This document shows, in pieces, positions 1 through 64,000 of a stretch of 64,000 bases of DNA. Within the stretch, counting starts at the first letter, position 1. Every line of letters starts with the position of its first letter. The translations under genes were made by a program, and so were the position numbers. The notes beneath the pieces are model-generated. The model had not been told where the DNA came from, searched no databases, and was given only the letters and a program-made list of their open reading frames with translations. Origin of the DNA: Panopea generosa (Eukaryota > Mollusca > Bivalvia > Adapedonta > Hiatellidae); assembly GCA_029582155.1 (NCBI GenBank), contig CM055899.1, positions 52,906,520 to 52,970,519 on the forward strand, in the 5' to 3' direction.

Positions 1-1124
1 TGTTGTTCCATTTTTAAGTAATCTACAGTAGATAAAATCAGTTCTGATGTCTTTTCACAAAGTAAATTATTGTTTAATTCAGAAAAAAAAAAAGTTTTTG
101 TTCTGTTTTGGTACTGTTTTTTGATGCTCTGCCATTGACAGTCAATGAAATTGCATTTGCATTTAACTAAGCGATAATTTGGTAGCCAATAAAAAATTAT
201 TACATCTTTTGCAGGTGCGCAGCATATTCATTGTTAACACATTTCATTGAATAAAACATTGGGCTGATTTTCAGTTTTCCTATATGCCGCCCAATTGACC
301 AGATGTGAGCTGTAAATCAAACAAGTCCTTAGACAAGCTGACGGTCTCTTAGTAAACACAGTATTATATTACATTGTATTAACTTGAACAAACAACACCA
401 CGTGGCCAGTGGTTGGAGCGATAGTCTCGCGTCGGGGTCAATTTATGCCAGCTGTTTTGAGGATAATGTGATCTTATCTTATCTAATATGCTTCAGTAAT
501 CGTTTTATTTATAACTATGTTTGATTTGCACAGAAATACATTTAAACAATAAGGCAGGTAATAAACAATAATGATTTAGGCATGCATCTTTGTCATCTGT
601 ATAAACTGTTAAGTATCTAAATAAACAAAAAATGAGTTCAGTTTAACTGGTGTTTCGTTGTCTATGAATGTTATATGTTGTCCATGTATTTAAATGGTTA
701 CACGCTTTATTCTAGGGTCAACTAATTCTTATCAATATTTTATGATCTGTTGATACCAACTGACTATAATCGATGATCAATTGTAAAATTTAACCAATTG
801 CCCATCGCTAGTGTTGTGTATGATGTATTTGTATTGTTAGATATGTGTAAATTTTACAAATATATTTCCTTGATTATAAATACATTCAATTTATTATATA
901 CAATTTTCCACATGCATATACAGGTATGTACCAAATAACTTAAAACTTATATTTTTAACTCTACTATTCTATGAATAGGGGATTATTTGTACTCACCCCG
1001 GCGTTGGCATCTGCATTTATCTCACCTGCAGCTATCTCACCTGCATTAAAGTTTTTCATAAGTGTGCATAGCTTGAAGCTACATGGCTGGAACTTGATAT
1101 AATTGTGCATGCTTATATACTCTG
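1..1124. other. Non-coding, nothing recognised
   Basis: AT-rich sequence with frequent stops in all frames. No exon, RNA gene or repeat boundary could be supported. Confidence 0.5.
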
Positions 1125-1421
1125 ATTTTGATTGAATATTTAGCATATCTTTTATGCCATCGAGGGCTAACAGACAATCAGTTAACTTAACCACTGTTTC
1201 AATCCTGAAAGTATAACCAGTACTCGAGCATACACCATCTCTGCAAGTAACTGCTACTGATAACCTTCCCACTTGAATCAGTGGTGAGAGACGAATGATA
1301 ATGATACGCAATGTCATATATCAATCATCCCCGAGACTGCTGCTTGGCAGGGATTCAAACTCGCAACCCTGGATTGATAGTTAGACACTCTATTGACAGA
1401 GCTAATCAGGCACAGCTTATA
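1125..1421 (-). mobile_element. tRNA-derived SINE, family B
   Basis: The minus strand carries a tRNA-like head near 1350-1420 (A-box-like TTAGCTC and a GGGTTGCGAGTTTGAATCCC-type B box). A conserved body follows, including the word antisense to CGCAAGTAACTG. It matches copies at 22201-22498 and 43905-44115. Confidence 0.75.
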
Positions 1422-1566
1422 TATTCTGAAGCATTACGTAACATACTGTAGAATCTGGTGAATAAGCGTATGAACTTAATTTTAGTGACGTTTTTATGCG
1501 CTTATTATTGGTATGCGCTTATACTGAACCAATAAACTTTGCTCCTATATTTAATATGCGCTTATA

Positions 1567-3060
1567 CATAAGCTGTATGCGCATATTTTTATTGAAGGGT
1601 ATCACCGCCATAACTCTTAGTCTGAACTTTGTCGTTTGTTCTTTGTGCATTGGGTGTAAATGTTTCTTAGTTCTTTGTGGGAAATGGAACATTTCACCTT
1701 TGTAACTTTGCTATTTGTCTATCCTACTATATCCTATCATTGTAAAAGTTACATACGTCTTGTCTCCTCATGTCAGATAAAACATTACTTGTGGCAAAAA
1801 ATGTATTTTTAGAATTTAATGCATGTTTCGATATGTGTTTCGGCTGCATTCAGTCACGAATATCTTTTTATTCCAATGTTCACTCCCTTGGTAATGAGTG
1901 TAGGGAATGTATTTAGACAGGGTACCAGATAATTTCGACTGCTGCCGCTGAACGCCATCACTGTAATAAATCCTAACTTTCCATTATAACGTTCAGTGGC
2001 GCTGCAGAATTAGACAGGTCCCCTGTAAACAACTCAAGAAGTTGCGAATGGAAATATTTGCTGTTAACAGTCATCAGAATTCACAACTCTAAATACAGCC
2101 TTACACATTTAGGTCAGCTACCACCATTGCGTTTTCCATAGACTTACATTATGACGTATGACCTTATTTTCACTATTTCTACCATTCGTGGACCAAAAAG
2201 TCCTATATCATATTAAAGTACTACCCTAGACTCAAATTAAAATATCACCAAAATGGGGTAAAAAGATTCACTTTTTGTGGGAAAGTATCACTTTTTACCA
2301 CTTTTTGCCCCCTGAAGTTCGGTACCCCCACTTTCAGCATGAAAAAACACTAAATTTCACCAATTTTACTTTCCATACAGTTTCCTTAATAAAATGGATT
2401 AAGCTAGTCACAGAAACATAATTTTAATTTTTTATTGACACAGACATAATAAACTTATATTTTATTGTGATCATTTGCCAGTTTGGCATTTTCATCCAAC
2501 CAAAATTAAGCTTACTATAAAAATATATACCCTGAACACCCCTATACTTTTTTCAGTTGATCAGAGAGCTCCTCTCAATGGTGGTAGCTGACCATATGTT
2601 TCATATGACCAACGATGAAAACAAAGCAACACCGATTCCATTAGGGACCAGTCGTTTATCTCTCATGTTCGTCTAGCGGCACCTGTTGTCATAATTGACA
2701 ATGCCAGCTGTGTATTTCGCTTTGTTACATATGCCCAAGTGCGTTGTACAACATGCTTACTGCATAGTTTAACATTTGCAATTTGAATCCTTTCGAAACA
2801 CGTGATTATGCTGAACTCGTTATATTATGACAGGAAGTATGTAACTTTTACAATGATAGGATATAGTAGGATAGCCAAATAGCAAAGTTACAAAGGTGAA
2901 ATATTTCATTTCCCACAAAGAACTAAGAAGAAAGAAACATTTACACCCATTGTACAAAGAACAAACGACAAATTACAAACATAAGAGTTATGGTGGTGAT
3001 ACCCTTCCATCAATTTTTTATATGTGCTTATACATAAGCCTTATGCGCCTATTTTTTATA
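1567..3060. repeat. Inverted repeat pair, arms about 220 bp
   Basis: About 1567-1770 is the reverse complement of about 2826-3060, with roughly 10-15% differences. Shared words include CCTACTATATCCTATCATTG and GGGAAATG. The arms enclose a smaller MITE at 2111-2595. Confidence 0.7.
2111..2595. mobile_element. MITE with 18-bp terminal inverted repeats
   Basis: Begins GGTCAGCTACCACCATTG and ends with its exact reverse complement, about 485 bp in all. It is non-coding. Confidence 0.7.
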
Positions 3061-3245
3061 TGCGCTTATACATAAGCCTTATACGCCAATTTTTGATATG
3101 CACTTATACATAAGCCGTATGCGCCTATTTTTTGATATGCGCTTATACATAAACCTTATGCGCCTATTTTTGATATGCTTATACATCAGCTGTATGCGCC
3201 TATTTTTGAAATGCGCATATACATAAGCCTTATGCGCCTATTTTC
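3011..3245. repeat. About 36-bp tandem repeat, 6-7 units
   Basis: Each unit contains GCGCTTATACATAAGCC followed by TTATGCGCCTATTTTT. The words GCGCTTATA and TAAGC make each unit partly palindromic. The same words recur in the outer ends of the composite element. Confidence 0.85.
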
Positions 3246-3889
3246 GACACTTTGATTTTGAAAGTAAAATACTAGTACAAACCCACATAGGTGCTACCTC
3301 CGTTTATTTTATAACCTATTTCACAAATACGAAATTTATCAAGTGTAAACAATATAAAAATAAATAAATTCAAATAGTTCAATACAGCTTAACACAGTTT
3401 TAGGTTCACATTGTCTCTATGTTGCTGTTTTTTGATCACGATTGATAAGAGATGCCAATGGGATATCGTCTTCATCACTGTCAGCCGTATCAGAATATGT
3501 ATAATTGCTCCGATCTTGTTGGAAACCACCAGTGTTTGATCTTTAATCCTTTAGCAGGCAATTCTAAATATTCCTGATTTAACACTTTCTCCATTAACAG
3601 ATTGAATGCCGTTCTGCCACTACCTATTTTGCAAGATCCTTTCGAAGACTCAAGAATTTTACTGTCTGATTTTCATTAAAGTGTTAGTGTTCAAATTAAA
3701 TTGTTTACAAGTCTTATATTGGTTTCCACAGTTTTTATGAAACTCAATAATATCCACTTTTTTCTCTCAAGAGTAAGATTTTCTTTTTAAATGAGTTTTA
3801 CCCATGGTTATTGTACACAATGGCCACAAACAAACTTTAGTATAACAACTCAAGCAATTTACTAGCATCTTGTTCTGTTTAAATTCATG

Positions 3890-4400
3890 AAAAACTATGC
3901 AAACAACATCACCGTGTCCAAACGTTTCCGGAGGAGGCGGTGGAGGTAACGTTGGATGACGGTGGGTTAACGTTGAATGGCGGTGGGATTCGCGATCAAC
4001 GGTAAGAAAACTATCTTTTTTAACTATTGTTGATATTTTTTTAAAAATCTGAGTCGAGTAAGAGGATGTCGTATCATTTCTGATCACTCGACAGCCACCG
4101 AATTTGTGCAGACTATAGCCGTTTTCTTGATCATTCGGGAAAGACAAGGAATTGTCTGTGTAAACATTGGCACGAGTGTTTTAAAAGTGCGAAAACTGTC
4201 TTGTTACCGAACATAATTTGATATATCATTTTCTTTTATAAGCAACACCCTCCTCAACACTATATTTTTACCCCATTCGGTCTTTTACTGATGTCAAATT
4301 AATTTAATGACGGCTTTATAGTGAGAAATCAGCGTAACGATGGAAGAGCTGGTGGAGCTGTTTGAAAGTTGCGTAACGCTGGAGGATTGTGGATATATTT
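3890..4400 (+). pseudogene. Left inverted arm with ORF remnant
   Basis: The arm is inverted relative to 9036-9515. On the plus strand near 4130-4220 one frame reads HSGKTRNCLCKHWHECFKSA and ends at TTGA. It is conserved in the other arm and has a C-x-C-x(4)-H-x(2)-C pattern that could be a zinc-binding fragment. The opposite strand holds a longer proline-rich frame, probably fortuitous. Function unknown. Confidence 0.35.
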
Positions 4401-4869
4401 AAAGCCATTTTTTTGTTGTTTTCGATACAAACACGTGTGTGCTCGACTGCCAATTTAATGTAAAACTATTACAATATGTTACGACGATGAAATAGGCTCA
4501 CATAAGACAAATCAAGTCAAAAATGCCTGAAATGCTTATATCACACGAGACATCGATTTTATCAAAACATCCATACGGAAAATTCTCAATATGTTATGTA
4601 TATATTGAGATCGTTATAGGAATATCATAGTGCTTTGTCTTTAATACTTTAGTGAAAAAATAGAGAGGAAATGAAGTAAACGTTTTATTTAAACGTCGAA
4701 TTAAAAGCAACATGCATTTTCCCATGCGCAGGTCACGAATAGGTGCCATGATCGTTACTGACTATCCTTCCGGTGCTGTAATGTAGGACCTAATGCCATA
4801 TATATACTATTTTTAAAATTAAGGAATAATTTAAGAAAATGTGTCGTTAATGTTCAAAATAGCAAACGA

Positions 4870-5035
4870 TAACAGTCAAACATGTGTAACGGGTCACCTC
4901 TATTAAACAGCCACTTGTCTTAAGCAGTCACATTTGCTATTTTCTATTTCTATGCTTTCAAAGCAAATTAACCTGACTAAAAAGGTCACTTTTGCTCCCA
5001 TGACTGGCTGCTTAAGACAGGTTTGACTGTATTAT
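4870..5035 (-). mobile_element. Tc1/mariner-like MITE (CAGTCAAACCTGT family)
   Basis: Starts ACAGTCAAACATGT and ends ACAGGTTTGACTGTA. The ends are inverted repeats flanked by TA, as in Tc1/mariner elements. Related copies lie at 15148-15329 and 41533-41632. Confidence 0.7.
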
Positions 5036-5424
5036 GTTTTTCTTCTATCCAATATTGGGTATATAACTATAAAATTCTATTTTTAGTAGTTAATAAGTTA
5101 GACGTTAAGATCGAACAATCACGACTGACCGTTGAAATTACTTTATTTCACTCTTGACATTTTCATTCATTTTCACTTAAACTTTTTTTCTGAAATGTAT
5201 GTACATGACATTAAAATACCACAGTACTTAATATCACTCGTGGTTTTGGAAAAGGGCAATATTCTAGTAAATGGTTGAAAGACTTAAAATCATCAATGAC
5301 AAAACGTTTAGATCTGTGTGATAAAATCATAGTAACGACCACTTTGTATTTTTTAAGATGTTTTATCAATTGTTTCAAAACTTGCAAGCCAGCACTAGCT
5401 TTATAAAAAGATAATAACTAATTT

Positions 5425-7815
5425 TATTAAATGATTAAGGTGTGTATCGTATGGTGGCATAGTTCTGCCATCAGTTATCCACTTACCTAACGCGATAAGT
5501 TCCTAGTTAACCACATAATTTTTGCGAAAAATATCTAGTTATCTAATAAATTAACACGATAAGTTTCTCGTTGAGATAAATATCTTCACTAGACTAAATG
5601 TATGTAAGTGCCCATCACTGCCACCACTTTAGTCTTATCTAGTTAACTATCGCGAAAAAAAATGTTATCTAGATAAAACGCAATAAGTTTCCAGTTAAAA
5701 TAAATATATTAACGCGAAAAGTTGCATATTTACTGCTCTGCAACTGCCACCACAAATCTACTTAGCTAACTGAATAACTAGATAATGTTCTTGTTACCAG
5801 TTATTTAATATTCGGAATACTTGGTTTTTACTCATTAAATCGCTTAACAGTCTCTATTCGAGTGGTTACGATTGGTTTGTAAAGTAATAGTCATGGATGA
5901 GGGAAGTTCAACTATAGTACATGTATATACGTACATGTGTTGTCTAGTATATCTTTTAATTTTCTTAGCCAAAAAAGCTTGGTTTACATTGCCATTAGTC
6001 GGTACCTGTTGTTTTTGGGATGTACTTTATATAAATGTTTATTGTTAAACATGTCTTGTGAAAGTTTGATTAGTTTTGAAGAAAAAAATCTCCATTTAGT
6101 AATGTCTACCAGACACATGTCCTGTAAATGACCAACGCCAATTTAAAACTATCTGCCTGACAAGGCTTTTTTATTCAAAAACACTATTAGAAAGTCTGGT
6201 TGATAAATAAAGACAAAAGACTAAACAATAAACTATATATTGTTTAACAATAAATATACTATAAACTATGGTAGAAATGTGTTTATTGACAAGGATGCCC
6301 TCTCTGTGTATGTGCAACTAGACGTTAAACTGATATTTTCAACTAAGTAGCCTCAAATTATGTTATGGAGTAGTCTTGACAATAATTATATTCGTTCATT
6401 AAACGAATTTAAAGGGCAATACCTCCGTTTAAAGCTGATAAACATAAACACCCCGACAACACGCGCAATTCGACTTCATACAGATATTTCTTACCAAGTT
6501 TCATGAAAATCTGAACAGTCCCTAAGTTGGAGTAGTCCGGACAAGAAAAGCCTGACATACGAACTTGCGTTCACTGTAAGGCGTTTCTTTTGTTTAAAAA
6601 AGCTACATAATGTAAAAAAAAAAGAAACAAAAATAACAGAATAAAACAAGGTCTATAGTTTTCAAAGATCCACAACAGGTCTAGACACTAACTTTTTAAT
6701 TGGATAACCAGAAGACTACCAAGGTAGTCCTGATTCATCGAAAATAAAAGTGTAACATTACCAAAAGAAATAGAAAAGTCAGCAGCGAAAACGTTCTGTA
6801 TAAATCCCCAAATATTGTTACATCTGTAAGTGTATTTTACAATGAACTTATATGGAAAGTGTTTTATTCAAATTTTAAAATAATTATTATTGATGTAGAT
6901 TCATGTTTTAATGTACTTGTTTTATCATTCAGGTACATTGATGCACGTTAATTCGTTTAGCAAAATCTATCCGCTTATCGTACCTGTGGTGACAACTTTA
7001 TTAACTTAGTTGCATTCTTTAGTTTTCGGATTTCAACATTCACAATGTAGTTCTTAAGTAATGCAGCCATTTTGGCCGATAGGCGTGACGCGTGGATTCT
7101 GCGAACGTGCTTAATGTTAAATCAGGACTTCTAACTAACATTTTTATCATTTTAACTTTAAACAGGAACAATAACAACTTCAGACAAATATGTTAAATAG
7201 CAGTGACTATGCAACTCTGTACTATATAACTGTAGTGTATATTTGCGGACATACGATGTACAAGTGTTTTTCCTGTTACACTTATATAATTTTATGAAAG
7301 TGTATATACTGTTATTTACTAAACGGATGATTATGTTGTATCATAACGTTTATTGAATATACAAATTGAAATACAGTGGCTGAACTTTACACCAAGTGTT
7401 TATCTTCAATCACTACCACCTTTAACCGTTACCGGTAGGACAAATCACTTCATAGATGTTACAAAATCCACAAGAAATGAAAAACAATAAAAAGCTATAT
7501 CCCAAAACAACAGATGCCGGCTAATGGAAATGTAAAACAAGCTAATTTTACTAAAAACATTAGAAAATATACTAGACAACACATCAACTATATGGTCTCA
7601 GCATTAACTAGATAGTTTTCGCAATAGTTAACTAGATAAGTGGTGGCAGTAAGTTGCACTAACAGTGATTTATTTTAATTATGTTATTTATCGTAATTAG
7701 AAACTTATCGTGTTAGTTAACTAGATAACTAGATAATTTTCGCGAAAATTAAGTGGTTAACTAGAAACATATCGCATTAGTTAAGTGGATAACTGGTGGC
7801 AGAACTAAGCCACCT
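5425..7815. mobile_element. Foldback element with about 300-bp inverted arms
   Basis: The ends share GTGGC, TAGTTCTGCCA and CAGTTATCCACTTA in inverted orientation. The arms are built from short words such as AACTAGATAA, TTATCGCG and CTGCCACCA. The interior (about 5810-7560) has no credible ORF. Confidence 0.65.
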
Positions 7816-8189
7816 TAGTATCGCAATGATAGGAGGTTACTATTTTCATAGGAGTAAAAATTGATTTATGTGTAGACATGGAAATTTTGGCCTCATCTGA
7901 AAATATAATATACATGTACATGTATACTTTAAGGCGAAGTGTGATAAAGGTCCAAGCGTTCCGTTTCGCACTTACTTGTACCATGATACAATCCTGTATC
8001 TTTTCTTCGGATACAATTTAGCCTATCCGTATTAACCAATTGACTACATTGATAATTATGTACATCACATGTTCAACTGTCGCGGTATATTTCAAATTCT
8101 AATATATTAAAAAATGTTCTGTGTTGATAACACATCGTTCCACAATATGCTATAATGGTTGAACTATATATGCATTTAAAATCAATACA

Positions 8190-8460
8190 TTGACAGTTAC
8201 TTATACATTTGGCAGTTCAATACACAAAAATATTGCTAGTAATTTGTACATTTGGCAGTTAAACACACAAAAACATTGCCAGTTATTTATACATTTTGCA
8301 GTTAAACACACAAAAATATTGCCAGTCATTTATACATTTGACAGTTAAACACACAAAAACATTGCCAGTTATCTATAAATTTGGCAGTTAAATGCACTAA
8401 TACACTGACAGTTATCTATACATTTGGCAGTTAAATACTCAAAATCATTGCCAGTTATTG
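8190..8460. repeat. 43-bp tandem repeat, about 6 units
   Basis: Units share TACATTTGGCAGTTAA and ACACAAAAACATTGCCAG. Divergence among units is moderate. Confidence 0.85.
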
Positions 8461-9035
8461 AAATGCAGCGATATGTAACCACGACTGGATCAAAAATGTC
8501 TTTATTACTGAGTGTACGTCGCCAGTTTCGACACTTTTGATTAATTGAGGAACGAAACTCGAGTGCTAATGGTGCTATCTGTATAGGATATAATATACAT
8601 TGACATTGTCAATCAGTTTCATTAAAATTGGAATAAGCTTATCAATTTGGTTAAAAAGTGCGATACCGCAAATGATCACTCGGCGAATGTCCCATATACA
8701 ATACTTATCTGTAGGACAGTTGATGGCGAGTCCAATATAAAGAAGACAAACTTATAAAGGGTAATGACTGGCACTAACTCACGTCAAAATCCTCCCGGGT
8801 AACTGATTACAGTTAACTATGCTTAGAGTGTTAGTTGTGCATTATTTCATACTTATTACTATCTGTATGTCTTTTATACAGCTCATAATGGCAATTATCA
8901 GTTTGATTTTCTTTACAGTACATACATACACATACATACACCATAGTAACATTTTTGAAATACATTTACAACATAGTAACAACCGAAACATTGACCGGTT
9001 GCATGGGAAACTTAGAAAAAGTGTTTAAAATGAGT

Positions 9036-9515
9036 AAGTCCACCATCCTCCAGCGTTACGCAAATTTCAAACAGCTCCACCAGCTCCTCCATCGTTACGC
9101 TGATTTTTCACCATAAAGCCGTTACTAAATCACTTTTACACTAGTAAAAGACCGAATGAGGTAAAAATATAATGTTGAGGACGGTGTTGCTTATAAAAGA
9201 AAATGATATATCAAATTATGTTCGGTAACAAGACAGTTTTCGCACTTTTAAAACACTCGTGCCAATGTTTACACAGACAATTCCTTGTCTTTCCCGAATG
9301 ATCAAGAAAACGTCTGCAGTCTGCACAGATTCGGTTGCTGCCGAGTAATCGGAAATGATACGACATCCTCTTGCTCGACTCAGATTTTCCAAAAATTATC
9401 AACAATAGTTAAAAAAGATAGTTTTCTTACCGCTGACCGCGAATCCCACCGCCATTCAACGTTACCCCACCGTCATCCAACGTTACCTCCACCGCCTCCT
9501 CCAGAAACGTTTGGA
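9036..9515 (-). pseudogene. Right inverted arm with ORF remnant
   Basis: Reverse complement of 3890-4400. The minus strand reads CADCRRFLDHSGKTRNCLCK and on through HWHECFKSAKTVLLPNII, then a stop at 9211. The cysteine-histidine pattern is retained in both arms. No family was recognised. Confidence 0.35.
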
Positions 9516-9799
9516 CACGTTGAACATGATAATCTGAAAACGATTACACTTCATTAGTCGTCAACAGGTAGCTAGTAACCAGTTATCATGATATTGATCA
9601 TGACCATTAGCATATTTTTAGCCGCTAATTTGTTTGTATGCCTGTATTGGGATATGTGCCTATTTCTAACACAGAACGACGGTAAGAGTTTAACATGCGC
9701 TTATTATCGCATATAGGTAGACAGTATGGCCATATGGGCTTAATTTTGGTATGCGCTTATATTCAGTCATGTGCTTATTTACCAGATTCTACAGTATTG

Positions 9800-10984
9800 G
9801 GCTTTTAACTTGAAGGTCAAGGTTATATTGCAGGGTCAAAAGGTCTTATTTTGTCTTTACACTCTGTTAAAGTTTTGGTGCAATTTGTGACTTGCTACAT
9901 GCATACTTACAGTTATGTGAATGTTACATAGCACAAGGGTGTTTGCTTATACCTCGAATTTTTGTTCTATTAAAGGGCTGTTATATTTAATAGAGGTGTA
10001 ACAATTCATCGATGCATCGATCAATCGCAATTCACCTTTCCGCCGATGTGTGTATCGGTTGTTAAATGAAACTTCAAATAGATAGCGATGCAATGCATTG
10101 TCAGATATCGAGCATTGCAATTCCATTCTTGATGAAACTTAAAAAAATAGCAAATAAAAACTAACAAACAAAAAAGAATGTGTTTTTTTTTTAAAAAGCA
10201 TGACAAATTGTTGGATATAAACTGGCTAAACATGTGACGGATATTACGGACAGCATCTCTTTTCCATCAGGTACTATCCTACTATGTTTATTTCATCACT
10301 CTCGCAGAACTTGATGCAGTGTAATAAATTATGTTGTTCTCTGTTAAAAAATCACTTTAAAGTTGCATACAAGCATAGTTATTACATAACACTTTATTAA
10401 TAGGCCGTGAGCTATGACCCAAAATTTAACAAATTGGTACCAATCAGACTGGCAAATTGCTATACTATTTTTTGAATAGATACATGTCTGTGGTATATGA
10501 AAAAAGTCAGGGGGCCACCTCTGAGGCACAGCTTAGTGTCTGATTTTAGTGAGTTTCTATGGAAACTGTAATTTCATTAAAATCATTACAAATAATTTCT
10601 TATTTTTTTAGTATACAAAACAGTTGCACTAGTGCAGTGAATAATTGTTATATGTGTTATCCAATGGTGTTTAAACAAGAGCAGAAGTGTTTTTCTGATA
10701 TAAAATACCACATTAAGCAATTATTTTGTAATTATTTTTTTTATGTTACAATGCCATTTGACGTTACTTTTTTGAAGTAATATTGATTTCCGATATTTCT
10801 ATTGAAATCCCTTCTTATATTTGTTTATAAAGTATTAGTTTAACATAAACTAAAATACATAATAAAACACAACTGTATCAGATAAATTTAAAAAATGTAA
10901 TTTCTTCTGAACAATATTTACGTTACATTCATCTGATAAAACCAGTAATATAATCGTTCCAAAAATCATCTTAAAATATCAAAT
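9800..10984. other. Non-coding; possible hAT-like terminus near 9990
   Basis: Near 9991-10031 the sequence AGAGGTGTAACAATTCATCG resembles the end of non-autonomous hAT elements, but the matching end was not located. Nothing else could be supported. Confidence 0.3.
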
Positions 10985-11640
10985 CAAATTCCTGCAGGCT
11001 TTAAATCATATTAACGCCTATATGGTTTCTTCTCGTTCTAATGCTTTTATATAATGTTCTGTGGACACTTATTAGTACGATACAAACACATTTTTATAAC
11101 TTTATATAACATAAAATACGTTACAAATATGTGAAATATAACATTGACAAGTGGTATTTATTCACTTCTTTAAAATTTAATTATCAAGTTTAAATTGGAT
11201 CAGATCAATTTCCTGCAGACTTTGATTCATATTAACACCAATATGGCTTCATCTCGTCCTAATGCTTTTATATAATGTTCTGTTGACACATGTTAGTACA
11301 ATACAAACACATTTTTACAACTTTATATAACATAAAATACGTAACGAAAATGTGAAATGTAACATTTACAAGTAGTATTCATTCATTTGTTTTTAAATAT
11401 AATTATCAAGTTTAAATTGGATCAGATCAAATTCCTGCAGGCTTTGATTCATATTAACACCCAAAGGGTATCGTCACGTCCTGGTGCTTTTATAAATGTT
11501 CTGTGGACACATGTTAGTACAATACAAACAAATTTATATAACTTTATATAACATATAATACGTTACAAAAATGTGAAACGTAACATTTACAAGTATTATA
11601 TATTCATTTTTTAAAATATAATTATCAAGTTTAAATTGAT
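10985..11640. repeat. About 220-bp tandem repeat, 3 units
   Basis: TTCCTGCAG recurs near 10989, 11210 and 11430. Each is followed by the same block, including CTGTGGACAC, ACATAAAATACGT and ATTATCAAGTTTAAATTG. The third unit runs out near 11640. Confidence 0.85.
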
Positions 11641-11949
11641 CATATGAACCGTAATTGAAATCATACAAGCCTGCTAATGACTTCCATATAACATAATCAG
11701 AATGACGATACATATAGGTACACTTGCAAAATATGGAAAATTTTACACAAAATAAACTTCTGTTTCAAGCAATTTTTAACTCTAAAGTAACATAATCTTA
11801 TACTGTAATAAAACACTATGTGTATTTAATCCATTCTGTACATTTCCGTTGTTACATGAAGTAGTTGGATAGTGTACATGTCATCATTACTGCCATTCTC
11901 TCCATCAGAGCTTTCTATATGTTCCGTATCAAAACTCTTACTCGATTTT

Positions 11950-12780
11950 TGCAGACGCATGTTGGTAATTTACATTATCTAGCGTACTTGCAGGAGACAT
12001 GAATTCTATAACAACCTTCGTAGCAGAATATCAGTTCATCCATTTAGCTTCCAACTAACCATCTTCCATGAACCATCCGTGATCTTTTGGACTTGAATTT
12101 CAGTAAAGTTTATTAGGCTTCTACGCCAGATGTCTGATAATTTGCTCGCAATGAGTTGAGATATAATGTGCCTTCACAGGGTGGAAGGTTTCCTGATTCA
12201 ACACCAAGATATTAAATCCGAAACATCTTGCTACAGAAGCTATTCACTTTAGTATTAGTAGCCTTTGCAGCATATATTCTACATTTGAAGTATTGGAGAG
12301 ATGCAATCAGCTCGCAAAGTAGTACAATCCATTCTTCTCCTAACTTTAACATAGCTGATTGGAATACACTGATTTTCATAACAAATCTAATTGCAGACAC
12401 CTTTCCATGACCATTGAAGGCACACACTGGGTCACATCTGGTAAATGCTTGAAAAACTTCCATTATCACTAAGAGAGTTTCCATATATCTATGTCTTGGT
12501 CCTACATCTGATAGATATATGCTTGATCTCCCTATAAAGTGCCAGACATAGCATAAACACATCATCTGATTCAATGACAATATAGTTAAAGTGTTGACTG
12601 GCATGTAGCAGTATTTAGCAGGGTGCGAGTTTCAGTTTTTCGTGTGAAGATGCTGGCTCTTCCACATGACAAACAGTATCATGCCTTAGTTTATAACATT
12701 TGTTTTCTGATGTTGCAAACATATCATCTGTTATGATTCTTATTTTCTTTCGTCTTATTTTAATTTTCGACAAAACATTG
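11950..12780 (-). pseudogene. Degenerate copy of a repeated invertebrate ORF (EEADTR / AFTGCD family)
   Basis: Minus-strand fragments in several frames follow the order of a multicopy protein family common in bivalve and cnidarian genomes: EPASSHEKLKL...LLHAS (family SSHEEADTRMLLHAS), IVIESDDVFML (family VVIxSPDTDVLVL), AFTRCDPVCAFNGHGK (family AFTGCDTVSAFxGKGK), KLGEEW, CRIYAAKATNTKV, LPPCEGTLYLNSLRANYQ and DGSWKM. Stops and frame changes interrupt it; the longest open stretch is 12212-12604. It is probably an old transposon-associated copy. Recognition is by remembered motif pattern, not by a search. Confidence 0.55.
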
Positions 12781-12803
12781 GCTCTATTCCTTCTGTTATT
12801 TTA

Positions 12804-13085
12804 GCTCGCAGGGACAAAGTCCAAGGAGAGCTACTGCCATGACGTCGGTGTTGGCGTCGTTGGCGTCGTCTGTAGACACCCAGGTTAAACTTTTGCATTT
12901 AAGATATCTATGCAACCACTCATTGGATGTGAATGAAACTTCGCATGTGTGTTCACTATCATCAATGGAACACACACAGACAAGAACCATAACTCTGGAT
13001 TGCATTTTGGCACAGTTATGGCCCTTTTTGGACTAAGACACCCAGGGGCAAGCTTTGTTGTCTTCTGACAACTCTTGTTATAGCA
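12804..13085 (+). mobile_element. Non-autonomous repeat, AGCTCGC...GACAACTCTTG family
   Basis: Starts near TTTTAGCTCGCAGGGA and ends with the small hairpin GTTGTCTTCTGACAAC. The inverted copy at 51333-51545 has the same layout and shares GGTTAAACTT. Confidence 0.55.
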
Positions 13086-13373
13086 TTCTAATCATTGTTT
13101 TGGTTAATCATTCATGTCATATCTATTCTTCATACAATACTTGTGTTTTTTAAGTCGTTAAGTATATTTAGTATAAATAATTCATATCAGCAAAAGTTTG
13201 ATCAAATAAAGGGTCCAGTAATGGTGTCCAGAATGCTGTAAGAAAACGGATATTTAATTTTCCACATCTATACGTTCATCTCAGGCTTAGTCCAGTCAAA
13301 ATTTGAAAAGAAGTGACAGGTGGAATCAGGTGAGCTAAAGGCCAGAAGACTTTTTCCATTGTGTGTCACATGT

Positions 13374-13458
13374 ATAAAACAGTAGCCTTTATGCATCTGA
13401 TATCATTCTTCACACAGAATGATGAATGATATCGGATGCATAAAAGCTGCTGTTTTAT
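13374..13458. repeat. Near-perfect 35-bp hairpin
   Basis: Arms 13374-13408 and 13424-13458 differ at three positions, two of which would be G:U in RNA on the plus strand. The loop is 15 nt. The size is like a miRNA precursor. Confidence 0.7.
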
Positions 13459-13768
13459 GCATATTGCAAGATTCAGAATCGAGGAATGCTGGGGCATTCC
13501 TGATGCAGTTCCTGATGACATTCATGTTGCTAAGAGAAAGAGACAAAAATAATTCAAATTGGTGTCTAATAGTTAATGGAGAACTAACAAAACTTGTACA
13601 ATTATGACATTTATAAAATGACCCTTTTCTTCATGTTGTCTCCACTATTACCTGTATGTACAGTAAGAAAGTAACAGACAATAGGTTGAATCCCTTTTGC
13701 AGATATTGAGTCCAAGTGTGCAAAAAGGTCTTCGTGAAACCTGATTGGTAAAATGTCTCTTTTCACAG

Positions 13769-14060
13769 TTTTTAGCTCATCTGAGCAAAGCTCAAGATGA
13801 GTTATTGTGATCTACCTTCGTCTGTCGTCCGTCCGTCACTCGTCCATCGTTAACTTTTATTTCTAACGACTTCTTCTCTGAAACTTGTTGACAGATTTTC
13901 ACCAAATTTGGTGTGAAGCCTTCTTACACGAAGCTCTCTCAAGTTTGTTCGAATGATGACCCTGGGGTCAAATTTGGCCCTGTTCCAGGAGTTTATCAGT
14001 ACTTTTAATGGGGGTTTGACACCATTTCCAAGATATAACAGGTTGTATTATGGCATATCA
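13769..14060 (+). mobile_element. Mollusc interspersed repeat (AGCTCATCTGAGC type), 5' part
   Basis: Begins TTTTTAGCTCATCTGAGC, then AAAGCTCAAGATGAG and GTCGTCCGTCCGTC. This layout is shared with 38582 onward and, inverted, with 52940-53022. Confidence 0.6.
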
Positions 14061-14084
14061 AATTTTATTGGTTGAGGAAGACCT

Positions 14085-14205
14085 CTAAATAACTCTGAGA
14101 GGAGTTGTCATCCTTCCGCAAGTAACTGACAAACTTTTCCCTGGGCTCAAACCCACGACCTCAGCAGTGTGAGGTGAGTGGTTGGTAGATGATACATCTT
14201 GGACA
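14085..14205 (-). mobile_element. SINE fragment, family C
   Basis: On the minus strand, a tRNA-like B box (GTCGTGGGTTTGAGCCC) is followed by the family words AGTTACTTGCGGAAGGA and GAGGTCTTCCTC. Confidence 0.6.
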
Positions 14206-15147
14206 GCTCAAATAAAGAGGATTATTGGTGGGGATTCAAAATGGCCGTCTATCTGCCTTAATATAAAATAGCTTGTGTTTGAGAAAATGTCTGTATAATG
14301 GATAGAGATACATTCTAATCCTAATGGCTGCTGCCTACATGATGTGAACCTTGTTATCACATAAGTTACAGAGCAGGCGTGTACTAAACCCATGACATTT
14401 TTTTTGATATTAACCTTGTGTAGTAGTACTTCCGAATCCTCACTCCGCGTTTCCCGTATAACTCGGCTCTGGTATGTGGGAAATTTATTTTAATCTAACC
14501 AAGGCACATAGCCCTTTTCAATATGTTATTTTGGCATGTGTAAATATATATATCCTTTCGGCAAAATGATGTCAGTGAGTTTATATATGCATGACATAAA
14601 CTAAGAACATAAATGTAAAAAAAATACAACAAACACAAAGAATTAATGAGCGCAAATTAAATTGAACAATAAAACTTTTATTCAGAACAAACACAGTAAT
14701 ATACAACTTCACAAAGAAAGTAAAATAATGAACATATATATAACAAAACAGTGGAGTTGTTTGCAAGTAATACACAAGTCCCCTACTGGTCTACAGGTGG
14801 GAAATAATCTCCATTGCTTCTTGTGGCTGAGGGGCAGCCATTAAAGGGAACAGAATGGCAACCACCATCAAACCCAACGTGCATAAAAAAAGATGACTTA
14901 AAAGGTTTGAAATTCTAGAGTTTATTCCGCCCTATAGATCCCAGCAGGCGGGATGGTGTTGATCCTATGATATCCATTTGTACCATGTGAGATTAGCCAA
15001 AAATATTCATGTTAGGCACAGTGTGACCATAGCCGACCTTAGCCTATGTCTGTGGATTTGTCCATATGGGCTGAATAATGTTGTTTGTAAGTACATTAGC
15101 CTACATAAGTAAAACGGATGTTCATTTATCGTTTTAAACATTCGATG
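14206..15147. other. Non-coding, nothing recognised
   Basis: AT-rich sequence with only short, low-complexity frames. Confidence 0.45.
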
Positions 15148-15329
15148 TACAGTCAAACCTGTCTTAAGCAGCCAGTCAAGGGAAGGAATAAAAGTGGCCT
15201 TTTAAGACAGGTTGTTGCTTAATTCAGGTAAATTTACTCTGAATACATAGAAATGGAAAATAGCGAATATGGCTGCTTAAGACAAGTGGCTGCTTTATAG
15301 AGGTGACGACTTATACAGGTTTGACTGTA
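15148..15329 (+). mobile_element. Tc1/mariner-like MITE (CAGTCAAACCTGT family)
   Basis: TACAGTCAAACCTGT at the left and ACAGGTTTGACTGTA at the right, flanked by TA. It is about 180 bp, and CTTAAGCAGCC and its complement extend the inverted ends. Confidence 0.8.
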
Positions 15330-15506
15330 TGTTTGTTTATGCATATGCCCGTAATGCAATATTATAATAGCATATGAATGTGAATTACACTGCTCAATGT
15401 GAAAAGAAATAAAATCGGAATAATTATTAAAATATATACTGGTAACAATGTATGTGGAAATTGTGAAAATAATACTATAAAGATAGATTAATGTACAAAG
15501 AGCCGT

Positions 15507-15740
15507 TTAAATAGACTTAATCACATTGCAGAATAAAATAGCCAGCAGTACACTTGACAATGGTGTGACGATGACCCTGGAAAGGTAGATAACAAGTACC
15601 ATGGTCGGTCCATTTTTCGTCGTGATCGGAATAGTGGGAAAAATCTTTTCGGATCCATTCTCGTCTGGAGGCGCACAAAGATGCGGTCGACAACCGCTAT
15701 CTATCTGATTGCCCATGCTTTTGTTCTTGATAGTATTCAT
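15507..15740 (-). CDS. Hypothetical 77-residue ORF with hydrophobic C-terminus
   Basis: Reads MNTIKNKSMGNQIDSGC, a cysteine/proline segment (RPHLCAPPDENGSEK), then a strongly hydrophobic stretch (MVLVIYLSRVI, SSVLLAILFCNVI) to the stop. It could be the last exon of an unseen membrane or lipid-anchored protein, or chance. The ATG need not be the start. No family was recognised and no splice partner found. Confidence 0.2.
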   Translation of the reverse strand: MNTIKNKSMGNQIDSGCRPHLCAPPDENGSEKIFPTIPITTKNGPTMVLVIYLSRVIVTPLSSVLLAILFCNVIKSI

Positions 15741-16599
15741 GAACTGTTACCCGGCATCATGACAATTTATGCTAGGGTGTTTTCTATGCGTACATTGGTT
15801 ATCCTGTCTGCTGTTCCTAATTGTCGTCTGCAGTATCTGGTGTGCTGGGTGTCAAAATTAAAGGTACCACTGGGCATGAACCAGTTTTCTCAACTTGCAT
15901 TTCTTCTTAAAACATTATGTATTATTTTTAAAAAGCATGCTCACAAGTAATATGTATGGTGACTAATTTCTGCCATGTCGTCTTCGGGGTGTAATTGGGG
16001 TGAAACACGAAATCTTATTTGCCGAGTCCTCGGGTTGACATGTTGACGAAGTAAATACTAGACATTTTATGCAAAAACTCGACGTTATAAGGCACTAACA
16101 CGACATTTTTATTTGTCATGCTGTCATTATGATTGCTGTGTCTTTGCCCCGTCAACATTAAAACTTTACAAATACCATATTTCGTGTTGGCGTGGTGAAG
16201 ACACGACAAAGTGAGATATTCAAATTATTATTTGTGCATGTTATTTGTTCTTATAATTTGAAAAAAAAAACATTTGAGAGGGAAAGTCTACGTTATTCTT
16301 GAACAACCCTCGTCATTCAAACACCTTTAACTGGTCCAAATGGAATTGACCTCTGCCTGGGAAGACGATATGGGATAAAATGTACTCTGATATACATTAG
16401 AAGATGGTATACACATTCCCCTGCTTCAGTCATATTTGGATCTTGGATCAGCGGCATAGTAACATTCCACGATGACGACAACCTGTAATATTGGTAAATA
16501 CCATCTTAAAAGATGCCATGCAACTTTAGTCTGACTCATTGCATGACAATGGACAAGGAAAGCTAATCTAATTGTGACAGCATTGGACATAAAGGGTTT
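15741..16599. other. Non-coding, nothing firm
   Basis: Contains short frames only. Around 16020-16210 short CGACA/TGTCG words suggest a repeat fragment, but boundaries are not visible. Confidence 0.35.
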
Positions 16600-17400
16600 T
16601 TCCCACCTCACTGCCCAACCGCGTGCCCAAAAATAGCAGGAAGTACCGGTTTATCGTGTGTAGATATCACCAATATCGCGTAGTAGCCGCTTCTGTAATG
16701 TATGCGTTGGACGGGGTGAAATTGTTGTTCCAGTTGTAACCTTAACCTACGTTTGTTCTCATTTACACTTTGGCAATCACAGATGAAGTGAACAACTATA
16801 TTTACAGTATTTATGTTACATTTCTTGCAAGTTTCATTATTTCTCATTGTATTAAAAATAATATTACATAGACTTACAAAATATCACCTTGGATATTTGT
16901 TTGCATATAACCATATATTGGAAACGCTTTATAATCACAATGTATTGAGCGAAATCTGAAAAATTCTGGTTCATTTGTTCTAACTATCCAATCACTGATG
17001 ATAGTTTCATATATCTTACAGTTTACTTTCTTTTTCCATATGCCTTAACTCGAAAAAATACCTTCTGAAAAGAATTCATCAAGAACATACATAAGACCAT
17101 ATTTATCTAAAATAGTGAATATATCAGGAATAAATCCTGACAAGCAGTTTCTAATTAAGAATGCACTAGATCTTATTAGAAACCACTATCCCGTTGTAGC
17201 CTACACAACTGAACAAGGAAATTACGTTTATTTTGTTCTATTTCCGGTGCAATTGGTATACAATTTAATAGACTTAGAGCAATATCGGTTCTTGTTCTAA
17301 TGTGTAGACGTTGCATATGCTTAACACATAGTCTGTGTGATATTTCTAACAATAGTATACCACCTACACTTAAAGAAGTCCAACATTAACGCCAAATAAT
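16600..17400 (-). pseudogene. Non-LTR retrotransposon remnant (C-terminal RT end)
   Basis: Minus-strand frames read LCVKHMQRLHIRTRTDIALS, LLNCIPIAPEI, NFLVQLCR, IFTILDKYGL, IYETIISDWI, then ETCKKCNINTVNIVVHFICDC. This order (R-TRTD-LSLLG-like block, LCRL, W-x-I blocks, CxxC...H...C finger) matches the C-terminal region of mollusc Jockey/CR1-like reverse transcriptases. Several stops and frameshifts are present. The catalytic part (YxDD) was not seen. Confidence 0.6.
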
Positions 17401-17786
17401 ATCTAAATTACTATTTCCCGCCGTATGTAAGTTTATTCATGTTTTTTTTTCCTTTAGACGACTTTTTGATTAGAAGCAGCAATGTATCGAAATATAATTT
17501 AGCAGAAATAAAAGCAATTCCAAGAGGTTTATATAAAATATCGAATATATGATATAGTTTGCAAATATTTGACAATGAACAGTGTTAAAGTAGATACAAA
17601 ATCTGATTGATCAAGAAACTATAATGAAATGGGAAAATGCCATATTATGTTATCATTAACTTTAAATTTACCACCATAAAGAGAAACGTTAACGTTTTCG
17701 TGGTGGAAAGTTAACTGTTTTCGGAGTGATTCTGGTACATGCCTTCACCGAGAATGGCTCAACGTGTAATGGAGTTTGGAGAGAGG

Positions 17787-17867
17787 CAATCGGAACATCG
17801 CTCGGCCATTTCCGTAAACATTCAAAATGACGAACGTTTACGGAAATGGCCGAGCGATGTCCGATTG
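17787..17867. repeat. Near-perfect 32-bp GC-richer hairpin
   Basis: Arms 17787-17819 and 17836-17867 are exact reverse complements apart from one extra A in the left arm. The loop is 16 nt. The arms contain CGCTCGGCCATTTCCGTAAA. Confidence 0.8.
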
Positions 17868-19556
17868 TGGACAGAAGGAGGCCTTGAGGGACACTTGACT
17901 TGACAAGGGTACCTATGTGCCCTGTTAATTTGGTTTAAACATATTTATTCATAAATTATGTACAGCATATTCCACAACATATTTAGTAAAAGGATTGAAA
18001 CGAAAGAAAATATTTCTTACCTGTTAATTTCAAAATAAAGACACAAACTATACTTTGCAGCCTAAAAGTTGTTGGTTTAAGTCTACATTCAAACTAATTA
18101 TAGGGATCGAACTCTACATTCAAACACATTACGTAGGGGTCAAAACTCTACATTTAATCTAAATAATTTTTTGTCTAAACAATGGCATTAGCTCTTGGTT
18201 TCGTTAAGAATAAAATACATGTATCATATGAACAAAATATATATATATTTTTTTGTATCTAAAGAAAATGTATTGCAGTGAAAAACATTGACACATCTAT
18301 AGATTTCAATTTTTTTTATTAAGGACTGAATAAGAGAAAATGAAGGGGTTAAAGATCTACATTATGTGTCCAGAGAGGAGGGTCAAAGCTGTACACCGCA
18401 TTATGCAAAAGAACTAGGTACTTATAAGTACTTATATATTATGCTGCGGACTGGTAACAGCTCTCGACCAAGCCGCGGACTGCTGATAGATGCGGCCAAT
18501 GAGGAGAGTATACATACTATTTTAATTCCTGGGTCGGTCACTGACTTCTTCAAATAACGCAGAATCTAGATTTTGTGGACAAACATGATAATGACAATGA
18601 TAATGATAAAAATGTTTTTTATTTAACGATGGTAATCAATTACAGTAATTGTTCTCCCTTGAGGTCATCAAAACTTCGTGTAACTGTTCAAGTCATAGAT
18701 ACACCGGTAACAGGGATGTTGTATTGCTCTGCATTGATCCCCCGGATTGATAGTCAGGCGCGCAACCGACTGACCAAACCGAGTTCGGTAAGGCTAAAGA
18801 TGGTGAAAAGATTGACTGCTAGCTTTGTAACTAACAGATACAAGAACCACGTCAGTGTTGGTGGAAGAGCCTTGATAACTGCATAAAGAAACCCGGACTG
18901 ATGCTGATACTATATAACACAGACAATGACCGTGTAGCTATGGATAAATCAAAATGGCTTGGGTCCTTTAATATTTCGAGGAACTTACACACTAGCTTTT
19001 ATATTATCCTCTTTTCAGGCTTTGGTGACAACACGTGCCCCCCCTCCCCCGCCCCCCTATTCCTATTTATCACTTGGCAGAGGCGCAACTTGGCTGAAAA
19101 CGATGTGTAGGCACTGTTGTAGGGGATTCCGGGTGCATGTTCCCTCGGAAGAAAATCAGCCAGACTGTCGTAATTGCGCTTTGGCGTATATTTCTTATGT
19201 TTTTTTAGTGGACTGGTTAACCTTGAATTCACAGTTTTATAACCAAATAAATTGATAATAGAGGTAATGTTTTCAGGTTTGTTCACATTAACATAGGGTT
19301 ATTTAAAGGGGAAAATGAAGTTTTTAAGTGGCTACTATGATTTCATACAACAGGTGTTACAATGTTTATAGTTTACTATCTTTTTATTGCATTTTTTTAT
19401 TTTTCAGAAAAAAAGTGTAGCACGTGCCTACAGTGCCTATAGGAAGTTACGCCAGTGCTTGTGCTGCAAATTTGCTTCCCATCGGAAGTATAGAAAACGG
19501 CGCTGCAAAGATTAACTTGTTGTTGCCGCAATTTAAACTTTTGCCCAGCCTTTGTC
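17868..19556. other. Non-coding; possible SINE head and simple repeat
   Basis: Around 18740-18785 the minus strand is tRNA-like (complement of GATTGATAGTCAGGCGCGCA), similar to the family B SINE head. A GATAATGACAATGATAATGA microsatellite lies at 18587-18607. A poly-C/CCCCGCCCC stretch lies at 19039-19057. No exon was supported. Confidence 0.35.
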
Positions 19557-19578
19557 AACCGGAAATTGCACATGCGTA
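19557..19578 (+). promoter_or_regulatory. Candidate archease core promoter elements
   Basis: An ETS-like ACCGGAAAT followed by CATGCG, resembling an NRF1 half site, lies about 105-125 bp before the archease start codon. Two further GGAAGT words lie near 19440 and 19484. Such ETS/NRF1 combinations are common in TATA-less housekeeping promoters. The assignment rests on motif and position only. Confidence 0.3.
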
Positions 19579-19682
19579 TAGTAACATTGGGAAAGAGAAA
19601 ATAAACATTATTATATTTAAAGTTATTGTTGCTTAATTTCATCTTAATTTTCATCTTATAAGCAGAATACATCGAATGAAAC

Positions 19683-19731
19683 ATGGCTAAGTCGTCTTTT
19701 AATACGGACATCCCTCCGGTGAAATATGAGT
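19683..19731 (+). CDS. ZBTB8OS: Archease exon 1
   Basis: Encodes MAKSSFNTDIPPVKYE plus the first base of Tyr17. The donor is T|GTAAGT, a strong consensus (phase 1). Confidence 0.92.
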
Positions 19732-20753
19732 GTAAGTATATGAGTGTTGATAATAAATGTCATGTGTTTTCGCGAAAGTTGGAAACGGCTTATTTATAGT
19801 CAGTTACTTATACGATGAATTAGCTAAAACATAATTGCCGAGCGAATATTCACATAATGCAAATACAATATATAATGTGAGATGATTATCAACTGATTCT
19901 TACTACGTGCTGAAAATACTCCATGCCAATAAAACAGCTGTGTAGAAGAAATATCCTTTCTTTCAGGCCAAACAACGCATGAGATTCTTTTTTATTATTC
20001 TTGTTATTTATCAATGACTCAAGTTATTTATTTTTATGTACATTTTGTGTAAAATTAAATTGGTGTTATGTGGTTTTAATTATATTTTATACATGAATAT
20101 CGGCAACTATTCCTGATTCATTTGTTTGGCAGAGGCCTTGATATTGTATCTATGGTTTGCATTGTAGCTAGGCACACTCGCTGTAGTCTGGTCTGTATAT
20201 TTATGTCTTGGTTATTCACAAATAATTATCTCCATATATATATATATAAATATATATCATGCATTGTGAATGAGCATCTGAAAAGATCCAAAAAATTATA
20301 GATTCCGTTGCTGAGAATTTAATTATCTCCCTTTATGAAATTAAATATATATGAATTCACTGTATCTATATGATCCAACGGGTTTATAAATCTGTCCTTT
20401 ATATAGCATGTGAGTATTCATGAATCCTTAACTGGATCATACTCCTATATAAAGCTATCAGTTCATGTATGTAAATTTGTCCACCCTGTCCAGATGTGTT
20501 GCATGTAATTCCATAGTATATAAGTCATGGTCAACACCAAATTTATTGGTTTGGCAGAGGCCTTGATATTGTATCTATGGTTTGCATTGTAGCTAGGCGC
20601 ACTCACCATAGTCTGGTCTGTATATTTATGTCTTGGTTATTCACAAATAATTATCTCCATATATATATATATATATATCATGCATTGTGAATGAGCATCT
20701 GAAAAGATCCCAAAAGTCGTAAACTCCGTTGTTGTGAATTTAATTATCTCCCT

Positions 20754-20786
<33 letters not shown>

Positions 20787-23700
20787 AATATTGTTTGTTT
20801 TGTTTTTTAATATTATGTATTACTATATGAGCTTGCATACTTGCAAATGCACAGCTTTACCGCACATTCGCTCAATACAGAAAATATTTCATGTTTTATT
20901 CTTAATGATAGAGGCTAGAGCACATTTGATATTTAAAGATATACCTTATACAAGTCATCTATGATAGTGGTACTGGTTTTCTATCATTTAAGAATAAAAT
21001 ATTTCATGGAAATGGATGATGACATTAAATGCTTTAATATAATACTTAAACAACTATAAAATGATAATAGTCTATCTAAAAGGTATATACATGCCCATTG
21101 CTTCACCATTCAAGTTAGAGCACGTTGACCATTATATACATCCAACAAAATGGCGCCACCAGATTTTGATCACATGACTGGATGATGTAATGTGTCGAAC
21201 TAAAATGACAAGAGGCTGTAGAAGTTCAAATAAAAGAAAGTAGATAAAACTGCACATACCTTTCATATGAAATACTCAATGGATTTCTGTTATAAGTGTC
21301 ATTTCACTTGACTGACATAGTAACCAATTGAAACACTGATTTAAAAACAAAAATGGATGTTTTTTATTTTAAATTTAATGCATTTTTATTTATCCAACTC
21401 TTCTTATCAATTTCTTATAACAAACCATTTCAATTTACTTATTTTTATTCTCCTACTACGGCGTGGTCTAGTGGTAGAGCGTCCGCCTCACACGGGAAGG
21501 TCGTGGGTTCAATCCCCGGCCGGGTTTAAAAATGGTACAAGAAGCTTCCTCGCTTGACGCTCAGCATTTAGAGGAGAGTTCTAGGTCTGGTCGGCCCGGT
21601 GTTAGTATAATGTGACAGGGTGGGTATCATACCATGTGTCTGCGGCATGATACTCGAGTGTGACAGCGCTTAGAATACTGTCTCAAGTAGACACCGTCGC
21701 GATATGACTGAAAAATTGTTGAAAGCGACGCTAAACACCATGCAACTTATTTTTATTCTACATTTAACATGTGGTTTTGTAATAATTTTAAACTCATTTT
21801 TTTTTATCAAATTTCTAAAAGAAGGGTACTTCTCAAGCACCTCAATAATTTCTGACACATGCAGTTGATCATGCTTATAACTTTTGACATTGCCCTGTAT
21901 TGCATCAGTTTTCAGGAGACATGGTTGGAATTGATGAAACTTTCTAGGATGTGTCACTACCAAGTGGAAATGCACAGAGTTATGACCCTTTTATTTCGTC
22001 TTTAATCAAATTCTAGTCCTTGCTTATATTTAAAACCTCTTGGAACTTTATGAAACTTTCTAGGATGCATCACTACCAAGTGGAAATGCACAGAGTTATG
22101 GTTCTTTGACTCTCTCCATTACCACAAATCCTTGTTTTGATTGTCAAGAATATGGGAGGGAATCAAACGAGACTTTGAACAGAGGTCATTGTACCTAAAA
22201 GACTGATTGATTGAATTATTGATTGATTGAATATTTAGCGTCGTTTTTATGCCATTGAGGGCTAACAGACGATCAGTTAACCTAACCACTGTTTCCTGGG
22301 ATTAACCGGTACTCGAGCACACCCCATCTCCGCAAGTAACTGATAACTTTCCCACTTGAATCAGTGGTGAGAGACGAATGATAATGAGACACAATGTCAT
22401 ATATCAATCATCATGGAGACTGTTGCCGGGCGGGGATCCGAACTCACGACCCCTGGATTGATAGTCAGACGCGTAACTGACTGAGCTAATCGGGCCTGGC
22501 ATTAGAAGTGAAGAACCAAACATCTATTCCAAAAGTTATCTTCCCGTTACAAATAATGCAGAGCTCTTCTACTAAGTGGAGCACTTGTTAGGGAAGTATC
22601 CATTGATTCCAGCGATACCTTGTTTAAAGGCCCACAGATGATGCCTCACTCCACATGTGTGATTTTACATAGCCGTAATATTTTAATGACAAATGACAAT
22701 GACAAATAGTTTATTGCTTTCACGCCACCAGTCCATACAACATATGTTATACATATAAATGTTAACAAAACAGTACATGAGTTCATGAATATATAAACGA
22801 AGTATTACTGCATTAATATACAGTAATGCATGCATGATACAGAATGATTATAGTATAGCATATATACAGTCTCTGCCAAAAACTTTTCAGGACTAGACTT
22901 TGGACTAGAGACATTCCAAATTACATACTGGTAGTCCAAATTCAATTTTTATGGTCCGTTAATAACAGTAGACCTAATATTGACATCTAGTTTCTTTTTC
23001 TAAATTTTTTCATTTTCATCATTATTTTATTCAGTTTCAGCGATGAAACTATTATGTAAATATCTCCCAACATCTTGCTCAGATTGTTCCATTTTGATAT
23101 AAAGTCATAGAAATACTCGGGCTATACGTTTGGAAAACATTTGTAGTCCATTTAGAATAATCATAGAATGGGTTTCGGACTATATCTATATTAATGTATA
23201 GTTTATTTATCAACTCAATGCAGCGGTGGTCTAGGGATAGAGCGTCTCCTTCACATGCAGAAGGTCATGGGTTCGATCCCTGGCAGGGACATACCAAAGA
23301 CTTGGAATATGATACTTGAAGTTTCTTCTCTTGGCATTCAGCATTTAGAGAATAGTTCCAGGTCTGGTCAGCCCAGTGTCAGTATAATGTGACTGAATGG
23401 TGTATCATACCATGTGTCTGTGGCATGATACTTTAGTTTGGCACCGCTTAAAATACTATCTCAAATAAACATCATTGTGAAAGAGCTGAACAGTTGAAAG
23501 CGATGCTAAACACCATACAAAACTGTCAACTCATAGAACTCCTTTTCTTCTTAATGGAGATAAGTCACCAAATTTATCAAATTTTCATTTTACATTGCCA
23601 TTAAAATGGTAAACTTATGACAAGTTGGATAATTAGAATTTTTGAGCAGGGCGGTAGTGTAATGTTGGCAGCTCATGCCAGAGGTTGCTGGTTCCATCCC

Positions 23701-26700
23701 CAGCTCGACACGATGCCTCTCATAAAACAACACTCAGTATTGGTTCTTCCCAGGAAGCGGACTCAAGAGCTCATCGCAATCAAGCTAAAATAAATTTGTA
23801 TAAAGTATTAGAATATTTACATGACAAATACATTCAATTTTCTCTTAGATCTTTATATTTATCGCAATCCGTAAAAAGTAATATTCATCTTCTACAACAC
23901 GCTCATCACACAATGTAAATAATCATCGTTCTCTTTTTATATTTCAATAACAACCTCATTCAGTTTGTAAGTCATGAGAACTCGACTGAAAGCATGCATA
24001 AATATTGTGAAATTTTCTGATATTTAGCTCATCGAGATACTTTTCATATGCAAAACATTGTTAAAACTTGATCTAATAAGTACTAAGCTTTGAGCTAGCA
24101 GTAACAGTTCCATTCCAGTCTTGTCAGTACTGATCTTTCAATCTACTTGTAAATGTAGTAATAAAACAATCTCTTATAACTTGTGTTACTATTTATTTCA
24201 GATTTGGACCATACTGCAGATGTACAGTGAGTTATTTTTATTATAGAGAAATATATTTATTGATTAATTAATAATTAAAAATGTGTTTTAAGACTAGAGC
24301 CCCACCTACACACATGTCACCTCAATAGCCTTGTAAAGTAGGAGTTCAAACTGTTGACTTTCTGAAATATTTCAAATACTGCTTCCCTGTCTCGGGGCTG
24401 GAAAATGTCAGGACAAGTAATATATACTTTCCCTGTTTCCCTGTCTGTAGTAATTCAAATACTTTCCCTGTCTGAAATATTTCACAAACTGTTTCCCTCT
24501 CTGAAATATTTCAAATTCTGTTTCCCAGCCTGAAATAATACAAATTCTGTTTCCTGTCTGAAGTATTTCAAATACTGTTTCCCTGTTTGAAATATTACAA
24601 GTTCTGTTTTCCTGTCTGAAGTATTTCAAATTCTGTTTCCCAGCCTGAAATATTTCAGATACTGTTTCCTTGCCTGAAACATTTACAATACTGTTCCCTT
24701 GCCTAAAATATTTCAAACACTGTTTTCTTGCCTAAAATATTTCAAATACTGTTTCCTTGCCTGAAATATTTCAAATTCTGTTTCCCTGTTTGAAATATTT
24801 CAAAAACTGTTTCTCTGCCTGAACTATTTCAAATACTGTTTCTCTGCCTAAATATTTCAAATTCTGTTTCCCTGTCTGAATTATTACAAATAATGTTTCC
24901 CTGCCTGAAATATTACAAACACTGTTTCCCTGCTTGAAATACTACAAACACTGTTTCCCAGCCTGAAATATTTCAAATTCTGTTTCCCTGCCTGAACTAT
25001 TACAAAAACTGTTTCCCAGCCCGAAATACTACAAACACTGTTTCCCTACCTGAAGTATTAAGGATACTGTATCTCTGTTTGAAATATTTCAAATACTGTT
25101 TCTCTGTCTGAAATTTTTCATATACTGTTGCCCTGCCTGGCATTACAAATTCTGTTTCTTTGCCTGAAATATTTAAATACTGTTTCTCTGCCTGAAATAT
25201 TTCAAATTCTGTTTCCAGTCTGAAATATTACAAACACTATTTCCTTGCCTGAAATATTTCAAATACTGTTTCTCTGCCTGAAATATTTCAAATTCTGTTT
25301 TAGGAGTAAGTGTTGGAGGGGATGTAGGAAGGGGTGTAGAAAGTTGTGTAGGAGGGATGTTGGATGTGGTGTAAGAGAGGGTGAAGAAGGTAGTGTAGGA
25401 GGGTTGTTGGAGGGGGTGTTGGAGGTGGTGTTGGAGGGGGTATAGGACGGGTATTGGAGGTGGTGTTGGAGAGGGTATAGGAGGGGTGTTGGAGGGGGTG
25501 TAGGAGTGGTGTTGGATATGGTGTAGGAGAGGATGAAGAAGGTTGTGTAGGAGGTGGTGTTTGAGGTGGTGTAAGAGGTGGTGTTGGATGGGGTGTAGGA
25601 GGGGGTGTAGGAGTGGTGTTGGATATGGTGTAGGAGAGGATGTAGAAGGTTGTGTAGGAGGTGGTGTTTGAGGTGGTGTTAGAGGTGGTGTTGGAGGGGG
25701 TGTAGGAGGGGGTGCAGGTGGGGTGTCGGAGGGGGTGTAGAAAGGGTGTTGGAGGGGGTGTTGGAGGGGGTGATTGTGTTGGTGTTGGAGGGGTGTAGGA
25801 GGTGGTGTTGGAGGGGGTGTAGGAGGTGGTGTTGGAGGGGGTGATGGAAGGGTGTAGGAGAGGTGTAGGAGGGGTTTTGGAAGTGGTGTTGGAGGGGTAG
25901 TAGGAGGTGGTGTTGGAGGGGGTGTAGGAAGGGGTGAAGAAGGTTGTGTAGGAGGGGTGTTGGAGGAGGTGTAGGAGGGATGTTGGAGATTGTTTTGGAG
26001 AGGGTGTAGAAGGTTGTGTAGGAGGGATGTTGGAGGTAGTGTTGGAGGGGGTGTAGGAGATGGTGTTGGAGATGGTGGTGGAGGTGGTGTTGGAGGTGGT
26101 GTTGGAGGGGGTGTAGGAGATGGTGTTGGAGGGGGTGATGGAGGGGTGTTGGAGGGGATGTAGGAGGTGGTGTTGGAGATGGTGTTGGAGGAGGTGTTAG
26201 AGGTGGTGTTGGAGGAGGTGTTGGAGGTGGTGTTGGAGATGGTGTTGGAGATGGTGTAGGAGGTGTTGGAGGAGGTGTTGGAGGTAGTGTAGGAGATGGT
26301 GTTGGAGATGGTGTAGGAGGTGTTGGAGATGGTGTTGGAGGTGGTGTGTGAGGTGGTGTGTGAGGTGGTGTTGGAGGGGGTGTAGGAGAGGGTGTTGGAG
26401 GGGTGTTGGAGGGGGTGTAGGAGGTGGTGTTGGAGATGGTGTAGGAGAGGGTGTAGAAGGTTGTGTAGGAGGGATGTTGGAGGTGGTGTTATAGGGGGTG
26501 TAGGAGGGTGTGTTGGTCGTGTAGGAGGAGTGTTGGAGGTTGTGTTGGAGGTGGTGTTAGAGATGGTGTTGGAGGGTGTTTAGGAGAGGGTGTAGAAAGT
26601 TGTGTAGGAGGGATGTTCGAGGGGGTGTTGGAGGTGGTGTAGGATGTGGTGTAGGAGAGGTGTTGGAGGTGGTGAAGGAGGGAGTGTTACAGGTGGTGTT

Positions 26701-29700
26701 GGAGGGGGTGTTGGAGATGGTGTAGGAGAGGTGTAGGAGGTGGTGAAGGAGGGAGTGTTGGAGATGGTGAAGAAGGTGGTGTTGGGGATGGTGTTTTAGG
26801 GGGTGTAGGAGGTGTTTGAAATGGTGTTGGAGATGGTGTTGAAGGTGGTGTTGGAGGAGGTGATGGAGGTGGTGTTGGAGATGGTGTAGGAGGTGTAGGA
26901 TGTGGTGTTGGAGATGGTGTTGGAGGAGGTGTTAGAGGTGGTGTTGGAGGAGGTGTTGGAGATGGTGTTGGAGATGGTGTAGGAGGTGTTTGAGGAGGTG
27001 TTGGGGGTGGTGTAGGAGATGGTGTTGGAGATGGTGTAGGAGGTGTTGGAGATGGTGTTTGAAGAGGTGTTGGAGATGGTGTTGGAGGAGGTGTTGGAGG
27101 TGTTTTGGAAGTGGTGTTGGAGATGGTGTCGGAGGAGGTGTTGGAGATAGTGTTGGAGGTGGTGTAGGAGGAGTGTTGGAAGTGGTGTTTGAGGTGTTGG
27201 AGATGGTGTTGGACGGGGTGTAGGAATGGGTTTGAGATGGTGTAGAAGGTGTAGTAGGTGGTGTTGGAGGAGGTGTTGGAGGTGGTGTAGGAGGTGGTGT
27301 AGGAGGTGTTGGAGGTGGTGTTGGAGGAGGTGTTGGAGATGGTGTTGGAGGAGGTGTAGGAGGGGTTTTGAAAGTGTTGGTGGAGGTGGTGTTTGAGATT
27401 GTGTTGGAGGTGGTGTTGGAGATGTTGGAGGTGGTGTTGGAGGAGGTGTTGGAGAAGGTGTTGGAGGGGGTGTAGGAGAGGTATTGGAAGTGGTGTTGGA
27501 GGTGTTGGAGATGGTGTTGGAGGTGGTGTAGGAGGTGTTGGAGGTGGTGTTGGAAATTGTGTTGGAGGTGGTGTAGGAGATGGTGTTGGAGATGGTGTAG
27601 GAGGTGTTGGAGATGGTGTTTGAAGAGGTGTTGGAGATGGTGTTGGAGGAGGTGTTGGAGGTGTTTTGGAAGTGGTGTTGGAGATGGTGTCGGAGGAGGT
27701 GTTGGAGATAGTGTTGGAGGTGGTGTAGGAGGAGTGTTGGAAGTGGTGTTTGAGGTGTTGGAGATGGTGTTGGACGGGGTGTAGGAATGGGTTTGAGATG
27801 GTGTAGAAGGTGTAGTAGGTGGTGTTGGAGGAGGTGTTGGAGGTGGTGTAGGAGGTGGTGTAGGAGGTGTTGGAGGTGGTGTTGGAGGAGGTGTTGGAGA
27901 TGGTGTTGGAGGAGGTGTAGGAGGGGTTTTGAAAGTGTTGGTGGAGGTGGTGTTTGAGATTGTGTTGGAGGTGGTGTTGGAGATGTTGGAGGTGGTGTTG
28001 GAGGAGGTGTTGGAGAAGGTGTTGGAGGGGGTGTAGGAGAGGTATTGGAAGTGGTGTTGGAGGTGTTGGAGATGGTGTTGGAGGTGGTGTAGGAGGTGTT
28101 GGAGGTGGTGTTGGAAATTGTGTTGGAGGTGGTGTAGGAGGTGTTGGAGATTGTGTTAGAGGTGGTGTAGGGGGTATTGGAGGTGGTGTTGGAGATGGTG
28201 TTGGAGGTGGTTTAGGAGGTGTTGGAGGTGGTGTTGGAGATTGTGTTGGAGGTGGTGTAGGAAGGGTGTTGGAAGTAGTGTCGAAGATGTGTTGGAGTTG
28301 GATGTTGGTGATGGTGTAGGAGGGGATGTTGAAGGGGATGTAGGAGAGGTGTTGGAGGGGGATGTTGGATATGGTGTAGGAGGAGGTGTTAGAGGGGTGT
28401 AGGAGGGAGTGCAGGAGGGGTGTTGGAAATGGTGTTGGAGGGGGTGTAGGAGAGGTGTTGGAGGTGGTACAGGAGGGAGTTTTAGAGGTGGTGTAGGAGG
28501 TGGTGTAGGAGAGAGTATTGGAGGTGGTGTCGGATGTGGTGTTGGAGGTGGTGTTGGAGGGAGTGATGGAGATGGTGTTGGAGGGGGTGTAGGAGTGGTG
28601 TTGGAGTTGGTGTAGGAGATGTGTTGGAAGGGGATGTTGGAGATGGTGTAGGAGGGGTGTTGGAGGGGGTGTAGGAGGGAGGGTAGGACAGTTGTTGGAG
28701 GTGTTTTCATTTTCTTTGTTGACTTTTTGTGAACTTTGAGCTACACCAATATCTTTTAACCTGATATTTATTATATCATTTCAGGCTGCATGCATGTATC
28801 CTTTACTGAAAGACAGAGACCAGTTTATCAGGTGTACACACTATATTGTGTTGCTATTATTTCCTTATAGTAAAAGCGATAACAGATACATGGTATTTAC
28901 AGTATTGTACTGCTGTTATTTACTGTATTGTACAAACTAAAACATGTACATGTGTACTTACAGTATTGTACTGCTGTTATTTTCTGTATTGTACAAGCTT
29001 AAACAGGTAAATGTGTACTTACAGTATTGTACTGCTGTTATTTACTGTATTGTACAAACGAAAACAGGTAAATGTGTACTTACAGTATTGTACTGCTGTT
29101 ATTTACTGTATTGTACAAACTAAAACAAGAAAAATGTGTTCTGACAGTATTGTACTGCTGTAATTTAATGTATTGTATACACTAAAACAGGTAAATGTGA
29201 AATTACAGTATTGTACTGTTATTATTCACTGTATTTGTACACACTAAAATAGGTAAATGTGTACTTATAGTATTGCACTGCTGTTATTTACTGTATATGT
29301 ACACACTAAAATAGATAAATGTGTACTTACAGTATTGTACTGCTGTTATTTACTGTATTGTACACACTGAAACACTTACAGTATTGTAGTGCTGTTATTT
29401 TCTGTATTGTACACACTGAAACATCTACATGTGTACTTAAAGTATTGTACTGCTGCTATTTACTGTATAGTACACACTAAAACAGGTAAATGTGTACTTA
29501 CAGTATTGTACTGCTATTATTTACTGTATAGTACACACTAAAACAGGTGCATGTGTACTTACAGTATTGTGCTGTTATTCACTGTATTATACAAACTAAA
29601 ATAGGTACATGTGTACTTACAGTGTTGTACTGCTGTTATTTACTGTATTGTACAAAGTAAAAAAGATACATGTGTACTTACAGTATTGAATTGCTGTTAT

Positions 29701-32700
29701 TTACTGTATTATTCAAACTAAAACAGGTATGTATGTGCTTAACTATTACTACCTGCACTAATTGCTCATATATGTATACAAAGCACACGTTTTTTCAGAG
29801 GTAACACACAAATTAATCTTCCTTAACAAACCAATCAGGGGGAGACAATCTACAGGAAGCCTTTGAACAGGTATGTTTGATGGTTTATCTCCCCTTTTGT
29901 ACATGTAATTGAAACTGGTCTTTACATAAGAAAGAGCTGTTGTTACTCTCATTTACTGTCCATGTTTTTATAAAGTAACTTATTTCCATGAACTTACTAG
30001 AACCTAGGTTCAAGTCCTCTCCCTCCAAAATCTTTTTGTGAGAAAGTTTCCAGTTACTTGCGGAAGGACGGTGGTTCTACTCAGTCTGAAGTCTTTGTCC
30101 ACCAGTAAAACTGGATATTCCATATATAATCTGAAATGTGTTGAAAATGGCATTAAACCCCATTCTTACTAGAACCTTTGTTGACAGTGTACTGTGTTGA
30201 TAAAAGCCATGTCAGTATATGTATACAGTTTTGGCCTAGAACAGAAACTGACCATAGATTCTATAAGTGTACAGGGGTGAGCTCAAACAACTCTATGTGA
30301 ACAGTGGTGAGCTCAAACAACTCTGTATGTGAACAGTGGTGAGCTTAAACAACTCTATGTTCGACTCTCTTTTTATTGGATCTTCACAAAACTTATTTAA
30401 TATTAATGTAATCATAATATCTATCACAAATTCTGTCCTTCTGATGTTGTTAAGGTGTCTGAACTGATAAAGTGGCTTTCTAATGTTGGTAAGGTGTCTG
30501 GCCTGATATAGTGGCTTTCTAATGTTGGTAAGGTGTCTGAACTTATATAGTAACATTTTAATGTTGGTAAGGTGTTTGAATAATAAAGTGGCCTTCTGAT
30601 GTTGGTAAGGTGTCTGACCTGGTATAGTGACATTCTGATGGTGGTAAGGTGTCTGACCTGATATAGTGACCTTCTGATGTTGACAAAGTGTTTGAATAAT
30701 ATTGTGGCCTTCTGATGTTGGTAAGGTGTCTGACCTGGTATAGTGACATTCGGATGGTGGTAAGATGTCTGACCTGCTATAGTGACATTCGGATGGTGGT
30801 AAGGTGTCTGACCTGATATAGTGACCTTCTGATGTTGACAAGGTGTTTGAATAATATTGTGGCCTTCTGATGTTGGTAAGGTGTCTGACCTGGTATAGTG
30901 ACATTCTGATGGTGGTAAGGTGTCTGACCTGATATAGTGATCTTCTGATGTTGACAGGGTGTTTGAATAATATTGTGGCCTCCTGATGTTGGTAAGGTGT
31001 CTGATCTGCTATAGTGACATTCGGATGGTGGTAAGGTGTCTGACCTGATATATTGACCTTCTGATGTTGACAAGGTGTTTGAATAATATTGTGGCGTTCT
31101 GATGTTGGTAAGTTGTCTGAGCTGGTATAGTGACATTCTGATGGTGGCAAGGTGTCTGACCTGATATACTGACCTTCTGATGTTGATAAGGTGTTTTACC
31201 TGATATAGTGTCCTTCTGATGTTGGTAAGGTGTTTGACCTGATATAGTGACATTCTGATGGTGGTAAGGTGTCTGGCCTGATTTAGTGATCTTCTGATGT
31301 TGATGAGGTGTTTGACCTGATAGAGTATCCTTCTGATATTAGTAAGGTGCCTGACCTGATATAGTGACCATCAGATGTTGGTTAGATGTCTGACCTGATA
31401 TAGTGTCCTTCTGATATTGGTAAGGTGTCTGACCTGATAAAGTGGTCTTCTGATGTTGGTAAGGTGCCTACCCTAATATAGTGTCCTTCTGAGACTGGTA
31501 AGGTGTCTGACCTAGTAGAGTGACCTTCAGATGGTGGTAAGGTGTCTGACCTGATATAGGTACCTTTTGATGGAGATAAGATGCTTGATCTGATAAAGTG
31601 TCCTTCTGATGTTGGTAAGGTGTCTGACCTAGTATAGTGGCCTTCTGATGTTGATAAGGTGTCTGACCTGGTATAGTGACCTTCCGATGTTGGTAAGATG
31701 TCTGACCTGATAAAGTGACCATCTGATGGTAAGATTTCTGACCTGATATAGTTACCTTCTGATGGTGGTAAGGTGTCTGACCTGATATAGTGACTATCTG
31801 ATGGTGGTAAAGTGTCTGACCTGGTATAGTGGCCTTCTGATGTTGGTTATGTGTCTGACCTGATATAGTGACATTCTGATGTTGGTAAGGTGTCTGCCCT
31901 GGTATAGTGACCTTCTGATGTTGGTAAGGTGTCTGCCCTGATATAGTGACCTTCTGTTGTTGGTAAGGTGTCTGACCCGATATAGTGATGTTCTGATGTT
32001 GGTAAAGTGTCTGACCTGATAAAGTGACCTGCTGGTGAAAAGATGTCTGACCTGTTATAGTGAACTTCTGATGTTGGTAAGGTGTCTGCCCTGATATAGT
32101 GACTTTCTGATGTTGGTAAGGTGTCTGACCTGATATAGTGATGTTCTGATGTTGGTAAAGTGTCTGATCTGATATAGTGATTTTCTGATGTTGACAGGGT
32201 GTTTGAATAATATTGTGGCCTCCTGATGTTGGTAAGGTGTCTGACCTGCTATAGTGACATTCAGATGGTGGTAAGGTGTCTGACCTGATATAGTGACCTT
32301 CTGATGTTGACAAGGTGTTTGAATAATATTGTGGCCTTCTGATGTTGGTAAGGTGTCTGACCTGGTATAGTGACATTCTGATGGTGGTAAGGTGTCTGAC
32401 CTGATAAAGTGATCTTCTGATGTTGACAGGGTGTTTGAATAATATTGTGGCCTCCTGATGTTTGTAAGGTGTCTGACCTAGTAAAGTGACATTCTGATGG
32501 TGGTAAGGTGTCTGACCTGATATACTGACCTTCTGATGTTGATAAGGTGTTTTACCTGATATACTGACCTTCTGATGTTGATAAGGTGTTTTACCTGATA
32601 TAGTGTCCTTCTGATGGTGGTAAGGTGTCTGACCTGATATAGTGATTTTCTGATGTTGATGAGGTGTTTGACCTGATATAGTATCCTTCTGATATTGGTA

Positions 32701-35700
32701 AGGTGCCTGACCTGATAAAGTGACCATCAGATGTTGGTTAGATGTCTGACCTGATATAGTGTCCTTCTGATATTGGTAAGGTGTCTGACCTGATAAAGTG
32801 GCCTTCTGATGTTGGTTAGGTGTCTGATCTGATATAGTGACTATCTGATGGTGGTAAAGTGTCTGACCTGGTATAGTGGCCTTCTGATGTTGGTAATGTG
32901 TCTGACCTGATAAAGTGACATTCTGATGTTGGTAAGGTGTCTGACCTGGTATAGTGACCTTATGATGTTGGTAAGGTGTCTGCCCTGATATAGTGACCTT
33001 TTGTTGTTGGTAAGGTGTCTAACCTGATATAGTGATGTTCTGATGTTGGTAAAGTGTCTGACCTGATAAAGTGACCTGCTGGTGGAAAGATGTCTGACCT
33101 GTTATAGTGACCTTCTGATGTTGGTAAGGTGTCTGCCCTGATATAGTGACTTTCTGATGTTGGTAAGGTGTCTGACCTGATATAGTGATGTTCTGATGTT
33201 GGTAAAGTGTCTGATCTGATAAAGTGACCTTCTGCTGGTGGAAAGATGTCTGATCTGTTATAGTGACCTTCTGATGGTGGTAAGGTAATTGACCTGATAT
33301 AATCATGTTCTGATGTTGGTAAAGTGTCTGACCTGATATAGTGTCATTCTGATGATGGTGGTAAAATGTCTGTCCTGATATATTGACCTTCTGATGTTGG
33401 TAAGGTGTCTGACCTGATATTGTGACCTTCTGGTGTTGACAATTATGTGTGTATGTTAGGTAGGTCAAATCACCTATACTTTTCTATTTCAGGTTGTTAC
33501 TTCAATGTTTGGCTACATGACTACAGATTATTCAACAGTTGAAATGCTGGAAGAACAAGAAATTGAAGCTGAAGGTACTGTATACTGTATAAGTACATAC
33601 CTGTGTGTTATTGGAGGTACTGTATATAAGTACATACCTGTGTGTTATTGAAGGTACTGTATATAAGTACATACCTCTGTGTTATTGAAGGTAATGTATA
33701 CTGTATAAGTACATACCTGTGTGTTATAGAAGGTACTGTATACAGTATAAGTACATACCTGTGTGTTATTGAAGGTACTTTATATAAATACATACCTGTG
33801 TGTTATTGATAGTAATGTATATAAGTCATACCTGTGTGTTATTGGAGGTACTCTATATAAGTACATACCTGTACATTAGTGAAGGTATTGTATATAAGTA
33901 CATACCTGTGTGTTATTGAAGGTACTGTATATAAGTACATACCTTTGTTTTATTGACAGTAATGTATATAAGTACATATCTGTGTGTTATTGAAAGTACT
34001 GTATAAGTACATATCTGTGTGTTATTGAAGGTACTGTATATAAGTACATACATGTGTATTATTGATAGTAATGTATATAAATACATACTTGTGTGTTATT
34101 GAAGGTACTGTGTATAGGTACATACATGTGTATTATTGATAGTAATGTCTATAAGTACATACCTGTGTGTTATTGAAGTAACTGTATATAAGTACATACC
34201 TGTGTGTTATTGAAGGTACTGTATATAAGTACATACCTGTGTGTTATAGATAGTTATGTATATCATTATATATGTATGTGTTATTGATAGTAATGTCTTT
34301 ACGTACATACCTGTGTGTTATTGATAGTAATGTCTTTAAGTACATACCTGTGTACTAATGATAGTTATGTCTATAAGAACATACCTGTGTGTTATTGATA
34401 GTAATGTCTATAAGTACATACCTTTGTGTTATTTATAGTAATGTATATAAGTATATACATGTGCATTATTGATAGTAATGTCTATAAGAACATTACTGTG
34501 TGTTATTGATAGTAATGTCTATTAAGTACATACCTGTGTGTTATTGATAGTTATGTCTATAAGTACATACCTTTGTGTTATTTATAGTAATGTATATAAG
34601 TATATACTTGTGTGTTATTGATAGTAATGTATATAAGTACATACCGGTATGTTATTGAAGGTACTGTATATAAATACATACCTGTGTGTTATTGAAGGTA
34701 CTGTATATAAGAACATACCTGTGTGTTATTGATAGTAATGTATATAAGTACATACCTGTGTGTTAGTGATAGTAATGTATATAAGTACATACCTGTGTAT
34801 TATTGATAGTAATGTCTATAAGTACATACCTGTGTGCTATTGATAGTAATGTATATAAGTACATACCTGTGTGTTAGTGATAGTAATGTGTATAAGTACA
34901 TACCTGTGTATTATTGATAGTAATGTCTATAAGTACATACCTGTGTGCTATTGATAGTAATGTATATAAGTCCATACCTGTGTGTTATTGATAGTAATGT
35001 ATATAAGTACATGCCTGTGTATTATTAAAGGTACTGTTTATAAGTACATACCTGTGTGTTATTGATAGTAATGTATATAAGTACATACCTGTGTGTTATT
35101 GATAGTAATGTCTATAAGTACATACCTGTGTATTATTAAAGGTACTGTATATAAGTGCACACCTGTGTATTATTGATAGTAATGTATATAAGTACATACC
35201 TGTGTGTTATTGATAGTAATGTCTATAAGAACATACCTGTGTGTTATTGAAGGTACTGTATATAAGAACATACATGTGCATTATTGATAGTAATGTCTAT
35301 ACATACATACCTGTGTGTTATTGATAGTAATGTCTATAAGTACATACCTGTGTATTATTGAAGGTACTGTATATAAGAACATACATGTGCATTATTGATA
35401 GTAATATCTATAAGAGCATTACTGTGTGTTATTGTTAGAAATGTCTATAAGAACACACCTGTGTGTTATTGACAGTAATGTCTATAAGTACATACCTGTG
35501 TATTATTGAAGGTACTGTATATAAGAACATACATGTGCATTATTGAAAGTAATGTCTATAAGAACATACATGTGTGTTATTGATAGTAATGTCTATAAGT
35601 ACATACCTGTGTGTTATTGATAGTAATGTATATAAGTGAATACCTGTGCATTATTGATAGTAATGTATATAAGTACATACCTGTGTGTTATTGATAGTAA

Positions 35701-38700
35701 TGTTTATAAGAACATACCCGTGTGTTATTGAAGGTACTGTATATAAGAACATACATGTGCATTATTGATAGTAATGTCTAAAAGTACATACCTGTGTGTT
35801 ATTGACAGTAATGTCTATAAGTACATACCTGTGTGTTATTGATAGTAATGTCTATAAGTACATACCTGTGTGTTATCGAAGGTACCGAATATTGCATAAG
35901 TACATACCTGTGTGTTATTGAAGGTACTGTATACTGTATAAGTACATATTTGTGTGATATTGAAGGTACTGTATATAAGTACATACTTGTGTGTTGTCTA
36001 TAGGTACTGTGTATAAGTATATACCTGTGTGTTATTGAAGGTACTGTATTTAAGTACATGCATGTGTTTTATTGAAGGTTCTGTATATAAGTACATGCAT
36101 ATGTTTTATGAAATGGAATCAATTATGGAATGGAATCATTGTTGTTATGCTCCCGCAATTTTCAATGGGAGGCATATAGTATCACCGCTGTCCGTTCTTA
36201 AGAAATTGGTTTCCGGCTTATATCTTCATTTTAAAAAAACAGATTTAAACCAAAGTTGGTGTGTGACTTCACATTCAGGTAATACAGGTCAAGTACATAT
36301 TTCGTTACGGTCTGATGATTTTTGATGGAGTTATGCCCCTTTTTGGACTTCGATTATTGACAAATGTCAAGAAATTGATTTCCGCTCGATATCTCTTGAA
36401 GGATTGGATGGATTTGATTCATATTTGGTAGAGAGACATATGGGGATAAACTACAGCTCGTGTTCAATTTCCATTAAAATCCCTGCTTATTAATGAGGTG
36501 TTTGGGCTCTGATTGGCTGATAGTTTCCAACCTCTAAAGACTTTATTTATGGACCGATTTTGACGAAAATTTATATTTGGCTTTATATCAACAAGACCCA
36601 GGTCAAGATCGACAATGGATGGAATTGGTCCATATTAATTAGGTGATCTGGACTCTGATTGGCTGATGATTTCAGACCCCTAAAATCTTTATTGATATTT
36701 GGCTTTATTGATATATACAATGCAGTTATAAAGTGGGGGCATCTGTTTCCCATGGACACATTTCTAGTTTATTATGTAATTGACTGTTTACTGACGTTTG
36801 ATTTCAGGGGAGGATATGGAATCAGTGCTGTTTATTATGTGATTGACTGTTTACTGATGTTTGATTTCAGGGGAGGATTTGCTGTTTATTATGTGATTAT
36901 TGTTTACTGATGTTTGATTTCAGGGGAGGATACGGAATCATTGCTGTTTATTATGTGATTGATCTTTTACTGATGTTTGATTTCAGGGGAGGATACGGAA
37001 TCATTGCTGTTTATTATGTGATTGATCTTTTACTGATGTTTGATTTCAGGGGAGGATACGGAATCATTGCTGTTTATTATGTGATTGACTGTTTACTGAT
37101 GTTTGATTTCAGGGGAGGATACGGAATCATTGCTGTTTATTATGTGATTGACTGTTTACTGATGTTTGATTTCAGGGGAGGATACGGAATCATTGCTGTT
37201 TATTATGTGATTGACTGTTTACTGATGTTTGATTTCAGGGGAGGATACGGAATCATTGCTGTTTATTATGTGATTGATCTTTTACTGATGTTTGATTTCA
37301 GGAGAGGATACGGAATCATTGCTGTTTATTGTGTGATTGATCTTTTACTGATGTTTGATTTCAGGGGAGGATACGGAATCATTGCTGTTTATTATGTGAT
37401 TGACTGTTTACTGATGTTTGATTTCAGGGGAGGATACGGAATCATTGCTGTTTATTATGTGATTGATCTTTTACTGATGTTTGATTTCAGGGGAGGATAC
37501 GGAATCATTGCTGTTTATTGTGTGATTGATCTTTTACTGATGTTTGATTTCAGGGGAGGATACGGAATCATTGCTGTTTATTATGTGATTGATCTTTTAC
37601 TGATGTTTGATTTCAGGGGAGGATACGGAATCATTGCTGTTTATTGTGTGATTGATCTTTTACTGATGTTTGATTTCAGGGGAGGATACGGAATCATTGC
37701 TGTTTATTATGTGATTGATCTTTTACTGATGTTTAATTTCAGGGGAGGATACGGAATCATTGCTGTTTATATATGATTGACTGTTTACTGATGTTTGATT
37801 TTAGGGGAGGATATGGAATCATTGTTGTTTATTATGTGATTGACTGTTTACTGATGTTTGATTTCAGGGGAGGATATGGAATCTTTGTTGTTTATGATGT
37901 GATTGACTGTTTACCGACGTTTGATTTCAGAGGAGGATATGAAATCATTGTTGTTTATTATGTGATTGACTGTTTACTGATGTTTGATTTCAGTGGAGGA
38001 TATGGAATCAATGTTGTTTATTATGTGATTGACTGTTTACTGATGTTTGATTTCAGGAGAAGATATGGAATCATTGTTGTTTATTATGTGATTGACTGTT
38101 TACCGACATTTAATTTCAGGGGAGGATATGGAATCATTGTTGTTTATGATGTGATTGACTGTTTACTGATGTTTGATTTCAGGGGAGGATATGGAATCAT
38201 TGTTGTTTATGATGTGATTGACTGTTTACTGATGTTTGATTTCAGGGGAGGATATGGAATCATTGTTGTTTATGATGTGATTGACTGTTTACTGATGTTT
38301 GATTTCAGGGGAGGATATGGAATCATTGCTGTTTATTATGTGATTGACTATTTACTGATGTTGATTTCAGGGGACGATATGGAATCATTGTTGTTTCATT
38401 TTCTGGATGAATGGTTGTTTATATTTTCTGCTGATCCATTTTTTATTCCGAGGGTAAGTAGGTATATCAGTGGTTAATATAATGTGTGGTAAGTCAGTGC
38501 TAAAACATTAGTACCTGTCATATACTTGTTGATGCCAATTTGTTAGTCATAGAGGCTTATCCTTGGTAACATTATATTTTTAAGCTCACCTGAGCAAAGC
38601 TCAAGATGACCCATTCTGATCACCTTGCATCTGTTTATAAACATTTTTGTTGTGTGCGCTCTATTACCCGCAATTTGAATTGGATCTTCACTAAACTTTC

Positions 38701-40724
38701 AAAGTAGTTATATAACCATAATATCGCAGATAATTTCACGAGCTGTCCTAATCAGATAATTAATGACAAAATTATGGCCCTTGAAACATTAACATTTTCA
38801 CAATTGGACTTTGTGTCCACTCTAGCAATCTTTTCAATGGATGTTCATCAAGGTTACATAGTAACAGTAGTTATATAACCATAATATCTCGGACAAGTTT
38901 ATGATAAAATAAAAAAATAAAAATCTGAGTTATGGTCCTTGATTTGTAAACAATTGTATTTTTTACCTTGTGTGCATTCTAGTACCCAGATTTTTATTAA
39001 TTTTGACTGTTACCAGACTTCCTCAGTAGTTACGTAAACATAATATTGTAAACTCAAATGATGTTTACGGTAACTGTATAAAATTTTGAATACGTCATCC
39101 TAGTGATCTTGTAGTGACTATTGCTTTTGGGGAGGCTTTAAATACAAAATTCATGTATTTTCTGTTACCATGGACACAAGTAACAAAAATTGCAAAATTT
39201 GCTGTTTCTGGTGCACAACTCTAAAACCATAAACCTTAGTATACATGTCAACCTAGTGGTTAAGTATTGCCTTCTGCTGTTGTGGAGTTTTCTTTTTCAT
39301 TATTTTTTCTATTTCCATGGAAACATTGGCCAAAATTAAATTGAATTCTCCATTTAGGAGCAAGCTCCAAAACTGTTCAAAATAACTTTAAATAAAAGTT
39401 TGTACATATGTCAACTTAGTGATCTAATAATGCCTTTTGCTATGAGGGAGTTTTCATTTTCAGTATTTGTTTTGTTGCCATTGAAACTGTTCTGTTACCA
39501 TGGAAACATTTAGCCAAAAAAATATAAAATTTTTCCTTTCTGGTGCACAACTTCAAAACCTAATGGTCTAGTTGTGCATTTTGCTGTGGAGAAGAACATC
39601 TAAATAAAATACCTCTCATGGCGCGAGATATTGATGGCTATGTCTTCTTGTTCTGATATGCAATGCAAGTCAGTTGCTTGGCTCCCGGAAATTCCTTAGG
39701 TATTTGGATATAAGATAGTCCAAGGTTACATCAAAATGGCAATGTAATTCTTTTTTTTCTCTGGTATTTTACACCAGAAATGATGCAGATAGCCGCATTT
39801 TATGCTAAATATTACTACATGTATTATACAACATTTGTAATGCATTACATCAAGAGGATACAAATAACTGGTTATGTTGCTTTAAAAATGTTTATGAAAG
39901 AGATTGATTGTTACTAAAACGATAATTTCTGTATCATTTCAGAAAGTTGTTATAACAGAATTTGATTTGGAAAATTTCAAAATAAAATCATTGGGGTAAG
40001 TTTTCTTTAACTTTACAGGACCAAAGTGTGCATGTCATGTCAATTAACTTATTTTGTAAACACTCAGAAACTTTAGTAATTTTTTTTTATCTGATACTGA
40101 CCAACCTTGGTTAACATGTTTACAGTGATGAATGTGTACACAGAGATTAACTTAGTAGCAGTAATGGTTCCTCCATGGTATAAGGCACGGTCTAATGACC
40201 GTTTATCTCACACTATTGAGGTTGCAAAGATTAACTAAGTAGCAGTAATGGGTCCTCCATGGTATAAGGCACGGTCTAATGACCGTTTATCTCACACTGT
40301 TGAGGTTGCAAGTTCAAGCCCTGTTTGGATCAAAACTTTATGTGAGAAAGTTTGCCAGTTACATTGTACTTGTAGATGGATGGCAGTTCTACTCTGATTT
40401 ATTCAGACATCTTGCTCCACCAATAAAACTGGCATTATATAACTAGCTAATGCATATCTGACATTGTATTTTTCATTTTATAAATAGCCTGAGCCTATCT
40501 GACGTTATCTCATCCATGAATTGTATTAGTACCCTGGGGTTATCCGACGTTGTAGATTTCTTGCATTTTTTAATATGTATTATTTTATTTATACTGGCAG
40601 ATATGGTGAAGCTTTCGAAATAGGGAAACATCCCCAGGGTACAGAAGTGAAGGCAATCACATACTCCAACATGCAGATATACGACGGTGATAAACATGAA
40701 GTCTTTGTCATCATAGATATTTGA
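19683..40724 (+). CDS. ZBTB8OS: Archease (RtcB ligase activator), complete, 8 coding exons
   Basis: Joined exons 19683-19731, 24202-24226, 28785-28795, 29839-29870, 33493-33574, 38371-38453, 39943-39995 and 40601-40724 give 459 nt, 152 residues plus TGA, with every intron GT-AG and all phases matching. The product carries the archease signatures: KYEYLDHTADVQLHAWG at residues 14-30, MFGYM (44-48), SLLFHFLDEWL (72-82), FSADPFFIPR (85-94), HPQGTEVKAITYS (122-134) and the C-terminal VFVIIDI. Known family role: archease promotes guanylation and turnover of the RtcB RNA ligase in tRNA splicing and, in animals, XBP1 mRNA splicing; the Asp of DHTAD and the acidic C-terminus belong to its metal site. 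The human protein is slightly longer at the N-terminus. The start is the first ATG in frame, directly before the conserved core. Only 459 coding bases are spread over 21 kb because introns 2-5 contain large minisatellites. Upstream non-coding exons cannot be excluded. Confidence 0.96.
20118..20765. repeat. Duplicated about 215-bp block in archease intron 1
   Basis: The block beginning TTTGGCAGAGGCCTTGATAT occurs near 20126 and near 20550, about 425 bp apart and over 90% alike. Each copy includes an (AT)n tract whose length differs. Confidence 0.85.
21457..21748 (+). mobile_element. tRNA-derived SINE, family A, full length
   Basis: A box TGGTCTAGTGG at 21464-21474 and B box GGTTCAATCC at 21506-21515. 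The head resembles tRNA-Val (GCCTCACACG in the anticodon region). The body carries CTCAGCATTTAGAG and ATACCATGTGTCTG, and the end is GCGACGCTAAACACCATGCA. It is in archease intron 1, sense orientation. Confidence 0.85.
21880..22105. repeat. Duplicated about 65-bp segment
   Basis: GAAACTTTCTAGGATG through CACTACCAAGTGGAAATGCA and CAGAGTTATG occurs near 21935 and again near 22049. Confidence 0.8.
22201..22498 (-). mobile_element. tRNA-derived SINE, family B, full length
   Basis: The minus-strand head reads GCCCGATTAGCTCAGTCAGT, with B box GTGAGTTCGGATCCCC. The 3' end is a TTGA-type simple tail (22201-22240 on the plus strand). It is in archease intron 1, antisense. Confidence 0.85.
23217..23520 (+). 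mobile_element. tRNA-derived SINE, family A
   Basis: A box TGGTCTAGGGA near 23227 and B box GGTTCGATCC near 23270. It has the same body and GCTAAACACCATACAA end as 21457-21748. It is in archease intron 1. Confidence 0.85.
23645..23790 (+). mobile_element. tRNA-like SINE fragment
   Basis: GGCGGTAGTGTAATGTTGGC resembles a degenerate A-box region, followed by B box GGTTCCATCCCC. Similar in layout to the minus-strand element at 62900-63060 (CCCAGGAA...GGACTC). Confidence 0.5.
24202..24226 (+). CDS. ZBTB8OS: Archease exon 2 (25 nt)
   Basis: A 25-nt exon encoding YLDHTADV and the first two bases of Gln25. The acceptor is TTTATTTCAG and the donor CA|GTGAGT. It carries the signature metal-site motif DHTAD. 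Confidence 0.95.
24362..25305. repeat. 29-bp minisatellite, about 32 units (archease intron 2)
   Basis: Unit words are CTGTTTCCCTGCCTG and AAATATTTCAAATA. Units vary by several substitutions. The array abuts the G-rich array that follows. Confidence 0.9.
25306..28705 (+). repeat. 3.4-kb G/T-rich minisatellite (archease intron 2)
   Basis: Built from short related units such as GGTGTTGGAGGTGGTGTAGG, with many GG and GGGGG runs on the transcribed strand, so the pre-mRNA could form G-quadruplexes. It ends only about 80 bp before the microexon. Long cysteine/tryptophan- or glycine-rich frames inside it are artefacts of unit length. Confidence 0.95.
27005..28127. repeat. 561-bp near-identical tandem duplication inside the G-rich array
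   Basis: About 27005-27566 repeats as about 27567-28127. Irregular markers such as GACGGGGTGTAGGAATGGG recur exactly 561 bp apart (27212 and 27773). Confidence 0.85.
28785..28795 (+). CDS. ZBTB8OS: Archease exon 3, 11-nt microexon
   Basis: Eleven bases (GCTGCATGCAT) after acceptor ATCATTTCAG and before donor GTATCC. They restore CAG-CTG-CAT-GCA-T|GG, giving the conserved QLHAW, and are the only way found to join exon 2 (phase 2) to exon 4 (needs phase 1). Two overlapping TGCATG words span the exon and its donor. The donor is weak. Confidence 0.88.
28860..29740 (+). repeat. About 60-bp minisatellite, about 15 units (archease intron 3)
   Basis: Units contain GTGTACTTACAGTATTGTAC, TGCTGTTATTTACTGTA and AAAACAGGTAAATG. 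Each unit therefore has an acceptor-like TTACAG and, about 45 nt later, a donor-like CAG|GTAAAT. Confidence 0.9.
29839..29870 (+). CDS. ZBTB8OS: Archease exon 4 (32 nt)
   Basis: Encodes the end of Trp29, then GDNLQEAFEQ. The acceptor is CCAATCAG and the donor CAG|GTATGT (phase 0). It matches the family's WGDTLEEAFEQ segment. Confidence 0.94.
30000..30165 (+). mobile_element. SINE fragment, family C (archease intron 4)
   Basis: Words GAAAGTTTCCAGTTACTTGC, GGTTCTACTC, TAAAACTGGATATTCC and GTTGAAAATGGCATTAAACC. It has the same body and end as the copies at 41085, 53640 and 55290. Confidence 0.7.
30425..33455. repeat. 39-bp minisatellite, about 77 units (archease intron 4)
   Basis: Unit words are GTGTCTGACCTGATATAGTG and ACCTTCTGATGTTGGTAAG. 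Because 39 is divisible by 3, the minus strand stays open for up to 419 codons; these frames are not genes. The array ends about 40 bp before exon 5. Confidence 0.95.
33493..33574 (+). CDS. ZBTB8OS: Archease exon 5
   Basis: Encodes VVTSMFGYMTTDYSTVEMLE and EQEIEAE plus one base. The acceptor is TTCTATTTCAG and the donor GAAG|GTACTG. This donor is itself the first unit of the intronic 37-bp array that follows. Confidence 0.94.
33571..36110 (+). repeat. About 37-bp minisatellite starting at the exon 5 donor (archease intron 5)
   Basis: Unit words are GTACTGTATATAAGTACATA and CCTGTGTGTTATTGAAG, about 68 units. The exon 5 donor GAAG|GTACTGTATA is itself the junction found between units. A variant with GATAGTAATG, which destroys the donor, fills most of the distal part. 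Confidence 0.95.
36770..38397 (+). repeat. 63-bp array repeating the exon 6 splice acceptor (archease intron 5)
   Basis: Each unit contains GTTTGATTTCAG|GGGAGG then ATATGGAATCATTGTTGTTT, i.e. the real acceptor and about the first 26 bases of exon 6 with one consistent difference (GAG for GAC). Acceptor copies end at 36807, 36870, 36923 and then every 62-63 bp to 38308; the real one ends at 38370. Units at 36923-37776 are almost identical to one another; those at 37777-38370 are closer to the exon but more varied. Confidence 0.97.
38371..38453 (+). CDS. ZBTB8OS: Archease exon 6
   Basis: Encodes GDDMESLLFHFLDEWLFIF and SADPFFIPR. The acceptor is TTGATTTCAG and the donor AGG|GTAAGT. The acceptor and about the first 26 bases are repeated 25 times upstream in the 63-bp array. 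This copy is the real exon, because only here does the frame continue past SLLF into HFLDEW. Confidence 0.95.
38582..39620 (+). mobile_element. Mollusc interspersed repeat (AGCTCACCTGAGC type) in archease intron 6
   Basis: Starts TTAAGCTCACCTGAGC then AAAGCTCAAGATGACC. The body has diverged internal repeats such as AGTAGTTATATAACCATAAT (twice) and TGGAAACATT. No ORF. Confidence 0.6.
39943..39995 (+). CDS. ZBTB8OS: Archease exon 7
   Basis: Encodes KVVITEFDLENFKIKSL plus two bases of Gly112. The acceptor is TATCATTTCAG and the donor GG|GTAAGT. Confidence 0.94.
40143..40455 (+). mobile_element. SINE family C with tandemly duplicated head (archease intron 7)
   Basis: An 84-bp head with AAGGCACGGTCTAATGACC is present twice in tandem (about 40145-40228 and 40229-40312). 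It is followed by GGTTGCAAGTTCAAGCCC and the CCAATAAAACTGG tail. Confidence 0.7.
40601..40724 (+). CDS. ZBTB8OS: Archease exon 8 with stop
   Basis: Encodes GYGEAFEIGKHPQGTEVKAI through VFVIIDI and TGA at 40722-40724. The acceptor is ATACTGGCAG. It contains the highly conserved HPQGTEVKAITYS block and the acidic C-terminus typical of archeases. Confidence 0.95.
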
Positions 40725-41084
40725 TGTGGTGTACATGTTCAGGACAGATGGGTTTTGTGAAGGATCGAGATCTGTGATCGGTATGGATTGTCCCTGATGT
40801 GCAGATGGCACATACTATTAGCTCGCCTGAACCAAAACTGGAGATAAGCATTTGTGACAACGCCTTGTCCATCAGTGGTCTGTTGCAACTTCATCTTTTA
40901 TCTCATCCTTATTACTCCTTTTTAAATGATAAATGGAATATAATCTTGGTAAATGTTTATTTCGATCCAAAAAATAGAAAGAAAAGTTTTTCTTGTCTTC
41001 ACCACAGTCAATTTATAGTTCAAGCATGTGAAGTAAAAATGAATGTAGTTTTAACAGCTTGCCTCCCACTGCAGAGCCATCGTA

Positions 41085-41230
41085 GAACTCCGCTTGGTTC
41101 AAAAACTTACTGTTTGCAAAGTTACATGCGGAGGGGACAGTGGTTCTTCTCAGATTCATTCTGAGGTCCTCAGCCAATAAAACTGGATATGCCATATAAT
41201 GTTGTCACCCATCATGTGTTGAAAATGATG
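41085..41230 (+). mobile_element. SINE fragment, family C
   Basis: Has the GTTACATGCGGAGG, GGTTCTTCTCAGATTCATTC and CCAATAAAACTGGATATGCC words of family C. It lies in the probable archease 3' untranslated region. Confidence 0.7.
41176..41181 (+). promoter_or_regulatory. Candidate archease poly(A) signal, SINE-derived
   Basis: The first canonical AATAAA after the archease stop, about 450 bp downstream, lies in the conserved CCAATAAAACTGG tail of a SINE copy in sense orientation. It is followed within about 50 bp by TGTTG and TGTGTTG, which could serve as downstream GU-rich elements. Confidence 0.4.
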
Positions 41231-41313
41231 AACAACAAAAAAATAATACAGTAGAACTCCATTAATGGACTTGAAGACGGTTGGGTAGTATAAAAAATTT
41301 TTTTGCATTTTAA

Positions 41314-41527
41314 CCCTTTACTTCATATAGACGCATTTGGACACCTCTAATATTGAAGGCATTAATTCACCACATATCAGCAATGGGTGAATTATGTTTA
41401 TATTAACTGACAGAGTGGAAAACAGTGCAGGAAGTGTTCAGATTGCGAACTCTTCCTGCACTGTTTTCAATGACCTTCTGTGATTGGTGCGGGAAAACAC
41501 ATATATATATATATATGGTGTAAAGGG
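41314..41527. mobile_element. piggyBac-like MITE with TTAA target duplication
   Basis: TTAA-CCCTTTAC at the left and GTAAAGGG-TTAA at the right enclose 214 bp, the signature of piggyBac-type insertions. Inside is a 22-bp hairpin (41418-41439 with 41447-41468; one mismatch) and an (AT)n tract. Confidence 0.75.
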
Positions 41528-41532
41528 TTAAA

Positions 41533-41632
41533 TACAGTCAAACCTGTCTTAAGCAGGCAGTCAAGGAAGGGGGGAACATTTGCCTTATAAGACTGGTTGT
41601 TGTTTGTGGAAAGACAGGTTTGATTTATAATT
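41533..41632 (+). mobile_element. Truncated Tc1/mariner-like MITE
   Basis: Begins TACAGTCAAACCTGTC and TTAAGCAG, and ends in AAGACAGGTTTGATT. About half the length of the intact copy at 15148. Confidence 0.6.
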
Positions 41633-41639
41633 TCACTTT

Positions 41640-43890
41640 AACAAATAAACTGTCAAGGCTGTGCTGAACTCTGGTATTGACATCATTTCTAGCTTGAGTA
41701 TTCTTGTCATAGGGGTTCTAACCATTGGCAGTAGAATAATAGAAACTCAATAGGAATTTTGCTCAGACCAGGTAAGAGCCATCTGTAGTGTTCCAGTCAA
41801 CCATGTCCAAACCAATAAAGTTCTAATATATTATAAAAATTCTAATAATTTTGTCCGGGAGAGATTTTGTCCATATATCAATAGCTTGATTAAGCACACC
41901 AGACAGTTTAGTTGTTAACGTTAAATATTATCTTCAGTGCAAATTAATTGTTTGTTTTCTTGCAGAACTTTATACAATATCAAGGTCAAGGTGGACATTA
42001 AAGTAGCCATCATGGTCCTTTTATTTACAACAGATGTCGTGTGAATTGGGATGCTGTGCAGCACATGTTTTATAGGATTTCATTCAATGATGATTTTCGG
42101 TTAAACTATATCAACATTATTTTCCAATGTTTAAACATAGAACAAAAGTTATAATTGGTCTGTCACCTGGATTTATTGGTATTTTGTCAACACTAGTTTG
42201 TCAATTTCATATTTTAATCTACAAACTGCTGAACAAATTCATTGGGGTATTTTTTTTTTAGAAAATTTCATTTTAATATTGCTTACACGTAATAGCCTTT
42301 CATTGCGATAAAGATGGCAATTTGTTCTTGAAATCGTCTTGTCAAGTGAAATAATGTTAATCTTTGGTTTCTATAGACAAGTGATACAACCTTTAATTGT
42401 TTTTTTCTTTTTATACTTGAAAATTTTTGGTTTAATTTTTAAAGCATGCTTCATATTATTGTCCAATTTCAGTTGTCCAAAAGCTATTATTTCAAGAAGA
42501 GCTTCGAAAAATTGAATAATCTGTCCTCTGATAGCTCTTGTTTACTTTTTACTGAGAATATTTAGGAATACTTTAATAATAAGACAATAATTTAACCTTC
42601 CAGTCTTGTATGTGTCATCATTTTAGTTCAATGAATTGAAACTCAAGATGTGAAGGTTTACATACAAAAGTAGTTGGATTCATTTTATTTTCTATAGTAA
42701 TAGTTTCCAACAATTGTATGTATTGTCCTTCAATCATTGAAAACTTGAGTTATTGTTATAAGTATTTATAAATGCGTCGGTTGATATACTGTACATATTA
42801 TTTTTACTGTAACTCTTTACTATTTTGGTGGGGAGTGTGTGGTTACCAGTCAGTCCTATTTATTGATTTTACAAAGAACATTTCTATTTGGCATATAGAG
42901 TGTTCTATAATCAAGATATGGATTTTTTTTTCAAAATTCTACTTTCATTATCTGACAATACACTAAATGCTTTTATTTTTAAATTTGCATTGCCATACTT
43001 TTAATGGCAATAAAAGACAAGTCTCTGCACCTGATTGTGTTGCCCTCGTTAGTTGAACCAAAGTTTACTTTTAATCACAAATTTGAAGTATTTTGAAAAT
43101 ATGATATAGAATTTGCAATACTGGTAATAACATTTTCTAATTGCCCTCTTAATTGGAAGTAAGTTATAATTCAATTATGCAAGTGATTGTCTTAGTATTA
43201 AAAAGAAGGCACTTTCTAAAAAGGGAATAATTCACTGTGATCAATACATCATCATCACAATCTTGTTCTGAATTGATCATAAATTAATTTTGCATGTGCA
43301 AATAGGGATGCAGATGTCTAAGGGAACTAACTCAGCAACTAAACTGGAAATTGTTAAGAGTAACTCTTTTTACCTCACTCAAGTAAATGAACTAGAAACT
43401 TCAAAATGAAAGTGCCATGGTTGTTGGAATTAACTCACACATGATACATCTAGGGTGGTTACATTGGTTGTTAAATCTTTTAATCCAGTCCAAAATGTCA
43501 GTTTTCATGCATGTCCAATTTTTACTGGCTTCTTTATAAATATTCATACATTGATACTAGTCGTAAATAAACAAGATTTAGATGGAATACACACTATCCT
43601 ACATGTATTTCTTTCCCAAATTACATGTACAAATTAATATCAACAGTATTGATTTTATTTACTTGTATGTATATGTCGACTTGCAAGTCATCTTTTTGTA
43701 CATTCTAAGCAATATTTTGAAGTATTTATTCATAAAAAAATTTTAGAATTGATTTTTTTTATTTAAGATGGAATATAAACTATACATTTTCTATCATGTT
43801 GCTTATTTTTTATCCAAATCTTAATCTTGTACAAAGAAATTTACAAATATATTTGCTTCATCTTGGATCAGGCGGGTATTTGTACCAGTA
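41640..43890. other. Intergenic, nothing recognised
   Basis: AT-rich sequence between the converging genes. No exon or repeat boundary was supported. Confidence 0.45.
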
Positions 43891-43904
43891 TTTTGAACTG
43901 GAGG

Positions 43905-44115
43905 TTCTGTTTTGTTTGAATATTTACATTATTTTTTATGTCGTCCATTGCTAAAAGATGACCCAACCACACATTCCTGGGATCCTGGAAAGTTAACCAG
44001 TGCTCAAGTACACCCATATCCGCAAGTAACTTTCCCACTCTAGTTGGCGGTGAGAGACAAATGACAATAAGACACAATGTTGTATATTAATCATCGAGGA
44101 GACTGTGGCCGGGCT
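43905..44115 (-). mobile_element. SINE fragment, family B
   Basis: Minus-strand copy of the family B body (complement of CCGCAAGTAACTTTCCCACT and GGTGAGAGAC). The tRNA-like head is cut off at GTGGCCGGGC. Confidence 0.7.
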
Positions 44116-44194
44116 AAGAGGAACTGGAGATATCCAACAGCTATCACTGGGAAATGAAACTTATTTGCTTCTATTGTTTAACTTGCCTTACTAG

Positions 44195-44405
44195 AAGCTT
44201 CCTTGCTTGGCACTCAGCATTTAGAGAATAGTTCTTGGTCTGGTCAGCCAGGTGTCAATATTATAACGGGACTTGTAGGGGCATCATACCATCATGTGTC
44301 TGTGGTATGAAACTCCAGTGTGGAAGCACTCGGAATACTGTCTTGAGTAGACACCGTCACAGTATGAATGAAAAATTGTTGAAAGCTATGTTAAGTGTCA
44401 TACAA
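44195..44405 (+). mobile_element. 5'-truncated SINE, family A
   Basis: Body and tail of family A (GCACTCAGCATTTAGAGAAT, GAGTAGACACCGTCAC, AAAAATTGTTGAAAGC) without the tRNA-like head. It lies just after the family B fragment. Confidence 0.75.
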
Positions 44406-44609
44406 TATTGATCAACTTGCCAATTTTGCTATATCTAATGTAATTATGTGCATCAGAGCACATCATAGAAGACAGTCAAGTAAGAGAGTGAATTTGACCC
44501 TGAACTTTAGATTTACAGGCAGAGTTGTTGTACTTGGCACATTGTCTCTATACAGTGAATATGCAAATTTGAGTTCTGCACCATACACAAAAACACAATG
44601 TTCAATATA

Positions 44610-46205
44610 ACAAGAGGGCCTGAGGACGCTCTACTAACTCATAGTGGCCATAACACTTTTTGAAATTCTACTATGCAACAGAAACATCAGGGCGGGGTCA
44701 CTTTTAACTCTAGGGACACCATTTGAACAAATCTAACAAAACTATAGTTGGTCATCATTACTACATAAACATTTTGAAAATCTGTTGGACCGTTCTTGAG
44801 GAGAAGATTTTTTAAGTTTTGGACTATTTTTAGTAACAATGGCCATCTTGAATTTTAGATAGAAAAAAATAAATCTTTTGTATAGTCTCCTATGCAATAG
44901 AAACATCCATGTGAAGTTTCATTTTAATTGGCCTAGTGGTTTCAGAATAAATGAAAAAAAGAGAGAATTTTCTGTTTTCCCACAGTATCCCTATGTAAAA
45001 TTCTAAGTCCCCTCACAGAGCCCCTATATATTTTAGCCCCTAAATTCTTATCTGCAATCAAACCCCTACGCACAGGGATAATTTATGCAAAATATGAACA
45101 AATCTGACATACCGGTTCTTAAGAAAACAAATTTAGTAATTCCTAATTTTTACCCTTTTGGGGCCCCTCCTGACCCTTAAGACAGTGGAACCCAGTCATT
45201 TTTACAAATCTGAACCTCCTTCACCAAACAATGCTTCTGTGAAGATATAGGCAAAATCATTTCCATTTAAAAAAAAAAAAAATGTCACTGTTAAGTGTCA
45301 CATGACCCCCAAATGGTCTGTGAAAAATAAAAATACATGATATGTTGATCATTTGTAGCAAGTATCAACAAAATCCATCAATGCATGACAAAGTTACAGG
45401 CCGGAAACGAAATATCACACAAACTCAAAGTGTTGTCAAACAAACTCAAATTGTGACCTTGACCTTTGAGGTACGGGTGTGGGTCTTACTTGCGACATGT
45501 CGTCATGTTATGTTGATCATTTGTAGCAAGTATCAACAAAATCCATCTATGCATGACAAAGTTACAGGTCGGAAACAAAATCTCACACAAACTCAAAGTG
45601 TTGTCAAACAAACTCAAATTGTGACTTTGACCTTTCAGGTACGGGTTTGAGTCTTACTCACGACACGTCGTTATACTATGTTGATCATTTGTTGCAAGTA
45701 TCAACAAAATCCATCTATGCATGACAAAGTTATAGGCCGGAAACGAAATACCAGACGGAAGGACGGACGGGCGCTGCGATTACTATATGCCACCCATAAA
45801 AAATTCTGGGGGGGCATAAAAAAAAATATTATAATGACGTGTCCCCTAATAGAACCCTCGGGGCAGGGTCATATTTAAATCTAGGGACACCTTTTGAACA
45901 AATCTAAGAAAACTATAGTTGGTCATCATTACTTCATAAACATTTTGAAAATCTTTTGGGCTGTTCATGAGAAGAAGATTTTTTAAGTTTTGGACTATTT
46001 TTAGTAATGGTGGCCATCTTGAATTTCAGATAAAAAAAAAAAATCTCCTGTATAGTCTCCTATGCAATAAAAACACCCATGTGAAGTTTCAGTTTAATTG
46101 GCCATGTGGTTTCAGAGAAAGTGCTGCTAACAAACGACAGACGATGAATGACAGACAACGCGCCTTCGCATAAGCACTTCTAGCATTTGGCCAGTAGAGC
46201 TAAAA
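44610..46205 (+). mobile_element. Mollusc interspersed repeat with internal duplications
   Basis: Two direct copies of a 260-bp block (about 44690-44950 and 45855-46120, with AACTATAGTTGGTCATCATT) flank a 168-bp tandem repeat (about 45340-45750, with TTGATCATTTGTAGCAAGTA). It ends with ACGACAGACGATG, AAGCACTTCTAGC and AGAGCTAAAA. Confidence 0.65.
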
Positions 46206-46349
46206 ATGACTTTTTCAATACTCTACAGTGACCTTGAACTTAGAGCTACAGACGGGATTACTCCGATATTCAAATTGTCTTGATATTTAGGAGTAGAACA
46301 GTAAATAATTCTATACATTATAATTAAGTGCTCAGGTGTGAATGAATGA

Positions 46350-46800
46350 ATGAATAGGGTTTTACGGCGTACCAACACATTATAGGTTATTCAATGCCAA
46401 CAGGAAGGAAGATTCCAGGTTCACTCTACATGTACAAAAAGCAGCAAATTAACATACAGATTAAAAAAAATAATACATCAACAAATGAATATGCAGAATG
46501 AACCTTGAACCTTGATACCAGCAGAACTGCAGAGTTTCAGCAAATTCTATCGTATTACTCAAATTGTCGCTTCCTACGACATGCACAAGCCACAATGATC
46601 CTATTCTTGCCATCACTTATATGGCTCCCTGAAACCACACGGGTTGATAATTTAACCACAGTAGTGAACAGGACAATAAATGATAAAATGAACATGACAC
46701 ACATTCGGAAGATTCCTACCCCTCTGCAGAGATCGGCAGTGATTCTATTCTTAGCCAGAACCACACGGGTGACCTTGACATTAGATGTACAGACCTGCTT
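46350..46800 (+). mobile_element. Interspersed repeat, family D
   Basis: Starts TAGGGTTTTACGGCGTACCA. It contains GATTCCTACCCCTCTGCAGA and CTTAGCCAGAACCACACGGG. A second copy at 55820-56170 leads directly into the 51-bp array. Confidence 0.6.
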
Positions 46801-47034
46801 GATGTGGTGAACATTAACTAGTTATAGTAAAGTCCGTCCATGCATATAAAACCTACTTGATATGACATGCTTTATATAAAAGGACCGTTTTAGAACTTTA
46901 GTGCTGTTGGGACCTTGACCTTTGACATACAGGCCTGGTTTTGTGTTGTGCACATTGTCTTGGTGTGTGAACAATTTTACCTAGTAATATTATCAGCAGT
47001 TGTATAAAAACTCTACTATATTATGCACAGGTGA

Positions 47035-48655
47035 AAACACTACTATATTAATATACAGTAGAAAACACTACTATATAAATATACAGGTAAAAATACTACT
47101 ATATTAATACACAGGTGAAAATACTACTATATAAATATACAGGTGAAAACACTACTATATTAATATACAGGTGAAAATACTACTATACTAAGACAGGTGA
47201 AAACACTACTATATTAATATATAGTAGAAAAGACTACTATATAAATATACAGTAGAAAATACTACTATATTAATATACAGGTGAAAACACTATTATATTA
47301 ATACACAGTAGAAAACACTACTATATTAATACACAGGTGAAAATATACAATAGAAAACACTACTATATAAATACACAGTACAAATACTACTATATTTAAA
47401 CAGTAGAAAACACTACTATATAAATACACAGTAGAAAATGCTACTTTATAAATACACAGTAGAAAACACAACTATATTCATACACAGTAGAAAATAGTAC
47501 TATATAAATACACAGTAGAAAACACAACTATATTAATACATAGCAGAAAATACTACTATATTAATACACAGTAGAAAACACTACTATATAAATACACAGT
47601 AGAAAATACAACTATATTAATACACAGTAGAAAATACTACTATATAAATACACAGTAGAAAACACTACTATATTAATACACAGTAGAAAATACTACTATA
47701 TAAATACACAGTAGAAAACACTACTATATAAATACACAGTAGAAAATACTACTATATAAATACACAGTAGAAAATACTACTATATTAATACACAGTAGAA
47801 TATACTACTATATTAATACACAGGTGAAAACACTACTATATAAATACACAGTAGAAAACACTACTATATTAATACACAATAGAAAATACTACTATATAAA
47901 TACACAGGTGAAAACACTACTGTATAAATACACAGTAAAAAATACTACTATATTAATACACAGTAGAATATACTACTATATTAATACACAGGTGAAAACA
48001 CTACTATATAAATACACAGTAGAAAACACTACTATATTAATACACAGTAGAAAATACTACTATATAAATACACAGGTGAAAACACTACTATATAAATACA
48101 CAGTAAAAAACACTACTTTATTAATACACAGTAGAAAATACTACTATATAAATACACAGTAGAATCACTACTATATAAATACACAGTAGAAAATACTACT
48201 ATATTAATATACAGGTGAAAACACTATTATATTTTTACACAGTAGAAAACAATATTATATTAATACACAGGTGAAAATATACAGTAGACAACACTACTAT
48301 ATAAATACACAGTTGAAAACACTACTATATAAATACACAGTACAAATACTACTATATAAATACACAGTACAAATACTACTATATTTATACACAGTAGAAA
48401 ACACTACTATATAAATACAAAGTAGAAAATGCTACTATATAAATACACAGTAGAAAACACTACTATATAAATACACAGTAGAAAACACTACTACATTAAT
48501 ACACAGTAGAAAACACTACTATATAAATACACAGTAGAAAACACTACTATATTAATACACAGGTGAAAACACTACTATATAAATACACAGTAGAAAACAC
48601 TTCTACATTAATACACAGTAGAAATCACAACTATGTAAATACACAGGTGAATGTA
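47035..48655. repeat. 28-bp minisatellite, about 58 units
   Basis: Unit words are ACTACTATATAAATACACAG and TAGAAAAC, with alternation between ATAAATA and ATTAATA. It is intergenic, between the converging genes. Confidence 0.95.
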
Positions 48656-49192
48656 GTCTGAACCTGGCATTTAACTGACAGGTGATGTGATCAATACAGC
48701 CATATAAAATTTGTAAAATTACGTCATTTTCTTGTAAAACTACTATGTTCTTATTTAAACTACGACTCCCCACATGTATATAAAGTGTTCCAAAACCAAT
48801 GCTCATTAAAAACAATATTGATCTGTCGGATACAAATGAATTAACACAATGTTTCTTATTTCAATTGTTCTATTGCTGCTAATAAACATATTCAAAACAG
48901 TATGTACAAATGAAAAACAACAATAAGAACTTTTAGGACTTTCCTTCAATAATCGTATTGAATTGTCAACTCATTACTGCAGGTATCTCCTTGTCATGTC
49001 ATTAAACATTTTTTTTTATATTCTATTTTCAAATAAGACAGTTGCCTCACTACATCTTTGAAAATACTTGTTCCATTTCTGGATTGAGGTGAGCTTTTAT
49101 GGTAATGATTATAACGGCTGATAATTCACTTTATGATGTAGAGTGCTGTATATACACCAATCGAATCCTTCCGTAATATCTGTCTGGTTGTA

Positions 49193-49312
49193 TTAAGTAT
49201 TGACACTTTCATTTGTCTCTTTATCTGTCTTGTCAAAGAAGTTATTCTTCACTATAAAATGAACACATTGTAGTATTTTATTTCTTTCTTGTCGGATCTC
49301 CTTGGCTAACAG
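49193..49312 (-). CDS. NUFIP1: NUFIP1 terminal exon with stop
   Basis: Acceptor TTTTATTTCAG. It encodes LLAKEIRQERNKILQC, FIVKNNFF, a short polar tail ending SVNT, and a TAA stop at 49195-49193. This is the most conserved part of the NUFIP family. No canonical AATAAA was seen in the next 500 bp; a TATAAA variant lies near 49015-49020. Confidence 0.93.
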   Translation of the reverse strand: MLAKEIRQERNKILQCVHFIVKNNFFDKTDKETNESVNT

Positions 49313-52300
49313 CTGAAATAAAAATTAACATGTTAAAGGCAGAGCATCTGTAAAAATCATTATAAACGTATAAAAAAATCGTTATAATGGATAAAAAAAA
49401 CATAAATGTATAAGTCATAAATATATAAAAAATAATTATAAATGTATAAAAAGAATTAAAACGTATAAAATATCATCATAACTGTATTAAAAAGAATATA
49501 AAAATATGGTATAAAAAAAAAAAGAAGTTAATACAATTGATAAGTTGTTGTTTTAATGTTTGATTCTGTTATGAAGAATATTTTCATTAGGTTTCTGTGT
49601 ATTTCGAAATAAATATAAAATTCATAAAAGTAGACATTAATTAAGTCTTAAAACATCCCTAATAAATGGGACAGCAGTAACAAATGCACCGACTTTTAGG
49701 ATCCGATTTTTGAAGTCACCGACTTTCAGATCGGGTTTCTCAAGGTAAGGAACCTCCCATATTTTTTTGCTTCAAATTCTACCATTTGTTTACAAAATAA
49801 ACCATTTTAAGTGGTGATTTTATCCTATATTTGTTGAAATTAGACCCTCAGAAAACCTTTTACGATTACATCGATTTGATTGAAATGGTCTCAATAATAC
49901 ACTACGATTAAAATTCCAGACACCCGTCATCAACAGCGTGTATGCGTAACTTGTCAATATAATCCCTTAAAGTGGACTGATTTGAATCTGAATCTACACA
50001 ACATATATTCAAGTAATACAGCATATTACAGAACTTTTCTGCAATAATGTTTATCATTGCTGAATCTAACATCAATTCTAAATCAACAGTGATTGACGAC
50101 GACATAACGGCGGTAATATTACATCTGCTTCAGAGACTATTTTCGTTGTCAATATGCTAATTAGTATGGACACTCCCACAAGGGTCTATTTTCATTGTTG
50201 AGCGGAATGCTAATTAGTATGGACACTGCTACATTTCAGCCTTCATAGTAAATAGCAATCGTTTGCAGACATCAGTTATCAAAAGAAAAGACTCAAACAC
50301 GTTATCACGTCATTACTTTATTTTTCGTACATCGAAAAGTTACCTTTATCTAACAGATACATTAAAAACCAAGAACTACTTTCTCTTGAGCAGTTAGACG
50401 GTGCATATGAAATGAGATGATTTTATTGACTAGTATGATTCTAAAGATACACCAGATAATCTTGCGCCTCAAAAATAAATACCACACATACACTGCTTGT
50501 TGACCCTGACTCCAAGATAAACTAACTTCACAAAAATGTGAACAAAATTGAAGTGACAAGAATGCTATACAATCTAAATGGGAAACTATTTAAGTCCAAC
50601 CATTGTGCATAGGCAAATGTTCAGCGTTGCTATCAGCATCTGCTAAAGACAGCTTTCTAAGCAAGGTCACATTGAAAAATCATGCCACAGGCACCTGGTA
50701 TGAAACCAGTTTCAAAATACTGAGTCTGGGCAATCAAGTCCAAGAGGTGTTTGCTATATATGTTGAGCATCATGATATCGCCATTTTTAAGTAACTGGTT
50801 TGGCCGAGTCGGAATTTGAACCCAAAACCTCCTGTATACAAGGCAAACTCCCTACCACTGTGGTTTGAAGGATAACAATAGATAAATGATAAGCTATGGA
50901 TATTGTGTGTTTATAAATGCATGTCGTTCAGCCTTTAGCACATGTGGACCCTGAACAAAGTAATAAATATATTTGGTACCTTTTCCAGCAAAGATTTGTC
51001 GACTTTTTTATCAGACGACTGTTTGTCCTTATTTTTATTCTTTCTACCTCGTCTGTTCTGCCTCTTTCTGTCATAATTGTCTTTAAAATGTTTTCTTTCT
51101 TTATCTTTAGAGTTCTCCCCTGAAAAAAAAAAGAAAATCTTTGTAGATCTCTATATTCAGTAATTAGAATAAAACATATAAGTTGCAGAGGTACAAGTTC
51201 AAATTTTCAAGTATTGTATTCCTGTAATAATTGATAGGTACCAGTCCTACAAACGAAGGCATCAGCAACAAGTTTTTTTCCTGTATTATGTCAGAGTCTG
51301 TGTGGATTACTTCCCTTGTCTGCCTTGTTATTTAAACAAGAGTTGTCAAAAGACAACAAAGCTCGTCTATGGGATAAAACTCACCACCCATGCAAAGATT
51401 GAGATTGGAGGTAAACACCAAAACTTAAACGCAACTAAACACAGAAGTTTAACCAGGGTATTTACAGATGCCGCCACCGCTGCTGCCGGGGTCATAGCAA
51501 AAGCTCTCCCAGACATTCCTCCCGGCGAGCTAAAAAGTAAATTGAAGTAAAGATATAAACTCCCAGATGCGTTGAAAATTGACATGATGATCGTACGGAC
51601 ATCTAAATTAAAGAATTATTAAAGATTGAGCAGAGCATGAATTTATTAATATATCATTTGATGAGGGAATGTCATTAAATCAATCTTGTTTTGAAGATGT
51701 AACAGATGCGTAGAAGAGTTCAAACTTGGTAGATGTTCACCCATGTTAAATGTCAGTGAAATTACATCGAAACCAGTTCAGAAGATTCTGACAAGAAGGC
51801 TGTTGAAGTTTTTGCTATAGCTGCCTATATAGTAAAGTAGCACCTCACTGTGACTGTCATGTTTTTTAACAAATCACAACGGCTTGAACAAAGTTGGTAA
51901 AGGATCACCCAAGAAACATTTCTGCGCAAATCGTTTTAAAATTGATCCAGTGGTTTCTGATAAGAAGATTTTTTAAGTTTTTACTATAGCTTATATAGTA
52001 AAGTAACCCAACACCCTGGCAGCCATGTTTTTTGACAAATCACTATGGTTTGAACAAACTTGGTGAAGGGTCCTCCAAAGAACATTTCTGTGAAATTATT
52101 TTAAAATCGAGTCAGTAGTTTCTGACAAGAAGATTTTTAAAATTTTTACTTATTAAACTTGCCCCGCCCCCTGGCGGCCATGTTTTTTTGACGAATCAAG
52201 ACGGCTTGATCAAACTTGGTAGAGTGTCACCCAAGGAACATTTCTGTGAAATTATTTTAAAATCGAGCCAGTAGTTTTTGTCAAGAAGATTTTTTAAGTT

Positions 52301-55300
52301 TTTACTATAGCTTATATAGTAAACTAACACCACCCCCTGGCCGCCATGTTTTTTGACAAATCAAGATGGCTTGAACAAACTTGGTAAAGGGTCACCCAAG
52401 GAACATTTCTATGAAATTATTTTAAAACCGAGCCTGCAGTTTCTGACAAGAAGATTTTTTAAAGTTTTTAATAATTAAACCTGCCCGCCCCCTGGCGGCC
52501 ACGTTTTTGTCGAATGAAGATGGCTTGAACAAACTTTGAAGAGGGTCACTCAAGGATCATTTCAGTGAAATTATTTTAAAATCAAGCCAGTAGTTTCTGA
52601 AAAGAAGATTTTTTAAGTTTTTACTTATTAAACTGTCACACCCCCTGGCGGCCATGTTTTTTGACAATCAAGATGGCTTGAACAAAATTGATAGAGGGTC
52701 ACCCAAGGAACATTTCTGTGAAATTATTTACAAATTGAGCCAGTAGTTTCTGACAAGAAGATTTTTTAAGTTTTTACTAAAGCTTATATAGTAAACTAAC
52801 ACCACCCCCTGGCGGCCATGTTTTTTGACGAATCAAGATGACTTGAACAAACTTGGTAGAGGGTCATCCAAGGAATTTCTGTGAAGTTATATCAAAATTG
52901 GCCAAGTGGTTTCAGAGGAGAAGTTGTTAGAAGCTAAAAGTTAACGACAGATGACAGACGACAGATGACAGACCAGGCGATCACAAAAGCTCATCTGCGA
53001 GCCTTCGGCTCAGGTGAGCTAAAAAATGCTTTTTGTGGTTTTAAATGATGCATGAAATTTTCAATTTACCTTTAATTAAGATATGTACAATAAAAAGGAA
53101 AAAAACAAAAACTTTTCTTAAGAATGTTCATCCAATATATCTTAGCACACTGTAAATAAATCTACAGAGAATGATAATCATGGCAGAGGAAATTATCAAA
53201 TGTAATTATAAACAAGTGTAGAAAGTCCATTATAAATTAACTGCTAGATTATCATTATATTATGAAAATAAAAGGGTCAGGGCGCATGAAAATTAGGAGG
53301 CGGGCGGGATGATAATCTAGCAATCAAATTATTATGACGTAACAGTACACAGATGATCACACTAAAACATGTGTTTCCTGTATTCTAAACTTTGTCCACA
53401 TACAAATATCATACACACCTTTTGTACTTGTGTCGTCCTCTTCTGCTTCACTGTCGGAATATGATGCAATGAGACTTCCAAGGCCACCTGCTGCTACAAC
53501 ATTAGGTAAGGTAGAAGTTGCAGCTAACTTGTCACCATCATCTTCCTTGGCTGAATTTGAGTCAGAATCTGAAACATTCAATCATTTTTGAAATATTAAT
53601 CATATGAAAATCAAAGCAAAATGTCTTGTACAGTTTGAGTAGCACATTGTACAAAACTTTATATGAGAAGTTTGTCGGTTACTTGATGAACTACAGTAAT
53701 TCTACTCGAGATTAATTCTTCCTCCAGCAATAAAACTGGATATGCCATATCAGAACCAGAAATGTTGAAACCTCATTCAATTTTTTTTTAATAATTCTGA
53801 TATGCCCAATTTCATCTGATATTCATTATATGATGGTCTTAAAATGATTTTCTAAGTTTGTGTGGTATTCAGTCAGTTGAAGTTTTTATTTCAGTCAGTT
53901 GAAGTTTTTATTTAGTCACATGTTTTGAACTGGATTCTGATTCACCAACCTTATACTTAAATATTTAAAAACCTAACTAAGTTTTGACCACTATTTATTT
54001 ATTATATAATCAATATCAATGAAACTATACTATTTTACTGGAACCAGTCTAAAATCATGATTACCTGGCTGCTTATCTTAGATTGAAGTTTTTAAGTATC
54101 TAAGTCAAAACTAGTTAAGTTTTTAAGCCTGGCTCCTGTTTCACCAACATTTTACTTAAATACTTAAAAACTTAACTAAGTTTTGACTGGTTGTTTATCT
54201 ATATTATAATCAATATCAATGAATCAATATGCAATTTAATTGGAACCAGTCTAAAATCATGATCATTAGGCTGCTTTTCTGCGATTGTAACATTATAAAT
54301 ATTCATATACGTTCACGCTATTTTCAATAGTTTGAGCCTTATCATGATGATAAAGATCATTTCTACCACAGAGATGAGGTGTTATTTTATGATAGCAAAC
54401 CATTTGACAACACGACACTAACACACACAACAACTCGTCATACAATATTGCTACATATACAAGTACATGTAAAGAAGACTTCAACTGTATCAGCTGATAA
54501 AATGTTATCGAATTAGGAGGTAGAATTAGACTTTGTAAAAATATAAAGACTAAAAGCATTGAACTAATTAAAACGTCATGATTTGCACCAAAATAAATTA
54601 GATTATTGAGCAACCAATAATCCTTCTTAATTTTATTTTATCATTGATGAAGACCAATAAAGGTAAAACTATTTGAACTAAAGTAAATTTATCAGAATAT
54701 TTAACCCTGACCAGCTCAGTCAAATAAAGTTCATTTCTGAAAATTAACCAGTTATTGCAAAACGGCAGATTTTACTCTGGTTCATTCAGATATATACCTC
54801 CACCAACAAAACAGGATGCCATATGAATATATGGTAACCTGCAATGTGTTGAAAATGGAGTTAAGCTCCTTATGGAAAGTCAGTCAAGTCCAAGTGAGCC
54901 TAAAGTAGGTTGATATAAAATATACTATGTACCTCCAGCACCAAAGAACAGTGACAAGGAATCAGCACCATCTTCCATGTTGACATCTGTCTTCAGTTGC
55001 TTTTCACCAGTACAATCTGCCCCATCTGTGGTTGCCATTTTACGTTTGTTGTTATTATCTTCCTTACCTTCGAATGACCTCCTGCCACCTCTGCCTCGCC
55101 CTCTGTTGTTTCTGCCTCGTTTCATTTTGCTTTAAGGTAGAAAAAGAGGTTTATGTAAATTATGTTGGTAACGTCTCGGTCTTCAAATAAAATTTGGATT
55201 TCTCGTAACCATACAATACACGAGCATGTCCAGCTTCTCAACCATCTAGCACATACATGAAAGCATTGTCTATCACATGACTAATGTCCAGGGGTTCATC

Positions 55301-58300
55301 CGTGGTTGAGTGGTCTTCAACATTGTCTCGAGATCACTTACCTAACTAAGGTTGTAGGTTCATTTTCCAGTTACTTGCAGAAGGACAGTGGTTCTACTTA
55401 GATTCATTTTAAGGTCTTCCTTCACCAATAAAACTCAATATGTCATATATAACTTGAAATGTGTTGAAAATGGCGTTAAACCTCTTTTAAAAAAACCCAT
55501 CAAAACTTATAGACAATTCACAACTATACAGGAACACCAGGCAAATACAAACAGCACCAGTTGCTACACAGGAATCAATGGACTTGGAGTTTTAAGGCAT
55601 TATACATTAGGCCATTATAAATTAATTGCTAGATTATCATCAAAATTTTTTCTAAAAAACGGGGAGGGCGGGAGGATTTTATTTATTTATTTATTTTTTT
55701 TTATTTTAATTTTATTTCTTTTATTTTCTATTTTTTTAATAAAAATTAAAATAGTCGAAGTGGCATGAAAATTAGGGGGCAGGTGAGGATGATAATCTAG
55801 CAATTAATTTATTATGGCCTTATAGGAAGAAAGATTCAATGATTTGTCTCTATGTTCCATGTACAGAAATAACAGAATAATATACACAACACACAAAAAA
55901 TATATTAACAAATGATATGAAAAATGAACCAAGAACGTGTATACCTTCAGAACTTCAGCAAATTATATCAAATACATGTACTTAATATATCTCTTATAGC
56001 AACATACTCGTATTACATGTAACAGTGGTCTCATTCTTGCCATAACTCATTCTGTACCTTGGAACAAGACAGGATAACATAATATAAACTATCAACCTGA
56101 TAAAACAGGGAAAATGGAGATGAGACTGATGTCAATGATTCCTACCCCTCTGCAGAAATCAAGTGGTCTTATCCAGAATCACACGAGACTTCTACACAAG
56201 AAAAGAAGTCAGAATGATCGTATCCAGAATCACGCGAGATTTCTACACAAGAATAGAGGTCAGAATGATTTTATCCAGAATCACACGAGATTTCTACACA
56301 AGAATAGAAGTATGAATGATCTTATCCAGAATCACACGAGATTTCTACACAAGAATAAAAGTCAGAATTAGTATATCCAGAATCACATGAGATTTCTGCA
56401 CAAAAATAGAAGTCAGAATGATCATATCCAGAATCACACGAGATTTCTGCACAAAAATAGAAGTCAGATAATCATATCCAGAATCACACGAGATTTCAAC
56501 ACAGGAATAGAAGTCAGAATGATCATAACCAGAATCACACGAGATATCTACACAACAATAGAAGTCAAAATGATCATATCCAGAATCACACAAGATTTCT
56601 ACACAAGAATAGAGGTCAGAATGATCATATCCAGAATCACACAAGATTTCTACACAAGAATAGAAGTCGGAATGATCATATCCAGAATCACACGAGATTT
56701 CTACACAAAAATAGAAGTCAGAATGATCATATCCAGAATCACACGAGATTTCAACACAGGAATAGAAGTCAGAATGATCTTATCCAGAATCACATGAGAT
56801 ATCAACACAAGAATAGAAGTCGGAATGATCATATCAAGAATCACACGAGATTTCTACACAAAAACAGAAGTCAGAATGATCATATCCAGAATCACATGAG
56901 ATTTCTGCACAAAAATAGAAGTCAGAATGATCATATCCAGAATCACACGAGATTTCTGCACAAAAATAAAAGTCAGAATGATCATATCCAGAATCACACG
57001 AGATTTCTGCACAGGAATAGAAGTCAGAATGATCATATCCAGAATCACACGAGATTTCAACACAGGAATAGAAGTCAGAATGATCATATCCAGAATCACA
57101 CGAGATTTCAACACAGGAATAGAAGTCAGAATGATCTTATCCAGAATCACATGAGATATCTATACAAGAATAGAAGTCAGAATGATCTTATCCAGAATCA
57201 CACGAGATTTCTACACAAAAATAGAAGTCAGAATGATCTTAACCAGAATCACATGAGATTTCTACACAGGAAGGAAAGTCAGAATGATCATATCCAGAAT
57301 CACATGAGATTTCTGCACAAAAATAGAAGTCAGAATGATCATATCCAGAATCACACGAGATTTCTGCACAAAAATAGAAGTCAGAATGATCATATCCAGA
57401 ATCACACGAGATTTCTGCACAGGAATAGAAGTCAGAATGATCATATCCAGAATCACACGAGATTTCTGCACAAAAATAGAAGTCAGAATGATCATATCCA
57501 GAATCACACGAGATTTCTGCACAGGAATAGAAGTCAGAATGATCATATCCAGAATCACACGAGATTTCTACACAAGAATAGAAGTCAGAATGATCATATC
57601 CAGAATTGCACGAGATTTCTACACAAGAATGAAAGTCAGAATGATCATATCCAGAATCACATGAGATTTCTACACAGGAATAGAAGTCAGAATGATCATA
57701 CCCAGAATCACACAAGATTTCTACACAAGAATGAAAGTCAGAATGATCATATCCAGAATCACACAAGATTTCTACACAGGAATAGAAGTCAGAATGATCT
57801 TATCCAGAATCACACGAGATTCTACACAAGAATAGAGGTCACAATAATCATATCCAGAATCACACGAGATTTCTACACAAGAATAGAAGTCTTAATGATC
57901 TTATCCAGAATCACATGAGATTCTACACAAGAATTGAGGTCGGAAATGATCATATCCAGAATCACACTAGATTTCTACACAAGAACAGAAGTCAAAATGA
58001 TCTTATCCAGAATCACACGAGATTTCTACACAAGAATAGAAGTCAGAATGATCATATCCAGAATCACACGAGATTTCTACACAAGAATAGAGGTCAGAAT
58101 GATCATATCCAGAATCACACAAGATTTCTACACAGAAATAGAAGTCAGAATGATCTTATCCAGAATCACACGGGATTTCTACACAAGAATAGAGGTCAGA
58201 ATGATCTTATCCAGAAACCCACGAGATTTCTACACAAGAATGAAAGTCAGAATGATCATATCCAGAATCACCCGAGATTTCTACACAAGAATGAAAGTCA

Positions 58301-61300
58301 GAATGATCATATCCAGAATCACACAAGATTTCTACACAAGAATGAAAGTCAGAATGATCATATCCAGAATCACACAAGATTTCTGCACAGGAATAGAAGT
58401 CGGAATGATCATATCCAGAATCACACAATATTTCTACACAAGAATAGAAGTCAGAATGATCATATCCAGAATCACACAAGATTTCTACACAAGAATGAAA
58501 GTCAGAATGATCATATCCAGAATCACCCGAGATTTCTACACAAGAATGAAAGTCAGAATGATCATATCCAGAATCACACGAGATTTCTAAACAGGGATAG
58601 AAGTCGGAATGATCATATCCAGAATCACACAATATTTCTACACAAGAATAGAAGTCAGAATGATCATATCCAGAATCACACAAGATTTCTACACAGGAAT
58701 AGAAGTCAGAATGTTCTTACTCAGAATCACATGAGATTTCTACACAAGAATAGAGGTCAAAATGATCTTATCCAGAATCACACAAGATTTCTACACAAGA
58801 ATAGAGGTCAGAATGTTCATATCCAGAATCACACGAGATTTCTACACAGGAATAGAAGTCGGAATGATCATATCCAGAATCACACAAGATTTCTACACAA
58901 GAATAGAGGTCAGAATGATCATATCCAGAATCACCCAAGGATTTCTACACAAGAATGAAAGTCAGAATGATCATATCCAGAATCACACGAGATTTCTACA
59001 CAGGAATAGAAGTCAGAATGATCATATCCAGAATCACACGAGATTTCAACACAGGAATAGAAGTCAGAATGATCTTATCCAGAATCACATGAGATATCTA
59101 CACAAGAATAGAAGTCAGAATGATCATATCCAGATTCACACGAGATTTCTAACACAGGAATAGAAGTCAGAATGATCTTATCCAGAATCACATGAGATAT
59201 CTACACAAGAATAGAAGTCAGAATGATCATATCCAGAATTCACACAAGATTTCTACACAAGACTAGAGGTCAGAAATGATCTTATCCAGAATCACACTGA
59301 GATTTCTGACACAGGAATAGAAGTCAGAATGATCATTATCCAGAATCACAGCAAGATATTCTACACAAAGAATAGAGATCAAATGATCATATCCAGAATC
59401 ACCTGAGATTTCTACACAAGAATAGAAGTCGGAATGATCATATCCAGAATCACAGGAGATTTCTACACAAAAATAGAAGTCAGAATGATCATATCCAGAA
59501 TCACACAGGAGATTTCTACACAAAATAGAGTCAGAATGATCTTATCCAGAATCACACGAGATTTCTACACAAGGAATGTAAGTCAGAATGATCTTATCCA
59601 GAATCACACAAGATTTCTACACAAGAATAGAGGTCAGAATGATCATATCCAGAATCCACAAGATTTCTACACAAAATAGAGGTCAGAATGATCTTATCCA
59701 GAATCACACGAGATTTCTACACAAGAATAGAAGTCGGAATGATCATATCCAGAATCACAGGAGATTTCTACACAAAAATAGAAGTCAGAATGATCTTAAC
59801 CAGAATCACATGAGATTATTACACAGGAAGGAAAGTCAGAATGATCATATCCAGATCACACGAGATTTCTGCACAGGAATAGAAGTCAGAATGATCATAT
59901 CCAGTCTGAGAAGCACACGAGATTTCTACACAGGAATAGAAGTCAGAATGAACATATCCAGAATCACATGAGAATTCTACACAAGAACAGAAGTCAGAAT
60001 GATCATATCCAGAATCACCCGAGATTTCTACACAGGAATAGAAATCAGAATGATCTTATCCAGAATCACACGAGATTTCTACACGAGAATAGAAGTCAGA
60101 ATGATCATGTCCAGAATCACACGAGGTTCTACACAGGAATAGAAGTCAGAATGGTCATATCCAGAATCACACGGGATTTTAAAAAAAAATGAAAGTCAGA
60201 TTGATCATATTCAGAATTACACGAGATTTCTACTCAGGAATGAAAGTCAGAATGATCTTATCCAGAATCACACGAGATTTTTACACAAAAATAGAAGTCA
60301 GAATGATCATGTCCAGAATCACACCAAATTTCTACACAGGAATAGAAGTCAGAATGGTCATATCCAGAATCACACGAGATTTCTACACAAGAGTAGAGGT
60401 CAGAATGATCATATCCAGAATCACACGAGATTTCTACACAAGAATGAAAGTCAGAATGATCATATCCAGAATCACCCGAGATTTCTATACAGGAAAAGAA
60501 GTTAGAATGATCATATCCAGAATCACACAAGATTTCTACACAAGAATAGAAGTCAGAATGATCATATCCAAAATCACACGAGATTTCTACACAAGAGTAG
60601 AGGTCAGAATGATCATATCCAGAATCACACGAGATTTCTACACAAGAATGAAAGTCAGAATGATCTTATCCAGAATCACCCGAGATTTCTACACAGGAAC
60701 AGAAGTTAGAATGATCATATCCAGAATCACCCGAGATTTCTACACAGGAATAGAAGTCAGAATGATCATATCCAAAATCACACAAGATTTCTACACAAGA
60801 ATAGAAGTCAGAATGATCATGTCCAGAATCACACAAGATTTCTACACAGGAATAGAAGTCAGAATGATCATACCCAGAATCACACAAGATTTCTACACAA
60901 GAATAAAGGTCAGAATGATCATATCCAGAATTACACGAGATTTCTACACAAGAATGAAAGTCAGAATGATCATATCTAGAATCACACGAGATTTCTACAC
61001 AAGAATAGAAGTCAGAATGATCATATCCAGAATTGCACGAGATTTCTACACAAGAATGAAAGTCAGAATGATCATATCCAGAATCACACAAGAATTCTAC
61101 ACAGGAATAGAAGTCAGAATGATCATACCCAGAATCACACAAGATTTCTACACAAGAATGAAAGTCAGAATGATCATATCCAGAATCACACAAGATTTCT
61201 ACACAGGAATAGAAGTCAGAATGATCTTATCCAGAATCACACGAGATTCTACACAAGAATAGAGGTCAGAATAATCATATCCAGAATCACACGAGATTTC

Positions 61301-62800
61301 TACACAAGAATAGAAGTCTTAATGATCTTATCCAGAATCACATGAGATTCTACACAAGAATTGAGGTCGGAATGATCATATCCAGAATCACACTAGATTT
61401 CTACACAAGAATAGAAGTCAAATGATCTTATCCAGAATCACACGAGATTTCTACACAAGAATAGAAGTCAGAATGATCATATCCAGAATCACACGAGATT
61501 TCTACACAAGAATAGAGGTCAGAATGATCATATCCAGAATCACAGAAGATTTCTACACAGGAATAGAAGTCAGAATGATCTTATCCAGAATCACACGGGA
61601 TTTCTACACAAGAATAGAGGTCAGAATGATCATATCCAGAATCACACAAGATTTCTACACAAGAATGAAAGTCAGAATGATCATATCCAGAATCACACAA
61701 GATTTCTGCACAGGAATAGAAGTCGGAATGATCATATCCAGAATCACACAATATTTCTACACAAGAATAGAAGTCAGAATGATCATATCCAGAATCACAC
61801 AAGATTTCTGCACAGGAATAGAAGTCAGAATGATCATATCCAGAATCACACGGGATTTCTACACAAGAATGAAAGTCAGAATGATCATATCCAGAATCAC
61901 CCGAGATTTCTACACAAGAATGAAAGTCAGAATGATCATATCCAGAATCACACGGGATTTCTACACAAGAATGAAAGTCAGAATGATCATATCCAGAATC
62001 ACACAAGATTTCTACACAGGAATGAAAGTCAGAATGATCATATCCAGAATCACACGAGATTTCTACACAGGAATGAAAGTCAGAATGATCATATCCAGAA
62101 TCACACGAGATTTCTACACAGGAATAGAAGTCAGAATGATCATATCCAGAATCACACGAGATTTCTACACAGGAATAGAAGTCAGAATGATCATATCCAG
62201 AATCACACGTGATTTCTACACAAGAATGAAAGTCAGAATGATCATATCCAGAATCACCCGAGATTTCTACACAAGAATGAAAGTCAGAATGATCTTATCC
62301 AGAATCACACGGGATTTCTACACAAGAATGAAAGTCAGAATGATCATATCCAGAACCATAGAGATCATACAGGATTTTTACACCACCATCTACATAACGA
62401 AGATGCTATTATTTATTCTGATGATCTCTGAGCCAAAATACATCCAATCGTTTTATAGTCTAGAGCTGTCTCAGTAGCATCAATCACATTCAGTGTTATT
62501 TTATAAAAATGTCACTTTACAAAACTTTCGATTTGTGTTTTGTTATAGCATCATTTGTTTTTATCTGGATATGTTGTCAATTATGCAATTAGTAGTTCAT
62601 TTCTAGTTCAATTGTTTTAAATGTTAATTGACCTTTTTTAAATGTACCACTGCCACAGATGAACTCAGGCCCAAATATCTGAAGTTTATCACACAGCACA
62701 AACTTACCCAAAATACTTCTCTTCGATCACCTCACCTCTTGCTATTTTATCTGCCTGTATTGCATTTCGCTTTGCTACATTCTCTGCTGTGGGAAAGTTT
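49193..62800 (-). CDS. NUFIP1: NUFIP1-like snoRNP assembly factor, 3' five exons (5' end outside window)
   Basis: Exons on the minus strand, in order: 62708-62800, 54933-55129, 53419-53568, 50980-51119 and 49193-49312. They join in frame to 232 residues plus a stop. Visible in order: NFPTAENVAKRNAIQ (end of the PEP/NUFIP region after the zinc finger; human NUFIP1 has NYPTLANIERKKK), EEKYFGKMKRGRNNRGRG (human QYGKMKG), an acidic linker with GLGSLIASYSDSEAEEDD (human has a serine-acidic segment at this place), a lysine-rich stretch, and SLLEKLLAKEIRQERNKILQC ending in FIVKNNFF (human LLEMLLAPDIRHERNVILQC). Known role: NUFIP1 bridges snoRNP core proteins such as SNU13 to the R2TP chaperone; its C-terminal segment binds ZNHIT3; in mammals it also acts in ribophagy. 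The zinc-finger exons are absent and should lie beyond 64000. The gene converges on archease. Confidence 0.92.
49908..50105 (-). CDS. Hypothetical 65-residue ORF in a NUFIP1 intron
   Basis: Reads MSSSITVDLELMLDSAMINI, then IAEKFCNMLYYLN, SDSNQSTLRDYIDKL and a stop after CLEF. Composition is protein-like and the start lies after CCGCCGTT. Two copies of CTAATTAGTATGGACACT lie upstream. No family was recognised; it may be a transposon fragment or chance. Confidence 0.2.
   Translation of the reverse strand: MSSSITVDLELMLDSAMINIIAEKFCNMLYYLNICCVDSDSNQSTLRDYIDKLRIHAVDDGCLEF
50805..50875 (-). mobile_element. tRNA-like SINE head fragment
   Basis: On the minus strand, a TAGGGAG-type A region and GGGTTCAAATTCCG B box. 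It lies 100 bp downstream of a NUFIP1 exon. Confidence 0.45.
50980..51119 (-). CDS. NUFIP1: NUFIP1 lysine-rich exon
   Basis: Acceptor TTTTTTTCAG and donor AAG|GTACCA. It encodes ENSKDKERKHFKDNYDRKRQ through VDKSLLEK. It is strongly basic, consistent with nuclear or nucleolar targeting, and leads into the C-terminal ZNHIT3-binding helix. Confidence 0.9.
51333..51545 (-). mobile_element. Non-autonomous repeat, AGCTCGC...GACAACTCTTG family
   Basis: Inverted copy of the element at 12804-13085, from AACAAGAGTTGTC to GGCGAGCTAAAAAG on the plus strand. Confidence 0.6.
51700..53025 (-). mobile_element. Mollusc repeat with about 150-170-bp internal tandem units
   Basis: CCCCCTGGCGGCCATGTTTT recurs about every 150-170 bp (52010, 52163, 52331, 52484, 52633, 52802). 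Each is followed by AAGATGGCTTGAACAAACTT and AAGAAGATTTTTTAAG. The element ends with GACAGATGACAGACGAC and GCCTTCGGCTCAGGTGAGCT. It lies in a NUFIP1 intron. Confidence 0.7.
53419..53568 (-). CDS. NUFIP1: NUFIP1 acidic-linker exon
   Basis: Acceptor AATGTTTCAG and donor G|GTGTGT. It encodes DSDSNSAKEDDGDKLA and GLGSLIASYSDSEAEEDD. Serine-acidic runs of this kind occur at the same place in vertebrate NUFIP1 and are typical CK2-type targets. Confidence 0.9.
53640..53785 (+). mobile_element. SINE fragment, family C
   Basis: Words CAATAAAACTGGATATGCCA and GTTGAAACCTCATT. It is 60 bp upstream (gene sense) of a NUFIP1 exon. Confidence 0.6.
53860..54290. repeat. Partly duplicated 190-bp block
   Basis: CTTAAATATTTAAAAACCTA and GGAACCAGTCTAAAATCATG recur about 190 bp apart (about 53950-54070 and 54140-54265). 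Confidence 0.6.
54745..54865 (+). mobile_element. SINE fragment, family C
   Basis: Degraded copy with CTCTGGTTCATTCAGA, CCACCAACAAAACAGGAT and TGTGTTGAAAATGG. Confidence 0.5.
54933..55129 (-). CDS. NUFIP1: NUFIP1 RG-rich exon
   Basis: Acceptor TACCTTAAAG and donor G|GTACAT. It encodes (G)KMKRGRNNRGRGRGGRRS, then a charged linker ending DSLSLFFGAG. The ATG at 55125 looks like a start codon but is internal: the preceding C-AAA completes the YFGKMK junction with the upstream exon in phase. Confidence 0.9.
55290..55490 (+). mobile_element. SINE, family C
   Basis: CCAGTTACTTGCAGAAGGAC, GGTTCTACTTAGATTCATTT, CACCAATAAAACTC and GTTGAAAATGGCGTTAAACC. It is antisense to NUFIP1. Confidence 0.65.
55820..56170 (+). 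mobile_element. Interspersed repeat, family D, at the edge of the 51-bp array
   Basis: Matches 46430-46800 through AACTTCAGCAAATT, CATTCTTGCCAT and GATTCCTACCCCTCTGCAGA. Its last part, TTATCCAGAATCACACGAGA, is already the repeat unit of the array. Confidence 0.65.
56160..62365. repeat. 51-bp minisatellite, about 120 units (NUFIP1 intron)
   Basis: Unit words are GATCATATCCAGAATCACAC, GAGATTTCTACACAAGAA and TAGAAGTCAGAAT. As 51 is divisible by 3 and the unit lacks stops in several frames, overlapping open frames of up to 374 codons occur on both strands. They repeat 17-residue motifs and are not genes. Confidence 0.97.
62708..62800 (-). CDS. NUFIP1: NUFIP1 exon with end of PEP region
   Basis: Acceptor TTATTTTACAG and donor GG|GTAAGT on the minus strand. 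It encodes NFPTAENVAKRNAIQADKIA, then RGEVIEEKYF plus two bases. It starts in phase 2, so an upstream exon ending in two codon bases (Lys or Arg by homology) is required. No such exon was found up to 64000. Confidence 0.88.
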
Positions 62801-62899
62801 CTGTAAAATAAAACAGATGTGATTCATATCTTTCCATGTTAAGGGCTTTAAAGATTATTCAAAAAGAAACAGTTTATATTAATTTATTTCAGCTCAATT

Positions 62900-63060
62900 G
62901 GGAGGCAAGTTTAGGCCCTATATGAACCACCCGAGTCCAGTTCCTGGGTAGACCCAGTACTGGGTGTTTTCTTGATAGGAATCAGGTAGAGCTGGGGATT
63001 GATCCCACAACATCTGATGTCAGCGGTCAACACTCTATCCACTTCACTACTGCCTTGCTT
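62900..63060 (-). mobile_element. tRNA-derived SINE fragment
   Basis: On the minus strand, AGTGAAGTGGATAGAGTG and GGGATCAATCCCC act as A- and B-box-like parts. They are followed by ACCCAGTACTGGG and CCCAGGAACTGGACTCGGG. Confidence 0.55.
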
Positions 63061-63061
63061 T

Positions 63062-64000
63062 CAAAAAATATTAATTAGATTTCACTGGTCTTAAAAGGAC
63101 ACACTGAAACATGTACATAGCTCCAGACAGCTTCATTTCTGAATACATGTATCTTTGTATAACATGATTTTGTTATTAATGAAGTATTTAGTGAAGAATT
63201 TAGGAGCAGTTGACACATAACCCTAATATTGGTGACATTTGGATAAAAAAAAATGACTTGACAAAAAACATTGCGATTTTGTTGCAATTTCCATGTGTTA
63301 CTATGCAACTTTCAGGATATCTAGTTGGAATGGTTTGTATTTGAAAATAAGGAAAATAAATGTTATGACAAGCTTTACTTTAAACAGACAGCATACATGT
63401 ATAATGGGACTGCATTCAAGAAATTAATTTTTTGTAAGTTTTGATAATTCAAGAACAACAACTCAAAATCACTTGTTTGCCTGTCCAAGATGTTATGTTT
63501 ATACAACTATTGGACAAGATCTTGTGAAACCTACAGCTTCAACAGTTTTAATAAAACAAAGTTACTTTCAGCTTATTCTTAAAACAAGCTGTACTACTTA
63601 AGTAAAACGTATATAAGAGGTATGTGGTTTGTATTTTTCATAGAACGTATAGATTTCAGGAACACTTGGTGGAAACATCACGTTAAAATTATGTTTATTT
63701 AAACACAAACACAAAAAAAACACACACAAATATGCATATCACGTCACCAAGCACCTGTTCTGCCAATTTACCTTTGATGCGTCACTAGTCACAGCTAAAT
63801 TCCAGCGGTTTGGAAACTCATAGTTATGCTGGAGATCAAATTAAACATTTAATCAATCAAGTTGTCTTTTGATTAATGCACACAAGCAAATCATCGCCAA
63901 TAATCAGCGATCCCATTTTATAATCAGTCAGCCATTTATGTCTGACCTCGGATATTGTCTACCGTAACTCTACCTACCTCTGCCTAGTTTATTTGTATGC
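63062..64000. other. NUFIP1 intron (upstream side), no firm exon
   Basis: This should be part of the intron before the NFPT exon. No C2H2 zinc-finger exon was found here. A 57-nt open stretch at 63772-63828 on the minus strand has AG and GT flanks but an incompatible phase. Confidence 0.5.

Follow-up and report, generated by a model that had tools for sequence, protein, structure and literature searches.

We consider it likely that intron 5 of the only archease gene found in Panopea generosa carries an exon/intron-border minisatellite (a 'mirage') at each of its two ends, and that these two arrays are nearly neutral, with splicing ignoring their copies. The evidence comes from the sequence of a 64-kb window (the whole stretch of DNA analysed) and from comparisons with the remainder of the genome assembly.

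Archease is a helper protein of the tRNA ligase. Our gene model takes in exons 2 to 8 (Table 1), which join in an unbroken reading frame into 135 residues matching the archease domain PF01951 of Pfam with an E-value of 5.6e-39 (residues 1-135 against profile positions 4-136 of 136); taken by itself, exon 6 hits archease chains of the PDB at about 7e-11. A search of the genome (1,474,161,289 bases in 39 contigs) with the PF01951 profile gave two matches, both of them within the window, and the idea that a second archease gene eases the constraint on this one was rejected because none was found in that search. Intron 5 is 4,796 nt long, and the two arrays make up about 86% of it.

Table 1. Features of the archease gene in the window and junction-spanning arrays at myosin exon matches. 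Slashes mark splice junctions.
Feature	Positions in the window	Strand	Description	Basis
Archease exon 2	24202..24226	+	LDHTADVQ	tblastn, exon model
Archease exon 3	28785..28795	+	11-nt microexon, required to join the frame DVQ-LHAW	predicted
Archease exon 4	29839..29870	+		tblastn, exon model
Archease exon 5	33493..33574	+	true donor GAAG/GTACTG at 33575	sequence, exon model
Donor array	33570..36113	+	37-bp unit in about 67 copies, the first of which is the true donor; TGAAG of the exon shared	Tandem Repeats Finder; edges by eye
Intron 5 core	36114..36766	+	653 nt outside both arrays	by subtraction
Acceptor array	36767..38396	+	63-bp unit; 25 copies precede the true site; the final 26 nt belong to exon 6	Tandem Repeats Finder and sequence
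Left-edge GTTT	36767..36770	+	also present in exon 6 at the right edge (38393-38396); probable duplication seed	sequence
Archease exon 6	38371..38453	+	GDDMESLLFHFLDEW...FFIPR; donor GAGG/GTAAGT	PDB match, exon model
Archease exon 7	39943..39995	+		exon model
Archease exon 8	40601..40724	+	last coding exon (EVFVIIDI stop)	tblastn, exon model
Myosin L058			donor array
Myosin L060			acceptor array
Myosin L061			donor array; the least clean of the seven, with two good donor copies and otherwise diverged units
Myosin L062			acceptor array
Myosin L067			acceptor array
Myosin L079			donor array
Myosin L098			donor array

The preliminary description had claimed 25 decoy 3' splice sites ahead of the true acceptor of exon 6, and this count stands: Tandem Repeats Finder reports an array at 36759-38396 with a period of 63, 26.2 copies and 94% matches, and the 26 AG acceptors between 36807 and 38370 comprise 25 upstream copies and the true one at 38370. 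The full unit consists of 37 nt of intron end and 26 nt of exon start, so that the tandem array lies across the border with intron and exon in the same unit; the claim that every copy repeats about 26 nt of the exon 6 start was likewise borne out, with 1-4 differences from the exon over these 26 positions in 24 of the 25 copies (the 53-nt unit was left out). Less uniform than had been described are the length of the units (63 nt in 22 of the 25, 62 nt in two and 53 nt in one) and the acceptor itself, which reads GATTTCAG in 22 of the 25 copies, AATTTCAG in those at 37742 and 38119, and GATTTTAG in that at 37804. At the fifth position past the AG, exon 6 has C, 24 copies have G and one has A. 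The AG is intact in all 25 copies, and 10 of the 16 positions of the polypyrimidine tract are pyrimidines in all of them and in the true acceptor alike; the other six acceptors of the gene have 9-13 pyrimidines per 16, a range that includes the array copies and the true site. The true acceptor is one T short of the units, so that in an ungapped comparison the copies differ from it at 2-3 of the last 12 nt. The units also contain TTGAC/TTTAC/CTGAT, which we take to be branch-point-like. Tract, CAG and 26 exon nt are all contained in the acceptor unit; the donor unit contains the end of the exon followed by GTACTG or one of its variants. The copies that run into the real exons are intact.

The array can hardly be a matter of chance, because the match to the exon falls precisely on a junction of a gene whose joined exons match PF01951. 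When two acceptor units were searched against the animal's own genome, none of the 12 matches listed lay outside the acceptor array (the best candidates were scored, and rarity is not implied); a dispersed satellite was hence rejected as the identity of the array. Across 36910-38477 one frame is open over long stretches of 288 and 234 codons, because 63 is a multiple of three, and the second of these stretches enters exon 6 in frame via a one-base deletion in the last unit.

The donor of intron 5 is multiplied as well, by a 37-bp array that begins at the true donor and that the preliminary description had overlooked. Exon 5 ends in CTGAAG/GTACTG at 33574/33575, and the next 2.5 kb repeat the 37-bp unit (Tandem Repeats Finder: 33588-36096, 67.3 copies), with most of the units ending in TTATTGAAG/GTACTG or TTATTGATA/GTAATG. 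One pattern finds 63 donor-like sites in the array, the true donor included, and a looser one finds 114 GT sites. The sequence GAAG/GTACTGT occurs 16 times, again with the true donor included, which is thus identical to other copies; we take this true donor, GAAG/GTACTG, to be weak against the consensus. With just 5 exon nt, the donor array spans its border less fully than the acceptor array. Splice signals are contained in the units of both.

Tandem arrays occupy roughly a third of the 64-kb window. The intron that precedes exon 4 has a 61-bp array (28844-29729) in which many units contain both an acceptor-like TACTTACAG and a donor-like ACAGGTAAAT and so look like tandem pseudo-exons; in the intron before exon 5, a 39-bp array of about 77 copies (30437-33438) stops 54 nt upstream of that exon, and many of its units contain a donor-like TTGGTAAGG.

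Seeding by duplication across an intron-exon border, as had been proposed for the acceptor array, is supported. The left edge lies in the intron (TAGTTTATTATG), the right edge in the exon (TTGTTTCATTTT), and the junctions between units mostly read TGTTTATTATG; the common GTTT is the probable mark of the seed. At the donor array, TGAA is common to the end of the exon (TGAAG) and to the right edge (TATGAAATGG). Seeding of both arrays between 4-nt identities is suggestive, as four-base identities can arise by chance. Each array may thus have started as one tandem duplication between such identities (GTTT and TGAA, respectively) and may then have expanded by slippage or unequal exchange, and the copy at the exon edge would stay in use because selection maintains the coding exon. 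For the acceptor array, growth by local copying fits the 12 distinct sequences among its 22 units of 63 nt and the differences between units, which average 4.1% for adjacent units and 7.1% for all unit pairs. The pattern is that of concerted evolution, with runs of identical units, inner units sharing ACGG/GCTG and edge units divergent, as judged by eye rather than from a tree.

Junction-spanning arrays recur elsewhere in the genome. They were found at 7 of 70 myosin exon matches (Table 1) and at none of 49 CCT exon matches, counts that are rough lower bounds, since the matches end where the profile ends, which need not be at a junction, and the seven arrays were identified by visual inspection. 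The CCT sample comprises 49 of 53 matches, the four outside the eight gene clusters having been dropped; the myosin sample comprises 70 of 82, the first 38 picked for closely spaced exons, 20 taken in list order and 12 roughly so. Score limits in Tandem Repeats Finder were 50 within 150 bp and then 30 within 40 bp for CCT, and 30 for myosin. The archease gene, in which 2 of the 13 modelled junctions carry an array, was excluded from the rates because it was picked for its array. Random points fall in a comparable position, per side, at a rate of 0.0136 in the CCT loci, 0.0213 in the first 33 loci of myosin (six of the seven arrays among them) and 0.0205 in the window. With two edges per exon match, about 4.3 arrays would be expected overall (98 x 0.0136 + 140 x 0.0213) against the 7 found; a clear excess or deficit of arrays at splice junctions was therefore rejected. 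About 3 were expected and 7 found for myosin alone, where the random-point comparison is not a clean fit, and about 1.3 were expected and 0 found for CCT. The difference between the two families (6/58 versus 0/49, Fisher p 0.03, before the last 12 myosin exons were added) may reflect chance or the choice of regions. Junctions are struck at least as often as other places, and there is no sign of strong selection against arrays, provided that the copy at the exon edge is kept.

Several near misses were left uncounted: the array in L051 begins about 17 nt beyond the probable donor; that in L076 stops 8 nt from the exon match, with the acceptor not repeated; L044 and L048 have 1.9-copy repeats within exons; weak short repeats with a period of 10-15 lie next to the exons of L056, L057, L058, L060 and L067; and repeats in L047, L052, L061, L070, L091 and L093 are at least 49 nt off. 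The CCT locus L051 has what is seemingly one 183-bp satellite unit in two arrays (2045-3081 and 4533-5695).

The existence of similar arrays at myosin exons also argues against the concern that those of archease were made or inflated during assembly. Tandem arrays are error-prone in this respect, and for one lancelet mirage the genome draft was apparently aberrantly assembled (PMC3087553). The 12 kinds among 22 units, with variants in ordered blocks, likewise argue against such an artefact, which we regard as extremely unlikely.

What would happen if the copies were used can be read from the frame. Any of the 25 acceptor copies, used singly with the true donor, would lead to a stop once 57-61 residues of the modelled protein had been read, as had been claimed; the peptide predicted at the stop, GEDMESLLFIM, turned out to be exact for just 3 of the 25, with GEDTESLLFIM in 10 of the 25. 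Among the 1,638 pairs of 63 donors and 26 acceptors that were tested, the archease frame survives in two: that of the true sites, and that of the true acceptor and the first donor copy (33617), in which 14 residues are inserted after EAEG. The use of this copy for an in-frame archease variant is nevertheless barely credible, as it is the sole such pair besides the true one and its insert consists of array sequence.

A loss of frame in 1,636 of the 1,638 pairs, together with the stops behind all 25 acceptor copies, would also fit arrays that lower or tune archease output, in that some pre-mRNA, joined to a copy, would run into a stop and be degraded, so that array length would set expression. 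The copies do equal the true site in tract and AG, and both splice sites of one intron are affected. Lancelet mirages, however, appear from RT-PCR to be spliced normally (PMC3087553, PMC3902484); strong harm is argued against by the frequency of junction-spanning arrays, which is no lower than that of arrays at random points, and no gene-specific sign of regulation was found. It should be noted that the reports of normal splicing come from other animals, and that the arrays in the globin case have 3 and 6 units, against 25 and 67 here. Tuning of output is, on balance, unlikely. Still less probable is its extended form, namely that the paired arrays are a rheostat in which about 60 donor and 25 acceptor copies divert transcripts to decay and an individually variable length sets the archease level, and in which several per cent of the exons of the genome would carry rheostats of this kind, as a natural library.

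The correct site must be chosen by its position or by features that lie outside the repeat, because the copies match the true site in pyrimidine count and AG. This much of what the preliminary description had offered as alternatives is upheld, whereas its other part, the use of copies or a lowered output, is unsupported. Local RNA structure that conceals the copies and leaves the true acceptor open would account for a choice among nearly equal sites; in predicted local folding, however, the last 10 nt are poorly accessible at every one of the 26 sites (range 0.000-0.040, with 0.003 for the true one, by a 10-nt joint measure that is crude). Structure was thus rejected as the discriminator, since this folding fails to separate the true site, and we hold such a role to be highly improbable.

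We suggest that the arrays are probably, for the most part, neutral minisatellites that splicing would bypass via exon definition. Exons would be recognised as units, so that the copies at the exon edges are chosen. The strong GAGG/GTAAGT donor of exon 6, which lies 83 nt downstream of the true acceptor, would pair best with the nearest acceptor; the exons defined by the acceptor copies would be 145-1,646 nt long. Occasional use of a copy would lead to early stops and, presumably, to RNA decay, and it is for this reason that the arrays may be nearly neutral. Counting against neutrality, the intact AGs and the last 15 unit columns, which are among the most conserved (3 of 63 windows are equally or more conserved, itself included), could be read as selection on the copies.

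To our knowledge, mirages were known only from lancelets. There they are minisatellite-like tandem duplications of exon/intron borders, described for Adh3, the globins BflGb6 and BflGb9, troponin C and PGBD5 (PMC3087553, PMC3902484); length polymorphism, somatic or germline, is a further mark of the type, for which the single assembly analysed here offers no comparison. Lancelet mirages and archease arrays both consist of border-spanning tandem units with splice signals; the latter have about 67 and 25 copies versus 6 and 3 in two BflGb6 haplotypes. Both borders of one intron are amplified in archease; in PGBD5, repeats cover both kinds of splice site, in one intron or in different ones. The genome studied here (1.47 Gb) is larger than that of lancelets, which is about 0.5 Gb. 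The minisatellite of the human IFI6 (6-16) gene reportedly yields multiple splice donor sites, a finding attributed to Turri et al. in 1995. Two of its downstream units serve as donors, giving three mRNA species (PMC4526556). Repeat units are potential splice donors both there and in our donor array, but downstream units are used donors in IFI6, whereas archease copies, if used, nearly always break the frame. In the Rogers model, as cited in PMC3087553, introns are gained via tandem duplication of proto-splice sites. Splice signals are tandemly duplicated in archease too; unlike in that model, no new intron has resulted, and the single intron between E-A-E and G-D-D is just longer. Recursive splice sites likewise place several splice signals within one long intron. 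Recursive splicing was rejected, as no acceptor copy is followed by GT; the copies read AG/GGGAGG or a variant, and the juxtaposed AG/GT is absent.

Searches of the titles and the starts of abstracts in the openly licensed literature found neither a mollusc mirage nor a bivalve intron splice-site minisatellite, and no junction array was seen in the accessible part of the report on earthworm metallothionein (PMC12783039). The archease arrays belong to what the lancelet literature names a mirage, a type that is already known. As far as these searches show, the novelty lies in the amplification at both borders of a single intron, in the numbers of copies, in the animal concerned and in the signs of recurrence across genes.

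The choice among near-identical splice sites has usually been studied with engineered duplications. One intron with about 60 donor and 25 acceptor copies, together with the seven junctions in the myosin sample, offers natural test cases; each copy is predicted to give a distinct junction read, so that site choice becomes measurable against distance, copy number and exon size. The archease arrays illustrate one route of intron lengthening, and the findings suggest that mirages may arise quite generally as tandem arrays grow in array-rich genomes.
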